Origin: Proteus vulgaris
Lineage (GTDB): Bacteria > Pseudomonadota > Gammaproteobacteria > Enterobacterales > Enterobacteriaceae
Direction: 5' to 3'
Length of the DNA: 64,000 nt
Assembly (NCBI RefSeq): GCF_023100685.1
Contig: NZ_CP090064.1
Span: 2,480,001-2,544,000 of the forward strand
The notes under the pieces were generated by a model, which was given only the letters and a program-made list of their open reading frames with translations, did not search any database and was not told where the DNA came from. Positions 1-64,000 of the stretch are shown piece by piece. The stretch's first letter is position 1; every line of letters begins with the position of its first letter. Made by a program: the position numbers and the translations under genes.

Positions 1-129
1 TCATTAGAAGCACTAGGTGCGACAAAAGAAATGCTACCAAGTATTGCTCAATCCACAACAATTATTGGTAAAGGTTATAAAAAGTTAACAACTAAAGATG
101 TGCTTACTATCTTAGAGGACTGTTTTTAA
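1..129 (+). CDS. C-terminal end of an unidentified protein (5' end outside window)
   Basis: Frame 1 is open from the first base and ends in TAA at 127-129, giving 42 residues ending in TILEDCF. A bidirectional terminator follows within 20 bases, as expected for a real gene end. The tail (a helix, then KLTTKDVLTILEDCF) resembles the C-terminus of some iron-dependent alcohol dehydrogenase-type proteins, but that is a weak impression and I do not assign a function. It converges on the tRNA block. Confidence 0.55.
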   Translation, partial: SLEALGATKEMLPSIAQSTTIIGKGYKKLTTKDVLTILEDCF

Positions 130-144
130 TACGATTTAAATACA

Positions 145-176
145 AAAAAACGGACCTCATTGAGGTCCGCTTTTTT
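145..176. terminator. Bidirectional intrinsic terminator
   Basis: Perfect stem 151-158/162-169 (CGGACCTC/GAGGTCCG) is flanked by A7 on the left and T6 on the right. It can end both the plus-strand gene finishing at 129 and the minus-strand tRNA transcript. A close copy lies at 403-422, ahead of the second tRNA-Leu. Confidence 0.85.
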
Positions 177-179
177 ATA

Positions 180-266
180 TGGTGCCCAGGGCGGGACTTG
201 AACCCGCACAGCCTTACAGCCGAGGGATTTTAAATCCCTTGTGTCTACCGATTTCACCACCTGGGC
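180..266 (-). tRNA. tRNA-Leu (anticodon UAA), copy 3 in transcription order
   Basis: This is an 87-base cloverleaf with a long variable arm typical of tRNA-Leu. The anticodon loop TTTAAAA has UAA at the centre, and the 3' CCA is encoded. The acceptor stem GCCCAGG pairs with the CCTGGGC before CCA. It is identical over its length to the copies at 432-518 and 645-731 and is the last gene of the minus-strand Gly-Cys-Leu-Leu-Leu block. Confidence 0.97.
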
Positions 267-397
267 TAAATTGTATTTATCTGTTACAGATAATATTATT
301 AATAAACAAGGTAACAAATAAATTTAAAGTACTTACTTCTAAAATCACTAACTTTAATCTTTTACTTTTCTTTCACTAACTTGTTGCTAGTGGAAGA

Positions 398-428
398 AAA
401 AACGGACCTAAGTTGAGGTCCGCGTTTT
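398..428. terminator. Hairpin between tRNA-Leu copies
   Basis: The stem is CGGACCT at 403-409 with AGGTCCG at 416-422, flanked by an A6 run at 397-402 and a short T run on the right. It is a diverged copy of the terminator at 145-176. On the minus strand it follows the tRNA-Leu at 432-518 and ends in a T run, so it may terminate or help process the tRNA precursor before the last copy. Confidence 0.65.
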
Positions 429-431
429 ATA

Positions 432-518
432 TGGTGCCCAGGGCGGGACTTGAACCCGCACAGCCTTACAGCCGAGGGATTTTAAATCCCTTGTGTCTAC
501 CGATTTCACCACCTGGGC
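432..518 (-). tRNA. tRNA-Leu (anticodon UAA), copy 2
   Basis: Identical in sequence to the tRNA at 180-266, 252 bases away. Anticodon UAA, long variable arm and encoded CCA. Together with the preceding hairpin it forms a tandemly duplicated unit. Confidence 0.97.
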
Positions 519-644
519 TAAATTCTGTGGTGCGTCCGTAAATTCTTATAATTAAGATAAATACTGGTATGGACGACTTAACTACTGCACAATGCCATTC
601 ACAATGGACTTTTCTTTTGCACCAAACTCTTTATCTAAAAGAGA

Positions 645-731
645 TGGTGCCCAGGGCGGGACTTGAACCCGCACAGCCTTACAGCCGAGGGATTTTAAAT
701 CCCTTGTGTCTACCGATTTCACCACCTGGGC
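645..731 (-). tRNA. leuZ: tRNA-Leu (anticodon UAA), copy 1
   Basis: Identical to the other two tRNA-Leu copies. It directly follows tRNA-Cys in transcription order, which is the place of leuZ in the E. coli glyW-cysT-leuZ operon downstream of pgsA, so this copy best deserves the symbol. No hairpin with a T run follows it before copy 2. Confidence 0.97.
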
Positions 732-736
732 ATTAA

Positions 737-810
737 TGGAGGCGCGTCCCGGAATCGAACCGAGGTACACGGATTTGCAATCCGCTGCATGACCACTCTG
801 CCAACGCGCC
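737..810 (-). tRNA. cysT: tRNA-Cys (anticodon GCA)
   Basis: A 74-base cloverleaf with acceptor GGCGCGT/ACGCGCC, discriminator U and encoded CCA. The anticodon loop TTGCAAA gives GCA. It sits between tRNA-Gly and the first tRNA-Leu as in E. coli. Confidence 0.97.
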
Positions 811-835
811 TCAACTGCTCAATCTCATAAGAGAT

Positions 836-911
<76 letters not shown>

Positions 912-1052
912 TTTACCGAACTTGCTGATTTACTTATTTATTTCTGTAAACCGTTGTGCCTTTCGATGCGTTGCATTCTACTGATTTCCTGAATCTAGTC
1001 AACACTATATTTGCATCTTTTTGACTGTTCGGTGAATTTTCAGTCATTTCGA

Positions 1053-1601
1053 TCAAGCTTCACGCAAATCTGACCATGCCGCGCTCAAATATTGAAACAT
1101 TGACCAGAAAGTCAACACGGTTGCGATATACAATAATGCAAATCCAAACCATTCAGCTTCAACCGTAGGACGCCATAATAACACAACTAACGATCCCATT
1201 TGTGCGGTTGTCTTCACTTTTCCAATCCAAGAAACAGCAACACTGTTGCGTTTCCCTAATTCTGCCATCCACTCTCTTAATGAAGAGATAATTATTTCAC
1301 GAGCGATCATGGTTGCTGCTGGTAAAGTTATCCACCACTCATGATAATACTCTGTAATTAAAACAAGTGCTGTTGCAACCATTACTTTATCTGCCACTGG
1401 GTCAAGAAAAGCCCCAAAGCGAGTAGTTTGTTTCAATCTACGTGCTAAAAACCCATCAAACCAATCAGTTGCAGCGGCTACCATAAAAATAATAGCACAT
1501 ACTAATGGAGCATCTTTGAATGGTAAATAGAACACCAAAACAAAGAATGGGATTAAAGCGACACGAAATAGAGTTAGCCAAGTTGGGATATTTAGTTGCA
1601 T
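1053..1601 (-). CDS. pgsA: CDP-diacylglycerol--glycerol-3-phosphate 3-phosphatidyltransferase
   Basis: It makes phosphatidylglycerophosphate from CDP-diacylglycerol and glycerol-3-phosphate, the committed step to phosphatidylglycerol and cardiolipin in the inner membrane. The CDP-alcohol phosphotransferase signature DGxxARx8GxxxDxxxD is complete: D49, G50, A53, R54, G63, D67, D71. The 182-residue length equals that of the E. coli enzyme, and several hydrophobic segments are visible. It lies downstream of uvrC, with the tRNA-Gly-Cys-Leu block after it, an arrangement shared with E. coli. The start is the ATG that gives [13 protein letters not shown], a typical family N-terminus. Confidence 0.97.
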
Positions 1602-1656
1602 AGCGTTCTACACGACCTAGAAAAGTGAGAGTTATTAATATGGTGCATCAATACAC

Positions 1657-3489
1657 TTAGTGTTTCAACGCATTAAATATTTTTTCTGCTAATGCTGTCG
1701 AAATTGTGGGGACTTTCGCAATTTCTTCTACACTTGCATCTCGTAAAGCTTGTAGCCCTCCCATATATTTCAATAACATTTGACGACGTTTAGGCCCCAC
1801 ACCTTCAATAGACTCTAATGAGCTAGTATTTTTCACTTTCGCTCTACGTTGACGATGCCCAGTTATTGCATGGCGATGCGATTCATCACGTATATGTTGA
1901 ATCAAATGCAATGCAGGTGAATCAGAAGGTAATGCCATTCCTTCACCTTCGGGGACAAAAAACAAGGTTTCAAGCCCTGCTTTACGATCACTCCCTTTTG
2001 CAACGCCAATTAATTTAGGGTGTGACTTATCCCAATCAACATCCAGAGAAGCAAATACTTCTATTGCTTGTGCTAATTGCCCTTTACCACCATCAATAAA
2101 GATAATATCAGGAACTTTATTTTCTTCTAATGATTTACCATAACGTCGAGTGAGTACTTGATTCATCGCCGCATAATCATCACCAGGAGTAATACCACTA
2201 ATATTATAACGTCTATATTCCGATTTTAATGGGCCATTCATATCAAATACTACACATGAAGCCACAGTTTGTTCCCCCATGGTGTGACTAATATCAAAAC
2301 ATTCCATTCGTTTTATCTCTTTCATATCAAGAAGAGACATCAATGAGGCATAGCGTTGTGAAATTGTCGATTGTTCGACTTGTTTTGAGGCCAATGCTGT
2401 TGCTGCATTTGTTCTAGCTAATTTCAAGTAACGCGCTCTATCACCACGAGGTTTAGTTTGAATTTGAATTTTTCGCCCTGCAATGGATGAGATAGATTCA
2501 GAAAGGATCGCTTTATCTTCCAAATTAAAATCGAGCAGAATTTCAGTCGGTAATGTTCTAATAGCACTTCCTTGTAAATAAAATTGACCAATAAAAGTTT
2601 GAACAACCTCATCAAGTGAAGTATTTGCTGGAATTTTAGGAAAATAACTTCGGCTTCCCAACACTTTACCTTGTCGGAAAAAGAGAACATGCACGCAAGC
2701 AATCGCGCCATTAAAAGCAACACTAATCACATCAAGATCATCACCAATATTGGCAACAAATTGTTTTTCCGTCACTTGTCTTACAGCTTGAATCTGATCA
2801 CGAATACGTGCGGCTTCTTCAAAGCGTAAATCTTGGCTTGCTTCTTCCATTCGCGCCACAAGGCCTTCAATCACTTGTGTATCATCACCAGAAAGAAAAA
2901 GCCGTACATAATTAACTTGTTGAGCGTATTCTTCATCTGAAACATAACCTTTCACACAAGGTGCCAGGCAGCGACCAATTTGATACTGTAAACAAGGCCT
3001 TGAACGATTGCGATACACACTGTCTTCACATTGACGAATAGGAAATAATTTTTGCATCAATGCCAAGGTTTCTCTTACTGCAAAAGAGTTAGGAAAAGGC
3101 CCAAAATATTCCCCTTTTGCATGCTTTGCACCACGGTAGCTAGCAAGTCTTGGGTGTTTATCTCCACTTAAATAAATATAAGGATAAGATTTATCATCTC
3201 GTAATAACACATTATAACGAGGTTGATAGCGCTGAATGTAACTATGCTCTAACAACAATGCTTCTGTTTCTGTATGTGTAATAGTCACATCAATATTTGC
3301 AATACACTTAACCAATGCCTCGGTTTTACGGCTATTTACTTGCACACGAAAATAACTCGAAAGCCTTTTTTTCAGATCTTTGGCTTTACCGACATAAATT
3401 ACAGTATCTGTTGCGTCGTACATTCGATAAACACCTGGTTTATCAGTGACTCGGCTTAAGAATGCTTTGGCGTCAAATTTGTCTTCCAC
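1657..3489 (-). CDS. uvrC: UvrABC excinuclease subunit C
   Basis: Nuclease subunit that makes both incisions in nucleotide excision repair with UvrB. The 610 residues match the E. coli length. In order: GIY-YIG nuclease domain at the N-terminus (GVYRMYD, then [13 protein letters not shown]), a UvrB-interacting UVR motif near residue 210 ([12 protein letters not shown]), the RNase H-like endonuclease domain ([17 protein letters not shown]), and C-terminal helix-hairpin-helix repeats ([10 protein letters not shown]). Its first 17 bases overlap the end of uvrY, consistent with translational coupling as in the E. coli uvrY-uvrC operon. Confidence 0.98.
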
Positions 3490-4195
3490 TTTGTAAATGA
3501 CTCTCTATCTCAATTAACCCATAACGTATTGCTATATGAGTTAATTCTACATCACCTGAGATTTTAAGTTTACTAAACATTCGATAACGGTAACTATTTA
3601 CTGTTTTTGTATTGAGATTTAGCTCATCTGCGATTTGTGTGATTTTTTTTCCTCTAATTATCATAGACATCACTTGCAATTCTCTTTCAGATAAATGATG
3701 TAATGGATTCAAATCTTTTTGTAATTTAGCCAATGCTATATCCATAGCAAGCTCTTGGCTTAAATAACGCTGGCCAATGCACACTTGCCGAATGGCTTGA
3801 AGAATATTTTCACACGAGGCATCTATGACCACAAAACCTTCAATTCCTAATTGAAGAAGCGGTATAGATAAAATGGAATCAGTATTAGGTGAAATAACAA
3901 TAATTTTAATTGATAAGAATGAACGTTTAATCCTTTTTATTGAATCAATTAATGAAACTGAAGGAGATGAGTAGATAATAATAAGGTTAATAGAAAACTG
4001 ACGACAATAGCGGAATGCTTCTGTTTCATCAGTCATAATATTTCTAATATTGATTTTTTTGATTTGACTAAGAAGTGTTTTTATTCCCAAACTAAATAAC
4101 TCAACCTGACTTATTATTATTGTATTTATCAATAATTTTTCCTTTTCAGTTAACATGTTAAAAAATCTGTATTTATTTAAATATCTAATTATCAT
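3473..4195 (-). CDS. uvrY: UvrY-like LuxR-family regulator with degenerate receiver domain
   Basis: In relatives UvrY is the response regulator of the BarA/UvrY system that drives CsrB/CsrC RNA synthesis. The C-terminal helix-turn-helix is close to E. coli UvrY (LSERELQVM, then [17 protein letters not shown] and [14 protein letters not shown]), and the position upstream of and overlapping uvrC is conserved. The N-terminal receiver is badly eroded. The acidic pair that binds Mg is replaced at IIISQVELF, the phospho-acceptor Asp position reads LIIIYSS, the Thr/Ser position reads VISPN, and the conserved Lys position reads GFVVIDA. The frame is intact over 240 codons, so it is not a simple pseudogene. 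Met14 (4156) is an alternative start; neither start has a strong ribosome binding site. Confidence 0.85.
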
Positions 4196-4277
4196 ATTGC
4201 ATTGCTCATTAACATTCTAGCTTTTTCCCAACCATATCTTATTTTTATTAAATCAATCTATTAACTGTTCAGATATA

Positions 4278-4307
4278 AATAAAGGCTCATATAAATGAGC
4301 CTTTATT
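4278..4307 (-). terminator. Terminator of the GFA-family gene
   Basis: Perfect 13-base stem AATAAAGGCTCAT (4278-4290) with its complement at 4295-4307 and loop ATAA. Its position downstream of the minus-strand gene ending at 4353 suggests it ends that transcript, although the U tract is mostly inside the stem. Confidence 0.7.
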
Positions 4308-4352
4308 ACAATCAAAAATGTAAATGTATACAATTAATAAATAATACCAATA

Positions 4353-4757
4353 TTATTTATTAAACATATCCATAATATCTTTTTCTGTAAGCATCGGTGT
4401 TTTTTCTATAAAGTTATAATAATGAGGTTTATTATCTATATAAATTTGTAGAGTAAGCTTGCTTTCTTTGGTTTCAGAAAACAATCCTGCTGATACATAA
4501 TAAATATTGGCTTCTTTCAAATGATAAAAAAGATGAGAACCGCAGTGCTTACAAAATGCCCTCTCACCCCATAATGATGAATCATAGAGTGTGATATTTT
4601 CTTCACCTTCGATACTCAAATCTGACTGACAATCAATTGAAAACCCAGGACCACCATTCCAACGTAAACACATACTGCAATGGCAAGCGCTGAGATCAGA
4701 AATATCTCGTGTGGTTGACAATTTAACACCACCACACAAACATTGGCCTTGATGCAT
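4353..4757 (-). CDS. GFA-family (Mss4-like fold) zinc protein
   Basis: Belongs to the glutathione-dependent formaldehyde-activating enzyme (GFA/CENP-V) family of small zinc proteins; the true substrate of most members is unknown. The cysteine pattern is complete: CLCGGVK near residue 7, ACHCSMCLRW near residue 25, and FCKHCGSHLFYH near residue 69, giving two zinc sites. Length 134 residues is normal. It appears monocistronic, with its own hairpin downstream. I infer only a zinc-binding cytoplasmic protein, not a specific reaction. Confidence 0.85.
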   Translation of the reverse strand: MHQGQCLCGGVKLSTTRDISDLSACHCSMCLRWNGGPGFSIDCQSDLSIEGEENITLYDSSLWGERAFCKHCGSHLFYHLKEANIYYVSAGLFSETKESKLTLQIYIDNKPHYYNFIEKTPMLTEKDIMDMFNK

Positions 4758-4854
4758 CGATACTCTCCTCTTCTTTTTAAATCATGCATAAATTTTTTAA
4801 GATTATATGCATGATTTAATTTCTCAAATAAGTATTTTTAAGCGTGAATATTTC

Positions 4855-7800
4855 CTACATTTTTGTCTTCTGACTTTGCTTTTTAGGCGGTAATGGTGAG
4901 AAATAACCGATTAACAAAATCAATATAGCAACACCAATAAAGGCCAATGCTCTAAGTAATCCACTACTTAGCGATGTATCAATTAAGAAGAGCTTAGCGA
5001 TGACAACTGCTAATAACCCACCACCAATAAACCAACTTGAACGTGATTTTTTGCGTGTTGCCATTATCATTGTCACTAATGCAGTAATTGCCCAAATAAT
5101 GGCTAATACTGTTTGGATCACTTTAGAGTTAATGATCTCATACATTGTCCAGTCAATATCAGTAGTAAAGACTAATCCTCTTAATAAAACTCCGTTAGCC
5201 CACCAGAAAATTATCGCAGGAATAATATAATTGTATAATGGGAAGTTATTTTGTAATAACTGTTGATATTTAGGAGACTGTTTCATTACTGAAATAAATT
5301 TATAGCCAACCCATATCCCCACAATTCCCATGAGATCCATCAGATTAAAGAGTGGTATAAATTTAATACCACTTTCAGTGCCATTATTCATATTTGCAAA
5401 AATTAAAGAAAGAGCGAGTAAAGCTAAAACAGGTACTGTTATTACTAAATAAGTATTTAGATATACTTTAATCCAATTAACTCTCATAACAAGTATAGTG
5501 CTTATTGCTATATATAAACTAATGGAAAAAATAACACTGGCAAAATGCAGGCTTATATAAAGATAAGTGGTATCTATTAGCCAAATTATTTCAGTGAATA
5601 AGAACAAACCAATAAAAACAAGATGCATAACATGAATTAATGCTTTATTTAACCTTTGTGTAGGCAATAACGTATTAACCTTAAGTAAATAGAAGCCACT
5701 CACAAATATTGCTATCCATACAATGGCACTTAACCAATTGTCAATTAATGACCCAGCAAGGAAAATATACACTAACAGAATAAGCGCTGACATTGGCCAC
5801 AACAAAACAGAGCAACTCGCTAATTCAGAAAATTGTGTTTTTTTACCTACGAAATACATTCCCCAGCAACTAATAAGAATAAAAGCAAAAGTGATGGATT
5901 TCACACTTGGAGAGAACCAATATTCGCCATACTCTTGTAAAGTGAATACGCAATATCCCCAACTCACCGCAGCAATAAATAGTGTTACATATCCAATAGT
6001 ACGGTTATCAATATTAATAAATTTAGCTCGATACCACAGTATCGCCACTGCAAATACAACAATCATTTGTGTTATAAACATTAGCCAATCGCTTAACGAA
6101 ATAACACGCATGTTAAATAACAGAACAAAGGAAACTGCAACTAAAATAGTCCCGGCAATAGCTGGTTTCTTTTGTTGCTGTAAAACAGAAAACGCAAGGA
6201 TCATAACTCCTTCAATTGCCCATACCATAGATGTCCATTCAGCAGAGAAAGCAAATGGTACAGCTAAAGTAGCAAATGTGGCTGATAGCATAAAGAAAGC
6301 AATAGCCAGTAATTTACCCTCTTCGCGATAGCGTTTAAGGACAAACCAACTCAACGCAAAATAGGCTAATCCATAAAGAGATGAAGCAATAGCAACGCCG
6401 TATTCCCATTCTGACGCTAATCGGTGTTGGAAAATAAAACCAATCAACGGTGTACCAAATAATAATGTGGCATCAAAAGGAATATTGAGCCTCAGCTTAT
6501 TTTTTAATGTTGAAAGTTCCGTTGCAACACCAAAAATCAACCAATTTGCAATTAAAAATAGCTGGCAAGGTAAATAATCGGCATGAGTGTAATTTGGTAT
6601 TGCCCATATAAAACCAATACCAAAAGTAAAAGCAAAACCAATAAGATTTAATAAACGCCAAACTTGCCAATGGCTAATAATAAGAATGCCTATGGAAAGA
6701 ATAAGATAATAGCTAAACAATGCAATATAATTGCCACTGCCCGTAGACAATAAAACAGGTGCTAAATAACCGCCTAATGAAGCTAATACAGCTAAACTAA
6801 TTGCTCGATGAAGAACCGCTAAAATAACACTGACTATACAAATAAACACCAGAATGGCTAATGCGATGCCAATAGGAATAAAATCATAAATTTTAGTAGC
6901 TGCAAAAATAGTGATATACAGCCCACCTATTCCGCCTCCTTGCAAAATAAGTGCATACATCAGATTTTTCTTTCTAAGCCACCAGCCGAGGCCTAATAAG
7001 ACCAAACATCCTGTTCCAGCCATCATTAAACGTGTTGATGCTGAGACAAGTTCATTCTCAATACTGTATTTAAGTAAATAAGATAGACCAAAAAAGAGTA
7101 ATAACATCCCTATTTTAGCTAACGGATTTCCTGTTACTACCCAATTCCAAATAAGTCCCAAAATTGATTTTTGTTGACGTTTTGGTCGAGGATTTAAAGC
7201 AGGTCTATATTGTGATGCGGGTCTGGCTTGAGCTGTTGTACCTATATTATCTGTTTGAGATCCAGATTGATTGGCTCTCGCTACATTCACAATATTCTCT
7301 GTAAGTGGAGTTGGTGAAATTTCAGTTGGTGTGTTTTTAGGCTCGTTCTGATAATGATGAGCAAAACGGCTCGTTGAAATTTTAGGTTGGTAAGGTTTTT
7401 GCTCCTGCTTAGAGAAGGTTGACTTATTGGAGTGTGGATTTTCTACATTAAGTTCCTTGCTAATAGAAGTATCTGCGATCGAAGGTTGTTCTTTAGGAGA
7501 AACTTTATCGAATGTTGTTTCTCTTGATACCTGTGCTTGTTGATAAACAGGTGGCTCTTTATTTTCAACCTTATTTTGTATCTCTTCTGTTTTGTTAATG
7601 AATGAGCTTGTTTTAGGCTGATAACTTGATGAAGTTGATTTTGGCTCTCCTTTTATTTCACGCGATAAATCGCCTATTTCATTTTTATTATCATCAAGAT
7701 CTGCACTCTCATTTGCAGAGCTATTTTTATTTAATAACTTAAGTAATTTAGCTTGTTGTTCAGTAAGCTTTTCTTCAAGTTGCTTAATTCGATACAACAA

Positions 7801-7890
7801 TGAGTTAGTATTTGTATAGGAATGATATTGCCAATACAAAGATACCACGACAAATATCGTAACGATGAGTGTCAGAAAATCATCCATCAA
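4855..7890 (-). CDS. Large DUF2339 multi-pass membrane protein
   Basis: A 1011-residue protein of unknown function. It starts with one membrane segment (residues about 5-20) and a short coiled coil (YRIKQLEEKLTEQQAKL). A low-complexity Ser/Pro/Gln/Asn-rich linker follows to about residue 240. The rest is a long run of more than twenty hydrophobic helices, including a glycine-rich GLSYLLKYSIENEL segment typical of DUF2339 proteins and the conserved LQGGGIGGLYITIFA stretch. This layout (coiled coil, linker, polytopic domain) is that of the DUF2339 family. It stands alone between the GFA gene and the divergent fructose bisphosphatase gene. Confidence 0.85.
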   Translation of the reverse strand: MMDDFLTLIVTIFVVVSLYWQYHSYTNTNSLLYRIKQLEEKLTEQQAKLLKLLNKNSSANESADLDDNKNEIGDLSREIKGEPKSTSSSYQPKTSSFINKTEEIQNKVENKEPPVYQQAQVSRETTFDKVSPKEQPSIADTSISKELNVENPHSNKSTFSKQEQKPYQPKISTSRFAHHYQNEPKNTPTEISPTPLTENIVNVARANQSGSQTDNIGTTAQARPASQYRPALNPRPKRQQKSILGLIWNWVVTGNPLAKIGMLLLFFGLSYLLKYSIENELVSASTRLMMAGTGCLVLLGLGWWLRKKNLMYALILQGGGIGGLYITIFAATKIYDFIPIGIALAILVFICIVSVILAVLHRAISLAVLASLGGYLAPVLLSTGSGNYIALFSYYLILSIGILIISHWQVWRLLNLIGFAFTFGIGFIWAIPNYTHADYLPCQLFLIANWLIFGVATELSTLKNKLRLNIPFDATLLFGTPLIGFIFQHRLASEWEYGVAIASSLYGLAYFALSWFVLKRYREEGKLLAIAFFMLSATFATLAVPFAFSAEWTSMVWAIEGVMILAFSVLQQQKKPAIAGTILVAVSFVLLFNMRVISLSDWLMFITQMIVVFAVAILWYRAKFINIDNRTIGYVTLFIAAVSWGYCVFTLQEYGEYWFSPSVKSITFAFILISCWGMYFVGKKTQFSELASCSVLLWPMSALILLVYIFLAGSLIDNWLSAIVWIAIFVSGFYLLKVNTLLPTQRLNKALIHVMHLVFIGLFLFTEIIWLIDTTYLYISLHFASVIFSISLYIAISTILVMRVNWIKVYLNTYLVITVPVLALLALSLIFANMNNGTESGIKFIPLFNLMDLMGIVGIWVGYKFISVMKQSPKYQQLLQNNFPLYNYIIPAIIFWWANGVLLRGLVFTTDIDWTMYEIINSKVIQTVLAIIWAITALVTMIMATRKKSRSSWFIGGGLLAVVIAKLFLIDTSLSSGLLRALAFIGVAILILLIGYFSPLPPKKQSQKTKM

Positions 7891-8093
7891 CCTAATCCTT
7901 TTGCATAATACACCGTATATTTTTAATCTCTTAACCTTAGTTATACTTTAATTTTCACAGATTTATCTTAGTTTATTCCTAAATAATCAATTTCAAGAAC
8001 TTTTGATTTAAACCTAGCACACAATTTCAAAAAAAAGGTATGATCTATCAACTCCTTTAATCTTCCATTTGTATTAAAAAACACACTCATAAT

Positions 8094-9074
8094 ATGAAAT
8101 TAAATGACGAACTAACTAACGCAATTGCTTCTGTAACAGAAGCTGCGGCCATTGCAGCCATGCCTTGGATCGGAAAACAAAATAAAAATGCAGCGGATGA
8201 TGCTGCCGTAAGTGCCATGAGAGCACGTTTAAATAGCTTAAATATCAATGGTGAAATCGTTATTGGTGAAGGCGAAATAGATGAAGCACCAATGCTTTAT
8301 ATTGGTGAACAAGTCGGTAATGGCAAAGGTGAAAAAATAGAAATTGCTGTTGACCCTATTGATGGTACTCGCATGGTCGCTACGGGCGAAAACAATTCTC
8401 TTGCTATTTTAGCTGCGGGTTTTAAAGGCAGTTTTCTACAAGCTCCTGATATGTACATGGAAAAATTAATTGTCGGTAAACAAGCTGCAGGTGTCATTGA
8501 TCTGAACCACTGCCTAGAATATAACCTTGATGCTATTGCACAAACATTAAATAAATCAGTTGAGCAACTCACACTGGCTATTTTAGACAAGCCTCGCCAC
8601 CACGATATTATTAACGACCTTCGTTCCAAAGGGATTAATGTCATTACACTACCTGATGGTGATGTTCTTGCTTCTTTATATGCCACAATGCCAAATAATA
8701 GTATTGATGTTATGTACGGTATTGGCGGAGCTCCAGAAGGTGTTATTAGTGCAGCAATAGCTAAAGCGCTTGGTGGTGATATGCAAGCTCGTCTGATTAC
8801 ACGTGATACCGCAAAAGGAAATACTGCAGAAAATAGAGAACTTGCTGTCAGTGAAATTGCTCGCTGTCATAAAATGGGAACTGATGTGAACATCAAATTA
8901 TCACTAGATACATTAGTTCGTAATCAAGATGTGATGTTTGCAGCAACCGCTATTACGGCTGGAGATCTTTTATCTGGTGTTAAGCAACAATCCCAATATC
9001 TACAGACACATTCTTTAGTGATTAATGGTTCAACTCATTCACTACGTTATATTGAAAATTACCATTTACGTTAA
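8094..9074 (+). CDS. glpX: Class II fructose-1,6-bisphosphatase (GlpX/YggF family)
   Basis: Hydrolyses fructose 1,6-bisphosphate to fructose 6-phosphate in gluconeogenesis. Family signatures seen are the metal-site stretches VIGEGEIDEAPMLYIGE and DPIDGTRMVA, then APDMYMEKLIVG, LPDGDV, and YGIGGAPEGVIS. At 326 residues it falls between E. coli GlpX (336) and YggF (321); the first half is closer to GlpX, and the tail is shorter than GlpX. In E. coli glpX sits in the glpFKX operon, but here it stands alone, so the symbol names the family rather than proven orthology. A hairpin lies about 40 bases past the stop. Confidence 0.88.
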   Translation: MKLNDELTNAIASVTEAAAIAAMPWIGKQNKNAADDAAVSAMRARLNSLNINGEIVIGEGEIDEAPMLYIGEQVGNGKGEKIEIAVDPIDGTRMVATGENNSLAILAAGFKGSFLQAPDMYMEKLIVGKQAAGVIDLNHCLEYNLDAIAQTLNKSVEQLTLAILDKPRHHDIINDLRSKGINVITLPDGDVLASLYATMPNNSIDVMYGIGGAPEGVISAAIAKALGGDMQARLITRDTAKGNTAENRELAVSEIARCHKMGTDVNIKLSLDTLVRNQDVMFAATAITAGDLLSGVKQQSQYLQTHSLVINGSTHSLRYIENYHLR

Positions 9075-9105
9075 TTTTTCTGTTTGTCTTCTGCTCCTTG
9101 AGACA

Positions 9106-9136
9106 TAAAAAAGCGGCACTCGATTAAGGTGCCGCT
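9106..9136 (-). terminator. Terminator of the phosphotriesterase operon
   Basis: Stem AGCGGCAC (9112-9119) with GTGCCGCT (9129-9136). On the minus strand the stem is followed by T6, so it reads as the terminator for the operon ending at 9183. It can also serve the convergent glpX gene. Confidence 0.85.
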
Positions 9137-9182
9137 AAATATTTCAAGGGGTATGTTTATTGTTATTTATTTGAACTCAGAT

Positions 9183-10217
9183 TTAAGCCAATAAATTTGC
9201 TGGATTATCAACGCATAACTTTTTAATAATAGAGTTATCGATACCACGTTGAGCTAATAATGAAAGGAATACATTCGGAACAAATCCCCAGCCATTTCCC
9301 CCATTTTTTGCCCACATTTGTTTTAAAAACACATCATGGCTTAATACAATTTGGCTACCATAACCTCTTTCAATTAAGGTTGCGACAGCTTCAACAGTAT
9401 CCATAACACTTGGCGCAGCGCCCTCTTTAGGGAAAGAGATATCAAGGCCAATCATATCAAACTCAAGCCAAACACCGCGATCTAGCATTTTGCATTGATA
9501 ATCAATATCTTTACCCGAGGGATCAGAGTGTGCCAATGAAATTTTAGCCGGGTTACAGCCCATTTCAGATAACAGAATATCTAAAACTTCATCACCACGA
9601 CGTTGCCAGCCTGGCATATGAATATTCATAGAAACATGAGGATTATTATTTTGAGCAATTGCTGCTGCACGTAAGCTATTTTTTTCACCGTTAGTAAAGA
9701 AAGGAGAAACCCCAATTTCACCAATCATTCCTGCACGAATATCTGTACCATCAATGCCGACATTTAATTCGTCATCAATAATTTTCACCATTGCTTCTAT
9801 ATCATCAGCAAGACGTTGACCTTCAAATTTTTCGATATAAAGTCCTGAGGATGCAACAATATTAATTCCTGTTATTTCTGCAACTTGTCTTAGCTTTCTA
9901 ATATCACGACCAATGGATGAAGAACCCGTTGCATCAACAATTGTTCCGCCACCTAATTCTTTAAAATTATTTAATTCAAAAATAACATCATCAATTGGCT
10001 TTTCATCCATGTTATCGCAACAACAATAAGGATCGTATTTTAGTCCCCATTGAATATCTGCACTGACTTTTTTATCAACTAATACATGCGAGAACTCATA
10101 AAAAGGTTCATCAACAACACTAGAGAGATCATTAAATAGATGTTCATGAGGTAATGTCAGCCCCATATTTTCTTTTTTAACGGGGCCCATCACAGTTTGA
10201 ATATAATCTTTCATCAT
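9183..10217 (-). CDS. Phosphotriesterase-family metal-dependent hydrolase
   Basis: Amidohydrolase-superfamily TIM-barrel enzyme of the PTE/PHP group; characterised relatives hydrolyse lactones, including phosphorylated sugar lactones. Visible metal ligands are LPHEHLF (HxH on strand 1), the bridging acidic residue in GMIGEIGVS where many relatives have a carboxylated Lys, NIHMPGW, LAHSD, and the strand-8 Asp in VLSHDVF. A CCCC run near residue 65 (DPYCCCDN) is unusual. The 344 residues are full length. The start ATG has AGGAG five bases upstream. It is the last gene of a four-gene minus-strand operon, seven bases after the DMT permease stop. Substrate unknown. Confidence 0.88.
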   Translation of the reverse strand: MMKDYIQTVMGPVKKENMGLTLPHEHLFNDLSSVVDEPFYEFSHVLVDKKVSADIQWGLKYDPYCCCDNMDEKPIDDVIFELNNFKELGGGTIVDATGSSSIGRDIRKLRQVAEITGINIVASSGLYIEKFEGQRLADDIEAMVKIIDDELNVGIDGTDIRAGMIGEIGVSPFFTNGEKNSLRAAAIAQNNNPHVSMNIHMPGWQRRGDEVLDILLSEMGCNPAKISLAHSDPSGKDIDYQCKMLDRGVWLEFDMIGLDISFPKEGAAPSVMDTVEAVATLIERGYGSQIVLSHDVFLKQMWAKNGGNGWGFVPNVFLSLLAQRGIDNSIIKKLCVDNPANLLA

Positions 10218-10224
10218 GTTACTC

Positions 10225-11181
10225 CTATGCTTTCGCTGACTTAGTGGCTCTAAATTCAGGGATTGTGGTTACAATCGCGCCCACTAACGCAAATAATGTA
10301 CCGATAATTGTCATTAAATAAACGGTATTGCCTAATGCAGGTAATAGCAGATCAATTAAGACAGAACCTAATAACTGACCCGCTGTGGATGCAACACCTA
10401 ACATCAGCAAGCCTAAACCACGCACTAAAATAGCCATTAATGCGATAGACATCAGTCCTAAAGGACCACCTAAATACATCCACCATGTTCCAGGTAATTC
10501 AATTGTGATATGGCCTAATGCCATACGAATAACTAAAACAATCGCTAAAATAGCAAAGCCAACAATAAAGTTCCAAGTGATAGACACCATCACAGAACCC
10601 GTTGCTTCTGCTACTTTAGAGTTACCCGCTGGCTGCCAACCGGCCAATAAACCTGCAATGAAAGGTAAGCTAGCTAAATAAATAAATGACGTTGATTGCC
10701 ATTGTGGATAAACAACCAATAGAGTTGCAACAACGGCCAACACTGCACCTAATACACGGTATGGCGTGAAATATTTTTTCTCATCCACACCCACACCAAA
10801 GCGGTCACACAATAAACCTGACAATATCATTCCCGAAATTAATGCCGTTTGGAATGTAGCAATCCCTAATACACTTGCCGAAGCTCCTTCAGAGAAATCA
10901 ACCATCGCACCACAAAGACCGGCAAGCCAGTTCCATAATGGGATTTTACGTGTTTTAATTAAACTTGGTATTGAAGCAAATTGTTGACGGTACTGTTTTT
11001 TCGATATAATGATAAAAAACATTACCACTAAACCACCGCCAAAAGAGATAACTGCACAAGCGTTACCATCGTTTAAAACGTGTCCTAACTCACCATTAAC
11101 CGCAGATTGCATTGGTGATAGCATGCCCGCTAACACCGTTGCTAACATTAGTAAGGGCACTGATAAATTTTTTGTACTCAT
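10225..11181 (-). CDS. DMT-superfamily permease (DUF606/YdcZ-like, two repeats)
   Basis: A polytopic inner-membrane protein of 318 residues with about ten hydrophobic helices. The N-terminal half begins LLMLATVLAGMLSPMQSAVNGELG, the pattern of the DUF606/YdcZ-type half-transporters, and the second half repeats the fold (GPLGLMSIALMAILVRGLG), so this is the fused two-domain form. Transport of a small organic solute is inferred from family and context: it lies between an amidotransferase-like gene and the phosphotriesterase-family gene. The start ATG is preceded by AAGGAA at suitable spacing. No periplasmic binding protein is nearby, so it would work as a stand-alone carrier. Confidence 0.82.
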   Translation of the reverse strand: MSTKNLSVPLLMLATVLAGMLSPMQSAVNGELGHVLNDGNACAVISFGGGLVVMFFIIISKKQYRQQFASIPSLIKTRKIPLWNWLAGLCGAMVDFSEGASASVLGIATFQTALISGMILSGLLCDRFGVGVDEKKYFTPYRVLGAVLAVVATLLVVYPQWQSTSFIYLASLPFIAGLLAGWQPAGNSKVAEATGSVMVSITWNFIVGFAILAIVLVIRMALGHITIELPGTWWMYLGGPLGLMSIALMAILVRGLGLLMLGVASTAGQLLGSVLIDLLLPALGNTVYLMTIIGTLFALVGAIVTTIPEFRATKSAKA

Positions 11182-11253
11182 AAGACGTTCCTTTTGGATT
11201 ATTGGTTATGAGTGATTTCTTTTTTTATTTTTTAAGTAATCGATTTTTTATTT

Positions 11254-11275
11254 GCGCAGAGCTGCAACTCTGCGC
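11254..11275. other. Intercistronic hairpin inside the operon
   Basis: Perfect stem GCGCAGAG (11254-11261) with CTCTGCGC (11268-11275), in the 129-base gap between the amidotransferase-like gene and the permease. The T run lies on the plus-strand side; on the transcribed minus strand the stem is followed by A-rich sequence. It would terminate antisense transcription or stabilise or process the mRNA rather than end the operon. Confidence 0.6.
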
Positions 11276-11310
11276 TTTTTACTTTTTATAACAGTCATTT
11301 TTAATTCAAA

Positions 11311-12048
11311 CTAACGTGCTATTTGATTAAGAATGTTGACCCACATATCGGTATAATGTGGCCATGCTAAAAACTGTTTACTCCCCCAGTGCGGTGAACA
11401 GTCACTCATAAAGCAACTTGTTTTCCCTTTTTTGAATTGACCAAATACCAGTAATGGATCTTCGCCAATATTTAATACAGTTTCTGTATTCTCTTTAGCT
11501 GAAACTTTGTTATAGCCAAGGAACATTGGCCATTCACCAAAACCTTTCACTGATACGTGTTCAGCATTTACGGCACTTGCAAATACACCTTCAGGCGCTT
11601 CAACACGATCGTCACCATCTAGCATTTCGACAGGTAGAACTTCTGCAAGTAATGTATTTTTGTAGTTTGCTTTAGCTTCAATCCCCATAAATGACAGGTA
11701 ACCACCAATCATTAATAAGCCGCCGCCATTCGCTACAAACTCTTTAATTAATCCCAATGCATTAGGAATAACTTTCATATTGTAAAAAGTATCGTTTTGC
11801 AGAAGGAACGTATTTGCACCAATATCACTGATGACAATGACATCGTATTTAGCCAATGATTCTGCTGTTTGTGGAAAAGCAACCTGAACGGTATGAGCAG
11901 GCATATAATCGACTTCAATACCATTCTCTCTTAAGCAACTTAATAAGAACGTTGAACCTTCTTCATATTTGCTGGATGTGAAACTGTCGTAGCCTTTAGA
12001 GTGGATCATATGAATATGCCATGACTCACCAATAAATAAGATTTTCAT
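11311..12048 (-). CDS. Class I glutamine amidotransferase-like protein (GATase1_like, former DUF1355)
   Basis: A 245-residue protein resembling the flavodoxin-like putative glutamine amidotransferase family PF07090. Features seen are KILFIGESWHIHMIH at the N-terminus, VISDIGANTF, and the nucleophile-elbow-like region GGGLLMIGGYLSF, where a Cys is not present at the usual place. Near the end are FMSDCSPHWGS and the Trp-rich AWPHYTDMWVN. Members of this family often sit with sugar-metabolism genes; the reaction is not known. It follows the HTH-kinase gene by 27 bases and has a good AAGAGGA ribosome binding site. Confidence 0.78.
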   Translation of the reverse strand: MKILFIGESWHIHMIHSKGYDSFTSSKYEEGSTFLLSCLRENGIEVDYMPAHTVQVAFPQTAESLAKYDVIVISDIGANTFLLQNDTFYNMKVIPNALGLIKEFVANGGGLLMIGGYLSFMGIEAKANYKNTLLAEVLPVEMLDGDDRVEAPEGVFASAVNAEHVSVKGFGEWPMFLGYNKVSAKENTETVLNIGEDPLLVFGQFKKGKTSCFMSDCSPHWGSKQFLAWPHYTDMWVNILNQIAR

Positions 12049-12075
12049 TTTGATTCCTCTTTCAAAAAAGATTAT

Positions 12076-13296
12076 TTATTCGGGGGATTGGGTAACAATC
12101 TGTGAATATGTTGTTTGATTGATGCGATGCATGACATTAATATCTTCAGGCATTTCTGAAGCATTACTCGTCTCAACAGCTAATGATGAAAAAGCTGATG
12201 CATAGCGTAACGCATAAGAAAACTGCTTTCCTTTTGCCAATGAGGCAGCGAGCGCACCATTAAAAGCGTCACCTGCCCCTGCGGTATTCTTTACCACTGC
12301 CGGATATGCTGGTGAATAAATATATTTATATCCGTCGTAAGCTAACGAACCTTTACTACCTAGCGTAATAACTACCTTATTTACACCTTGTTGATAAATA
12401 GAAACTGCCGCATTCTTTGCAGATCCTATGTCCAGAACTTCTATTCCAGATAATAAACTCGCTTCCGTTTCATTAGGTGTTAATATATCTACCATAGGAA
12501 GTAATTCATTAACTATTTTGTTATAAGGCGCTGGATTAAGAATAATAGGAATATTATTTTCATTTCCAATAGCAATAATTTCTTTTAATGCTTCAATATT
12601 CGTTTCTAACTGTAATAATATAATGTCTGCATCAATAATTTTATCTTTCTGTATTTTCACTTCATCTGCAGAGATATCCATGTTAGAACCAGAGTAAATG
12701 GAAATAATATTTTCGCCACTTTCCTCTGAAACAAAAATAGAGGCTGTACCTGTTTGATAATTTTCAGTTTGATATATCGTTGATGTTTTTATTCTTGAAG
12801 ACGATATAAAATTAACTGCATAATCACTAAATTGATCAGTACCTATTTTGGTAATAAAGTGCACTTGTGCATCAGCATAGCTTGCAGCGAGTGCTTGATT
12901 ACAACCTTTACCGCCTGGTGAAAAGATAAACTTATTCGATAATAAGGATTCCCCAGCTTCTGGTAATCTAGGCAAATAGCTAATCATATCGACATTAAAT
13001 GAGCCAAGTACACATACTTTATTGATTGCTATTTTATTCACTAAATCGCTTTTATCAATTTGATCATTACACTCTAGAAATTGTATGATTTCTTTCTTAG
13101 CAACTTTATCCAACGTTTCAAATTCTATAAAAGCGCCACCATGGCATCTTTTTATAATTCCTTTTTCAGCTAGTTTATTTAAATCTGAACGTATTGTTTC
13201 TTTGGTAACATCAAGTTCTTTCGCTAAGAAAGAAACTTTTACTGCACCATTACCTTTAATCAGATTAATTATTTTTTTATGACGTTCTGCTTTCAT
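12076..13296 (-). CDS. DeoR-type HTH fused to a ribokinase-like (PfkB) sugar kinase
   Basis: A 406-residue fusion. Residues 1-60 are a DeoR winged helix (ERHKKIINLIKGNGAVKVS, then TKETIRSDLNKLAEKG and CHGGAF). From about residue 92 a complete ribokinase fold follows: GSFNVDM, GGKGCNQALAAS, LNPAPYN, TPNETEASLL, and GAGDAFNGAL carrying the catalytic Asp. The kinase looks intact; the Asp often found before GAGD is Asn here (KNTAGAGD). First gene of the operon, so a self-regulating kinase that senses its own substrate or product is the natural reading. The start has an upstream region with a CRP-like site at 13347-13362. Confidence 0.88.
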   Translation of the reverse strand: MKAERHKKIINLIKGNGAVKVSFLAKELDVTKETIRSDLNKLAEKGIIKRCHGGAFIEFETLDKVAKKEIIQFLECNDQIDKSDLVNKIAINKVCVLGSFNVDMISYLPRLPEAGESLLSNKFIFSPGGKGCNQALAASYADAQVHFITKIGTDQFSDYAVNFISSSRIKTSTIYQTENYQTGTASIFVSEESGENIISIYSGSNMDISADEVKIQKDKIIDADIILLQLETNIEALKEIIAIGNENNIPIILNPAPYNKIVNELLPMVDILTPNETEASLLSGIEVLDIGSAKNAAVSIYQQGVNKVVITLGSKGSLAYDGYKYIYSPAYPAVVKNTAGAGDAFNGALAASLAKGKQFSYALRYASAFSSLAVETSNASEMPEDINVMHRINQTTYSQIVTQSPE

Positions 13297-13343
13297 TTAA
13301 TGTTCCCTCTATATCAACAACTTTAGTTTATTGGTTATTATGG

Positions 13344-13362
13344 GATTGTGATTACAATCATA
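13344..13362 (-). promoter_or_regulatory. Candidate CRP site / inverted repeat upstream of the HTH-kinase operon
   Basis: TGTGA-TTACAA-TCATA at 13347-13362 matches the CRP consensus TGTGA-N6-TCACA with one mismatch. The same stretch is also a perfect inverted repeat GATTGT-N4-ACAATC (13344-13359), so it could instead be the operator of the DeoR-type regulator itself. It lies about 50 bases upstream of the first operon gene. Confidence 0.5.
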
Positions 13363-14312
13363 TGTTATTTGTTAAAAGCAAAAAAAAACAGAAATAAAAA
13401 ATGAAAAACAAAAGTAAACAGAAATAAAAAACAGCAATAGTAAAATTATTTAATAAATATTTTAATTTTTTAAGAAAAAACTTATTCGATAAATTATTTA
13501 TTTTTAATTTATTTATCATAAAAAAATTTAATACTAAAATTTATTTATTTACTATGAATGAAAATATAATTTAAAACAAAAAAATAAAATTTACTTTTAA
13601 AGATAATAGGTTAAAAAAAACAAATTTAACCTTACATAAAAATAAGTAATATTACTTAATTCAAATACGATTTAATTGAACTAGATGATACATTAACTAT
13701 ACTTATGATTGCTATTTTAACAATATTCTTATAATGAATAGATTTTAATTATTATATTTACATGGAAATCGTTCTCTCTCTATAAATTAAAATGATTTAG
13801 TTAAGAAATATAAACGCAATGATAAAAACATACTCAATTTCTATCTTTCATTTTTGTGATCTTGATTACGTTAAGTCAGATAGCAAAGTTCTTTTTTAGG
13901 AGAAATAAAACTTATTTTTTGAATTTATATTTTTTTTTAGCGATTTTTATCAAAAAAATCCATTATGCTTTGTCTATTTAATACATCATTTAGTCAAACT
14001 TTAATTTTGTTTTGTAAATCAAACAGGAATTTTATTTTTTTTACTTGCCATTAATGAAGACTATTCGTTTTTTACACGCCCAGTTTGAAGTAATTATCAC
14101 TAGGATAAGAATAAAAGCAGAGAATAAGATTAAAAAAAACCACACGAGCGATATTTATCGCTAATTATTTTTGTCAGTTAACCTTTTTATCAGAAACATT
14201 TTGTCATACTTCTTTCCTCGCACTTCATCCATTTTATGCCTAAATTTATACATATCGTCAGACACAACATAAATTCCTGACAAAAAGTACAACGTAAAAT
14301 AAGGATATATAA
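13363..14312. other. AT-rich intergenic stretch of about 950 bases
   Basis: I see no convincing gene. Base composition is extremely AT-rich, with long A/T runs. Two items stand out: a second, weaker TGTGA-N6-TTACG element near 13855-13870, and a 16-base palindrome-like hairpin AGCGATA-TT-TATCGCT at 14147-14162. The right end must hold the promoter of the gene at 14313, with AAGGATATAT just before its ATG. Confidence 0.6.
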
Positions 14313-14804
14313 ATGAAAATAAAATCACTTATCGCAATCTCATTATTAAGCGCTAGCTTTTCTCTTTTTGCCGCTGAGAATTCAACATCATCCACTAATA
14401 TGCAAGCTCAAGGTGTTATTCAAGCTCAAAAAGAACTAAATAACTATGAGAAACTCATGATAGAAAAAGTCTGGGTAACGACCGATGCGATTGATGAAAA
14501 AGGCAATAAAACAGACGCAGATAATGCCCAAGTGAGTAATTATTTTGGCCTTGCTGAATATTACCCTAATGGCACATTTATTATGTTTACACCCGAAGGT
14601 AAACAGAAAATGCAAGGCGATTGGTCTATGTCAGATGATGGCAAAATACGTACCTTAGTTGCTAAAGACACTGAAGGTAAGACGTTGTTTACCCGTGATG
14701 TAGAAAATATCACGATTAAAAATGATGAATATACTTATCGTATTTATCCAAACGCTGAAGATCGCAACACCTATTTCGATATTGTGCATCATATTAAAAA
14801 ATAA
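14313..14804 (+). CDS. Exported DUF4822-like protein
   Basis: A 163-residue protein with a clear signal peptide (MKIKSLIAISLLSASFSLFA, cleavage likely after SLFA). The mature part has the pattern of DUF4822 proteins: WVTTDAID near residue 54, GLAEYYPNGTFIMFTP, GDWSMSDDGKIRTL and a final FDIVHH. The function of the family is not known to me; a small periplasmic beta-rich protein is inferred. The start has AAGGA at good spacing. It is monocistronic, bounded by an AT-rich region on the left and a strong hairpin on the right. Confidence 0.75.
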   Translation: MKIKSLIAISLLSASFSLFAAENSTSSTNMQAQGVIQAQKELNNYEKLMIEKVWVTTDAIDEKGNKTDADNAQVSNYFGLAEYYPNGTFIMFTPEGKQKMQGDWSMSDDGKIRTLVAKDTEGKTLFTRDVENITIKNDEYTYRIYPNAEDRNTYFDIVHHIKK

Positions 14805-14852
14805 ATTTAATACGTTGTTTTACCTGCCAATAAATCCCTCATAAACAAGAAA

Positions 14853-14884
14853 AAGGGCTATTTTGTAGAAACAAAATAGCCCTT
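14853..14884. terminator. Bidirectional terminator
   Basis: Perfect 14-base stem AAGGGCTATTTTGT with its complement around loop AGAA. A T run follows on the minus strand, so it ends the RNA-repair operon (stop at 14956) and, in the other direction, the DUF4822-like gene. Confidence 0.85.
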
Positions 14885-14955
14885 GCTTTATGGTTATAGC
14901 GTACTTCTCATGTAACTATTTGAATGATGCTAAACACCAAAATTAACCCACTAAA

Positions 14956-16092
14956 TTAAATCAAGGTTTGTGATTTTCCTTCAATCCAATAAATTACTTT
15001 ATGTGCTTCTTCTGGTGTTGGAACTTCCAATTTACTTAACATACGATCCATTACTTTAATAGGTACCACTTCGTTCCTTGCATTATTTTGCTTTTGCCAT
15101 TGAGCATAAGGCACTTCAATGTAAACCAGCGTTATTTTTGCATTATAACGATAAAACAAAGAGATCAGCTGATCTCGCATTTTTCTTGTAATATTAGTAG
15201 CATTCCAAACAAAAGGTTTATGCTCTCGTAAATAAACTCGAGCTTGCTCTTTTGCTTGTTGTGCTATCCAACCATTAGCATCTCGATTATCAGGTTTAAT
15301 ATTATGTTGGCGGCGTAGCTCATCTAAACTCACGATAGGAATATCTGCACAATATTGGCGAATATAGGTATCTTTTCCCATCCCAGGTAACCCACAAAGC
15401 ACCGTGACGTCACTTCCTTTTTCAGGATAAGGCTCATAATTACAATCAGTACTATTGTCTGTATGAAAATAGTGAAAACAGGCTTTATTTGAAGAAAATG
15501 GAGCAGGTTTACGCCAACAATTTAACTCTTCACAATAAAGTGTAAATAACGTAATTTTATCAAAAAGCCCTTGTTTATCATCACAATCTCGTCCTAAAAT
15601 ATCTGCCTTAGCCAATAAGGCCAACAAATAACAATCCACTCTTAATGATGCTGCAAGTAATGCTTTTTTAGGATCAGGCTTATCCATTACCCACAAAGGT
15701 AATCCATGAAAGCGAACTAAAGCTGCAATTTGCTCTCTATCGGCAAAAGTTAAAGGTACTTTTTCGTAGAGAAAACAACGTGTTGTTAATTCACCTTTAC
15801 GCGCATGACCCGGAGAAATAATACGCCCCTCTTCTTCCCGTGTTGTAGAACGTTTTTCTACATCATGAAGAAGTGCCGAGATCCATAAAATTTGTTGCTC
15901 TCTTTCTGTCAGGGTTCCATATTCAGGTAATGATTTAACTGAATTGATTACTCTTTGTGTATGTATCGCCACATCACCTTCTGCATGATGAATAGGGTCC
16001 TGCATAACACCTGCCATATCACTAATTTCATCGTATAATTCACAGAGGTGTTCCCATGACATCTCAGTGTGTAATTTCTTATGAAGCATCAT
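14956..16092 (-). CDS. HD-Pnk: HD phosphoesterase fused to 5'-OH polynucleotide kinase
   Basis: Two-domain RNA/DNA end-healing enzyme. Residues about 40-170 form an HD domain: IHTQRV, LLHDVEK (H76-D77), GHARKG, VRFHGLP and the final Asp in AKADILGRD. Residues about 230-378 form a P-loop kinase: GLPGMGKD (K240), SLDELRRQ with the catalytic-type Asp, and NATNITRKMRDQL with lid arginines, all in the order of T4 Pnkp-type kinases. In the characterised HD-Pnk family the HD part removes 2',3'-cyclic phosphate and the kinase phosphorylates 5'-OH ends. The gene overlaps the upstream RNA ligase gene by 14 bases, so the pair can heal and seal a cleaved RNA. Confidence 0.87.
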   Translation of the reverse strand: MMLHKKLHTEMSWEHLCELYDEISDMAGVMQDPIHHAEGDVAIHTQRVINSVKSLPEYGTLTEREQQILWISALLHDVEKRSTTREEEGRIISPGHARKGELTTRCFLYEKVPLTFADREQIAALVRFHGLPLWVMDKPDPKKALLAASLRVDCYLLALLAKADILGRDCDDKQGLFDKITLFTLYCEELNCWRKPAPFSSNKACFHYFHTDNSTDCNYEPYPEKGSDVTVLCGLPGMGKDTYIRQYCADIPIVSLDELRRQHNIKPDNRDANGWIAQQAKEQARVYLREHKPFVWNATNITRKMRDQLISLFYRYNAKITLVYIEVPYAQWQKQNNARNEVVPIKVMDRMLSKLEVPTPEEAHKVIYWIEGKSQTLI

Positions 16093-16792
16093 GAAATCCC
16101 TGTGTTTTTTCCCAGATTAACGGAGCACGTCGCCAGTTTTTTTTCCAATGAACATCCGTTTTTACATGATCTTTTCTAACATATTTAAAAACGCGATGAG
16201 AAAAATCATTTAAAGAAAATGACTGAGCATCTCGTGTCACAATACCTTCCATTGGGCTTGGTTTTTGTGTTAAAACATCTTGAGATTGAAAAAAACTCGC
16301 CTGTTTGGCTTGTGAAACAATCATATTTTCAAACTCTGCTTTATCCCGACATTCCGGCAATTTAATTTCTGGCACTGTAGGAAGATCAAACAGAGAAGCA
16401 TAAAACTGCACTTCTTCCCAACCTAGCCATTTATCTTTATAACGAACCGCAAACACATAAAAATATTCTTCTAAGTGTGCATATTCAATAGAATGAATGG
16501 CGTATAGATTTTCACCAAAAATATCTAACTCACCTAAATCGTTTTTCATCATTTGCCAACGTTGACGCAATTGAGAAGTCCATGCGGATTGCGTTGGTGT
16601 AGCATGAGAGCGAGCAAAAACTCCCATTTTATTTAGGCAATTATTTTCTCCATCCAACTTTTCTGTATGGATAAGATGTTTTATTTGGCAAATATCCTGC
16701 CACCATTGCGCATTTATACGATCGTCGTTTGTTGTGCCTGGTGAAAAAGGATAGTGATAGGTTCTATCATATTTTTGTGATTGATTATTCAT
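16079..16792 (-). CDS. ATP-dependent RNA ligase (Rnl2-like family)
   Basis: Covalent nucleotidyltransferase expected to seal 3'-OH/5'-phosphate RNA ends. Counting from the ATG at 16792 (237 residues), the motifs are: motif I EKLDGEN with nucleophile K45, then FARSHATP, motif III GENLYAIHSIEY, motif IIIa FYVFAVRY, motif IV MEGIVTR and motif V FKYVRKDHVKTD. All are intact. The frame stays open to a TTG at 16828, but the family N-terminus fits the ATG. It lacks the C-terminal domain of T4 Rnl2, as do many small bacterial ligases. It is the upstream gene of the pair with HD-Pnk; together they carry all activities needed to repair a nuclease-cut RNA. Confidence 0.88.
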   Translation of the reverse strand: MNNQSQKYDRTYHYPFSPGTTNDDRINAQWWQDICQIKHLIHTEKLDGENNCLNKMGVFARSHATPTQSAWTSQLRQRWQMMKNDLGELDIFGENLYAIHSIEYAHLEEYFYVFAVRYKDKWLGWEEVQFYASLFDLPTVPEIKLPECRDKAEFENMIVSQAKQASFFQSQDVLTQKPSPMEGIVTRDAQSFSLNDFSHRVFKYVRKDHVKTDVHWKKNWRRAPLIWEKTQGFHDAS

Positions 16793-17047
16793 TATCTTGT
16801 ACTCATTAAGTAACAGAGGTTCTACCAAATTTAACTAGTTATTCGGTAAGTGAATTTTCTGTTTCTGCACCGTGACTTCAGTGCCTTAATGCGTATTACA
16901 TAACTACAACCTAAATAATCAAAAGGGAAAGGAAATAAATCTGGAGGGATATTACATGTAAGTTTCAAAAAGAGCTAGATATTTAATCTTCAAATTTATT
17001 TGTCTCTTTGTATTAGTAGAGATTTGAAAAGAAGCTAATCATAGTGT

Positions 17048-17605
17048 TTATTGAGGATAAAGAATTACATTTTCAGAATTAATTAAATTTTCAGGAAAAA
17101 TAAGAGGAATATCTGAAATAAACGGCATATCTAATGTTTGAGTTCCTGTTGAAATAGATACCCCCGCTTTTAGCCATGCATCAGCAACTAATTCTGTACA
17201 ATAAACCCCTTGCTTGGAATAAATGCTAAAGTTTTCTCCCACGCGCTTTAATACGATCTTTACGGCATTATTTCTAGCTTCCTCGCTTCCTTTTACTTGA
17301 TAAAAACGAACAGTATTGGGTTTTGCTCGACTAATAAAGAAGTCTATATTATCAATGGTAACACCATCTTTAATACCTATATGCTCACTTGGTGTTGAAT
17401 GGATCACTTTAATACCATTATCTGAAATCCACACCATTCCTACGTGACTAAATCCACTTCTATCAACTTGCTTAATTATTTCACTAATAACTTCATCACC
17501 TTCACGAAAAACTAAATCTCCATTTTTTAAATCAAGAGGTAAAGCGAGCGCATAAAATGCACCCGCTAAGAATAAAATTAAAATAGTAAAGGCACGAGTA
17601 ATCAC
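17048..17605 (-). CDS. Exported permuted papain-like hydrolase (YiiX/YebB type)
   Basis: A 185-residue protein with an N-terminal signal or membrane segment (ITRAFTILILFLAGAFYALA). The circularly permuted NlpC/P60-type pattern is present: GDLVFREGDEVIS, the catalytic His in GFSHVGMVW, and the nucleophile Cys in GVYCTELVADAW near residue 134. Relatives such as YiiX and YebB are cysteine hydrolases on lipid, amide or peptide bonds; the substrate here is unknown. Its ATGA start overlaps the stop of the upstream lipoprotein gene by four bases, so the two are co-translated. Confidence 0.83.
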   Translation of the reverse strand: MITRAFTILILFLAGAFYALALPLDLKNGDLVFREGDEVISEIIKQVDRSGFSHVGMVWISDNGIKVIHSTPSEHIGIKDGVTIDNIDFFISRAKPNTVRFYQVKGSEEARNNAVKIVLKRVGENFSIYSKQGVYCTELVADAWLKAGVSISTGTQTLDMPFISDIPLIFPENLINSENVILYPQ

Positions 17606-18009
17606 TTAAAATTAACTTTCCATTTACCATCAACATTAATCATCTCTTGTGCTTGAGTTTTTTCCACACCATCTTTTAATTTAGTTTTTAATGTCACAAT
17701 CGCACTATTTTTATCTTCACTATATTCAACGCTGATAATTTCAACTTTACTCAAGCCACCTTGCTTTTTAACTTGCTTACCCGTTTCCTCTACAATCATT
17801 TTAAATTTACGTTTAAATTGTTCAGCATTTGGATCTCCTTGCATTTCGCTTAAGTAAATTAATGAAATAACTTTATCACTATTCCCTGCAGCAATCGCTT
17901 CAACAAATGCAACTGCAGTCTGACCCGGATCATCTGTTTTATCACCACACGCTGATAGTGTTATTATTGCAAATATAAAAAATAGGGCTCCCATGACTTT
18001 TTTTAACAT
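17602..18009 (-). CDS. DUF4878-type lipoprotein
   Basis: A 135-residue lipoprotein with a lipobox ITLSAC (lipidated Cys near residue 21), then a small domain of the DUF4878/NTF2-like type (TAVAFVEAIAAGNSDKVISL at the start, VDGKWKVNF at the end). It is probably outer-membrane anchored in the periplasm. Overlap with the hydrolase gene by four bases suggests that the two proteins work together, perhaps with the NTF2-like lipoprotein as a partner or inhibitor; this is inference. Confidence 0.8.
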   Translation of the reverse strand: MLKKVMGALFFIFAIITLSACGDKTDDPGQTAVAFVEAIAAGNSDKVISLIYLSEMQGDPNAEQFKRKFKMIVEETGKQVKKQGGLSKVEIISVEYSEDKNSAIVTLKTKLKDGVEKTQAQEMINVDGKWKVNFK

Positions 18010-18820
18010 AATTTATCCTTACCTTAGCATGATATTCTTTGACCGATGAAACTTATAAAAAGATGTCCTATATTAAGATATAAGATAATTAATACATTAT
18101 TTAATAATTAACTCAATAAAGAACACGACTTTAACTTTTTCTCTATTAAATTATACGTGATAAAAATAAATTTCGGCATATTTTTATATCATTATTTATT
18201 TTTGAAAAGAAATTACTTTAAAATAGCCTTTCAGTATTCATAAAAAGAACATTTTAAACACTCACAAACAACACCATAAAATAACCATTTTTATTCTTAT
18301 AAATCAATATATTAAAAACCTCACTCTATCGACTTATCTAATTTTTTCGTTTTTTAATAATCTATTAAAGATAAAGATTAAGAATACTAAGCACCAATAT
18401 TTTAAAAAGATCTTTAAAATAAAATTATTCGCTATTATTATAGTAACTACTTTAATTTAGACTAAATATAATGTAATGAGTCCTAATTTATCTACTTAAC
18501 CAGCATTATTTATATTAATATTTTATGAGATGTATCAACCCAATACATTAATAACAATATTACAACATTAAATCATGTTAAAAAACAATTCTATTTGTTT
18601 TCACAATATATTTTCTCGTATTCATCCCTATTATTTGAGCTACTTGCCTATAACACATCACTAATAAATACAAACAAACACTAGAAAAATTGTGATCACA
18701 TACACCTTTTTGCATCATTAATCCTATTTAAGACAAATAGAAACTGCTTTTTTATCAACAAATAGGTAATCTAGCTGTCTGATTTTGATGACCAAACATG
18801 AATAGTTAAAAGGATATTTT
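18010..18820. other. AT-rich intergenic stretch of about 810 bases
   Basis: No open frame with a ribosome binding site is apparent. The only marked element is the perfect 10-base palindrome TGTGATCACA at 18691-18700, about 120 bases upstream of the next gene. The CRP half-sites in it have no spacer, so it is not a normal CRP site. The left part must contain the promoter for the lipoprotein gene. Confidence 0.5.
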
Positions 18821-19078
18821 ATGTTTACTTCACAGCTCATGCTGGTCGGTTACGTGTTATTGGTAAGTCCTTGTGGAAATGATTCTTGCGATGCAGTTCC
18901 TGTTACAGAAACTATTTATACTAAAGATGAATGCACAACTCGACTTAACTACTTAAAACAAAAAAGACCTGACCTTATTATTTTCTGTGGAGAAGTCTTA
19001 AGAGATCCTGATGTTACTGATGAAAATCCTTATCTCACGCCACCAAACAGTGCAGATGATGTTTTCCAAATTAAGTAG
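18821..19078 (+). CDS. Small hypothetical protein with N-terminal hydrophobic segment
   Basis: An 85-residue protein with a good ribosome binding site (AAAAGGATATTTT before ATG). The first 16 residues are hydrophobic (FTSQLMLVGYVLLVSP), followed by CGNDSC, a Cys at DECTTR and a Cys at IIFCGEV, so two disulfides in the periplasm are possible. The C-terminus is acidic. I do not recognise a family. It is followed after about 110 bases by the S24-type repressor on the same strand. Confidence 0.65.
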   Translation: MFTSQLMLVGYVLLVSPCGNDSCDAVPVTETIYTKDECTTRLNYLKQKRPDLIIFCGEVLRDPDVTDENPYLTPPNSADDVFQIK

Positions 19079-19188
19079 TTAACCTACCCTTAATTTTATT
19101 ATTAAGATAAAATACAATTTAATTTGTTTTCTTTTTACGATATACTCTTTGTACTTGAATATGTAAGGACACGTATTAGGAGTCACTA

Positions 19189-19881
19189 ATGTCTATTGCG
19201 AAACGAACCAAAGACAAGCGCATTGCGTTAGGTTTAACACAGTCAGAACTTGCTACTTTAGCAAATACCACACAGCAATCTATTGAACAGCTAGAAAGTG
19301 GCAAAACTAAACGTCCACGTTTTTTACCTGAATTAGCAAAAGCATTAAATTGTGATTTAGCTTGGCTATTAGAAGGTGAAGAGCAACCTAATGTTGCTTC
19401 TGAAATTCCACCTGAAAATGAATGGCAACCTGTTAGTGAATGGGATAGCAATACCCCTTTAGGTGCTGATGAAGTAGAAATCCCCTACTTTAAAAGTATT
19501 GAACTTGCGGCTGGTGATGGTTGTTGTACTAACGAAGATCATAACGGATATAAATTGAGATTTTCTAAAAGCACATTACGTCGTTATGGCGCTTCCTCAC
19601 AAAATGTCATTTGTTTTTCTGTTTATGGTGATAGTATGTCTCCCGTTATCCCAAATGGATCAACGGTCACTGTTGATACAGGCAACACACGCATTGTTGA
19701 TGGTGGCATTTATGCTATCGAACAAGATGCCTTATTCAGAATAAAACTGCTTTATCGTCAACCAGGCGGCAAATTAATTATACGTAGCTATAATAAAGAC
19801 GAATTCCCTGACGAATCAGCGGAAACTGATTCTGTAAAAATTATGGGCCGTATCATCCATTGGTCAGTAATGGCTTGGTAA
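19189..19881 (+). CDS. HTH/S24 peptidase-type (LexA/CI-like) repressor
   Basis: A 230-residue regulator. Residues 1-65 form an XRE-type helix-turn-helix ([20 protein letters not shown]). A linker follows, then a LexA-fold S24 domain with a possible Ala-Gly cleavage site (ELAAGDG), the catalytic Ser in YGDSMSP and the Lys in FRIKLLYR. The residues needed for RecA-stimulated self-cleavage therefore look present. Such proteins normally control prophages or damage-induced genes, but no phage genes are adjacent. AGGAG precedes the ATG. Confidence 0.87.
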
Positions 19882-19902
19882 TCAATAATCAAAGCAATAA
19901 TT

Positions 19903-20529
19903 TCAACGTATTGAATTTTCAGTAATAACTTGTCCTTTAGACAATAAAACCGTTTTATCTGCTAGCGCTCTGATTTCACGAGGTTCATGAGTAACCATGA
20001 TCATCGTTATTTCCTTAGATTTTAAGGAATCAATTAAATCCCAAAGCTGATAACGTGTTTCCCAATCCAAACTCGAAAAAGGTTCATCCAGTAGTAAAAG
20101 TTTGGGTTGGCTAATAAGAGCTCTTGCCAAAGCCACGCGTTGTTGTTCCCCTCCTGAAATTTGATAAGGATAACGTGTAGCAAGATGTTCAATTCCCATC
20201 TGCTCTAATATCGCCCTTTCTCTCTCCTTGCTTCGTTTCTGTTTTGCACCATATTGCGCTAACCATAAATTTTGAGTCACCGTCATAAATGGAAATAAAT
20301 AAAGCCGTTGATTTAAATATCGACAGGAACGCAACCACACTGGCTGTTCATTTATATTTTTATTTGCAAGGTAGATATCTCCAGAGTACGAAGTATATCC
20401 AGCAATCGCATTTAAAAGTGTAGTTTTACCGCTTCCTGATGTACCACTTATTCCTAAACAAGTTCCTTTCTCTACCTTTAACGAGACATCTTTTAATATA
20501 TCCGATGTTAATGAATGAATTTCTAACAT
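19903..20529 (-). CDS. Molybdate/tungstate-type ABC transporter ATP-binding protein
   Basis: ATPase of an importer. Walker A GTSGSGKTTLL, Q-loop region, signature ISGGEQQRVALARAL, Walker B KLLLLDEPF and H-loop MVTHEP are all present. The frame is open upstream, but the true start is the ATG at 20529 (MLEIHSL), which has GAAAGGAAGG ahead of it and overlaps the permease stop by seven bases; this gives 208 residues. At this length it lacks the C-terminal TOBE domain of ModC. It forms an operon with the permease and the binding protein upstream. Confidence 0.88.
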   Translation of the reverse strand: MLEIHSLTSDILKDVSLKVEKGTCLGISGTSGSGKTTLLNAIAGYTSYSGDIYLANKNINEQPVWLRSCRYLNQRLYLFPFMTVTQNLWLAQYGAKQKRSKERERAILEQMGIEHLATRYPYQISGGEQQRVALARALISQPKLLLLDEPFSSLDWETRYQLWDLIDSLKSKEITMIMVTHEPREIRALADKTVLLSKGQVITENSIR

Positions 20530-21299
20530 GATGCCTTCCTTTCTCGCTGTAAACGATGCAATGCAAATAATAAAGTAATCGCAATAGCGATAAGAACAAG
20601 CGCACAACCTATTGCCAAAGTGAAGTCTCCACTGGCGATATTTAGATAAATTGCCATAGGTAACGTTTCTGTTTTTAATCTTGTTGCACCGGCTAACATT
20701 AATGTAGCGCCAAACTCACCTAAAGCTCTAGAAAATGCAATAATGCTTCCACTCATTAAAGCTGGCCAACACAATGGTATTTCAATCAAGAAAAATGTTT
20801 TTGTTGGTGTTAATCCTAAATTTTGCGCAGTTTGAATATAAGCGGGATCAACAGACTTGAAGGCAGAGAGGCTATTTCTCATAATAATCGCACTAGCAAC
20901 ATAAGTTTGAGCAATAATAATACCTAACGGTGAAAAAAGAGAGCGCGATAATTCAGGAAAAACACCCGTTAAAGGTCCCTGATTTCCTAACAATAATAAT
21001 AACCCGATACCGATAACTAATGGAGGAGTAACCAAAGGTAAGTCTAATAACGCATCAATAAAGCGATGTCCTTTAAAAGGAATTCTTGCCATTGCCCATG
21101 CGGCAGGTACACCTAAGATAATTGCCAAACATAAAGAAGTTAATGCCGTACTAAGTGACATACCAATAGCAAAATGAAATTCAGGATCAGTAATGACTTG
21201 TCTAAGCTCAACATATGAAAGTTGGCATATTAATGCAATTAGTGATCCTAAGATCAGAAATAACAATAAAAAAAGTGGAATTAATGCCCAACGAAACAC
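20523..21299 (-). CDS. ABC transporter permease, ModB-like
   Basis: Inner-membrane permease of the molybdate/tungstate type with about six hydrophobic helices. The cytoplasmic loop that docks the ATPase is clear: SVDPAYIQTAQNLG and RALGEFGATLMLAG. The frame extends upstream to 21380, but that extension runs through the terminator at 21345-21370. I choose the GTG at 21299 (VFRWALIPLF), which has AAAAGGA six bases upstream, giving 258 residues. It overlaps the ATPase gene. Confidence 0.86.
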   Translation of the reverse strand: MFRWALIPLFLLLFLILGSLIALICQLSYVELRQVITDPEFHFAIGMSLSTALTSLCLAIILGVPAAWAMARIPFKGHRFIDALLDLPLVTPPLVIGIGLLLLLGNQGPLTGVFPELSRSLFSPLGIIIAQTYVASAIIMRNSLSAFKSVDPAYIQTAQNLGLTPTKTFFLIEIPLCWPALMSGSIIAFSRALGEFGATLMLAGATRLKTETLPMAIYLNIASGDFTLAIGCALVLIAIAITLLFALHRLQRERKASC

Positions 21300-21344
21300 G
21301 TTATTTCCTTTTCTAAAAATAAAATTTATTTTGCTGTAATAATG

Positions 21345-21370
21345 AAAAAAGCCACCAGTGAGTTGGTGGC
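21345..21370 (-). terminator. Intra-operon terminator between binding protein and permease
   Basis: Stem GCCACCA (21351-21357) with TGGTGGC (21364-21370), followed on the minus strand by T6. It lies between the binding-protein gene (ends 21401) and the permease start at 21299, so partial termination would give more binding protein than membrane components. Confidence 0.75.
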
Positions 21371-21400
21371 GAAAAAACACAATTTATGTGAGAAAAAAAT

Positions 21401-22156
21401 CTATGGTTTCGAAATTACAGGAAGAAAACCATAATCAGTAAAAGCTTTTATACCCTCTGCACGTGTAAAATAGTCAGCAAGTAATTGTGCTTCTTTTGGA
21501 TTTGCTGATGTCTTTAAAATTGCCAGAGTTGCTACTTCTTCAGGACTACCTTCTGGTACTGGAAGTAAAACCAATTTATCTTGGTTTTTCATTGCATCTG
21601 CATATCCAATAATAGCGGCATCCACTTCGCCATTAAGTAAATACATAAGCAATTGTTTAATCGTTGCTGTACGTACAACTACTTTGTCGCGTAATTTATC
21701 ACCTTGACCTGATGCATCAATAAGTTGTTCGCCACTTTTTCCTAATGCTATAGCTTTAGCATCACCCATACCTAGCTTTAATGAACTGTTTGCAAGATCT
21801 TCTAACGTTTTAATATCGCCCACTTTATCTTTGCGTACAGCAATTACGGGAATATGGCGAACAATAGAATATTGGTTAACAACCTGCCCTTCTTTATCTA
21901 ACTTTTCCACATAATCTTGTGAGCCAGGAAAAAATAGATCTCCCTGCTTAGTTAAATTAAAGCGTGTTAATATTTGACCTGAACCGCCATACTCAATAGT
22001 GACTTTATTTCCAGTTTCTTTTTCAAATACAGTAACAACTTGTTCTACTGGTTGTTTTAAACCAGCACCAGCATAAAGATGAAGCTCAGCTGCCAGTGTA
22101 TTATGACAAATTAATCCTAGTGCTAGCCCTAAGCCAGCGAGTAATTGACGTTTCAT
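21401..22156 (-). CDS. Molybdate/tungstate-type periplasmic substrate-binding protein
   Basis: ModA-superfamily binding protein. Start chosen at the ATG at 22156, which gives the signal peptide MKRQLLAGLGLALGLICHNT with cleavage after LAA. The mature protein begins ELHLYAGAGLKQPVEQV and contains YGGSGQILTRF and GDLFFPGSQDYV, a pattern of oxyanion binders. An upstream ATG at 22180 overlaps the ModE-like operator and is less likely. First gene of the operon with permease and ATPase. The oxyanion specificity (molybdate, tungstate or other) cannot be told from sequence alone, but the ModE-like site favours molybdate/tungstate. Confidence 0.87.
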   Translation of the reverse strand: MKRQLLAGLGLALGLICHNTLAAELHLYAGAGLKQPVEQVVTVFEKETGNKVTIEYGGSGQILTRFNLTKQGDLFFPGSQDYVEKLDKEGQVVNQYSIVRHIPVIAVRKDKVGDIKTLEDLANSSLKLGMGDAKAIALGKSGEQLIDASGQGDKLRDKVVVRTATIKQLLMYLLNGEVDAAIIGYADAMKNQDKLVLLPVPEGSPEEVATLAILKTSANPKEAQLLADYFTRAEGIKAFTDYGFLPVISKP

Positions 22157-22175
22157 AAAATAGGTAACCCTAACT

Positions 22176-22203
22176 ATCATTATATAATTTTTTATATAGT
22201 GAA
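22176..22203. promoter_or_regulatory. ModE-like operator
   Basis: ATCATTATATA-N6-TATATAGTGAA closely matches the E. coli ModE palindrome ATCGNTATATA-N6-TATATANCGAT (one mismatch on the left half, two on the right). It ends 20 bases before the start of the binding-protein gene, overlapping where the promoter should be, so repression when molybdate is plentiful is expected. Confidence 0.7.
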
Positions 22204-22382
22204 TGATATAAGAGTTTAAGGCAAGAGGCTCATATAAAAAAAGAGAAAAATGTTAACAACTTATCATTTTTACCCTTTTATTTATCTATGAGTTTTACAA
22301 AAGAAGCTGATTAAAATAAACACTTCAATATGTTCATTTCTATCAGAAATAAGTAGCTTATAAAAGTAGTAGCTCGCCAACA

Positions 22383-22405
22383 AATCCCCGTATTCACGAG
22401 GATTT
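22383..22405 (-). terminator. Possible terminator of the SorC-type regulator gene
   Basis: On the minus strand AATCCTCGT-GAAT-ACGGGGATT pairs with one G-U. It lies just past the regulator stop at 22411. The following sequence has only a weak T tract. Confidence 0.4.
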
Positions 22406-22410
22406 TATTA

Positions 22411-23394
22411 TTAGCTTTCTAACTCTAATAATGCCAAGGCCGTCACTTCATCAATAACAATATCAGTAGCGTAACCTCCTTTTATCACCCCTATTGTTGC
22501 TTGAATATTTTCCACACCTCCGGCGATAAAAAGTCGCTGCGGTATTTGCCTTAACTGAGCTAAGCTTATTCCCATTATCCTAAGGTCAATATCAGAAACC
22601 AGAGGATTGCCTTGCACATCATAAAAGCGTCCGCAAATCACCCCTACAGCACCCAAATCACGGTATTGCGCCATTTCACCGCTGGTTAACACGCCGGTTG
22701 TCACTAGAGGATTATCATCCAATGTATTACCCACAACAAAAAGTGCTTTATTACATTGATTCAGCGCTGAAAAATTACGTCTAATAATAGGCTCAGCTTG
22801 AAGCTCCATTGCTAAACGTGCACTCGAAACGACAGCAGGCACATGTAAATTAATACTGCATCCTGATAATTTATTTGCAATTAATGCAGCAGCTTCTGCC
22901 GTTTTAAAATCAGGTTGTGGTGCAACAGCACCTATCATTTGTAGTACGGTGACATTCTTTAGTGATTTGGGTGGAAGATAATTACCTAACTTATAAATTG
23001 TTCGTCCCCAAGCGACACCTAAAATGTCATCATCACCCATTATTTGAGAAAGATACATCGCTCCTGCTTTCGCTAGTCTTTCTCTGTTCATATTTAATGT
23101 ATGTTGCGATTTATTTTTTTCTTCATCAGGTAAAATAAGCACATTATTAAGATCGAATTTTGCTTTTATTCTGATTGCATAATCAATCGTAGAAAATACT
23201 GATGAATCTAAACTAATATTTACGAATCCTTTTTCTCTAGCTAAATGCAAATATTTCACGACTGTGACTCGGGAAACACCCATAATATTTGCAACTTCAC
23301 TTTGACTGAGTCCGTCCTGATAGTAAAGCCACGCAGCATAGAGAACGGGATCATTATCAAATAAACTCGCGTTCTTTAGCGAATTATTATCCAT
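22411..23394 (-). CDS. SorC-family sugar-responsive transcriptional regulator
   Basis: A 327-residue regulator. The N-terminal HTH is clear (DGLSQSEVANIMGVSRVTVVK, residues about 24-44), and the rest is the SorC/DeoR-type sugar-binding domain (GVAWGRTIYKL, AVAPQPD, NKLSGCSINLH, GAVGVICGRFYD, RLFIAGG). Start chosen at the ATG at 23394 with GGGG seven bases upstream; a GTG four codons earlier is possible. SorC proteins bind phosphorylated sugars and normally sit beside the genes they control, but the neighbours here are a metal-oxyanion transporter and cutA, so its target is not evident. Confidence 0.85.
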   Translation of the reverse strand: MDNNSLKNASLFDNDPVLYAAWLYYQDGLSQSEVANIMGVSRVTVVKYLHLAREKGFVNISLDSSVFSTIDYAIRIKAKFDLNNVLILPDEEKNKSQHTLNMNRERLAKAGAMYLSQIMGDDDILGVAWGRTIYKLGNYLPPKSLKNVTVLQMIGAVAPQPDFKTAEAAALIANKLSGCSINLHVPAVVSSARLAMELQAEPIIRRNFSALNQCNKALFVVGNTLDDNPLVTTGVLTSGEMAQYRDLGAVGVICGRFYDVQGNPLVSDIDLRIMGISLAQLRQIPQRLFIAGGVENIQATIGVIKGGYATDIVIDEVTALALLELES

Positions 23395-23765
23395 TTTAAA
23401 CCCCACAAATTTTTATAAATCTTTTGACTAATTAATTTATTTTATATTAGAGATATTATTGAAGATGAAAATATCTTTGCTTATATTAAGCCTTATAACA
23501 CAAATAGATACATTCTATTAATCTACTAATAATATCGGCACCCTGATATTTTTCTTTACTACAAGAACCTCATAATACGTAAAAAGCCCTTAATAATGCC
23601 GTAAACGGTTCATAACGAGAAAGTTTTTTTTGAAAATACCGTTTTATTTCGATAAAAATAAAAATATTAGCTTTAAGTTTTAAAAAGTTTTATTTTGGTA
23701 AAATTAAAATCACCCAAATCTAGTCACCAATGTTAATAAATAGATTCATATCAAAAGGAAAAACA
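23395..23765. other. Intergenic stretch between divergent regulator and cutA
   Basis: About 370 AT-rich bases. It must hold the promoters of the divergent SorC-type gene and cutA. I see no strong hairpin or recognised operator. Confidence 0.5.
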
Positions 23766-24074
23766 ATGATAATTGCATACTCAACTGCACCAAATGAAAT
23801 GATTGCTAATGAAATCGCTCACTATCTCATCAACGCAAAACTGGCTGCCTGTGTAAATCTGATCCCCCATGTAAAATCTATTTATCATTGGAATAATGAA
23901 ATTATTGAAGATAATGAAGTACTTATGATGATTAAATCCGAAAAAAGCAAGCAACACGTTTTAATTGATGCAATTATCGAAATACATCCTTATGATACTC
24001 CTGAGGTTATTATAATACCGATTGAAAATGGTTTTAAAGGTTATCTTAATTGGATACACCAATCGTTGAATTAA
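23766..24074 (+). CDS. cutA: CutA-family divalent cation tolerance protein
   Basis: Small trimeric PII-like protein of 102 residues. Conserved segments are LAACVNLIPHVKSIYHWNN and HPYDTPEVIIIPI, the hallmark of CutA. Start chosen at the ATG at 23766 with AAAAGGA in front; the frame is open 12 codons further up. The biochemical role of CutA is unsettled (copper tolerance in E. coli genetics). It stands alone here rather than next to dsbD as in E. coli, so it could be a second copy. Confidence 0.88.
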   Translation: MIIAYSTAPNEMIANEIAHYLINAKLAACVNLIPHVKSIYHWNNEIIEDNEVLMMIKSEKSKQHVLIDAIIEIHPYDTPEVIIIPIENGFKGYLNWIHQSLN

Positions 24075-24465
24075 AATAATATTCGCTTTTATAGAAAGCT
24101 TTTTTAATTATTTTTATGAAGATGATAATAGTTTGTTAATAACAAATATTTCAATGTCTCAATTGTTAGACAAGTATAGTCACGTTAATATTAAATTAAT
24201 GTTCTTATTATCAATGAATCCACTTTAATATTTACATGTATATAATCATAAGCATTCAATCTTTTATAGAAATAATCTTGAATATTAGCTTGTTTATGAA
24301 AAATCATAAAAAGTAATTATTTTATATTTTCATTCTCTATTTTTTAAAAATAGAAGATAAACAGTTTTAAATTCTAATTTAATAGATTTACCAACATCTT
24401 ATTCTCGTTATTATCTGCTATACTCAATACGCTTTCTCTAAATTACACATGAAAAGGAGTGAGTT
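24075..24465. other. AT-rich intergenic stretch
   Basis: About 390 bases without a supported gene or a strong hairpin. The right end carries the promoter and AAAGGAGTGAG ribosome binding site of the following small gene. Confidence 0.5.
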
Positions 24466-24699
24466 GTGAAAACAAACAGAGTCGCAAGACGTATTTTAGG
24501 TTTACCTTATAATTTAAGTCGGTCTAAAAAGAAAGTGCGTTTTTCCATTATTGCCTCTACTGATGCCGAGAACTTACCTGCTGAGCTAAAAAGTATGGCT
24601 CAAGTCTGTTTAAAGCAAGATTTTAGAAAAAAAGCAGAGAATAAACGTATATATATGAAGCTGACAGATGCTTACCCAGAGTATCTTGCGACTAATTAA
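24466..24699 (+). CDS. Small basic hypothetical protein (GTG start)
   Basis: A 77-residue, lysine- and arginine-rich protein (NRVARRILGLPYNLSRSKKK at the N-terminus). It starts with GTG preceded by a very strong AAAGGAGTGAG ribosome binding site, the main evidence for it being real. No membrane segment or known motif is seen. I do not recognise a family; nucleic-acid binding is possible from charge only. Confidence 0.6.
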   Translation: MKTNRVARRILGLPYNLSRSKKKVRFSIIASTDAENLPAELKSMAQVCLKQDFRKKAENKRIYMKLTDAYPEYLATN

Positions 24700-24770
24700 A
24701 TTTTTATACGTTAACGCTATTTTATAAATAGTTATCATATCAATTTATAACTAAATTATTAATAAATAGC

Positions 24771-24797
24771 ATATCCCTTACGTTATGTAAGGGATAT
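24771..24797. terminator. Hairpin downstream of the nucleotidyltransferase pair
   Basis: Perfect 11-base stem ATATCCCTTAC/GTAAGGGATAT around a five-base loop, 25 bases past the stop at 24822. No clear T run follows on either strand, so it may stabilise the 3' end rather than terminate by itself. Confidence 0.5.
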
Positions 24798-24821
24798 TAA
24801 ACTCTAAATTAATTTATTCAT

Positions 24822-25877
24822 CTATAGTTTATAAAGTTCTTTTCTGATATTTATCAGCGCTAATTTTGCTGATTGATAATTAATTTCTTCTGGTAAACAA
24901 CTTAATTTAAATGCGTTTTGAATATCTCTTATCAGCGTTTTGCTACGCAGTAATAATTCATCATAACTAAATTGACCTGCTTTAATTGCTAATAGTTCAT
25001 CTCTATTATCACGCCAAACTTTTACTTTACTTTCTTGTGCAATCCCTAAAGCAACATACAACAATCTAAATGTATGCATCATATTTTTGCTATCGTAACT
25101 TCGCCCGTGATCAATATTTTGCTGGTAACGTGCATCATTACGTTGTTCAACCCACTGCCAGTAATCATGATATTGCTTACGGTATGCGCTATACCCTTCC
25201 TTATTAAAACTCAAGTAACCTTGCACTTTAGCTTCTTTAGGAATACTGCTTAACAATACATCATTGGCATTCTCTTTTTTAATGATCCCCTGAAAAAGAG
25301 AAGTATCATCATAATACATCGCATATAAATCTTGAGCATGAGCTAATTTAGCTAACCCTAGTTGCTCTTGTTTCCAGTGGCGACTATCTAACCAAGAATT
25401 AACTTGTATCGTTTTTCCACCTTCAATCACATAACAAAAATCTAGAATAGTCTTTAATTGCTTTTCGACTGGATTGACGATCTTTTTATTTAATCCTTGA
25501 GATTTCTTGATTTGTCCTTCCGCGTAATGAACAAATGTTTGAATGCAGGTTTTAGATAAAAACCACTCCGGCTTTATTAATGACATTAATGGGTGTCGAT
25601 AAATAACGACTTGTTCTGGTGAATTCAATAATTCTAAAATATTTGGATTCGAAGCACATAACAATTCAATAAATCGGCCAAGCTCATAATAAACTATATC
25701 ATTGGTTTTATTGCTAACTTGTGGTGTGTACTCCAATCCGTAGAAAAGATCTTTAGGGAGATAAAACACACCTTTAATATCTGTATCAGATGTTTCTGTC
25801 GCAAGATTATGTGAACGGCTTCCCGCAATGCTTTCAAATAAAAGGTAAGGCTTTATATCTTCAATTGTCAGTTTCAT
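24822..25877 (-). CDS. Pol-beta-type nucleotidyltransferase (RlaP-like), second gene
   Basis: A 351-residue predicted nucleotidyltransferase. The active-site pattern is GSRSHNLATETSDTD at residues about 19-33: the helix-N-cap GS and the metal-binding DxD are kept. Overall it resembles the RlaP group, described in comparative genomics as a polymerase-beta-type component of RNA repair systems. The C-terminal half is helical and rich in Lys, Arg and Tyr. It overlaps the upstream paralogous gene by 17 bases. The exact reaction (nucleotide addition to RNA ends or to another target) is unknown. Confidence 0.78.
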   Translation of the reverse strand: MKLTIEDIKPYLLFESIAGSRSHNLATETSDTDIKGVFYLPKDLFYGLEYTPQVSNKTNDIVYYELGRFIELLCASNPNILELLNSPEQVVIYRHPLMSLIKPEWFLSKTCIQTFVHYAEGQIKKSQGLNKKIVNPVEKQLKTILDFCYVIEGGKTIQVNSWLDSRHWKQEQLGLAKLAHAQDLYAMYYDDTSLFQGIIKKENANDVLLSSIPKEAKVQGYLSFNKEGYSAYRKQYHDYWQWVEQRNDARYQQNIDHGRSYDSKNMMHTFRLLYVALGIAQESKVKVWRDNRDELLAIKAGQFSYDELLLRSKTLIRDIQNAFKLSCLPEEINYQSAKLALINIRKELYKL

Positions 25878-26640
25878 CTAATTTTTTCCTAAACCAATTA
25901 TTTAAAACATCATTATCTGGTATTTCTCGCTTTGCTAATTGCACATCTGTTTCTTGCCATAAAAAAAAGATTAGATGTTGCATTGTTTCCGTTGGTACCC
26001 AAGTAAAATGCTCATCTTTATCTGATTTAAATTCTACTAATTCGTGGATAACTTTTTGTTCTTCAACAGATAAGATTTTTATCAATTTATTTAGCTCCAT
26101 AGGTGGGATATCACCTGTTTTTACTGTCCAATAAGCCGACAGCAAAGAGCGTAATAGATAGAACCATTTTTTTAATTTTATAGGTTTTGCATCAGCTTCA
26201 TTTCTTGTTTTATCTTCTGGAAAATAGCCACTCACAACTTTAGCTATCCCTCTATAATGATGAACAATTACTTTTGGCTGGTAATAGAGCTTTGCCAGTT
26301 CAAACAACTCTTTTTGAACATTAGGATATTGTTGATAAATTATTGGTGATTGAAGCCATTCTAATAATATACAGTTCGATTTCCGTAATAGGTGTAGTCC
26401 TTTGGTAATATCCCAAGCACCGACATCAAACCAGCTATTTTCTATCCATTCGAAAGTCTCTTTAGGTTTATCGATAGAAAGATAAGCATTACGCGGGCGT
26501 ATAAAAATACCTCGTACATCGTAATCACTATTTGTTGAGGAAAATCCCCAAGCTCGACTTCCACTTTCTGCAACATAAAGTAATTTAACTTGATGCTCTT
26601 GTTCTATTTGCGGTAATTTTTTTAATATCTCATTATGCAT
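25861..26640 (-). CDS. Pol-beta-type nucleotidyltransferase (RlaP-like), first gene
   Basis: A 259-residue protein with AESGSRAWGFSSTNSDYDVR near residue 25, the complete GS...DxD nucleotidyltransferase active site, followed by GIFIRPRNAYL, a typical RlaP stretch. The rest is helical (WDITKGLHLLRKSN; KKWFYLLRSLLSAYW). It is a distant paralogue of the next gene, with which it overlaps by 17 bases, so the two are expected to be made together and may form a heteromer. It is transcribed away from the Imm35-like gene. Confidence 0.82.
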   Translation of the reverse strand: MHNEILKKLPQIEQEHQVKLLYVAESGSRAWGFSSTNSDYDVRGIFIRPRNAYLSIDKPKETFEWIENSWFDVGAWDITKGLHLLRKSNCILLEWLQSPIIYQQYPNVQKELFELAKLYYQPKVIVHHYRGIAKVVSGYFPEDKTRNEADAKPIKLKKWFYLLRSLLSAYWTVKTGDIPPMELNKLIKILSVEEQKVIHELVEFKSDKDEHFTWVPTETMQHLIFFLWQETDVQLAKREIPDNDVLNNWFRKKLDETDN

Positions 26641-26787
26641 GATGTCCTTATCTCCTTATTTTTGACTTTTTTCACTAATTTACATCTCAACACTAATATT
26701 CTATGGTTATAACACAGACATAAGCCAATACAAACTTAGTCAAATTCTCATTTTACCCATGTGTAATTAGGTGGTTTATAAATTAAA

Positions 26788-27381
26788 ATGATAACCTCAC
26801 AACAAGCACAAGATATCGTTCTTAATCACTGTCATTCATCACCTTGTGGTGAACAATTTGCTATTTATTTTTGTGAGTTATCGCCTAAACAAGATTTTTG
26901 GATAATCCGTTGTAACTCTGAACGTTATGTAATTTATAATCAATTAGAATATTGTTATGTTGGTGTGAATGCCTATTTAGTGGATACCTCTACGGGTAAA
27001 ATTGATATCGTTGGTAGTGGAGAAAGTGTTGAGGATTTTCTGCAAGATATTTACGATGCCCAAACTGCATGTGGTCAATTTTATCTTCTTCGCCCTACTT
27101 TTTCCAAAGAAAATAAAATCTCATTACTTCATTTAAAACAATGGATAGGATGCGGATATATTTATGCTATAAATTTACTTACTATTAATAAAAATTGGTT
27201 TACTGGTAAACGCCGTTATTTACAACATATGCAAACATTATTAGATAAAAGGGATATTAAAACTGAGATTATTTTAGCGGATAATATCGATGGAATAGTT
27301 GTTATTAATAACAATACATGGTTTGAAGAAGATATTAGAAAAGAATTAAGGAAGCTTGTTGGGGGTGGGAGTTCATACTAA
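26788..27381 (+). CDS. Imm35/YrhB-like protein with unknown C-terminal extension
   Basis: A 197-residue protein. Residues about 1-95 resemble the YrhB/Immunity protein 35 fold: WIIRCNSERYV, then GVNAYLVDTSTGKIDIVGSG followed by SVEDFLQDIYDAQ, the usual order of strand, product-like Asp-rich turn and final helix. The C-terminal 100 residues are unfamiliar. Members of this family act as antidotes to polymorphic toxins or, in YrhB, as a small chaperone. No toxin gene is next to it, so it may be an orphan immunity gene. Confidence 0.6.
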   Translation: MITSQQAQDIVLNHCHSSPCGEQFAIYFCELSPKQDFWIIRCNSERYVIYNQLEYCYVGVNAYLVDTSTGKIDIVGSGESVEDFLQDIYDAQTACGQFYLLRPTFSKENKISLLHLKQWIGCGYIYAINLLTINKNWFTGKRRYLQHMQTLLDKRDIKTEIILADNIDGIVVINNNTWFEEDIRKELRKLVGGGSSY

Positions 27382-27602
27382 TGAATTTAATCACTATTCT
27401 TCCTGTTATATTAAACTTATTGGAGTGCAGTAATTGCCATTTACCCGATATAGCAAGATTTTGTTGAGTCAGTGCAAACATTAATAAAAAAATCATTGAG
27501 CAACCTTTAAATCAGATGCAAATTACTATAGATAAAAATAACCAAAGTGGTTACACTTGGATTCAAAATATCCTTTTATGGTTTTATCTATTGGAGTTCT
27601 CT

Positions 27603-28226
27603 ATGAATACTAACGATGTAAGAAGCATTGCTGAAATTAGAAGAGACAATCTGATCTATATTATTGAACGCTACTACAACGGCAAACAAAAACTACTTGC
27701 TGATGCGTTAGGTGTAGCACCAAGTATGATCTCTCGTTACCTATCACCAAAAGGTTTAAAAAGCCACCGCGAACTCACCGATCCAATGTCACGCAAAGTT
27801 GAATATGTAACTAGAATTAGCAAATATTGGATGGATGTAGACCATTTAAAAGAAGGTCATGCGGGATCAGAAAAAGAAGAATATATTCCAACAGAAATTG
27901 GCAAGATACTCTCAGATAACATCACAACATTCATGTTAAACGATGGTATCAAGTCAAGAGTTAAACTCTCTGTTGACTCTGGTCTTGCGCAATCAACGGT
28001 TAACCGCATTATTAATTGTGAAGCCAGTGCGACCGCTGAAAGTATTGATGCTATAGCTAAAGCAATGGATCGCCAAGCTTATGAATTATTAATTCCTAAA
28101 AATGATAAAGGCGCTATTAATTACGATAGAAAAGCCTATTCTAAATTACCTTTAAGTGAGCAAATATCAATTCAAAACTTTATTGAATTTATTATTCATA
28201 AAAATAATCCTATCACTAATGAATAG
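27603..28226 (+). CDS. Regulator with two helix-turn-helix regions
   Basis: Start chosen at the ATG at 27603, preceded by TTGGAG, giving 207 residues; the frame is open 29 codons further but without a ribosome binding site. The first HTH is at about residues 25-45 (QKLLADALGVAPSMISRYLS) and the second at about residues 125-145 (SVDSGLAQSTVNRIINCEAS), both of the Cro/CI type. The arrangement recalls phage-derived regulators, but no prophage genes adjoin it. Targets unknown. Confidence 0.8.
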   Translation: MNTNDVRSIAEIRRDNLIYIIERYYNGKQKLLADALGVAPSMISRYLSPKGLKSHRELTDPMSRKVEYVTRISKYWMDVDHLKEGHAGSEKEEYIPTEIGKILSDNITTFMLNDGIKSRVKLSVDSGLAQSTVNRIINCEASATAESIDAIAKAMDRQAYELLIPKNDKGAINYDRKAYSKLPLSEQISIQNFIEFIIHKNNPITNE

Positions 28227-28239
28227 AAATATACAAAAA

Positions 28240-28264
28240 AGCCACCAGTAACTTACTGATGGCT
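28240..28264 (-). terminator. Terminator of guaBA
   Basis: Stem AGCCACCAGTAA with TTACTGATGGCT (one wobble). On the minus strand it is followed by T6, ending the guaBA transcript; it also lies just past the plus-strand HTH gene. Confidence 0.8.
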
Positions 28265-28308
28265 CTTGGTTTTTTAACCTTTATCAACTATTGCTGATAA
28301 ATGGTATT

Positions 28309-29886
28309 TTATTCCCACTCGATTGTTGCTGGTGGCTTACCGCTAATATCATAAACAACACGGGAAATTCCGCCTACTTCATTGATAATGCGGTTAGAAA
28401 CACGACCTAAGAAGTCATACGGCAAATGTGCCCAATGCGCAGTCATAAAGTCCACAGTTTCAACTGCACGTAATGAAACAACCCAGTCATATTTACGACC
28501 ATCACCCATAACACCGACTGAACGCACAGGTAAGAATACGGTAAATGCTTGGCTTACTTTGTTATATAAGTCAGCTTTATGTAGTTCTTCAATAAAGATA
28601 GCATCAGCACGGCGTAATAAATCACAGTACTCTTTTTTGATCTCACCTAAAACACGAACCCCTAAACCAGGGCCTGGGAATGGATGACGATAAAGCATAT
28701 CGTAAGGTAAACCTAACTCTAGGCCAATTTTACGTACTTCATCTTTAAACAGCTCTTTTAATGGTTCAACTAAACCCAGTTTCATGTCATCAGGTAAACC
28801 GCCCACATTATGGTGTGATTTAATCACATGGGCTTTACCTGTTGCTGATGCGGCTGATTCAATTACATCTGGGTAAATAGTTCCTTGTGCTAACCATTTA
28901 ACTTGTGGCTGTTTAAGTGCTTCTTCATCGAAAATTTCAATAAAAGAATGACCAATGATTTTACGTTTTTTCTCTGGATCGTTTTCGCCTTTCAGTGCAG
29001 TTAAGAAACGTTCTTCCGCTTCAACATGGATAATATTTAGGTCAAATTTACCTTTAAACATTTCCATGACTTGCTCTGCTTCATTTAGACGCAATAAGCC
29101 GTTATCAACAAATACGCAGGTTAAACGCTTACCAATTGCACGGTTTAACAATAATGCAGTTACTGATGAGTCAACACCGCCTGATAACGCTAAAATAACG
29201 TGATCATCACCAATTTGCTCTTTTAAACGAGCAACTGTGTCTTCAATAATTGCGGCAGAAGTCCACAACGCATCACAACCACAGATATCTAAAACAAAAC
29301 GTTTTAAAATCGCTAAACCTTGGTGAGTATGTGTTACTTCTGGATGGAATTGAACGCCATAGAAGCGTTTTTCTTCATTGGCCATAATAGCAAACGGGCA
29401 GGTTTCAGTGCTTGCTACTGTGATAAAATCTGAAGGGATAGCGGTTACTTTGTCGCCATGGCTCATCCATACATCTAATAATGGTTTGCCATCTTCACTT
29501 ACTGAATCTTGAATATCGCGGAATAACGCACAAGTCTCACGAATTTCAACTTGTGAATAACCAAATTCACGCTCACCAGAAACTTCGACATCGCCACCTA
29601 ATTGCATCGACATCGTTTGCATGCCATAGCAAATACCTAATACAGGAACGCCGGCATTAAATACGTATTCTGGTGCTCGAGGGCTGTTATCTTCTGTCGT
29701 ACTTTCAGGACCACCAGACAAAATAATACCATTAGGATTAAATTCACGAATTTGCTCTTCGGTTACATCCCATGCCCAGAGTTCACAATAAACACCGATT
29801 TCACGAATACGACGAGCTATAAGCTGCGTATACTGTGAACCGAAATCAAGGATAAGAATGCGATGATTATGGATATTTGCTGTCAT
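28309..29886 (-). CDS. guaA: GMP synthase (glutamine-hydrolysing)
   Basis: Converts XMP to GMP using ATP and glutamine. At 525 residues it has the length of the E. coli enzyme. N-terminal class I amidotransferase with the nucleophile in [11 protein letters not shown], and the His and Glu in [11 protein letters not shown]. The ATP-pyrophosphatase P-loop is [11 protein letters not shown], and the C-terminal dimerisation domain ends PPATIEWE, as in the family. It follows guaB by 83 bases on the same strand, forming the classical guaBA operon. Confidence 0.99.
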
Positions 29887-29969
29887 TTGTGGTGAATTCC
29901 AAAACAGATAAAGTCATAAAGTTGAAAGGCTTGCTCTGTATTATTACCACAAGCCTTTCTCGGAATAAA

Positions 29970-31436
29970 TTACATACCTAAGCGATAATTAGGTGATTCT
30001 TTTGTGATAGTAACATCATGAACATGGCTTTCCTGAATACCCGCACCACTGATGCGAACAAATTCAGCTTTAGTATTTAATTCTTTAATAGTTGCGCAAC
30101 CTGTTAAGCCCATGCATGAACGTAAACCACCCATTTGTTGGTGAACGATGGTTTTCAATAAGCCTTTATAAGCAACACGGCCTTCAATACCTTCTGGTAC
30201 TAATTTGTCTGCGGCATTATCAGTTTGGAAATAACGGTCTGATGAACCTTTAGACATTGCACCTAATGAACCCATACCACGGTATGATTTATAAGAGCGA
30301 CCTTGGAACAGTTCAATTTCACCTGGGGATTCTTCAGTACCTGCAAACATTGAACCAACCATAACGCAAGCCGCGCCCGCTGCTAATGCTTTCGCAATAT
30401 CACCAGAGAAGCGAATACCACCATCAGCAATAACAGGAATATTGCGATCTTTTAGTGCTTCTACCGCATCTGCAATAGCGGTAATTTGCGGTACACCAAC
30501 GCCTGTTACGATACGTGTTGTACAAATTGAGCCTGGGCCGATACCTACTTTAACCGCGCTTACACCAGCATCCGCTAATGCTAAAGCACCTTCTGCGGTT
30601 GCAACATTACCACCAATAATAGGTAAGTTAGGATATAAAGCACGAGTATCACGAATGCGTTGTAGTACGCCTTCAGAATGACCGTGAGAAGAGTCAATAA
30701 GTAAAACATCAACGCCAGCAGCAACTAATGCAGCCACGCGCTCTTCATTACCTGCACCCGCACCAACAGCTGCACCAACACGTAAACGACCATGTTCGTC
30801 TTTACAAGCATTAGGTTTGCGTTCTGCTTTTTTGAAGTCTTTTACTGTGATCATACCTTTCAGGTGGAAGTGGTTATCAACCACTAACGCTTTTTCTACA
30901 CGTTTTTCATGCATTTTTTGCATAACGATATCGCGTGCTTCACCTTCTTGTACTGTCACTAAGCGTTCTTTAGGTGTCATTACCGCAGTAACAGGTTGGT
31001 CTAAATCAGTCACAAAACGAACATCACGGCCGGTAATAATACCAACTAATTCGTTATCATTAGTCACAACAGGATAACCCGCAAAGCCATTGCGTTCAGT
31101 CATTGCTTGAACTTCACGTAAAGAAGTTTCTGGTGTTACGGTGATAGGATCAGTGACAACACCACTTTCATGTTTTTTCACGCGGCGAACTTCTTCAGCT
31201 TGGCGTTCAATAGACATGTTTTTGTGGATAAAACCAATTCCACCTTCTTGAGCTAATGCGATAGCTAAAGGCGCTTCAGTCACAGTATCCATTGCAGCAG
31301 AAAGCATAGGAACATTTAGGCGGATTGTTTCAGTCAGTTGAGTAGACAAGTCGGCAGTATTAGGAAGAACAGTGGAGTGTGCAGGAACTAACAAAACATC
31401 ATCAAATGTAAGTGCTTCTTTTTTAATTCGTAACAT
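29970..31436 (-). CDS. guaB: Inosine-5'-monophosphate dehydrogenase
   Basis: NAD-dependent oxidation of IMP to XMP, the rate-limiting step of GMP synthesis. At 488 residues it has the E. coli length. The TIM barrel is interrupted by two CBS domains (residues about 93-205), and the catalytic Cys lies in [11 protein letters not shown]. The mobile flap and the C-terminus are intact. First gene of guaBA, with a PurR-like box 62-77 bases upstream of its start. Confidence 0.99.
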
Positions 31437-31497
31437 AGCAATATCTCACCAAGGCGGCTTTTAGGAAATAGAAAATATTGCCGCGGAATTATACACA

Positions 31498-31513
31498 CCG
31501 TAATCGGTTGCTT
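31498..31513. promoter_or_regulatory. PurR box upstream of guaB
   Basis: On the minus strand AAGCAACCGATTACGG matches the PurR consensus ANGCAANCGNTTNCNT at all fixed positions but the last. It sits between guaB and the divergent xseA, so purine-dependent repression of guaBA is likely, as in E. coli. Confidence 0.75.
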
Positions 31514-31605
31514 CTAGCTTTTTTTCAAAATTTTTATTGATCCTGCCGCGAACTTAGGTAGTATCAATCAATTAAGTCTTTGTTTTAAAATTTGATCTGG
31601 CTCAC

Positions 31606-32988
31606 ATGACACTACCAATAAACAATAATATTTTTACTGTTAGCCGTCTAAATAAGACCGTTCGCCAATTATTAGAAATGGAAATGGGTCGCATTTGGAT
31701 CAGCGCTGAAATTTCCAATTTTACTCAACCCTCTTCTGGTCACTGGTATTTTACGTTAAAAGATACTAACGCCCAAATTAGAGCTGCGATGTTTCGTGGA
31801 CAAAATAGCAAAGTCACTTTCCGTCCTCAACACGGTCAGCAAGTCTTAGTGCGAGCAACAATCACATTGTATGAGCCACGAGGTGATTACCAATTGATTG
31901 TTGAGAGTATGCAACCTGCTGGTGACGGGCTTTTACAACAACAGTTTGAGCTATTAAAACAAAAACTTAGTGCAGAAGGTTTATTTGATGCTATTCATAA
32001 AAATCCCCTGCCATCACCTGCAAAACAAATTGGTGTTATCACTTCCTCAACAGGCGCTGCGCTGCACGACATTTTAAATATTCTTCGTCGTCGTGATCCC
32101 TCTTTACCCGTACTTATCTATCCAACTGCCGTTCAAGGCGCTGAAGCACCTATGCAAATTGTTCGTGCTATTGAACTTGCTAACCGCCGTAAAGAGTGTG
32201 ACGTCTTAATTGTTGGCCGTGGCGGTGGTTCATTAGAAGATCTCTGGGCATTTAATGATGAACGCGTTGCCCGTGCTATTTTTGCCAGTGAAATTCCTAT
32301 TGTAAGTGCGGTTGGTCATGAAACTGATGTAACCATAGCTGATTTTATTGCTGACCTTAGGGCGCCAACACCTTCTGCAGCGGCAGAACTAATCAGCCGT
32401 AACAAGCTTGAGCTATTGCGCCAATTGCAATCACAACAACAACGCCTTGAAATGGCAATGGATTACTACTTAGCGAAAAAATTACGCGCAATAACACAAC
32501 TTCATCACCGTTTACAGCAACAGCATCCTCATTTACGCCTTGCTCGTCAGCAAAATGTATTGGCTTCAACACAACAGCGTTTAGTTTCTAGTTTTCAGCG
32601 ATTATTACAAGCCAAACAACATCAACAAACACAACTACAAAAACGCCTTAATTACCAAGAACCTAGTTCCCAAATTCAAACATTACTTCGTCAACAACAG
32701 CTGCTGATTTACCGTATGCGAGAAAGTATTGCACAACAGCTATCTCGTCAACGTGAACAGTTCGCTATTAGTTGTTCTCGTTTAGAAAGTGTGAGCCCTC
32801 TCGCAACACTTTCTCGTGGTTACAGTATTAGCGAAACAGAGTCTGGAGAAGTGCTGAAAAACACTAAACAAGTGAAAGTGGGCGATCCATTAAAAACACG
32901 TGTTGAAGATGGTTGGATCACCAGTGAAGTGGTGAAAACACAAAAGATAAGAGCAAAACGCAAAGCAACTGCTAAAAATAACGATTAG
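31606..32988 (+). CDS. xseA: Exodeoxyribonuclease VII large subunit
   Basis: Catalytic subunit of the single-strand-specific exonuclease VII. N-terminal OB-fold ([13 protein letters not shown], then [15 protein letters not shown]), the catalytic core with [26 protein letters not shown] and [13 protein letters not shown], then a long Gln-rich coiled coil and a C-terminal segment LSRGYSISE. The 460 residues are full length. It is divergent from guaB, as in E. coli, and followed by a strong terminator. Confidence 0.98.
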
Positions 32989-33027
32989 GTCAAATCAAGT
33001 AATTTAAGATTTATATAAATACAAAAG

Positions 33028-33063
33028 AAAACGGCATCCAAATAATATTGGTGCCGTTTTTTA
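33028..33063. terminator. Bidirectional terminator after xseA
   Basis: Stem AAACGGCATCCAA/TTGGTGCCGTTT (one bulge) followed by T6 on the plus strand and T4 on the minus strand. It ends xseA and the convergent TonB-dependent receptor gene. Confidence 0.85.
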
Positions 33064-33096
33064 TTATTTATATTTTAAGATAATCATTACATTATA

Positions 33097-35340
33097 TTAA
33101 AAACGCACCTCTCCTGCAAAAAGGTAGCTTCGTCCTCGAGCAGTTTGAGTATTACTTCCTGGATCTTGCATCATTGGCGCTGAATTACTTCTATCAAGCG
33201 CATTAGAATAGTTTTTATTCATTAAATTATGTACTGCGAATTTCAAAGAAATATTTTTATTAATTTTGTAATTACTATAAAGATCAATAACGGTTGGAAT
33301 ATTATCTTGTTGCACCATAGGGACTTTACCCGTATCAAAATCAACACCTTCAGGTGAAGATTTACGTGATTTACCTGTGATTTGGATCACTGTTCCTAGT
33401 TCTAATGACTGATCATCAAAGAAGCGGACACCTGTATCAATCGAGGCATAATATTTTGGTAATTCAGAAGCCGGCGTTTGCCCAAAATCAGTACTGGCGA
33501 TTGAGGTCGGCTGTGATGTGCGCTGATCGCTATAAGCAAGGGTTGCGTAAAACACGCCCGCATCATAATTGGCTTGAAGCTCATAACCGCGCAAAGTTAC
33601 AGGCTCAAGGCTATTGGTATACAGAAAAATATTGCCGTCATATTCTATGCCTGCATAATCTTCATCCGTTAAAGAACCGTCATTTTTACAACGTACGCCA
33701 CCGTTACATACAAAATAAGAATTACTAGAGATGTAATCTTTAATTTTTGTGTGATACCACAATCCTTTAAATCGTAAGCTGTCGCCTTCAATAATTAAAT
33801 CTGGGCGATAACTATTGAAACCAATTTGAACGGTATCTGCCTTTTCACTTTTCAAAAATGGATTCATTGAAGCGCCACCTTCATTGGCAAAGAAGATCTC
33901 TTGCGATGTTGGTGCTCTCATTGTTTGAGCATAGCTGACAAACGGCTGAAATTCAGGAATAATTTCAGCCGAAAGTAGCATTCCTGGATCCCAATTTCTA
34001 TCATGACGATTAACATTCATTTCACCTTCAGGGAAGCAGGCAGCGGTTGGATCACAAGCAGGTTTACGCCCTTTAATATGATAATCCACATAATTTAAAT
34101 TTAGGTCGAGAGTATAAATATCGTATTCAAATTTCATTTGTGAAAAGAAACTGGTTAAATCATTTTTTCCTTGAGGTGCAAAAGAGTTATATTCAACCAT
34201 GTTTTGTGATTGCCAAGGATCAGTAGAAGGCGCAATAACACTACGTTTATATTCTGTTGACATTAATTTAGAGCCAAGCGTTAATGCCATATCTAATTCA
34301 CCATAATTAAAGCGACTGGTATTTTTCGCCACTAATGAATCAGATATATTTTTGGCATTCGCTTCTCGTAAACTCACAAGAGAATCACCCTCAAATTTTT
34401 GTGATGCTTGGCTGTGACTAAGCAGAACTTCACTATCAAATAAATCATTTAATGGTGTATAGCGATATTTTGCATAATAATCTTTGGCATCAATTTTGCG
34501 ACGATTAAAATTGTTGTTATAAAAACGACCACTTAATTCTAATTCATGTGAATCATTGGGTTTAATATTTATTTTAGTCAATTCTGAGTGTGGTCTTTGA
34601 TTAAATTCTTTACTTGTCGCAAATTCTTCACTATTAAAACCTGCACCATTTTTATAAGAAGACTCTATTTTGTGTCCACTTAATGCAAGCATTGCACCAA
34701 CAGTACCATTATCATTAAATAATGAACGTTGCCCTGCAAAGGCGACCATGCCGTTATAACCTAAACCGTTTGTACCACCAGAGGCTTTACTTCTTACTCC
34801 CCATGAATTCCCTTCAAATAAAACATCCTCGACACCAATTGTTTTAAAATTAGCGCTACCGGCTAAAGCATTGATGCTATTTTCACCATCTTGTTGACCG
34901 CGAGAAATATCAATTTTAATAATAAAATTCGGATCAATCATCGTATTAAATTGATTATAAGGTTGTGCACCATGAGCATATTGACTAGGTGATGTGCTAT
35001 ACATCGTTTGTGTGACACCATCCACCATCATATTAACGCGACCAAAACCACTAAGCCCGCGAATATTGACACTAACACCAGGTTGGCTTACATCCATTTG
35101 AGTATACGTACCTGGCGTTGAGCGTAATGTTTGTTCAACTGATTCGAGATTATTAATTTCACCAATAGAGCTATAAGCACCGGGTTTTCCCAATGCTTTT
35201 TGTTCTGGTGTTTCTTTTTGTGCTGATGAGACTTTTAAACTACTAAATTGAACTGCTTTATCTGTTTCAGATGCGATGACAAGATGATTAACACCCGAAA
35301 ATAATATAAGAGTGCTAAGTATTTTCCTTGTAAATTTCAT
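33097..35340 (-). CDS. TonB-dependent outer-membrane receptor (heme/hemophore-receptor-like)
   Basis: A 747-residue outer-membrane receptor. Signal peptide ends near ASE at residue 25; a TonB-box-like FSSLKVSS follows, then the plug (VEQTLRSTPG, GVSVNIRGLSGFGRVNMMVDG) and a 22-strand barrel ending in F. It carries MRAPTSQEIFF and NPFLKSEKAD, which correspond to the FRAP and NPNL boxes of heme receptors, but there is no His between them where HasR-type receptors have their heme ligand. It also lacks a signalling extension. Substrate therefore uncertain (heme, hemoglobin or another iron source). It lies downstream of chaN, the TonB-family gene and the oligopeptidase on the same strand. Confidence 0.88.
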   Translation of the reverse strand: MKFTRKILSTLILFSGVNHLVIASETDKAVQFSSLKVSSAQKETPEQKALGKPGAYSSIGEINNLESVEQTLRSTPGTYTQMDVSQPGVSVNIRGLSGFGRVNMMVDGVTQTMYSTSPSQYAHGAQPYNQFNTMIDPNFIIKIDISRGQQDGENSINALAGSANFKTIGVEDVLFEGNSWGVRSKASGGTNGLGYNGMVAFAGQRSLFNDNGTVGAMLALSGHKIESSYKNGAGFNSEEFATSKEFNQRPHSELTKINIKPNDSHELELSGRFYNNNFNRRKIDAKDYYAKYRYTPLNDLFDSEVLLSHSQASQKFEGDSLVSLREANAKNISDSLVAKNTSRFNYGELDMALTLGSKLMSTEYKRSVIAPSTDPWQSQNMVEYNSFAPQGKNDLTSFFSQMKFEYDIYTLDLNLNYVDYHIKGRKPACDPTAACFPEGEMNVNRHDRNWDPGMLLSAEIIPEFQPFVSYAQTMRAPTSQEIFFANEGGASMNPFLKSEKADTVQIGFNSYRPDLIIEGDSLRFKGLWYHTKIKDYISSNSYFVCNGGVRCKNDGSLTDEDYAGIEYDGNIFLYTNSLEPVTLRGYELQANYDAGVFYATLAYSDQRTSQPTSIASTDFGQTPASELPKYYASIDTGVRFFDDQSLELGTVIQITGKSRKSSPEGVDFDTGKVPMVQQDNIPTVIDLYSNYKINKNISLKFAVHNLMNKNYSNALDRSNSAPMMQDPGSNTQTARGRSYLFAGEVRF

Positions 35341-35508
35341 AATAAACCTATTCTTTATTTTTATTTAAATAGGCTCACTTTGCTTTATATAAAAAACAAA
35401 AAATAAGAAATAATATTATTATTGTTATATAAACTTAAATAATAGCACTGCCTCTCTTAAAGAGAGACAGGCTGATTTTATTAAATTTATTTGTTATTAC
35501 ATACTAAT

Positions 35509-37677
35509 CTAGTTAATATTTTGAGCTTTAAAATAAACTTTCGGTTGTTCTAACATCAGAATAAAAGCATATTCTTTTGCAGTATCACGTAAACGATTAA
35601 AACGTCCTGATTTACCGCCGTGTCCTGCACTCATATTAGTATCAAGTAATAATAGATTATTATCCGTTTTTAATTCACGTAATTTAGCAACCCACTTTGC
35701 AGGCTCCCAATATTGTACTTGTGAATCATGTAATCCTGTAGTGACTAATAAATGAGGATAAGCCTTAGCAACAACATTATCGTATGGGCTATATGATTTT
35801 AAGCGGAAATAAACGTCTTTATCAGCAGGATTTCCCCACTCTTCATATTCCCCTGTCGTTAATGGAATTGAAGCGTCGAGCATTGTTGTCACAACATCAA
35901 CAAATGGAACTTGAGATACAACACCACGGTATAATTCTGGTGCCATATTCACAACAGCGCCCATTAATAAACCACCGGCACTACCACCCATTGCGTAAAC
36001 ATGTTTAGGTGCTCCGTAACCTTCGGCAATTAGATATTTAGTGGCATCAATAAAGTCAGTAAAAGTATTAACTTTATGTTCCATTTTACCTTGGTTGTAC
36101 CAACGTTTACCTAATTCACCACCACCACGTACGTGAACAATCGCATAGACAAAACCTCTATCTAACAAACTTAAACGAGGTGAGCTAAATGATGGATCAA
36201 TGCTACTACCGTAAGAGCCATAACCATAAATTAAGATAGGATTTTCGCCTTTCTTAAATAAGTCTTTGCGATAAACCAATGATACGGGAACTTCAACACC
36301 ATCTTGTGCTTTTACCCAAATGCGCTCACTTTCATACAAATCACGTTCAAAGCCTTTCACTTCTTGTTGTTTAAGCAGTTGCTTTTGATGTGTTTGCATA
36401 TTCCATTGATAAGTTGAAGATGGTGTTGTCATGGATGTATAACCAAAGCGAAGCTCTTCACTATCTGCTTGAGGATTAAATCCTAACCATGCCATATAAA
36501 CAGGATCGTCAAACGTGACATTAGTTGATTGACCTGTTTTCCAATCAATTTGGCGTAATGACACTAGGCCTTGTTTTCTTTCTTCCACAACCAACCAGCG
36601 ATTAAACAGATCAAAACCTTCTAAATCGACATCTTTTTGTGGCGCAATGACGGTTTTCCAAGGTTTATCGATTGATGCTGTTTTATAAAGACCAAACAAT
36701 TCACTCTCATGATTCGAACGAATATAAAATTCACCATTAAAATGGTCGATATCATATTCGCGCCCTTCTTGACGTGCAGAGAAGATAACCATCGGTTTTT
36801 CTGGTGCATTCGCATCAATTAAGCGAGACTCTGAGGTTGTTGAACTTTCAATAGAGACAAGAATGTAATCTTCAGATTTGCTTTTACCCATCCATGTATA
36901 AAAGCGATCGTCGTTTTCTTCAAAGATTTTGACGTCTTGTTTGCGATCAGTGCCATATTGATGGCGATAAATTTGATAAGGTAGTAGCGTTTGCGGATCT
37001 TTATCAACATAAAATAGTGTTTTGCTATCATTTGCCCACACTAAGTTTGCTGAGATATTGGTTAACACATTCTCTTTCCATGTGTTATCTGACAAATCTT
37101 TATAGGCAACATTATAGTTTCTGCGCCCTTCTTTATCTTCAGTAATCGCTATACGTTTGTTATCTGGGCTGATAGTCAGATCACCTAATTGATAAAACTC
37201 ATGTCCTTTAGCACGTTCGTTTCCATCAACCAGAACTTCCCATTCACTCTCGCTATTAACTGGCTTACGCTGATAAATAGGGAAATCTTTACCTTCTTGG
37301 TAAATAGTACGATAAGTATAGCCATTATAAATGTAAGGCACTGACTCATCATTTTGAGCCATGCGGCTCACCATTTCATTAAAGAGTGTTTCTTCTAATG
37401 CCTTACCTTCTTTCATTACAGATTCGGTATAGGCGTTTTCAGCATTAAGATAATCAAGCACTTTAGGATCTTGGCGTGAATCATCTCTTAGCCAATAATA
37501 ATTATCGGTACGTGCATCGCCATGTTCTATCATCACATGAGGCACTTTGTTCGCTTTTGGTGGCGTCACTAGGGAGTCCTTTTGATTTTGAGCCAATGCA
37601 GGTGTTGTTGAAATTAACAAAGCCATGATCGCACTCGTTAATTGCAACGTCATCCGTTTTTTTGTTGCGACTAGCAT
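35509..37677 (-). CDS. ptrB: Exported oligopeptidase B (S9 serine peptidase)
   Basis: Prolyl-oligopeptidase-family enzyme that cleaves peptides after basic residues. It has a beta-propeller domain (residues about 80-430) and an alpha/beta-hydrolase domain with the triad S566 (GGSAGG), D651 (GLHDSQV) and H686 (SAGHGGKSGR). The order and the RGGGELGKRWYNQGK stretch are those of PtrB. Unlike E. coli PtrB, the 722-residue protein starts with a signal peptide (LTSAIMALLISTTPALAQ), so a periplasmic location is predicted. It sits between the TonB-family gene (28 bases upstream) and the TonB-dependent receptor gene, which suggests a role in the same uptake system. Confidence 0.88.
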   Translation of the reverse strand: MLVATKKRMTLQLTSAIMALLISTTPALAQNQKDSLVTPPKANKVPHVMIEHGDARTDNYYWLRDDSRQDPKVLDYLNAENAYTESVMKEGKALEETLFNEMVSRMAQNDESVPYIYNGYTYRTIYQEGKDFPIYQRKPVNSESEWEVLVDGNERAKGHEFYQLGDLTISPDNKRIAITEDKEGRRNYNVAYKDLSDNTWKENVLTNISANLVWANDSKTLFYVDKDPQTLLPYQIYRHQYGTDRKQDVKIFEENDDRFYTWMGKSKSEDYILVSIESSTTSESRLIDANAPEKPMVIFSARQEGREYDIDHFNGEFYIRSNHESELFGLYKTASIDKPWKTVIAPQKDVDLEGFDLFNRWLVVEERKQGLVSLRQIDWKTGQSTNVTFDDPVYMAWLGFNPQADSEELRFGYTSMTTPSSTYQWNMQTHQKQLLKQQEVKGFERDLYESERIWVKAQDGVEVPVSLVYRKDLFKKGENPILIYGYGSYGSSIDPSFSSPRLSLLDRGFVYAIVHVRGGGELGKRWYNQGKMEHKVNTFTDFIDATKYLIAEGYGAPKHVYAMGGSAGGLLMGAVVNMAPELYRGVVSQVPFVDVVTTMLDASIPLTTGEYEEWGNPADKDVYFRLKSYSPYDNVVAKAYPHLLVTTGLHDSQVQYWEPAKWVAKLRELKTDNNLLLLDTNMSAGHGGKSGRFNRLRDTAKEYAFILMLEQPKVYFKAQNIN

Positions 37678-37705
37678 AACGTTTTATTTCCTTTTTAACC
37701 TGTCG

Positions 37706-38515
37706 TTAGAACGTTAGTGTAGAAAACTCAATTGGCATTTCAACCATTATTTTACCTTTCGACAATAACTCCATTGGCGGTATCGGTAAGGGCTCAGCGC
37801 GTTTGAGTACTCTTTGTGCTTCTCTATCTAAAGAACGCACACCACTACTGAGAATTAATTCACTCGATATGACATAACCTTGTTCATCAACAATAAAGCG
37901 CACTTTAGAAATCCCCGTTCTACCTTTGCTTTTTGCTTCTTCAGGATAGGCTTTATAGCGATTAAGGTGTCCTTTTGTTTTAGCTTGCCATAATGCTAAT
38001 GCGCTTTCTGAACTATCCGAATCACTGTCATAATTTGCACTAACATCATTAGATTGCTGTCTCGCCGCGGAGCGACTACTTGAAGGTGCTGATTGGCTAG
38101 ACACATTTTCACTCATAATCGGTGCAGGTTTTACAGGAGAGGTAACAGGAGTTACTTTAGCCGTTTGCTCTACATTGACCCTTTTTTTGGGTTTTTCGAT
38201 CAAAATTTCAGCATTTTCATTCACAATAAGATCAGGCTGCTTTTCAGCAATATCTTGCTCTACCTTTTTTTGGCTTGCCACTGCCAGTTGTTGATCGACC
38301 CCTACAACCTGTTTTTCATCACTGAGCGCTTGTACATTTTCACTTAAGCTCATCATTACAGCTAATTCAGGCTCTTGTATTAATACCGTATTTTCTTTAT
38401 TGAGAAAAAAATAAGCCATGACAAAAACAGCGTGTACACCGATAGCCAAAATTAACGCTTTAGAACTGCAAAGCTGAAATTTTGGCATTTGATCCATACA
38501 AGAGGAAATAAGCAT
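37706..38515 (-). CDS. TonB-family energy-transducing protein
   Basis: A 269-residue protein with one N-terminal membrane helix (ALILAIGVHAVFVMAYFFL), a Lys/Glu/Ser-rich periplasmic linker (poorer in Pro than E. coli TonB) and a C-terminal TonB domain: YKAYPEEAKSKGRTGISKVR, LILSSGVRSLDREAQ and a final PIEFSTLTF. It should couple proton-motive force, through ExbB/ExbD encoded elsewhere, to the receptor encoded downstream. It begins 18 bases after chaN. The ribosome binding site is poor; Met7 or Met10 are alternative starts. Confidence 0.88.
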   Translation of the reverse strand: MLISSCMDQMPKFQLCSSKALILAIGVHAVFVMAYFFLNKENTVLIQEPELAVMMSLSENVQALSDEKQVVGVDQQLAVASQKKVEQDIAEKQPDLIVNENAEILIEKPKKRVNVEQTAKVTPVTSPVKPAPIMSENVSSQSAPSSSRSAARQQSNDVSANYDSDSDSSESALALWQAKTKGHLNRYKAYPEEAKSKGRTGISKVRFIVDEQGYVISSELILSSGVRSLDREAQRVLKRAEPLPIPPMELLSKGKIMVEMPIEFSTLTF

Positions 38516-38533
38516 AATTGTGTTATCAATAAA

Positions 38534-39403
38534 TTAAGGTAATGCGACAGGTGTTATCCAAAGATAATCGGCATGAACTGGAGTGATATCACTTCCCTCT
38601 TCCGTCATTATCACGACTGTCACGTTTTCATTCGGCGCTAAATCAGCAACGTGTAAAGGTACACCCATTATTTTTGTGGCATGAAAAGAGCCGGCAATTA
38701 AAAGTGCAGGCGTAGGAGCATCCAATAAACTTTTCGCCATTGCACGATCTCGCAATTGCTGAATAACCGTCATTTTTTCTGCTTGTGTTTTATCAAGCGC
38801 ATCGCCATGAGAAAGTTCGATTGTTTTTTGAATAAGTTGACGAACAGATGCATCAGTTGAATGTACACCTTCAATAATAGGCGGATTTTTATACGCACTA
38901 GATATTTCACTGCGATCAATATTGGCAGCTAATAAAGGATAATCAGCGCTTAGCCCTGCTTTAACAATATTGCCATACCATTTCCAAGGCCAGCCTGAAT
39001 TCCATTTTAATGCCGCCATTAGGCGTTCATCCCGTAGATATTCAGAACCTGAATAACGTTTCTTTGTATTATCAACTAAGGATTGCTGGCTTGGTGTTAA
39101 CATCTCGAGTAAAACAGCGCCTTGAGGGCGCTTTTTAGGTAGTTCTGTCATTAACCAATATTCAATATCATGATGATAAGCATTGTCATGTTTTTCACCA
39201 ATGATCACACGTGATTGGCTTGCTAACCGTGTTAGCAATATATCTGCCGTGATAGATTGCCCAGTTTGAGTATCAATAATGTTTGCCGACTGAATAATTG
39301 TCAGATCTACAGTTGATACAGGTTGCTTTTCTATTGAGTGACAAGCTGAAAGACTTATTAATGAAACTAGTAGTAAGATCCTTTTTGATATTGAGAAAAA
39401 CAT
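38534..39403 (-). CDS. chaN: ChaN-family heme-binding lipoprotein
   Basis: A 289-residue lipoprotein with lipobox SLSAC (Cys near residue 20). The ChaN/EreA-like fold is marked by RVIIGEKHDNAYHHDIE, where the Glu and His residues sit in the putative active or heme site, GAVLLEML and PALLIAGSFHATKIMGVP. ChaN homologues in Campylobacter and Yersinia-type bacteria bind heme and are iron-regulated. It is the first gene of the chaN-tonB-ptrB-receptor run and has a Fur-like box upstream. Confidence 0.85.
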   Translation of the reverse strand: MFFSISKRILLLVSLISLSACHSIEKQPVSTVDLTIIQSANIIDTQTGQSITADILLTRLASQSRVIIGEKHDNAYHHDIEYWLMTELPKKRPQGAVLLEMLTPSQQSLVDNTKKRYSGSEYLRDERLMAALKWNSGWPWKWYGNIVKAGLSADYPLLAANIDRSEISSAYKNPPIIEGVHSTDASVRQLIQKTIELSHGDALDKTQAEKMTVIQQLRDRAMAKSLLDAPTPALLIAGSFHATKIMGVPLHVADLAPNENVTVVIMTEEGSDITPVHADYLWITPVALP

Positions 39404-39463
39404 AATCGTCCTATTAGTTATATATACCTATTTTAGTTGAGCGCATAGGTTAATGTTGTTACT

Positions 39464-39482
39464 AATAATTATCAATATCATT
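39464..39482. promoter_or_regulatory. Candidate Fur box upstream of chaN
   Basis: AATAATTATCAATATCATT matches the 19-base Fur consensus GATAATGATAATCATTATC at 12 positions. It lies about 60 bases upstream of the chaN start, where a repressor of the iron-uptake run should bind. In AT-rich DNA the score is only suggestive. Confidence 0.5.
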
Positions 39483-39530
39483 CTTATATTTATTTGCATT
39501 TAATGCTTTTATATCTATTTCAATGGCATA

Positions 39531-39557
39531 AAAAAAGCGCCTGATAAAAGGCGCTTT
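39531..39557 (-). terminator. Terminator of maeB
   Basis: Stem AAAGCGCCT (39534-39542) with AGGCGCTTT (39549-39557), followed on the minus strand by further T residues. Located 30 bases past the maeB stop. Confidence 0.85.
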
Positions 39558-39585
39558 ATGTGTAAAACAATTTGATTATTAACAA

Positions 39586-41868
39586 TTAATTTTGCGATTG
39601 TGCTTGCGCTTCGACAACAGCTAATGCCACCATATTTACGATACGACGTACTGATGCAATTGGCGTTAAAATATGAGCTGGTTTAGCGACCCCCATTAAA
39701 ACAGGCCCCACAGTCACACCATCAGAACTAGTTACTCGTAATAAGTTATAACTAATACGTGCCGCTTCCATTGTTGGCATAATAAGTAAATTCGCAGAGC
39801 CTTTTAATGGGCTATCAGGCATCACATCACGGCGAATAGACTCTACTAATGCCGCATCAGCATGCATTTCACCATCAATTTCTAATTCAGGTGCGCGTTG
39901 TTTGATAATTTCTAACGCTTTTCTGAGTTTAATTGATGATGGACTATCAAAAGAGCCAAAACTTGAGCGAGAAACTAGTGCGGCTTTTGGTTCAATACCA
40001 AAGCGACGAATGGTGTCCGCTGCCATGAGAGTAATATCCGCCAGTTGTTCGGCTGTTGGATCTTCATTAACATAAGTATCTGTAATGAAAGTATTACCGC
40101 TTGGCAGTAACAGTGCATTCATTGCTCCTGCCGTTTCCATACCTTCACGTAAACCAAACACATTTTTATAGATTTCGAAGTGCTCTGCATAGCTCCCTAC
40201 TGTACCGCAAATCAAGCCATCCGCTTCACCTCTACGCACCATAATGGCACCTATAAGCGTTGGATTACCAATCATTGCGCGACGAGCTTGTTCTTGAGAA
40301 ACACCACGACGTTTCATAATTTGGTGATATTCTTGCCAATATTCTTTGAAACGTGGGTCATTTTCATTGTTCACTACTTCAAAATCTTTGCCCGCTTGAA
40401 TATGTAAACCTAGTTTTTGAATACGCATCTCAATTACACTAGGGCGACCAATTAAGATTGGAGTTGCTAAACCTAATGTAACGAGTTCTTGTGTGGCATG
40501 TAATACGCGGTTTTCTTCACCTTCAGCTAACACAATGCGTTTTTTCTCTTTTTTCGCTTGAGAGAAAATAGGTTTCATAAATAAGTTAGTTTTATAAACA
40601 AACTCATTAAGATGTTCGATATAAACCGAGAAATCTTCAATTGGGCGTGTTGCAACACCCGAATCCATTGCCGCTTTTGCAACTGCTGGTGCAATTTTTA
40701 CAATTAAGCGTGGATCAAACGGTTTTGGAATAATGTACTCTGGACCAAAAGAGAGCTCTTGATCACCATACGCTGAAGCGACTTCTTCGTTTTGCTCTGC
40801 CAGTGCAAGCTCTGCAATAGCATGTACACACGCGAGTTTCATCTCTTCATTAATCGCAGTCGCACCAACGTCTAAGGCGCCACGGAAAATGAATGGGAAA
40901 CACAATACGTTATTAACCTGATTTGGGTAGTCCGAACGACCTGTACAGATGATCGCATCAGAACGTACCGCTTTTGCTAGTGGTGGTAAAATTTCAGGCT
41001 CTGGATTTGCAAGCGCAAGAATAAGTGGATCACGCGCCATTTTTTTAACCATTTCTTGTGTTAATACACCAGGCCCTGAACAACCTAAGAAAATATCAGC
41101 ATTATTAATAACATCATCTAATGTGCGCGTACCATTGTCTTCAATCGCATAGGCAGCTTTGGTTTCTGCCATATTAGCTTCACGACCACGGTAGATAACT
41201 CCTTTTGAGTCACATACTGTGATATTTTCACGTGTTAGCCCTAAAGCGACTAATAGATTCATACAAGCGATGGAAGCTGCACCTGCTCCTGATACCACTA
41301 ATTTTACTTTACTGATATCTTTTCGAATAATGCGTAAACCATTGAGGATCGCCGCGGTTGAGATAATTGCTGTACCATGTTGATCATCATGGAAAACAGG
41401 GATATTCATTCTCTCGCGCAATTTTTTCTCAATGTAGAAACACTCTGGTGCTTTAATATCTTCGAGGTTAATACCACCAAAAGTAGGTTCTAATGAAGCA
41501 ATAATATCAACAAGTTTATCAGGGTCCGTTTCATTAACTTCAATGTCAAAAACATCAACACCAGAAAACTTCTTAAACAAAACGCCTTTACCTTCCATTA
41601 CAGGCTTACCGGCTAAGGCCCCAATATTTCCAAGTCCAAGCACTGCTGTACCATTTGAAATCACCCCAACAAGGTTACCTTTAGCGGTATAGCGATAAGC
41701 AGCAAGAGGATCAGCTGCAATTTCTAAACAAGGTGCTGCAACACCCGGCGAATAAGCTAATGCTAAGTCACGTTGGGTAATTAACGGTTTTGTAGGTGTT
41801 ACTGTGATTTTGCCTGGTACGGGAAATTCATGAAAATCTAGAGCGCTTTGTTTTAATTTGTCTTCCAT
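39586..41868 (-). CDS. maeB: NADP-dependent malic enzyme (malic/phosphotransacetylase-like fusion)
   Basis: Decarboxylates malate to pyruvate with NADP. N-terminal malic-enzyme domain ([46 protein letters not shown]) and a C-terminal phosphotransacetylase-like regulatory domain from about residue 430 ([26 protein letters not shown]). Aligns end to end with E. coli MaeB. The start is placed at the second ATG (41868), seven bases after AAGGA; the first ATG at 41874 is too close to that site. Product 760 residues. Monocistronic. Confidence 0.98.
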
Positions 41869-42630
41869 CTTCATATCCTTTGTATCAATAGGGTAAGGGC
41901 TTCGTTAGTATAATGGTAATGGAGCGTTAAATCATGACGGCTCCGACACTTTTTTCAATTTAGTAAGCTAGAACACACTGATCTTTTTTGCTGATTTTTA
42001 TCGCTACAAAAGCTTATAAAACGACCTACTCAGCTCTTTTAGGCATTGAATGATATTAATAGTGATCACTTAAAATAAAAACAACCATAAAAAACAGCCC
42101 TCTGGGTTCGATTAAAAGGCGTTTTACTCATTTTAATGCGAATAAAAACTGACCATCAAAGGTCAACACACTCTAAATTTGTTATATACAATTAATACCT
42201 AGTTATAGGTATATTATTAACGTCATTTAATTTTCCCCACTGTAATAAACTCGAACAGAAAAAAGACAATATTTGTTTATTATTTATCAGATATTAAATT
42301 AACATTTAAAATAATTAAATTTTTTATATTGTTTAAAAAAACAATAACTATTTTCGCTTGTTGATTATTTTTTAAATAGGCTCATTTCTATACAACTCAT
42401 TGTAACTATAAAGATTTTATAGAATTAGATTTTTTGTTAGGCGTTTTGGTTATTTTCTTTTTTACCCGTAACAATAATTGGTGTAATATTGCCAACCGTC
42501 AATTTTATTTTCTTATTGTTTTAATAAGATGTCTGATTCTAATTTTTATTCCTCATTTGGAATTTACTTTTTTATTTTCTACTTTTGGAAAGATTACGCA
42601 CATTATTATTTTTTTTTAGGGAGAGGGGTT
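41869..42630. other. AT-rich intergenic stretch between maeB and narP-like gene
   Basis: About 760 bases with no supported gene. It holds the divergent promoters. A short GGAGC/GCTCC inverted repeat at 41921-41944 lies near the maeB start and could affect its leader, but I cannot assign it to a known element. Confidence 0.5.
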
Positions 42631-43254
42631 ATGCCTAGCTACTCAATTATGATAGTGGATGATCACCCTATCATGAGATATGGATTACGGCTATTGTTAG
42701 AAAAAGACAAGGATTTTGTCGTAGTAAGCGAAAGTGGCAATGTTCAAGAGGCTGTAACCGCTGCAAAACAATTAAATCCAGATTTAATTATGATGGATTT
42801 AAATCTACAAGGGCGTTCAGGTATTGATGCTATTCGGACACTTCGACGTTCTGGTTTAACATCTTACGTTCTTGTTTTATCCGTTTCTGATTCACGCAAC
42901 GATGTTTATGCTGCGTTGGATGCAGGCGCAAACGGTTATCTTTTAAAAGAATGTGAATTAGATATGCTGCTACTAAGCTTGCGTAAAGCGGCTGTTGGGC
43001 ATCCTGTTTATAGCGAGCGAGTTTGGCAATATATTCAACTTAGACAAAACTATTCTGATCCACTTTCAGCTCTTACGAAAAGAGAACTTGATGTCCTTCA
43101 TGAAGTGTCAGTTGGTATGAAAAACAAGCAAATTGCTGAAAACTTATTTATTTCTGAAGAAACAGTGAAAGTTCACATTCGTAACATTTTAAAGAAACTG
43201 CAAGTTACTTCTCGTTTAGCTGCTAGTCTTATTCTTATTAAGCACCAGTATTAA
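42631..43254 (+). CDS. narP: NarP-like nitrate/nitrite response regulator
   Basis: A 207-residue NarL/FixJ-family regulator starting at the ATG at 42631, with a strong GGGAGAGGGG ribosome binding site. Receiver residues are all kept: the DD pair in IMIVDDHPIM, the phospho-acceptor in LIMMDLNLQG, Ser in VLSVSD and Lys in YLLKECE. The HTH has LTKRELDVLHEV, then EETVKVHIRNILKKL, closest to NarP. In E. coli NarP is phosphorylated by NarQ and NarX. No sensor gene adjoins it, as for E. coli narP. Confidence 0.87.
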   Translation: MPSYSIMIVDDHPIMRYGLRLLLEKDKDFVVVSESGNVQEAVTAAKQLNPDLIMMDLNLQGRSGIDAIRTLRRSGLTSYVLVLSVSDSRNDVYAALDAGANGYLLKECELDMLLLSLRKAAVGHPVYSERVWQYIQLRQNYSDPLSALTKRELDVLHEVSVGMKNKQIAENLFISEETVKVHIRNILKKLQVTSRLAASLILIKHQY

Positions 43255-43260
43255 ACGTTT

Positions 43261-43283
43261 TACCCCGACACTGGGTCGGGGTA
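43261..43283. terminator. Hairpin between convergent narP-like gene and secreted protein gene
   Basis: Perfect stem TACCCCGAC/GTCGGGGTA around a five-base loop, six bases past the narP stop. It is GC-rich but lacks a good T run, so termination efficiency is uncertain. Confidence 0.6.
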
Positions 43284-43332
43284 ATCAGAGTTATTATTGA
43301 ATATTTGGCTTAAACATGTATTAAGTCATTCA

Positions 43333-43893
43333 TTACTCAATAGGAACAGGGTAACTTAATACTTTAAAATGGTTATCTGGCATTTTTTCAATATTTAACT
43401 GATAGAGCTCCCGATTAATTCCATTTATGACAATATCAAGTTCACTAAAAGCGGATTGTATTTCCTCATTAGTTGCCCATGAAGGAATGCCTTTTACACC
43501 ATAATAGAAATAAATTTTACTTTTACCTGATCCTATCGGTTGGATCTCTTTTATTTGGCTAATAAACAGATGACCATAGCAGAAGTCTTGGTAAGGTTGC
43601 CACGCTGTGCGTCCTTTTTCACTGAGATTGAACACCCATTCTTCTCCATTTGCTGTTTGTTCAATTAATCCAGCCTCAACTAATGCATGCATTCTTTCTA
43701 ACACCCAAGGTGCATCATCTTCATTGCTATATACAGGCCATTTCCCTTCGCCCAAACACAATAAATAATCACTGTTAAAAAAAGCTTCTAAGGCTATTTT
43801 ATACTCATCAACTTTTTGACTGTCATTTTCTTCATCTGCCCAGCTAAAAGAAGAAAGTAAAAGTAATATAAGACTCAGTGAAATACTTTTCAT
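43333..43893 (-). CDS. Exported protein of unknown function
   Basis: Start chosen at the ATG at 43893 (MKSISLSLILLLLSSFSWAD), which has AAGAGA upstream and gives a clear signal peptide; an in-frame TTG five codons earlier is less likely. The 186-residue product has two Cys (LLCLGEG, DFCYGH) that could pair in the periplasm and a winged-helix-like middle (MHALVEAGLIEQ). I do not recognise a family with confidence. It is convergent with narP and appears monocistronic. Confidence 0.72.
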   Translation of the reverse strand: MKSISLSLILLLLSSFSWADEENDSQKVDEYKIALEAFFNSDYLLCLGEGKWPVYSNEDDAPWVLERMHALVEAGLIEQTANGEEWVFNLSEKGRTAWQPYQDFCYGHLFISQIKEIQPIGSGKSKIYFYYGVKGIPSWATNEEIQSAFSELDIVINGINRELYQLNIEKMPDNHFKVLSYPVPIE

Positions 43894-44099
43894 ATTCTCT
43901 TTTACCAACGGAAATCTTTATTCGTATTTGTATTACTCTACGCTACACAATTCGTTACACTAACGTGACAGTTTAATATCCGATATATTTTATAATGTAA
44001 ATAGGATTTTTCACTACAACAAAAGCTGTTATTTTGAAATTGTATAACACTCATTCTCATCAATACTAATATTACGTATTGTCATATAAGGAAAATATC

Positions 44100-44471
44100 A
44101 TGTCCACGACAAACCTGACATATACCATGTACGGCATAAAAAATTGCGATACAATCAAAAAAGCACGTAAATGGCTAGATGATAATCATGTTCCTTACGC
44201 GTTTCATGATTACCGCAAAGAGGGTTTGACGGAAGCATTATTACGCACCTTTACAGAAAACTTAGATTGGCAGACACTTGTGAATAAAAGAGGAACAACT
44301 TGGCGCCAATTATCTGATGAAGAAAAAAATGCAATCACGGATGTTACCTCCGCTATTTCACTGATGTTAGATAAACCCGCTATCATTAAGCGCCCTATTC
44401 TTGTCTCATCAGATAACCGCTTTATTGTCGGTTTTAATACCAATGACTATTTGACCTTTACAGGAGCCTAA
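44100..44471 (+). CDS. yffB: ArsC/Spx-family protein YffB
   Basis: A 123-residue thioredoxin-fold protein of the arsenate reductase-like family: [17 protein letters not shown] with a single active-site-type Cys, then HDYRKEGL and IKRPILV with the conserved cis-Pro region. Its function in E. coli is not established (glutathione-linked thiol chemistry is suspected). Start at 44100 with AAGGAAAA upstream. It lies six bases before dapE, as in E. coli. Confidence 0.93.
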
Positions 44472-44476
44472 TATTT

Positions 44477-45607
44477 ATGTCCTGTCCTGTTATTGAACTT
44501 GCACAACAATTAATTTCACGTCCTTCGATAAGCCCTGACGATCAAGGTTGTCAACAATTGATTATTGATAGGCTAGCTCCTCTTGGTTTTACTATTGAAA
44601 GAATGCCTTTTGGTGAAACAGAGAATTTATGGGCTTGCCGTGGTGGTGAGGGCGAGACTCTGGCCTTTGCTGGTCATACAGATGTAGTTCCTACTGGTGA
44701 TCCTGCATTATGGGAACAACCACCGTTTGAACCGTCAATACGTGATGGCATGCTTTATGGGCGCGGTGCTGCTGATATGAAAGGTTCTCTTGCCGCAATG
44801 ATTGTTGCCGCAGAACGTTTTGTTCATTCTTATCCTGATCATCGTGGACGGCTGGCTTTTTTAATTACCTCCGATGAAGAAGCAAAAGCAGCAGATGGCA
44901 CAGTGAAAGTTGTGCAATCTTTGATGTCACGAGGCGAACGTCTCGATTATTGCCTTGTCGGTGAACCTTCAAGCCAACATCAATTAGGTGATATGGTTAA
45001 AAATGGCCGTCGTGGCTCAATAACAGCGAATTTATTAATTCAAGGTGTGCAAGGGCATGTCGCTTACCCTCACCTTGCAGAAAATCCTATTCATACTGCA
45101 TCCCCTTTTATTCAAGAATTAGTCAATACGGTTTGGGATGAAGGCAACGAATTTTTCCCAGCAACAACCATGCAGATTGCCAATATTCATGCAGGTACTG
45201 GCAGTAATAATGTTATTCCTGGTGAGTTGTTTATCCAATTTAATTTCCGTTTTAGCACCGCAATTACTGATGAAGAAATTCGTCAACGTACAGAAGCTTT
45301 ATTGCAAAAACACCAACTTAGTTATCATTTAGAATGGTCTTTATCAGGTCAACCTTTTATTACTGGTCAAGGTAAATTGCTTGAAGCGGTTCGCTATTCT
45401 GTTAAACATTATACCAATTTAGAACCAGAGCTCTCCACCAGTGGAGGCACTTCTGATGGGCGATTTATAGCTCAAATGGGAGCACAAGTTGTTGAGTTAG
45501 GCCCTGTGAATGCAACTATTCACAAAGTGAATGAATGTGTCAATGCGGCAGACTTACAGCAACTTAGTCGAATTTATCAGCGAGTGATGGAGCAACTTAT
45601 TTTATGA
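44477..45607 (+). CDS. dapE: Succinyl-diaminopimelate desuccinylase
   Basis: Hydrolyses N-succinyl-L,L-diaminopimelate in lysine and peptidoglycan synthesis. M20-family dizinc peptidase fold with [12 protein letters not shown] (His ligand and Asp), [12 protein letters not shown] (bridging Asp), [11 protein letters not shown] (catalytic and ligand Glu) and a His near the end (ATIHKVNE). The 376 residues match the usual length. Co-transcribed with yffB; its TGA overlaps the ATG of the next gene by four bases. Confidence 0.98.
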
Positions 45608-46272
45608 TAACGCCTCTAATGTTAACGGGTCGTTCTACTGACCATTTGGTCACTTTATCAGGCCAACACCGTTTACAATTTAATGCCACTAAAGCGTTTT
45701 TAGCATTACAGCAACAAGCAACAAAAGCAGGTTTTAAATTAATGCCAGCCAGCTCTTTTCGCGATTTTAATCGCCAACTGGCAATATGGAATGGCAAATT
45801 TGAAGGAACGCGCCCTGTCTTAGATGCACAAAGCCAACCAATAGATATTCATTCACTATCAGAAGGTGAGCGTTGTACTGCCATTTTAAAATGGTCAGCA
45901 TTGCCGGGAGCAAGTCGCCACCATTGGGGAACTGAAATTGATATTTATGATCCTTTTCGCTTACCTGAAGGACAATCATTACAGTTAGAGCCTTGGGAGT
46001 ATGAAGACGGCGGCTATTTTGCAGAGCTTAATGAGTGGTTAACGGAAAATATGTCAGCATATGATTTTTATCGCCCTTTTACTCATAAAGAGAGCGATAT
46101 TGCTTACGAACCTTGGCATATCAGTTATTGGCCTCTATCTCATGAAGCCTCACTTGCTTACACACCTGAAATTCTTAAATCAGTGTTAGAGGAAGAAGAT
46201 ATTTATGGTAAGCAGTGGTTATTAACGGATCTTGACGAGATATTTTCACGTTATATTGTTTTGCCTGAATAA
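45604..46272 (+). CDS. M15-family D-alanyl-D-alanine carboxypeptidase-like protein
   Basis: A 222-residue VanY/M15-type zinc peptidase. Ligand motifs are complete: [14 protein letters not shown] (His and Asp ligands) and EPWHISYWP (catalytic Glu and third His). No signal peptide is visible, so the protein would be cytoplasmic or exported by another route, which is typical of one M15 subgroup. It overlaps the dapE stop by four bases (ATGA), so it is translationally coupled to a peptidoglycan-precursor gene. It is not at this place in E. coli. Confidence 0.88.
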
Positions 46273-46274
46273 AA

Positions 46275-46658
46275 TTATTTCTCACATGGGGCTTCTTGTT
46301 GATCGTTTACAGGAAGTCTCCACATAAAAATTAATAAACAAACTAGGATCATGAGTAATAATATTCTGACCCATAGCATTGATACTAACCACAGTGAAAT
46401 CGCAAAAGTAATTAAGATCACTAAGATAGCTTTAGGTTTCGCCCCTTTAGGCATGGCACGATAAGTTTGCCAATAACGTAAATAAGAACCAAACCAAGAA
46501 CGGTAAAGCAACCAATGATGAAAGCGTGTTGATGAGCGTGAAAAACACCATGCAGCAAGTAATAAAAAAGGTGTTGTGGGTAATACAGGTAAAATAACAC
46601 CCAGCGTGGCTAATCCAACACATAACCAACCTGCTATAATCAATAATATCCGTTTCAT
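46275..46658 (-). CDS. ybaN: YbaN-family (DUF454) inner-membrane protein
   Basis: A 127-residue protein from the ATG at 46658 (MKRILLIIAGWLCVGLATLG). The DUF454 signature GVILPVLPTTPFLLLAAWCF is present, with WLVSMLWVRILLLMILV forming the C-terminal helices. Function unknown. An upstream TTG at 46673 is less likely. It converges with the M15 peptidase gene, its stop lying two bases away. Confidence 0.9.
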   Translation of the reverse strand: MKRILLIIAGWLCVGLATLGVILPVLPTTPFLLLAAWCFSRSSTRFHHWLLYRSWFGSYLRYWQTYRAMPKGAKPKAILVILITFAISLWLVSMLWVRILLLMILVCLLIFMWRLPVNDQQEAPCEK

Positions 46659-46757
46659 ACTGTGCTTTTCCAACTTATGCTGTATTTGGTCATTTTATAG
46701 CGTTAAATAAAAAAGATCCTCATTCTCAATAACGATTTTAAAACAGAAGGTTTATTT

Positions 46758-46967
46758 ATGCACTGGTTTGCTGACTATTGGTGGGTTATTTTAATTCTTT
46801 TGGTGGGAATTATTATTAACGCAATTAAAGATATGAACAAAATCGATCCTAAACAATTTCTTAAAAATAAGCGGAAATTACCTCCACACCGTGATTTTAA
46901 TGATAAATGGGATGATGAAGATGATTGGCCTAAACAAAATCAAAACAAGAAGGATGAGAACAAGTAG
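46758..46967 (+). CDS. ypfN: YpfN (UPF0370) small membrane protein
   Basis: A 69-residue protein with one N-terminal membrane helix ([19 protein letters not shown]) and a charged tail with [18 protein letters not shown], the UPF0370 hallmark. Function unknown. Its 3' end overlaps the convergent tmcA gene by 38 bases. Confidence 0.93.
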
Positions 46968-48978
46968 CTAACCACTGTTGATAATGCGATGTTAATTGAG
47001 GATCTCTTTCAGCCATTAATTTTGCGCATTGTTCTCTTAGTTGCTTAGCTAAGACTTTTTTTCCTGATAAAGAAAACTCAGCTACACACTGTTCAACTGT
47101 TTTATTTTCTACAAAAAAAGCCACCAATAACGGGTAGTGTTGCTCATAACCTACCAAAAAGTTGGCAACACTCTCATAAACGGTGAGCTCCGGACGATGA
47201 GCAAATGCGAAACCTGCCATCATTAACCAAGTATCTTGTGGTGTAGCAATATGATGGGGTAGCAATTTCATTGATAAACAGATGCCTGTTTGCTGTTTTA
47301 TCTTCTGATATTGCAAAGCAAAAGCGCTTAAAGACGAGCGTAATAACTGCTCACCTTTTTCTGTTAGTGGATAAATCGCCATTGCGGCATAACATCCACT
47401 ACTTGCCTCTTTATGTACCCCTAATCGTACTATTTGAAAGCCACATTGCATCCAAAACTGCGCTAAAACTTCAGTGTAACCAAAGCTCACTGAAAGGTAA
47501 TCAATAGCCTGTTTTTGGCTCTCTTTTACAATATTAGTTATTAAAGTTGCGGCAATTTTCTGACGTCGATATTGAGGCAAAACGGCAATTCGACTAATAC
47601 GCAATGAGGTTAAACACACCGCATCTGGCGTTAAACCATAGGTGACTAATGATTGTGCAAGTAGATTACCTCTAGGCCTACGAGTACCCAGCCATACCTC
47701 ATAAGCAAGTTTGAAAGGTAACCCCCCTTCTTCAATACACCACACGGCACCTACAATTTTTTTATTGATTATCGCTGACCAATAACGCTGTTTTTGGCCA
47801 TCAAGTAAACGCCGTAGATCCAATGGTGTTGTTCGATAATGCGCACTAGTAAGAAGTTGATAAAATCCATGTAATTGTGGAATATTATTATGCCAATTTC
47901 CTTGAAGCTGCTGGATATCGACTTCACCTTGTTGCTGGCGTTCAAAATCATATTCAGGTTCATCAAGCAATAACAACTGATTAAGCCAATTTTCTAATGG
48001 ACAATCTTTAGCCCAACGGATTGGTGTTTGTAATTGATAGATGCGTAAATTGGGAATGTTGTCTCCTAATTTAAGCATAAAACCGCGCCCTGTTCCCTCA
48101 TAACCTTGTACTGTGGTTGTCATTAACACATTAGGAAAATAACCACACAGCACTTCTAATTGTGCAATTGGTAGAGAAGCAGCTTCATCAATGATCAACC
48201 AATCACTTTGAATTGCATTATTTTTGCACAGAGCTAATAAATTATCAGGAGAGTAAAATGAAATGACTTTGTTGGTATGGGAAGATAAAACATCAGTGCT
48301 ATTTTTAGCTGGTGCACAAACTATCACATTACCTTGACATTGCTCGATAAACATACCAGCAAGCGCAGATTTCCCACGTCCTCTTGGTGCAATAACACTC
48401 CAAACACCAGATGTCGATATAAGCAAATTATCTAAAATCACTTGCTGCTCTGTGGTTGGTTCACCTTGTGGAAGCACCCAAGGTTTAGTTTTTTCTATCA
48501 TTGTAGGCAATTTCAATAATGTTGATTGTTGCCACACAATCACTTGACCACCACCCAACGTGATATCTTTTAACCATCCCATAAAATTTGGTGTTGAAAG
48601 TATACCTTGAGCATCATTCCAGCGCTGACTATCGTTATCTATGTAGCGATCCCAATTATCAATATCGGGTAAGCACAGGATCAATAAACTACCAGCTTTT
48701 AATGTGCCCGTTAACATCGCTAAAGCATCGGTATTAAATCCCTCATTAGCATCAAAAACAGCATGTAGAAACTCTCGTCCTAGCAAACGAATAGCGTGCG
48801 CTGGTAAAATAGCATTAGGTTTACTGGAGGAAATCGTTATCCAATCACCTTCGCATAACTGGGTAATTTGCAGGATCTGTTCTGCTTGCCATGTTGGATC
48901 GCCCGCTAATAGCAGTAATTGACGCTGCCCAAATCGCGCTAACTTTTGTTGGTATTGATGCAAATGGGAGAATGACAC
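46930..48978 (-). CDS. tmcA: tRNA(Met) cytidine acetyltransferase
   Basis: Makes N4-acetylcytidine at the wobble position of elongator tRNA-Met using ATP and acetyl-CoA. The 682 residues carry, in order, the N-terminal DUF1726 domain, the helicase-like ATPase with Walker [13 protein letters not shown] and DEAA box IIDEAASLP, the GNAT acetyltransferase core ([21 protein letters not shown]), and a C-terminal tRNA-binding region. Its start is two bases from the yeaL stop, so it is transcribed after yeaL. Convergent overlap with ypfN at its 3' end. Confidence 0.96.
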
Positions 48979-48980
48979 TA

Positions 48981-49433
48981 CTAGGATTTACCAATTAATA
49001 ACGAAAGAATACCAGCTGCAATTAATGGCCCAACTGGAACACCTCGGAAAAGCGCTACTCCAATCACCGTTCCCACTAATAAGCCAGCAACTGTTGAAGG
49101 CTGGTTATTCATTAAAGAAACACCTCTAGCACCTAACCAAGAAACAGCAATACCAATAGCAATCGCTAATAGTGATTTCCAATTTAAGAATGAATTAAGA
49201 ACTTCTTGTCCTGATATACGCCCCGTTGCAATAGGTGTCATTACGCCAATGGTAAGAATTAAGATACCTATGGTCATGCCATATTTTTCAACAACAGGAA
49301 AATATTGATTTAATGGTGTAATTTTAATAACTAACAAAGCCAGCATAGCTAACGTTACAGTCATATTATGACTAATAATACCGAGCCCTGCGAGGACCAG
49401 TAAAATTAATAATGAGGGATCAACATTACTCAT
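48981..49433 (-). CDS. yeaL: YeaL-family (UPF0756/DUF441) membrane protein
   Basis: A 150-residue protein with four or five hydrophobic helices ([54 protein letters not shown]) matching the DUF441 family. Function unknown. Placed directly upstream of tmcA, an arrangement not found in E. coli, where yeaL is elsewhere. Confidence 0.9.
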
Positions 49434-49494
49434 GTTTGTTCCTAACCCTTTCTCTTTATAGTGTTAATTGTCTTTTATTTACCAAAGAATGGTA

Positions 49495-50379
49495 TTAGTT
49501 CAAAGACGAAGAAGCAAATGTATCGCAAGATTTGATACTACCGCTGTTATAACCACGCATAAACCAAGTTTTTCGCTGTTCTGCGGTGCCATGTGTAAAG
49601 CTATCAGGAACTGCATAACCTTGCTGTTGTTGCTGTAATTTATCATCACCAATAGCTTGCGCTGTTTTAATTGCCGTTAATACATCACTTTCATCAATAC
49701 GGCCTTCACCTGCAATAAAATGCCCCCACATTCCCGCAAAGCAGTCAGCTTGTAGCTCTAATTTTACAGATAAACGATTTGCTTCTGCTTTTGAGCGAGC
49801 CATTTGTTGTTTTTCACGCATTTGAGTTGTAATGCCTAATAAATGCTGAACATGATGACCAACTTCATGAGAAATAACATAACCTTGGGCAAATTCGCCA
49901 CCACCACCTAAGCTATTTTTCATTTCATTATAAAAAGAGAGATCAAGATAGATTTTTCGATCAGCGGGACAATAAAATGGCCCCATTATTTTTGTACCAG
50001 TTCCACATTGTGTTGTTGTGCTATTGGTATATAGCACGAGTTTAGGATCACTATATTGTTTTCCTGCTTGTGCAAAAATTGTCCGCCAGAAATCTTCAGT
50101 ACTGGCTAAAATAACACTACTAAAATCGGCAGCTTCATTATAAAGTGCGGTTTGTTGCTCATTACGTTGTGGGGCTTGATTGTTGCCCCCCGTTAACGTG
50201 TTAAAATCAAATCCCATAAAGCTGGCGATAACTAAAACAATAATTATTACAAAACCATATTTAGTACGCAGTAAAAGTGCAATTAATCCTAATGGGAGAT
50301 TGCCACCACCAGATGCAGAGGAAGGTTGTCCCCTTCGGTCTTCTACATTATTACTTCTTCGGCGATCATTCCAACGCAT
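49495..50379 (-). CDS. ypfJ: Putative neutral zinc metallopeptidase YpfJ
   Basis: A 294-residue protein with an Arg-rich N-terminus (MRWNDRRRS), one membrane helix (YGFVIIIVLVIASFMGFDF) and a zinc metallopeptidase domain with ISHEVGHHVQHLLG; the third ligand is probably Glu in KLELQADCFAGMWGH. Conserved in E. coli near purC. The substrate is unknown. Transcribed towards yeaL and tmcA with a 61-base gap. Confidence 0.94.
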   Translation of the reverse strand: MRWNDRRRSNNVEDRRGQPSSASGGGNLPLGLIALLLRTKYGFVIIIVLVIASFMGFDFNTLTGGNNQAPQRNEQQTALYNEAADFSSVILASTEDFWRTIFAQAGKQYSDPKLVLYTNSTTTQCGTGTKIMGPFYCPADRKIYLDLSFYNEMKNSLGGGGEFAQGYVISHEVGHHVQHLLGITTQMREKQQMARSKAEANRLSVKLELQADCFAGMWGHFIAGEGRIDESDVLTAIKTAQAIGDDKLQQQQQGYAVPDSFTHGTAEQRKTWFMRGYNSGSIKSCDTFASSSLN

Positions 50380-50599
50380 AACTTATCCCCACTGGTTTAA
50401 TAGGCTAATTTATCTTTATTATGAGTAAATTTATCACTTGATTTGAGATAATAACAAAAAATTGCCATCTCTATTCCCTATTTTTTAAGAGCAAGGTAAT
50501 AGAGACTATTAGAGAAAATAACTCAACACACTCTAGTCATTTCATAATAGAATTCTTATTCCTAATCATCGTATTTTTTGTTAACACATTGAGATCTTA

Positions 50600-51298
50600 A
50601 TGACTCGGACCCAACGCTTACTCACTTTATTACAAATTTTAAAAGAAAACCGTTATCCGATAACTGCTGAAGCGCTCGCTGATAAATTACACATAAGTGT
50701 ACGGTCGATTTATCGTGATATTGAATCTCTACGTGATCAAGGTGCTGAAATTACGGGTGAAGCGGGTATGGGTTATCAATTAAAATCAGGATTATTACTT
50801 CCTCCATTAACCTTTGATATTAATGAATTGGAGGCCCTTATCTTAGGGTTACGTTGGGTTGAAAATAATACAGATAACGAATTAAGCTACTCGGCATTAC
50901 GTGCAATTAATAAAATTAATGCCGTGGTCACAACACAGCATCAAACATTACTGGAAAAAAACACGTTATTTGTTCCTACAAACCGAATTATTGAAGTTAA
51001 CCACACTATTGCTAAAGATTTACGTTTAAGTTTGCGTGAAGAGAAAAAAGCGAAGATTGATTATAAAGACGCTCAAAAACAATTAAGTCATCGTATTATT
51101 TGGCCGATTGCGATTGGCTACTTTCAAGACTCACAAGTCATTGCTGCATGGTGTGAATTGCGTCAAAGCTATCGCCATTTTAGACTTGATAGAATTATTT
51201 CTTATGATGTATTAAGTGATAATTTACCTTATCCAAAAAGTTATTTGCTCGATAGATGGAAAAAAGAGATCCTCAAAGACACTCCTGACAATAATTGA
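50600..51298 (+). CDS. YafY-type HTH/WYL-domain regulator
   Basis: A 232-residue regulator. The HTH_11 domain is at residues 1-60 (LLTLLQILKENRYPITAEALADKL by position, with ISVRSIYRDIESLRDQGAEI as recognition helix). The WYL domain covers residues about 135-225 (IWPIAIGYFQDSQVIAAWCE, then YRHFRLDRI). WYL domains sense small ligands or nucleic acid. It lies 92 bases upstream of a glutathione S-transferase gene on the same strand, a frequent pairing that suggests it may control that gene. Confidence 0.85.
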   Translation: MTRTQRLLTLLQILKENRYPITAEALADKLHISVRSIYRDIESLRDQGAEITGEAGMGYQLKSGLLLPPLTFDINELEALILGLRWVENNTDNELSYSALRAINKINAVVTTQHQTLLEKNTLFVPTNRIIEVNHTIAKDLRLSLREEKKAKIDYKDAQKQLSHRIIWPIAIGYFQDSQVIAAWCELRQSYRHFRLDRIISYDVLSDNLPYPKSYLLDRWKKEILKDTPDNN

Positions 51299-51390
51299 CA
51301 CTCAACTTCCGTAATATCTTCCTTACTGTTCATAGTTTAGCTATTTCAGTTTAAATAACATCATATTAATCAACACAGTAAGGAAACATC

Positions 51391-52002
51391 ATGAGTGAAC
51401 TTATTCTTTATACTAATACAATGTCTCGCGGTAACACAGTTGAGCTTTTCTTAAAAATATTAGATGTGCCTTATCAGCGTGTTGAATTAGAATATGGCGA
51501 ACCAATGCGTACCCCTGAATATCTTGCCATTAATCCAATGGCAAAAGTTCCTGCATTAGTTGATGGCGAAATCGTCGTTACTGAGTCTGCAGCTATTTGT
51601 GCTTATTTAGCGGATAAGTTTATTGAGAAAGGATTTGTACCTGCACTAAATTCCCCCGAACGTGCAGCTTATTATCGTTGGTTCTTTTTTACCGCAGGAC
51701 CCATTGAAGCGGCATTTACAGTCAAAGATCTCGGTATAGAGTTGAATGAAGAACAACAAAAATCCTCTGGTTTTGGTTCATTTGAACGAGCCTTTCATTG
51801 TTTAGAAACGGGGCTAGCTAGTGCTAATCCTTATATTTGTGGCAAAAATCTGACTGCCGTTGATGTGTATGTAGGTTATTTCCTTATATTTTTGTGCAAG
51901 TATGCACTTATCCAGCCTACACCACTGATTAACCAATATATTGATAGCCTTGCACTTAATAATGAAATTAAACAATTATTAGAAAGCTTAGGATTACGAT
52001 AA
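51391..52002 (+). CDS. Glutathione S-transferase family protein
   Basis: A 203-residue protein with an N-terminal thioredoxin fold (LILYTNTMSRGNTVELFLK; NPMAKVPALVDGEIVVTESAAI with the conserved cis-Pro and glutathione-binding ES) and an all-helical C-terminal domain ending GKNLTAVDVYVGYFL with the GST N-capping box. The catalytic residue is probably the Ser in TMSRG. AAGGAAA precedes the start. Likely substrate unknown; context suggests joint control with the WYL regulator. Confidence 0.9.
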   Translation: MSELILYTNTMSRGNTVELFLKILDVPYQRVELEYGEPMRTPEYLAINPMAKVPALVDGEIVVTESAAICAYLADKFIEKGFVPALNSPERAAYYRWFFFTAGPIEAAFTVKDLGIELNEEQQKSSGFGSFERAFHCLETGLASANPYICGKNLTAVDVYVGYFLIFLCKYALIQPTPLINQYIDSLALNNEIKQLLESLGLR

Positions 52003-52107
52003 ATTTTCTTATTATTAAACGTAATTCAATTAAGCTATCACCATAGTTGCTTAGTAGCATTGCTATATTTGTTTAATATATTTCATTTAAAATGCTTCTA
52101 TTAAGAC

Positions 52108-52135
52108 AAAAGGTCAGTTTTTAAGCTGACCTTTT
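52108..52135. terminator. Bidirectional terminator between GST and purC
   Basis: Perfect stem AAAAGGTCAG/CTGACCTTTT around an eight-base loop, T-rich on both strands. It lies 106 bases past GST and 42 bases past purC, which converge here. Confidence 0.85.
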
Positions 52136-52176
52136 CTAATTACATCTTGTTTAACTTGACGTAATCGTTTGCGTAT

Positions 52177-52890
52177 TTAGTCTAAAGAAACACCGATTCG
52201 ACGTGCAACTTCTTCGTATGCTTCAATTAATCCGCCTAAGCTTTGACGGAAACGATCTTTATCCATTTTATCTAAGGTATTTTTATCCCATAGACGGCTA
52301 CCATCAGGAGAGAATTCATCACCTAATACAACTTTGCCGTGAAATAGACCAAATTCGAGTTTAAAATCGACTAAAATAAGCCCTGCTTTATCAAACAATT
52401 CACTAAGGACATCGTTTGCTTTATAGCTAAGACGTTTCATTTCTGCGAGGTTTTCTTTAGATACCCAATTAAAGGTTTCACAATAAGATTCATTCACCAT
52501 AGGATCATGACGTGCATCATCTTTTAAGAATAAATCAAAAATAGGTGGGTTTAAAAGCATACCTTCTTCAACGCCTAAACGTTTAACTAATGAGCCAGCC
52601 GCACGATTGCGGATAACACATTCAACAGGCACCATATCGAGTTTTTTGACTAGCACTTCATTATCAGAAAGCAAACGTTCCATCTGCGTTGGGATACCCG
52701 CTTCTTCCAGTTTATTCATAATGAAATGGTTAAATTTATTATTTACCATGCCTTTACGATCAAACTGTTCAATACGTTGGCCATCTAACGCTGATGTATC
52801 ATTTCTGAATTCAAGGATAAGAAAATCAGAAGATTCAGTGGCATAGACTGTCTTGGCCTTTCCACGATACAACTCAGCTTTTTTCTGCAT
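52177..52890 (-). CDS. purC: SAICAR synthetase
   Basis: Phosphoribosylaminoimidazole-succinocarboxamide synthase, purine biosynthesis step joining CAIR and aspartate. The 237 residues align fully with E. coli PurC ([67 protein letters not shown]). Start at the ATG at 52890, with GGAG eight bases upstream; the frame is open three codons further to a GTG. In E. coli purC lies immediately downstream of bamC, but here a PAP2-type gene separates them. Confidence 0.98.
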
Positions 52891-53402
52891 CTGACACACT
52901 CCAAAGATGTGATAGGTTTAACAAGAAATTTGCTTCCCATACTCTACTCTAGATTAGATAAAAAAGCTTTTAAAACGTGAGAACTATCACTAAAAAATCT
53001 TGAAGATAACGTACTGATAACAACACTGTTTATAGACAATAAAAGCAAATTATTAGCTTTAGCATTAAAAGTAACAATAATTAACCACTAAAAATAATAA
53101 AAAGAATTTCTATAATAAAGTATAGAATATAGATAATATAAAAAATCAAAATAAGAATATTTTTAGTTTATACCACTGTATCATCTCCTTTTTAGAGTTA
53201 TATTATTTTTAATAATTGATTGATTCATTTTTCATTACACCTATTTTTAGTTATTGTGAATAAAAAAACCAAACTAATTTCTTTTTTATTAGAAACTAAT
53301 TTGGTTATATCTCTTATTACTAAATTGCAATAAGCTATTTTTATTCATTTATCTTTGTATTTTTCAAATATTCCTACGAATACAAATGGCATAAAAATTT
53401 TA
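52891..53402. other. AT-rich intergenic stretch upstream of purC
   Basis: About 510 bases containing the purC promoter on the left and the PAP2 gene's terminator at 53267-53305 on the right. I looked for a PurR box and saw no convincing match. Confidence 0.5.
53262..53305 (-). terminator. Terminator of the PAP2-family gene
   Basis: On the minus strand a 16-base stem (AACCAAATTAGTTTCT pairing with AGAAATTAGTTTGGTT through two wobbles) is followed by T7. It lies about 100 bases beyond the stop at 53403. Confidence 0.75.
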
Positions 53403-53993
53403 TTACATAATAAAGCAATAAATTTCATAAGCAAACCAACCCAATAAGGCACCTGCTGGCAAATCAATTAAATAGTGTTGTTTAGTAAACATACAAGATA
53501 AAGCAATAAATAATGGGAATAAGAAAACCCAAGGCCCTAGTGTTGCATAAGCAAGACAAGCCGTAAGTGTTGCAACTGAAACGTGCATACTAGGGAAGCA
53601 GTTTGATGAGTCATCAAAGTGTTGAACAAACTTAAGAAATTTTTCTGATGCCGTTTTTCCTGGATTAATGGTTCGCCAATGTGCAGGGGTTGCAACAGGA
53701 AATACTACAAAGAAAAACATTTGCATGACCAACAGAACTATATAACTAAAAACAATCATAATAAATTGTCTTGAGTCTTGAATAATCCAGTTAAGATATA
53801 GAATTGCTGGATAATATAAGAAACTATAAATCCATGACCACCAAGGCCAGAAAGGAATTTTTTCATCAACAGGTGAATTAATTACTTTCACTTCTCTCAA
53901 TGTATATCGTTGAGTAAAAAAATAGAATTGATAAACACCTACAATAAGTATCCCACTTAATATCAAGTGAATAATCATATCACCCGCACTCAT
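53403..53993 (-). CDS. PAP2-superfamily membrane phosphatase/phosphotransferase
   Basis: A 196-residue protein with about six membrane helices. The PAP2 catalytic motifs 2 and 3 are clear: CFPSMHVSVA and KQHYLIDLPAGALLGW. Motif 1 (KxxxxxxRP) is only loosely represented by the loop around HWRTINPGK. Such enzymes act on phosphorylated lipids or transfer phospho-headgroups. It occurs between bamC and purC, where E. coli has no gene, and seems monocistronic. Confidence 0.85.
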   Translation of the reverse strand: MSAGDMIIHLILSGILIVGVYQFYFFTQRYTLREVKVINSPVDEKIPFWPWWSWIYSFLYYPAILYLNWIIQDSRQFIMIVFSYIVLLVMQMFFFVVFPVATPAHWRTINPGKTASEKFLKFVQHFDDSSNCFPSMHVSVATLTACLAYATLGPWVFLFPLFIALSCMFTKQHYLIDLPAGALLGWFAYEIYCFIM

Positions 53994-54225
53994 AAATACT
54001 CCTTCATATAGTCAGAGAATGCTTTGTTATTTTTATTAAGAATAAGAATTGATGCAATATTACATAGATTTAAGATCATTGCATTAAGATTAATATTATT
54101 AATAACATCAAATTTAACATTATCATTAAAAGAGCATTCAATTTATGACAGATTTAATAGTGAATCTCTATTTAAATCTCTAGAAATAAAAATAAGAATA
54201 GATAACTTTTACCTATTAAAGACAT

Positions 54226-54257
54226 AAAAAAACCGCACAATATCAATTGTGCGGTTT
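54226..54257 (-). terminator. Terminator of the dapA-bamC operon
   Basis: Perfect 12-base stem AAACCGCACAAT/ATTGTGCGGTTT with loop ATCA, followed by T7 on the minus strand, 26 bases past the bamC stop. Confidence 0.9.
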
Positions 54258-54282
54258 CTCTTTATTTTATAAAGCGGAATAC

Positions 54283-55329
54283 TTATTTCACAGGTTTACT
54301 GAAAGCGGCTTTCAATGCTGCAACCATTTGATCATTCTGTGATTGTGTTAATGGCTTACCTTTATCACTAATAAATTGTAGGCTACTACGGTTATTTAAA
54401 TCACCTACTTGTAATTTATAATCCGCTTCTTCTACAGTTGGTCTATCAACACCTAACGAGCTCCAATTTGCGCTACTCATTCCTTTATAGGTCACTTCAA
54501 CTGAACCTTTAGAACGTGTGCGGTCGCCCATTTTCATTCCCACGCTTTCTAATGCGATTGGCAATCTATCCCAAACAACATCGAATGGCGCACGTACAAT
54601 AATCACTGGAAGCCCTGCATTATCACTGCCACTCTGGACATCAATAATACCCTGAAGATTACTTGTAGCTGTATTTTCGCTTAAATTACGCATACGGTTT
54701 AAACCATCAACCAGTTCATTAAGCATTAAAATATTATAACGTTTCACTTCAGCTGGATCAGTAACATCTGTTTCGCCTTGGCGTAAACCTTCGTTAGTCA
54801 CGGTTAATGAAATTACATTACCCGCTTGAGCTATTACTAAACGTTGACGTGTTTGGAAAGGCACGTTTTCATCTGCACGTAACCATGTTATCCAATCAGT
54901 ATGAATTTCTTTTTGCCCTGCATCACTTTTTACAATAGCAACGCCTTTATCCTTTAAGATAGCCGTTACTTGCTCATATAGTGTTGTATTTTCAGGTGTG
55001 CTAGGTAAGAACAGTTTGCTGTTATCTGCATTATTTTCACTACGTGAACCACTTAATAAGTTCAGAGCTTGAGTCGGTGGACGAATATCAAGCGCTAAGC
55101 CTACTGGCTCAGTTTTTTTAGGGGTTGGAATATCATATTCCCCATTTTGCAAAGGCAACACCATACCCGCCGGAATAGCTAAATTCTTTAGCCCTGCCGT
55201 CTCTAAATAAGACTCATCACCACTGACCTGACGTTTATAGCGCTGATCACTTGAACAGGCTGCCAGTAAAACCACCAGCGACAGACCCGCGACTTTCATA
55301 ATCTTTGATTTATGCAATAGTGTTGCCAT
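54283..55329 (-). CDS. bamC: Outer-membrane assembly lipoprotein BamC
   Basis: Lipoprotein of the BAM complex. The lipobox VVLLAAC gives a lipidated Cys near residue 25, directly followed by the conserved unstructured segment SSDQRYKRQVSGDESYLETA that binds BamD. Two helix-grip domains follow (residues about 100-215 and 225-345; GLPVIIVRAPFDVVWDRLP, YKLQVGDLNNRSSLQF). The 348 residues match the family. It starts 16 bases after dapA. Confidence 0.96.
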   Translation of the reverse strand: MATLLHKSKIMKVAGLSLVVLLAACSSDQRYKRQVSGDESYLETAGLKNLAIPAGMVLPLQNGEYDIPTPKKTEPVGLALDIRPPTQALNLLSGSRSENNADNSKLFLPSTPENTTLYEQVTAILKDKGVAIVKSDAGQKEIHTDWITWLRADENVPFQTRQRLVIAQAGNVISLTVTNEGLRQGETDVTDPAEVKRYNILMLNELVDGLNRMRNLSENTATSNLQGIIDVQSGSDNAGLPVIIVRAPFDVVWDRLPIALESVGMKMGDRTRSKGSVEVTYKGMSSANWSSLGVDRPTVEEADYKLQVGDLNNRSSLQFISDKGKPLTQSQNDQMVAALKAAFSKPVK

Positions 55330-55345
55330 TAAAATTCCCTAAGTT

Positions 55346-56245
55346 TTACAGTATTCCCGCTGTTAACAGCGCTTTCTCGACAATTTGCTGACCTGATGAT
55401 GTCAACGGAGTCATAGGTAAGCGCAATGTGGCGTCTTCAATCAATCCAATACGTTGACACGCCCATTTAGCTGGGATTGGATTAGGTTCAACAAATAACT
55501 GATGATGCAAGTCCATCAGACGTCGATTAAGTTCACGTGCTTTTGCAAACTCACCCGCATTTGCTAATCGACATAATTCTACCATCTCTGACGCAGCAAC
55601 GTTAGCAGTAACCGAAATAACACCGTGACCACCAAGTTGCATAAAGTCTAATGATGATGCGTCATCTCCACTTAATAAGATAAAACTATCATCATTAACC
55701 AACTCTTGGATTTGACTAACCCTACTTAAGTTCCCTGTCGCCTCTTTAATTGCCACAATATTATCCAACTTGGCTAAACGTGCAACTGTTACTGGCAATA
55801 AATCGCATCCAGTACGTCCTGGCACATTATACAGGATTTGTGGTAGTGCAGTGCTTTCAGAAATCGCTTTAAAATGCTGATACAAGCCTTCTTGTGAAGG
55901 TTTATTATAATATGGCGTCACACTTAAACAACCCACAATACCTTTGTTTTCAAATTGTTGTGTAAACCAAACGGCTTCAGATGTTGCATTGGCACCCGTA
56001 CCTGCAATCACAGGAATACGCCCATCTGCCATATCTAATGTCATTAAAACGACATCAACATGCTCGTCATGACTTAATGTTGCAGACTCTCCTGTTGTAC
56101 CGACAGAAACAATGGCAGCACTGCCTGCATTAACATGATAGTCAACTAATTTACGTAAACTAACCCGGTCAACATTGCCTTTTGCGTCCATTGGTGTAAC
56201 CAATGCCACCATACTGCCTGTAAAATTAAATTCGTTATTCACCAT
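55346..56245 (-). CDS. dapA: 4-hydroxy-tetrahydrodipicolinate synthase
   Basis: Condenses pyruvate and aspartate semialdehyde, the first committed step of lysine and diaminopimelate synthesis. Class I aldolase barrel with [10 protein letters not shown], the catalytic Tyr in [10 protein letters not shown] and the Schiff-base Lys in AIKEATGNL. Start chosen at the ATG at 56245, eight bases from GGAG; the ATG at 56251 is only two bases from it. The protein has about seven extra residues compared with E. coli DapA. Operon with bamC; divergent from gcvR. Confidence 0.98.
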
Positions 56246-56460
56246 AATCATTGCTCCGAGATAGACGTATACTCAATGGTACTCATTCATTGCTCTATTG
56301 AAAACTACTTAACTCTAGGTTTCTAATGAAATTTGCTAATATTCTTTGATATGAATTAAAGAGATATAATAATTGAAGATAGTGAGCAAGGGATCTTGGC
56401 AGAAATCAAAATTTGTGTTTACCTGTTAAGAATAAACTGAAAGTCAAAAGGAACCTCATT

Positions 56461-57018
56461 TTGCCCATACCTGATAAACATTTTCTCGTCATTACTGCAT
56501 TAGGCGCTGACCGCCCAGGTATTGTTGATACCATTACACAATTAGTCAGCCAATGTGGATGTAATATCGAGGACAGCCGACTTGCGATGTTTGGTCAAGA
56601 GTTTACGTTTATCATGCTACTCTCAGGTGGCTGGAACGCTATCGCACAGTTAGAAGCGTTGTTGCCGATTAAAAGTGCGGAACTTGATTTATTGACCGTC
56701 ATGAAAAGAACTAAAAATGGGGCTCCCATTACCTATCCTTCTACCATTGCAGCGAAGGTTGATATTGAAGATGCACCCGGTATTGTAGAACGCTTTACTA
56801 ATTTGTTTAGCCAGCATAATTTTAATCTTGCTGAATTAATTTCTAAAACCCACCTGTCAGAAGATGGCACTCCTGCCCGTTTAGAGATACAAATCACGGC
56901 GCATAATCCATTAGATGATCACGGTCTTGTTATTAATGAGAAATTCAATCAGTTATGTACAGAGCTAAATGCTCAAGGCACAATAAGTATCGTAAATAGT
57001 CTGATGATGAAACAGTAA
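56461..57018 (+). CDS. gcvR: Glycine cleavage system transcriptional repressor GcvR (TTG start)
   Basis: Two tandem ACT domains (HFLVITALGADRPGIVDTIT; AKVDIEDAPGIVERFTNLFS) that bind glycine; in E. coli GcvR binds GcvA to block gcv activation. No ATG exists near the family start. TTG at 56461 with AAAAGGA nine bases upstream gives MPIPDKHFLVITALG, which lines up with the E. coli N-terminus, and 185 residues. The frame is open upstream to 56413 but without a ribosome binding site. It is divergent from dapA and precedes bcp, as in E. coli. Confidence 0.93.
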   Translation: MPIPDKHFLVITALGADRPGIVDTITQLVSQCGCNIEDSRLAMFGQEFTFIMLLSGGWNAIAQLEALLPIKSAELDLLTVMKRTKNGAPITYPSTIAAKVDIEDAPGIVERFTNLFSQHNFNLAELISKTHLSEDGTPARLEIQITAHNPLDDHGLVINEKFNQLCTELNAQGTISIVNSLMMKQ

Positions 57019-57036
57019 AAAATGGAGAATGACCAA

Positions 57037-57507
57037 ATGAACCCATTAAAAGCCGGTGAAAAGGCGCCTCAATTCAGTCTGCCCGACCAAGATGGAGAAA
57101 CAATTAATTTATCTGATTTCGCTGGCCAACGTGTGCTCGTTTACTTTTACCCTAAAGCAATGACACCGGGTTGTACAACTCAAGCTTGTGGCTTACGTGA
57201 TGAAATGGATGCATTAAAGAAAGCCAAAGTTGAAGTGCTAGGTATCAGCACAGATAAATCAGAAAAACTTTTCCGTTTCGCTGAAAAAGAGATGTTAAAT
57301 TTCACGTTGCTTTCAGATGAAGATCATAAAGTTGCAGAAGAATTTGGTATTTGGGGAGAAAAGCAATTTATGGGAAAAACTTACGATGGTATTCATCGTA
57401 CTTCTTTCTTAATTGATAAAAACGGCGTTATTGAACATGTTTTTGATAGCTTTAAAACAACTAATCACCATCAAATCGTTCTCGAATATCTCGCTCAGCA
57501 TCCATAA
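57037..57507 (+). CDS. bcp: Thioredoxin-dependent thiol peroxidase Bcp
   Basis: Atypical 2-Cys peroxiredoxin. MNPLKAGEKAPQFSLPDQDG at the start and the peroxidatic Cys in MTPGCTTQACGLRD, with the resolving-type Cys five residues on. The 156 residues match E. coli Bcp. Start at 57037, nine bases after GGAG; an ATG at 57022 lies inside that ribosome binding site region and is not used. It follows gcvR by 18 bases. Confidence 0.97.
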   Translation: MNPLKAGEKAPQFSLPDQDGETINLSDFAGQRVLVYFYPKAMTPGCTTQACGLRDEMDALKKAKVEVLGISTDKSEKLFRFAEKEMLNFTLLSDEDHKVAEEFGIWGEKQFMGKTYDGIHRTSFLIDKNGVIEHVFDSFKTTNHHQIVLEYLAQHP

Positions 57508-57529
57508 TAAATGGTTAAAATGATAAGAT

Positions 57530-57557
57530 AACAGACAGTTTACACTGTCTGTTTTTT
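57530..57557 (+). terminator. Terminator of gcvR-bcp
   Basis: Stem AACAGACAGT/ACTGTCTGTT with a short loop and T6 on the plus strand, 23 bases past the bcp stop. Confidence 0.85.
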
Positions 57558-57590
57558 ATTTGTTTTTTGTTAATACATTCAAGGCGATAC

Positions 57591-58667
57591 TTAGCTTTTC
57601 TTTATATGTTGCTCATTCGCAATTTCATCGGGTAATGCATGCAATACTGCTTTTATCAATGTTGCTAATGGTATAGCAAAGAAAACGCCCCAAAATCCCC
57701 ACATTCCACCGAATATAATCACTGACAATATAATGACTAAAGGGTGCATATTGACGGCTTCAGAATACAAAATTGGCACTAATAAATTGCTATCTAATCC
57801 TTGAACAACAAGATAAGCGATGAATAACGCCCAAAAATCAGATCCTAATCCCCATTGAGAAAGCGCAATAACAATCACAGGGATCGTCGCTAAAACAGCA
57901 CCAACATAAGGCACTAAAACAGAGACACCGACAATAACAGCAAGCAGTACGGAATAACGTAGATCGAAGAAGGCAAAAACAAAATAAGTAAAAATGCCAA
58001 CAATAACCATTTCTGTCACTTTGCCGCGAATATAGTTGGTTATTTGCTGATTAACTTCAATCCAAACTTGCGCTGCCAGTATTCTATTTTTTGGTAAAAC
58101 ACGACGCACAGCATTAAGCATTTGTTGCTTATCTTTAAGCAAAAAGAACGTCATTAAAGGAACAAGAATAAGATAAATAGAAAGTGTGATAACACCGATT
58201 AATGAAGCTAAAGACACCTTTAAGACAGATTCCGCAACTGTTGAGAACTTACTACGTAAGTTTTCTGCCATCATATCAACAATACCCGCATCCATTAATG
58301 CAGGGAAACGATCAGGCAATTCATGTGCAAATGCATTGAACTTATTGATCATATTTGGGATATCTGAAATTAGAGTCATCCCTTGTTGCCAAACCGTTGG
58401 TGCTAAAATCAAAATAACGATGGCACTAATACCGATAAAAAGTGTCAGAATTATCGATACGGCCCAAATTCGGGCACATCCTAATTTCTCAAGTAAATGA
58501 GTTGGCCACTCTAAAAGATAGGCAAGTACAATTGCCACTAACAAAGGAGCGAGTATGCCACTGAAGAAGTACAGAATTGAAAAGCCTGCAATTAAGATAA
58601 CCACAAGGGCGATAACTTGTGGATCAGCAAATCGGCGTTTGTACCATTGAACAAGCAAGTCCAGCAT
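57591..58667 (-). CDS. perM: AI-2E-family transporter/permease PerM
   Basis: A 358-residue polytopic protein with about eight membrane helices. The AI-2 exporter family pattern is visible (LAPLLVAIVLAYLLEWP, LLVIILSVIIFGGMWGFWGVFFAIPLATLIKAVLHA at the end, by position). The biological substrate of PerM is not established. It is divergent from bepA with about 150 bases between, and next to bcp, as in E. coli. Confidence 0.93.
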   Translation of the reverse strand: MLDLLVQWYKRRFADPQVIALVVILIAGFSILYFFSGILAPLLVAIVLAYLLEWPTHLLEKLGCARIWAVSIILTLFIGISAIVILILAPTVWQQGMTLISDIPNMINKFNAFAHELPDRFPALMDAGIVDMMAENLRSKFSTVAESVLKVSLASLIGVITLSIYLILVPLMTFFLLKDKQQMLNAVRRVLPKNRILAAQVWIEVNQQITNYIRGKVTEMVIVGIFTYFVFAFFDLRYSVLLAVIVGVSVLVPYVGAVLATIPVIVIALSQWGLGSDFWALFIAYLVVQGLDSNLLVPILYSEAVNMHPLVIILSVIIFGGMWGFWGVFFAIPLATLIKAVLHALPDEIANEQHIKKS

Positions 58668-58821
58668 GAAAATAAAGATCCTTTATAATAATCAGAACAA
58701 TAGAGCTATATGTATTCATTCATATAAGCAATAATCTTTTGACAGATTTTACGTTAGGTTTTGCTATCATACATCATTAATTATTAATTTTTCGTTAAGA
58801 TAGCCATCAGGATACAGTTGT

Positions 58822-60294
58822 ATGAAACTCAGACTTAAAAAACCATTAGTCGCGCTTCTTGTTTCTGCGCTGCTATCAACATCAGTAGTACCAGCACATG
58901 CTGCGATTGATATTGAAGATTCTTTACCTGATATGGGAACCACTGCAGGTTCAACGCTAAGTATTAATCAAGAAATCGCTATGGGTGAGTACTATACTCG
59001 CCAACTGCGAAATAGTGCACCATTAGTTTTTGACCCCTTACTTTCTAACTACATTAATAATTTAGGGCAGAAACTCGTTTCTAATGCCAACTCAGTAAAA
59101 ACCCCTTTTCACTTTTATTTAGTTAATAACCCCAATATTAACGCCTTTGCTTATTTTGGGGGAAACATTGTTTTACATTCCGCACTCTTTCGCTATAGCC
59201 GAACTGAAAGTGAATTAGCCTCTGTTATGGCTCACGAAATCACGCATGTTACTCAACGTCATTTAGCACGAATGCTAGAAGATCAGGCAAAAACAACCCC
59301 TCTTGCACTTGCTGGCGTATTAGGTTCTATTTTGATATTTATGGCCAATCCCAACGCTGGGCTTGCAACCTTTACGGGGAGTATGGCGGGGATGCAGCAG
59401 AATATGATCACGTTTACACAAATGAACGAGCAAGAGGCAGATCGTATTGGAATTCAAACACTCTATCGAGCTGGATTTGATCCCAAAGGGATGCCTGATT
59501 TTATGCAAATTCTTGCAGACCAAGTTCGCTATAGTTCTAAACCGCCTGAAATGTTATTAACGCACCCCTTACCGGATAGCCGATTATCCGATGCAAGAAG
59601 CCGAGCTAGCCAATATCCTGCGCGCCAACTTCCTCAGTCAGCAGATTTTCTGTTTGCTAAAATGCGTGTATTAACCATGCTAAATAAAAATCCCACCGCG
59701 GATAATGCATTTCAAACAACGCTTGATCAGTTTAAGCAAGGTACTACGCTTGAAAAATTAGCGGCTAACTATGCACAAATACTCATTTACTCTCGTGATC
59801 GTAAATTTGATGACGCAAGAAAATTACTCACTCCAATGTTAGAAAAAGAGCCTAATAATATTTGGCTTATTGATGCAATGACAGATATCGATTTAGAACA
59901 AAATCGGGCAAGTGATGCTGTCGCAAGATTGCAATTGGCATTAAAGCAGAACCCTAATAACAACGTTATTATTGCTAACTTGGCTAATTCTTATATACAT
60001 AATAAACAATATAACGAAGCTAATCGTCTGCTTTATCGTTATACCTTTGATAATCCAAATGATCCTATTGGCTGGCAATTAATGGCAGAAAACTCAGCTA
60101 AACAAGGTGATAGAGCTCATGAATTAGCGGCTTATGCGGAAGATTTAGCACTCCGAGGTGACTTTGAAACAGCGATCCGTTATTTAGGTGATGCAAGCAG
60201 ACAAGTTAAACTGGGCAGTAACGACCAAGCACGCTTTGATGCACGTATTGACCAGTTAAGAAAAATACAGCAAAGAGACAGTCAATTTAAATAA
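58822..60294 (+). CDS. bepA: Periplasmic chaperone/metalloprotease BepA
   Basis: M48-family zinc protease that helps LptD and BAM assembly or degrades stalled outer-membrane proteins. Signal peptide (KPLVALLVSALLSTSVVPAHA), zinc motif MAHEITHVTQRHLAR near residue 135, third ligand in NEQEADRIG and a C-terminal TPR domain (residues about 300-480) with WLIDAMTDIDLEQNRASDA. The 490 residues are full length. Followed eight bases later by the ArsC-family gene. Confidence 0.96.
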   Translation: MKLRLKKPLVALLVSALLSTSVVPAHAAIDIEDSLPDMGTTAGSTLSINQEIAMGEYYTRQLRNSAPLVFDPLLSNYINNLGQKLVSNANSVKTPFHFYLVNNPNINAFAYFGGNIVLHSALFRYSRTESELASVMAHEITHVTQRHLARMLEDQAKTTPLALAGVLGSILIFMANPNAGLATFTGSMAGMQQNMITFTQMNEQEADRIGIQTLYRAGFDPKGMPDFMQILADQVRYSSKPPEMLLTHPLPDSRLSDARSRASQYPARQLPQSADFLFAKMRVLTMLNKNPTADNAFQTTLDQFKQGTTLEKLAANYAQILIYSRDRKFDDARKLLTPMLEKEPNNIWLIDAMTDIDLEQNRASDAVARLQLALKQNPNNNVIIANLANSYIHNKQYNEANRLLYRYTFDNPNDPIGWQLMAENSAKQGDRAHELAAYAEDLALRGDFETAIRYLGDASRQVKLGSNDQARFDARIDQLRKIQQRDSQFK

Positions 60295-60302
60295 GGGACA
60301 AC

Positions 60303-60659
60303 ATGACCAAGAAAGTGACGATTTATCATAATCCACGCTGTTCAAAAAGCCGTGAAACCTTACATTTATTAGAAGAAATGCAAGTAACCCCTGAGATTAA
60401 TCTCTACTTAGACACAGCGCCTTCAGTAACAGAAATTAAAACACTTCTTAAAGCGCTAGGGTTTGATGATGCAAGAAAATTAATGCGTACAAAAGAAGAG
60501 ATCTATAAAACACTCAAACTTGCTGACGAAACATCGCAAGATGCATTAATTCAAGCAATGCATGAAAATCCTAAACTTATTGAGCGCCCTATTGTGATTG
60601 TTGGGAATAAAGCCCGTTTAGGTCGCCCACCAGAGCAAGTGAAAGAGTTATTTAGCTAA
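60303..60659 (+). CDS. yfgD: ArsC-family reductase YfgD
   Basis: A 118-residue arsenate-reductase-like protein: VTIYHNPRCSKSRETLHLLE with the active-site Cys, then LMRTKEEIYK and ERPIVIVGNKARLGRPPE with the Arg residues that bind oxyanion in ArsC. It may reduce arsenate with glutaredoxin, but chromosomal YfgD is not proven to do so. In an operon with bepA as in E. coli. Confidence 0.93.
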   Translation: MTKKVTIYHNPRCSKSRETLHLLEEMQVTPEINLYLDTAPSVTEIKTLLKALGFDDARKLMRTKEEIYKTLKLADETSQDALIQAMHENPKLIERPIVIVGNKARLGRPPEQVKELFS

Positions 60660-61367
60660 GAGCTAGAATTTATAGCTAAGTTCCGAAAATTAAAGCCTAT
60701 ACTTTGCGATGTGTGAAATAGGCTTTATTTTTTGTTTTATCATTAATCCGCAACCGTTTACTCTCTTTTCCCCATTTAGGCATAAATTACCAAATGTTAT
60801 TAAATTGTAATCACAGCAATTAATAAAGTGTTCTTTATTTCCTCAACAGAAAAAAATCAATCTCTTTTTGCCTTCAAAAAAATTCATCTCAGTTTCATAT
60901 TTTTTATGGCTAATAAATCGTCATTTTTTGGAAAGTCTATCAAGATCACACTATCCCACTATAGGTCACCTTAAAAAGAAAAAAATAATCATGTGTTTCA
61001 TTTATATTGTGACTCAAGTCTCTTTACACAAATGCGTTCCTACATATCATGGGCATCAGAAAATATGATAGCAGAGTTGATAAACACTAAATTCTCGCCA
61101 CTCTATTTTTCCATTATCATCCAAGAAAGAAATTAACAAAAAAAATACATTTTAAATAATACTGCAATACAGCAATAAACTTTCAATTTGTTATTTACTC
61201 TATCTCTTCTTTAGTTGTTAATTTTTAATTTGATGACAATTAATCGGTGTGAAATGAAGTTATAGATGTATATGAAATAAACAACGTTATAGCCAACATT
61301 ATGGGCAATTAAAACTAACCAATCATCATTATGGTGTCGGGTGATTGCTAGGCTAATAGGAAAACAG
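60660..61367. other. Long leader region upstream of nupG-like gene
   Basis: About 700 AT-rich bases with no supported gene. Three strong CRP half-sites occur: TGTGATTACAAT on the minus strand at 60804-60815 (same 12 bases as in the CRP-like site at 13347), TGTGA at 60946-60950 on the minus strand, and TGTGA at 61008-61012. The second halves are poor. In E. coli nupG is controlled by CRP with CytR, so a similar promoter here is plausible. Confidence 0.45.
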
Positions 61368-62618
61368 ATGAATATCGTACTTAGATTAAAACTTGTCTCA
61401 TTCCTCCAGTTCTTTATATGGGGATCTTGGCTAGTAACATTTGCCTCGTACCTCTTTGGAGAACTGCATTTTAAAGGTAGTGATGTTGGGCTTATTTTCA
61501 GTGCTCTTGGGCTTGCCTCACTTATCGCACCTGTCATTATGGGATTTATTGCAGATAAAATAAACAACCGCAAATTAGTATTTATTACCCTGCATATTTT
61601 TTCCGCATTAGCATTAGTGTTAATGTCGCAAATGACGACTGTTACTACATTATTTTTTGCTACCCTGCTGCATTTATTATTCTTTATGCCAAGTATTTCA
61701 ATGGCAAACAGCATCATCTTTGAACTGTTAGAGCAAAAACATTTAGAACCTAACAACTACTTTCCAAAGATCCGTGTTTACGGCACAGTCGGTTTTATCG
61801 CGGCCATGTGGGTTATTAGCTTCTTAGGTTTAGGTAATAGCTATCATCAACTCTTTGTGGCTGCGATTGCGTCTATTATTCTCGCTGTTTTTGCCATGTT
61901 CTTACCTGCAACAAAAACTGTTGATAAAAATGAAGCTAAAACAGAAGAAGTGGCATTTAGTCTTTCTAATATTTTGCAAGTTTTCAAAAAGAAAAACGTG
62001 GTTGTTTTCTTATTCTTCGCAACACTGTTAGGATCTGTTCTGCAAATTACGAATACTTTTGGTGTACCATTCCTGCAAGATATTGCAGCATTACCAAACG
62101 CTGATGATTCATTCTTTGCACGTTATCCTTCTGTATTCTTATCTATTTCGCAAATTTCAGAAGTTGTCTTTATTTTATTCCTACCTCTGTTACTAAAACG
62201 TGTAAGAATCGAAACTATTGTTTTATTTAGTATGATTGCTTGGATTTTACGTTTCGGTTTCTTTGCTTACGGCGACTACACATCATTGGGACAAATCGTC
62301 TTATTATTATCAATGATTGTGTATGGCTGTGCTTTCGACTTCTTTAATATTTCAGGTTCACTGTTCTTAGAAAAAGAGATCCCATTACAATATCGTTCCA
62401 CTGCACAAGGTATGTTTATGACCTTAGTGAACGGTTTTGGTACTTATTTAGGTGCAATGTTAAGTGGCTGGGTCATTGACTTATATACCACAAATGGTGC
62501 TGTTGACTGGAAATCATTCTGGTTAATTTTCACAGGCTACACAGTTGCAATTACTGCACTTTATCTGATTTTCTTACTGGTACCTCAGAAGAAAACTAAA
62601 GTAGTAGAAGCACACTAA
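61368..62618 (+). CDS. nupG: Nucleoside permease, NupG/XapB family (MFS)
   Basis: Proton-linked nucleoside importer with 12 membrane helices. Very similar to E. coli NupG: SFLQFFIWGSWLVT, RVYGTVGFIAAMWV, SISQISEVVFIL and LLSMIVYGCAFDFFNISGS. Start at the ATG at 61368 with TAGGAAAA upstream, giving 416 residues; a GTG nine codons up is unlikely. XapB and YegT are paralogues in other species, so the orthology is by likeness only. Monocistronic with its own terminator. It replaces the uracil genes upp-uraA that flank hda in E. coli. Confidence 0.88.
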   Translation: MNIVLRLKLVSFLQFFIWGSWLVTFASYLFGELHFKGSDVGLIFSALGLASLIAPVIMGFIADKINNRKLVFITLHIFSALALVLMSQMTTVTTLFFATLLHLLFFMPSISMANSIIFELLEQKHLEPNNYFPKIRVYGTVGFIAAMWVISFLGLGNSYHQLFVAAIASIILAVFAMFLPATKTVDKNEAKTEEVAFSLSNILQVFKKKNVVVFLFFATLLGSVLQITNTFGVPFLQDIAALPNADDSFFARYPSVFLSISQISEVVFILFLPLLLKRVRIETIVLFSMIAWILRFGFFAYGDYTSLGQIVLLLSMIVYGCAFDFFNISGSLFLEKEIPLQYRSTAQGMFMTLVNGFGTYLGAMLSGWVIDLYTTNGAVDWKSFWLIFTGYTVAITALYLIFLLVPQKKTKVVEAH

Positions 62619-62654
62619 TTATTTAACCCTCCTCCTTTATTGTTTGTATTTCTC

Positions 62655-62690
62655 ACCGCTTGCCTTTTATAAAGACAAGCGGTTTTTTTA
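62655..62690 (+). terminator. Terminator of the nupG-like gene
   Basis: Stem ACCGCTTG/CAAGCGGT with extra inner pairs, followed by T7 on the plus strand, about 40 bases past the stop. Confidence 0.88.
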
Positions 62691-62825
62691 TAGTTTTTAA
62701 TACAAAAAAACACCATTAAAAATAACGAAAAATCATTACCTTTAATTGGTTTAATTTAAACAATAGAGGAAAATTTGTGTTATTCACCTCACCTAATTCG
62801 ATGAGGGATAGTATTGAGGTAAAAG

Positions 62826-63527
62826 CTATAGTTTAAGAATATCTTTCACGAAGGGAATAGTGAGTTTACGTTGAGCTACAATAGAAGCGTGATCAAGTTC
62901 ATCAAGCATTTCAAAGAGTGTCCGCATTTTTCTATCAAGACGTTTTAACACAAAGCGACCTACATCTTCAGGTAATTCGAAACCACGAAGCTTTGCCCTT
63001 AATTGTAATGCTTGAATTTTTTCTTCATCACTTAATGGCTGCAAACGGTAAATTTGCCCCCAATCAAGACGAGATGCTAAATCAGGAAGTTGTAATTCAA
63101 TTTGGCGAGGTGGTCTATCCCCGGTAATTAATAAACAAGTTCGACCATGCTCTAAAACTCGATTATAAAGATTAAATAAGGCGAGTTCCCACTCTTCATC
63201 ACCTGCAATACATTGGACATTATCAATACAAACTAATGATAAATGCTCCATGCCCTCAAGGACATCGGGAACAAAATAGGCTCGTTTATCAAGCGGAACA
63301 TACCCAACAGCATCACCATTTAATGAAAGTTCAGCACATGCAGCATGTAATAGATGGCTCTTTCCACCTCCGTCACGGGACCAGAAATAGATATAACTGC
63401 CATGAGATTGATGAATGGCGGTTCGAATTGCCGCGACTAATGACGCGTTTTCCCCTGCATAAAAGCTATCGAATGTCTCGTCATCGGGCAGAGATAGTGG
63501 TAATGATAGCTGTGACGGCGTATTCAG
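62826..63527 (-). CDS. hda: DnaA regulatory inactivator Hda (CTG start)
   Basis: AAA+ protein that, with the DNA-loaded sliding clamp, promotes hydrolysis of DnaA-bound ATP to stop re-initiation. The clamp-binding motif QLSLPL is near the N-terminus, then Walker [13 protein letters not shown], Walker B LVCIDNVQ, sensor 1 LLITGDRP, the arginine finger region LASRLDWG and FVKDILKL at the end. The 233-residue form with start CTG at 63527 (CTG AAT ACG CCG) exactly matches the E. coli protein, which also uses a CTG start; GAGGTG lies just upstream. A GTG two codons earlier or the ATG at 63572 are alternatives. Confidence 0.92.
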
Positions 63528-63781
63528 AAGCACCTCACCTGAATAGTTTAATAAACGTGGTGATTCTAACACAAATTCTCACAAGGTCAGAACCAATATT
63601 AAAAAAGCACATGACACTGATTAAGATAACAGCAAGATTTTCGTGATAGCCTATTTTATGAACACTCATGCTTCAAGTTTCCCTAACATTGACCTTGTTT
63701 ATTTACAGGAGTTGCCAAGCTATACTTCAAATTATTTAGCGTAAAACCCAAAAAGTATTCTTTGTCTAATTAATGTTTTTA

Positions 63782-64000
63782 TTATCTGAATTTTAATTTC
63801 GCGACATCATTACCTGAAGGCTGCTGATAAATATCAAGCTTAAAATATTTAGCTGATGCATTTATATACTCAAAAATCTCAGATTGCGTTTCTTCATATT
63901 CTACCCATGTTGTCGCTCTGGTAAAACAGTATAACTCTACGGGTAATCCCATGGGTGTTGGTGGCATTGTTCTTATCACTAAATACATATCAGGCCTAAC
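63782..64000 (-). CDS. C-terminal end of MscS-family mechanosensitive channel (start outside window)
   Basis: The frame is open through the window edge and stops at 63782. The 72 visible residues, VRPDMYLVIRTMPPTPMGLP followed by VELYCFTRATTWVEYEETQS and a terminal helix, look like the C-terminal alpha/beta domain of MscS-type channels, most like the YbdG/MscM type. The stretch between its stop and hda is on the same strand direction as hda but separated by 250 bases. Identification rests on a short fragment. Confidence 0.7.
   Translation of the reverse strand, partial: VRPDMYLVIRTMPPTPMGLPVELYCFTRATTWVEYEETQSEIFEYINASAKYFKLDIYQQPSGNDVAKLKFR

What the first reader, a model, noticed from the sequence alone, without database searches (positions are those of the whole stretch)
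14956..16792. Two-gene RNA healing-and-sealing operon: Rnl-type ligase plus HD-Pnk
The sequence shows an RNA ligase with all nucleotidyl-transfer motifs (EKLDGEN, GENLYAIHSIEY, MEGIVTR, FKYVRKDH) overlapping by 14 bases an HD/P-loop kinase fusion with H76-D77 and GLPGMGKD. From established family knowledge, HD-Pnk proteins remove 2',3'-cyclic phosphate and add 5' phosphate, and Rnl ligases seal such ends. The pair is therefore complete on its own. I infer that it repairs tRNA or other RNA cut by ribotoxins, in a group where RtcBA and Pnkp-Hen1 are the usual systems. What triggers it and which RNA it serves are open.
Basis: partly seen in the sequence, partly recalled or inferred. Interest (0 to 1): 0.85.

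Follow-up and report, generated by a model that had tools for sequence, protein, structure and literature searches.

The report
RNA break-repair gene pair in Proteus
Two overlapping Proteus genes encode an enzyme that cleans up the ends of a broken RNA and an enzyme that joins them again; this gene pair is of a known kind, but related bacteria tend to carry it together with a ribosome-rescue operon, which suggests what it may repair.

Summary
Window 16079-16792(-) encodes a 237-aa RNA ligase (PF09414, E 5.8e-27) overlapping by 14 bases a 378-aa HD-polynucleotide kinase (14956-16092, -). Catalytic residues checked are nearly invariant; predicted folds match; a terminator follows. HD-Pnk accompanies the ligase in 78 of the 80 loci kept of 287. 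The pair is a known kind: Runella HD-Pnk, often beside a putative ATP-dependent ligase (recalled; papers not held).

What I add concerns its target. In 391 Enterobacteriaceae genomes the ligase is in 38 and PrfH, of the RtcB2-PrfH ribosome-repair operon, in 58; 31 have both (odds ratio 53; unrelated Cse1 3.1; but RtcA 27). In three Serratia and two Bacteroides loci the order is rtcB-prfH-ligase-HD-Pnk. The window's genome has rtcB2-prfH about 2.1 Mb away and no RtcA. Kinship is not corrected for, and Bacteroidota support is weak. My best reading: a heal-then-seal arm of repair of cut translation RNA, 16S rRNA being a candidate. The target is inferred, not shown.

The parts
16079..16792 (-). 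ATP-dependent RNA ligase, 237 aa, essentially a lone nucleotidyltransferase domain (motif I lysine K45; E94, E182, K203; motif labels recalled)
14956..16092 (-). HD-Pnk: N-terminal HD phosphoesterase domain (about residues 1-198) plus C-terminal 5'-OH polynucleotide kinase domain (about 225-378), 378 aa
16079..16092 (-). 14-base overlap of the two genes, suggesting translational coupling
16876..16903 (-). conserved upstream element TTATGTAATACGCATTAAGGCACTGAAG, 84-111 bases upstream of the ligase start, perhaps promoter or operator
   Evidence: nearly identical in the ten Proteus relatives aligned; ATGTAATAC core also in 8 of 9 Xenorhabdus and 9 of 10 Providencia upstream regions aligned (by eye); one copy in the genome with up to 3 mismatches
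14853..14884 (.). terminator-like hairpin (14 pairs), 71 bases beyond the HD-Pnk stop, reported on both strands; probably ends the operon

Best explanation
This is an HD-Pnk/RNA-ligase operon. The HD domain removes the 2',3'-cyclic phosphate (or 3'/2'-phosphate) from one end of a cut RNA, the P-loop domain phosphorylates the 5'-OH of the other end, and the ligase is adenylylated on K45 by ATP and seals the healed ends. Shown here: gene anatomy, folds, conserved catalytic residues, near-constant pairing of the two genes, co-occurrence and occasional adjacency with rtcB-prfH. Inferred: the activities themselves (from the Runella HD-Pnk family, recalled) and the physiological target. The most likely target is RNA of the translation machinery cut by ribotoxins, with 16S rRNA in ribosomes handled by PrfH as first candidate. 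The classic heal-and-seal route would act beside RtcB2, which joins cyclic-phosphate and 5'-OH ends directly, perhaps for ends that RtcB2 can no longer use.
For: Domains and folds. Conserved active sites. HD-Pnk beside the ligase in 78 of 80 loci (not found in L081 and L082). Co-occurrence with PrfH in 391 Enterobacteriaceae genomes: 31 of 38 ligase genomes versus 27 of 353 others, odds ratio 53.5; 44.8 without the 5 genomes where the genes are adjacent; Cse1 control 3.1. Gene order rtcB-prfH-ligase-HD-Pnk, same strand, in three Serratia and two Bacteroides loci and, without HD-Pnk, in Dysgonomonas mossii; an rtcB within 6 kb in 17 of 80 loci; 12-84 bases between prfH and ligase ORFs. RtcB2-PrfH protects E. 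coli from colicin E3 (PMC9223846, abstract and passages).
Against: No activity or substrate is shown. Genus-level association is less discriminating: PrfH odds ratio 36, but Cse1 also 12, and the genomes are not phylogenetically independent. RtcA also co-occurs with the ligase (9 of 13 RtcA genomes, odds ratio 27) and all 13 RtcA genomes have PrfH, so the association may be with RNA repair in general. 7 of 38 ligase genomes lack PrfH. Some of the 31 joint genomes hold doubtful copies: PrfH of G157 and the ligase of G449 have an in-frame stop, and the ligase matches of G506 and G627 are partial. In Bacteroidota only 9 of 36 ligase genomes have PrfH, against 6 of 93 others of unknown ligase status (p 0.006; p 0.08 without the 3 adjacent ones). 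In Proteus the two operons are far apart with different upstream regions. RtcB2 alone can seal colicin E3 ends, so a second ligase needs a reason. The ligase model has pLDDT under 50 at 208-225 and near its ends.
Confidence: 0.6

Rival explanations
1. It repairs tRNAs cut in the anticodon loop by ribotoxins (colicin D/E5-like toxins, contact-dependent toxins, phage-triggered anticodon nucleases), as T4 Pnkp-Rnl1 does, independently of PrfH.
For: Heal-and-seal enzymes of phage T4 act on nicked tRNA (established knowledge). The HD domain's best fold matches are tRNA processing enzymes. One Flammeovirgaceae locus has two RlaP nucleotidyltransferases beside the pair. 7 of 38 ligase genomes lack PrfH.
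Against: Does not explain the PrfH link. No extra tRNA-binding domain seen in the Pfam scan.
Confidence: 0.3
2. It is a DNA repair unit: HD-Pnk heals DNA 3'-phosphate/5'-OH breaks and the ligase seals DNA or RNA-containing nicks.
For: Runella HD-Pnk also acts on DNA ends (recalled). Fold matches include mammalian PNKP and, lower, DNA ligases. DNA genes occur in some neighbourhoods: uvrA, dnaB and ssb in Xenorhabdus and an Mfd-like protein in three Saprospiraceae (names by my reading of the sequences, no family search).
Against: The ligase matches the RNA ligase family and RNA ligase folds best. Across phyla the recurring neighbours found by sequence search are RtcB and PrfH; the DNA genes named here are, as far as I read them, each confined to one group.
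Confidence: 0.09
3. A housekeeping RNA processing or circularisation function unrelated to damage.
For: Same chromosomal neighbourhood in the Proteus relatives and within Xenorhabdus, Providencia and most of the Budvicia-type genera, so it is not a young insert there.
Against: Patchy: 38 of 391 family genomes, and a matching DNA stretch in 980 of 5426 E. coli genomes. An accessory distribution fits damage repair better.
Confidence: 0.07

Closest known systems
Runella slithyformis HD-Pnk with neighbouring putative ATP-dependent polynucleotide ligase (Munir and Shuman; recalled, nothing of it seen here)
   Same: Same domain order, HD then P-loop kinase; conserved residues H36, H76, D77, K80, H96, H129, D164, R168 have nearly the spacing of the Runella residues H33, H73, D74, K77, H94, H127, D162, R166 (Runella numbers recalled); ligase gene adjacent.
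   Different: Different organism; no biochemistry for either Proteus protein. The Runella sequence itself was not compared.
Naegleria gruberi RNA ligase and Deinococcus radiodurans ligase (Rnl5 type, name recalled)
   Different: Only 237 aa: it aligns to residues about 137-339 of the Naegleria enzyme, so the N-terminal part of that enzyme is missing.
Bacterial Pnkp1-Rnl-Hen1 repair complex (PMC4411300, start of abstract in the listing)
   Different: Here the phosphoesterase is an HD domain; no Hen1-like gene was recognised by eye beside the pair (not searched).
RtcB2-PrfH operon (PMC9223846 and PMC6514570, passages)
   Same: Co-occurs, and in some genomes is in the same gene row; patchy distribution.
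   Different: RtcB seals 2',3'-cyclic phosphate to 5'-OH directly; needs no healing.

Membership tests
HD-Pnk | N-terminal HD domain with conserved His/Asp/Lys metal site | tested here: met
HD-Pnk | C-terminal P-loop polynucleotide kinase domain | tested here: met
HD-Pnk | 2',3'-phosphoesterase and 5'-OH kinase activity | not testable with these tools
   no assay
ATP-dependent RNA ligase (PF09414) | Nucleotidyltransferase motifs and fold | tested here: met
ATP-dependent RNA ligase (PF09414) | Seals RNA with ATP | not testable with these tools
   no assay
HD-Pnk/ligase operon | Two genes adjacent, same strand | tested here: met
   In the window; in 78 of 80 loci the HD-Pnk match lies within about 0.8 kb of the ligase
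Pnkp-Hen1 system | Hen1 methyltransferase beside Pnkp | not tested
   No family search for Hen1 was run; none recognised by eye among the flanking ORFs
RtcBA system | RtcA beside RtcB | tested here: not met
   No RtcA in the genome at E <= 0.001
RtcB2-PrfH ribosome repair | rtcB2 immediately upstream of prfH in the same genome | tested here: met
   Present about 2.1 Mb away, not beside this operon

The most novel reading that the evidence does not exclude
The ligase/HD-Pnk pair is a second arm of the PrfH ribosome-rescue pathway: bacteria keep two chemically opposite joining routes (RtcB2 direct, HD-Pnk plus ligase after healing) for the same broken ribosomal RNA. In Serratia the whole row sits behind a leader peptide that would switch it on when translation is impaired.
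Probability: 0.35. Interest if true: 0.7.

Novelty: new member of a known kind. Interest (0 to 1): 0.45.

Why it matters
The RNA served by HD-Pnk/ligase operons is, as far as I recall, unknown. Co-occurrence with PrfH turns that into a testable question: does the pair re-join ribosomal RNA cut in the decoding centre, and with which end chemistry? A positive answer would show that bacteria maintain two different rRNA repair chemistries side by side, and would help explain why the pair is spread over Enterobacterales and Bacteroidota.

Tried and rejected
Viral contigs: 4 stretches matched a pattern, none a relative by tblastn, with the single sequence as query. In INPHARED 32 phage records hold distant ligases (all under 60%, best listed 48%); not followed. 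Plasmids: 47 records, two of them whole-chromosome-sized Proteus mirabilis records, the other 45 under 60%. A recent phage or plasmid origin is not supported.

Rfam in the locus: one sub-threshold hit that is the terminator hairpin; rejected as an RNA gene. No sigma-70-like site was found on the minus strand upstream of the ligase (6 sites in the region, 9.3 expected in shuffles). A leader like that of rtcB2 upstream of the ligase: an LC[RG] short ORF within 400 bases in 1 of 43 Enterobacterales loci.

PDB by sequence: nothing for the ligase, kinase-domain hits only for HD-Pnk. The Foldseek top 50 for HD-Pnk showed kinase-domain matches; the HD match came from the second look. NCBIfam: no family for the ligase.

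Literature: HD-Pnk gave one paper of unrelated title; PrfH+RtcB+polynucleotide kinase gave one. None of the passages that I saw links PrfH with HD-Pnk or an ATP-dependent ligase. The main text of PMC6514570 holds 'kinase' 0 and 'HD domain' 0 times. The Munir/Shuman paper, Burroughs and Aravind 2016, and the PNAS 2022 PrfH paper are not held, so prior description of the link cannot be excluded.

Full report

ACTIVE SITES. On an alignment of the query and 77 loci, H36, H44, H76, D77, K80, H96, H129 and D164 are in 78 of 78 and R168 in 77 of 78. In the P-loop GLPGMGKD, G237, K240 and D241 are in 78 of 78 and G239 in 77 of 78. In the ligase (query and 80 loci), K45, D47, G48 and E94 are in 80 of 81 (one gap), and E182, G183, K203 and R206 in 81 of 81. 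The aspartate after the P-loop lysine, where such kinases normally have Ser or Thr (established knowledge), is thus a family trait and not a defect here. The HD residues have nearly the spacing of those reported essential in Runella HD-Pnk (numbers recalled).

OPERON. A 14-pair terminator-like hairpin lies 71 bases beyond the HD-Pnk stop. 84-111 bases upstream of the ligase start the ten Proteus relatives aligned keep a nearly identical element. Its ATGTAATAC core is in 8 of 9 Xenorhabdus and 9 of 10 Providencia upstream regions aligned (by eye). It occurs once in the genome. No sigma-70-like site was found on the minus strand there.

DISTRIBUTION. 287 loci in genome contigs encode a relative; the best 80 were kept, and by their titles they come from Enterobacterales and Bacteroidota. 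HD-Pnk lies within about 0.8 kb of the ligase in 78 of 80 (one search's ORF clustering gives 77, because HD-Pnk of L069 is cut by the contig end). L081 and L082 lack it within the stretch. In E. coli 980 of 5426 genomes have a matching ligase stretch (60-80% DNA identity, about 72% in the rows listed, 22-23% of the query covered). In the two examined the pair sits between emrB and luxS, in one with insertion elements before luxS. In the sampled order 5 of 297 genomes match at E <= 1e-20, three of them closely. In the GTDB family of the window 38 of 391 genomes match at E <= 1e-60. One sampled genome of the same genus (G360) has PrfH but no ligase match. The gene is accessory and patchy, but its neighbourhood is largely fixed within Proteus, Xenorhabdus and Providencia.

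THE LINK TO PrfH. 17 of 80 loci have an RtcB gene within 6 kb, on the same strand. In six a PrfH gene lies between RtcB and the ligase: Serratia L056, L058, L072, Bacteroides L062 and L076, and Dysgonomonas mossii L082 (no HD-Pnk). Two of the six PrfH were checked by Pfam (RF-1 domain). Gaps between ORFs are -4 to 7 bases (rtcB-prfH) and 12 to 84 bases (prfH-ligase). This suggested a test in genomes where the genes are apart. In the same 391 genomes PrfH matches at E <= 1e-35 in 58: 31 of the 38 ligase genomes and 27 of the other 353, odds ratio 53.5, p 2.4e-23. Leaving out the five genomes with adjacent genes (G273, G421, G536, G593, G645; G593 by coordinates only) it is 44.8. Among the 58, G157 and G390 have in-frame stops in PrfH and G326 matches in part; among the 38, G449 has one stop and G506 and G627 match in part. 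Controls in the same genomes: Cse1 15 of 38 versus 61 of 353, odds ratio 3.1; RtcA 9 of 38 versus 4 of 353, odds ratio 27, and all 13 RtcA genomes have PrfH. By genus the contrast is weaker: PrfH 13 of 16 versus 14 of 131 (36.2), Cse1 13 of 16 versus 34 of 131 (12.4). The p-values ignore kinship, and small reduced genomes are among the negatives. RtcA behaves like PrfH, so part of the signal is RNA repair in general. In Bacteroidota 9 of 36 ligase genomes searched (one of 37 not held) have PrfH, against 6 of 93 others in a class sample (the centre, a ligase genome, set aside; ligase status of the 93 unknown), p 0.006; without the three adjacent cases p 0.08. That is weak support.

THE WINDOW'S OWN GENOME. 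It holds two RtcB genes, no RtcA, one PF09414 match, this ligase, and an rtcB2-prfH operon at about 385.8-387.6 kb, roughly 2.1 Mb from the window locus at 2495-2497 kb. Pnkp-Hen1 was not searched.

A LEADER BEFORE rtcB2-prfH. 48 have a 13-16 residue ORF with AGGAG or GGAGG before it, usually with LC[RG] near the end; the window's genome encodes MTTTNMNTLCGQSQK. L133 was cut off by the contig end, and L141 and L147 had none. The six bases from the middle of the Cys codon on have an exact complement downstream in 37 of 48 (no shuffle control for this count; an earlier count, partly mis-framed, of 34 of 46 stood against 0.6 expected in shuffles). In 31 of 48 the Leu-Cys codons are also complementary to the Shine-Dalgarno stretch. 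Best-match pairs vary at five of six positions; an alignment-based covariation count was not run. This resembles the leader PA5471.1 that controls armZ (RtcB-like)-prfH in Pseudomonas aeruginosa when ribosomes are disturbed (PMC12057347, PMC3516279, passages). In Serratia (L058, L072) the leader is present and the ligase and HD-Pnk genes follow in the same row, so shared induction is plausible there. In Proteus they are separate, and no such leader precedes the ligase.

MECHANISM. Shown: anatomy, folds, conserved catalytic residues, pairing, co-occurrence. Inferred: HD removes the cyclic phosphate, the kinase phosphorylates the 5'-OH, and the ligase seals with ATP. Colicin E3-type cuts leave a cyclic phosphate and 5'-OH that RtcB2 re-seals (PMC9223846, passage). 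A heal-and-seal route would serve ends already opened to a 3'-phosphate or otherwise altered. This is my explanation for keeping both, not a result.

NOVELTY. The pair belongs to a known kind (HD-Pnk operons with ligase; recalled, originals not held). I found no statement of the PrfH link in the listings, nor in the passages read, but the 2016 survey of RNA repair systems is not held and may contain it. I therefore call it a new member of a known kind and score interest 0.45; the two-track reading would deserve more if shown.

Noticed in passing
L090:5084-5131 (-) (own genome G000:C1, about 387.6 kb); upstream of rtcB2 in 48 of 51 sequences: Short leader ORF with strong Shine-Dalgarno (own genome MTTTNMNTLCGQSQK*) before rtcB2-prfH, with an exact complement of the bases after Leu-Cys downstream in 37 of 48. 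Likely an attenuator like Pseudomonas PA5471.1. Rfam on four loci gave sok in L129 and sub-threshold isrH and sR28 in L131, none over the leader ORF.
   Followed up: partly
window 16876-16903: TTATGTAATACGCATTAAGGCACTGAAG upstream of the ligase, conserved in the Proteus relatives; ATGTAATAC shared with most Xenorhabdus and Providencia ligase operons aligned, function unknown.
   Followed up: partly
L077:2374-9615: Flammeovirgaceae locus with rtcB, two RlaP nucleotidyltransferases, ligase, HD-Pnk and a second rtcB in one row.
   Followed up: no
L059:9933-11669 (-), L078:4377-5402 (-): WYL-domain regulators in the neighbourhood of eight Bacteroidota loci (cluster 26; two tested by Pfam); possible regulators of the repair row.
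   Followed up: no
L069, L079, L084: A gene of about 1130 codons on the other strand lies upstream of the ligase in three Saprospiraceae loci (cluster 63); it reads like the transcription-repair helicase Mfd (my reading, no family search).
   Followed up: no
LR756500.1 25631-26290 and other large phages: Ligase relatives (up to 48% identity) in uncultured and jumbo phages; whether HD-Pnk lies beside them was not checked.
   Followed up: no
window 180-911: Three tRNA-Leu(taa) genes, then tRNA-Cys and tRNA-Gly, in a row.
   Followed up: no
L109 (G449:C50:35559-36248): The ligase match of that genome holds one in-frame TAG; described only.
   Followed up: no
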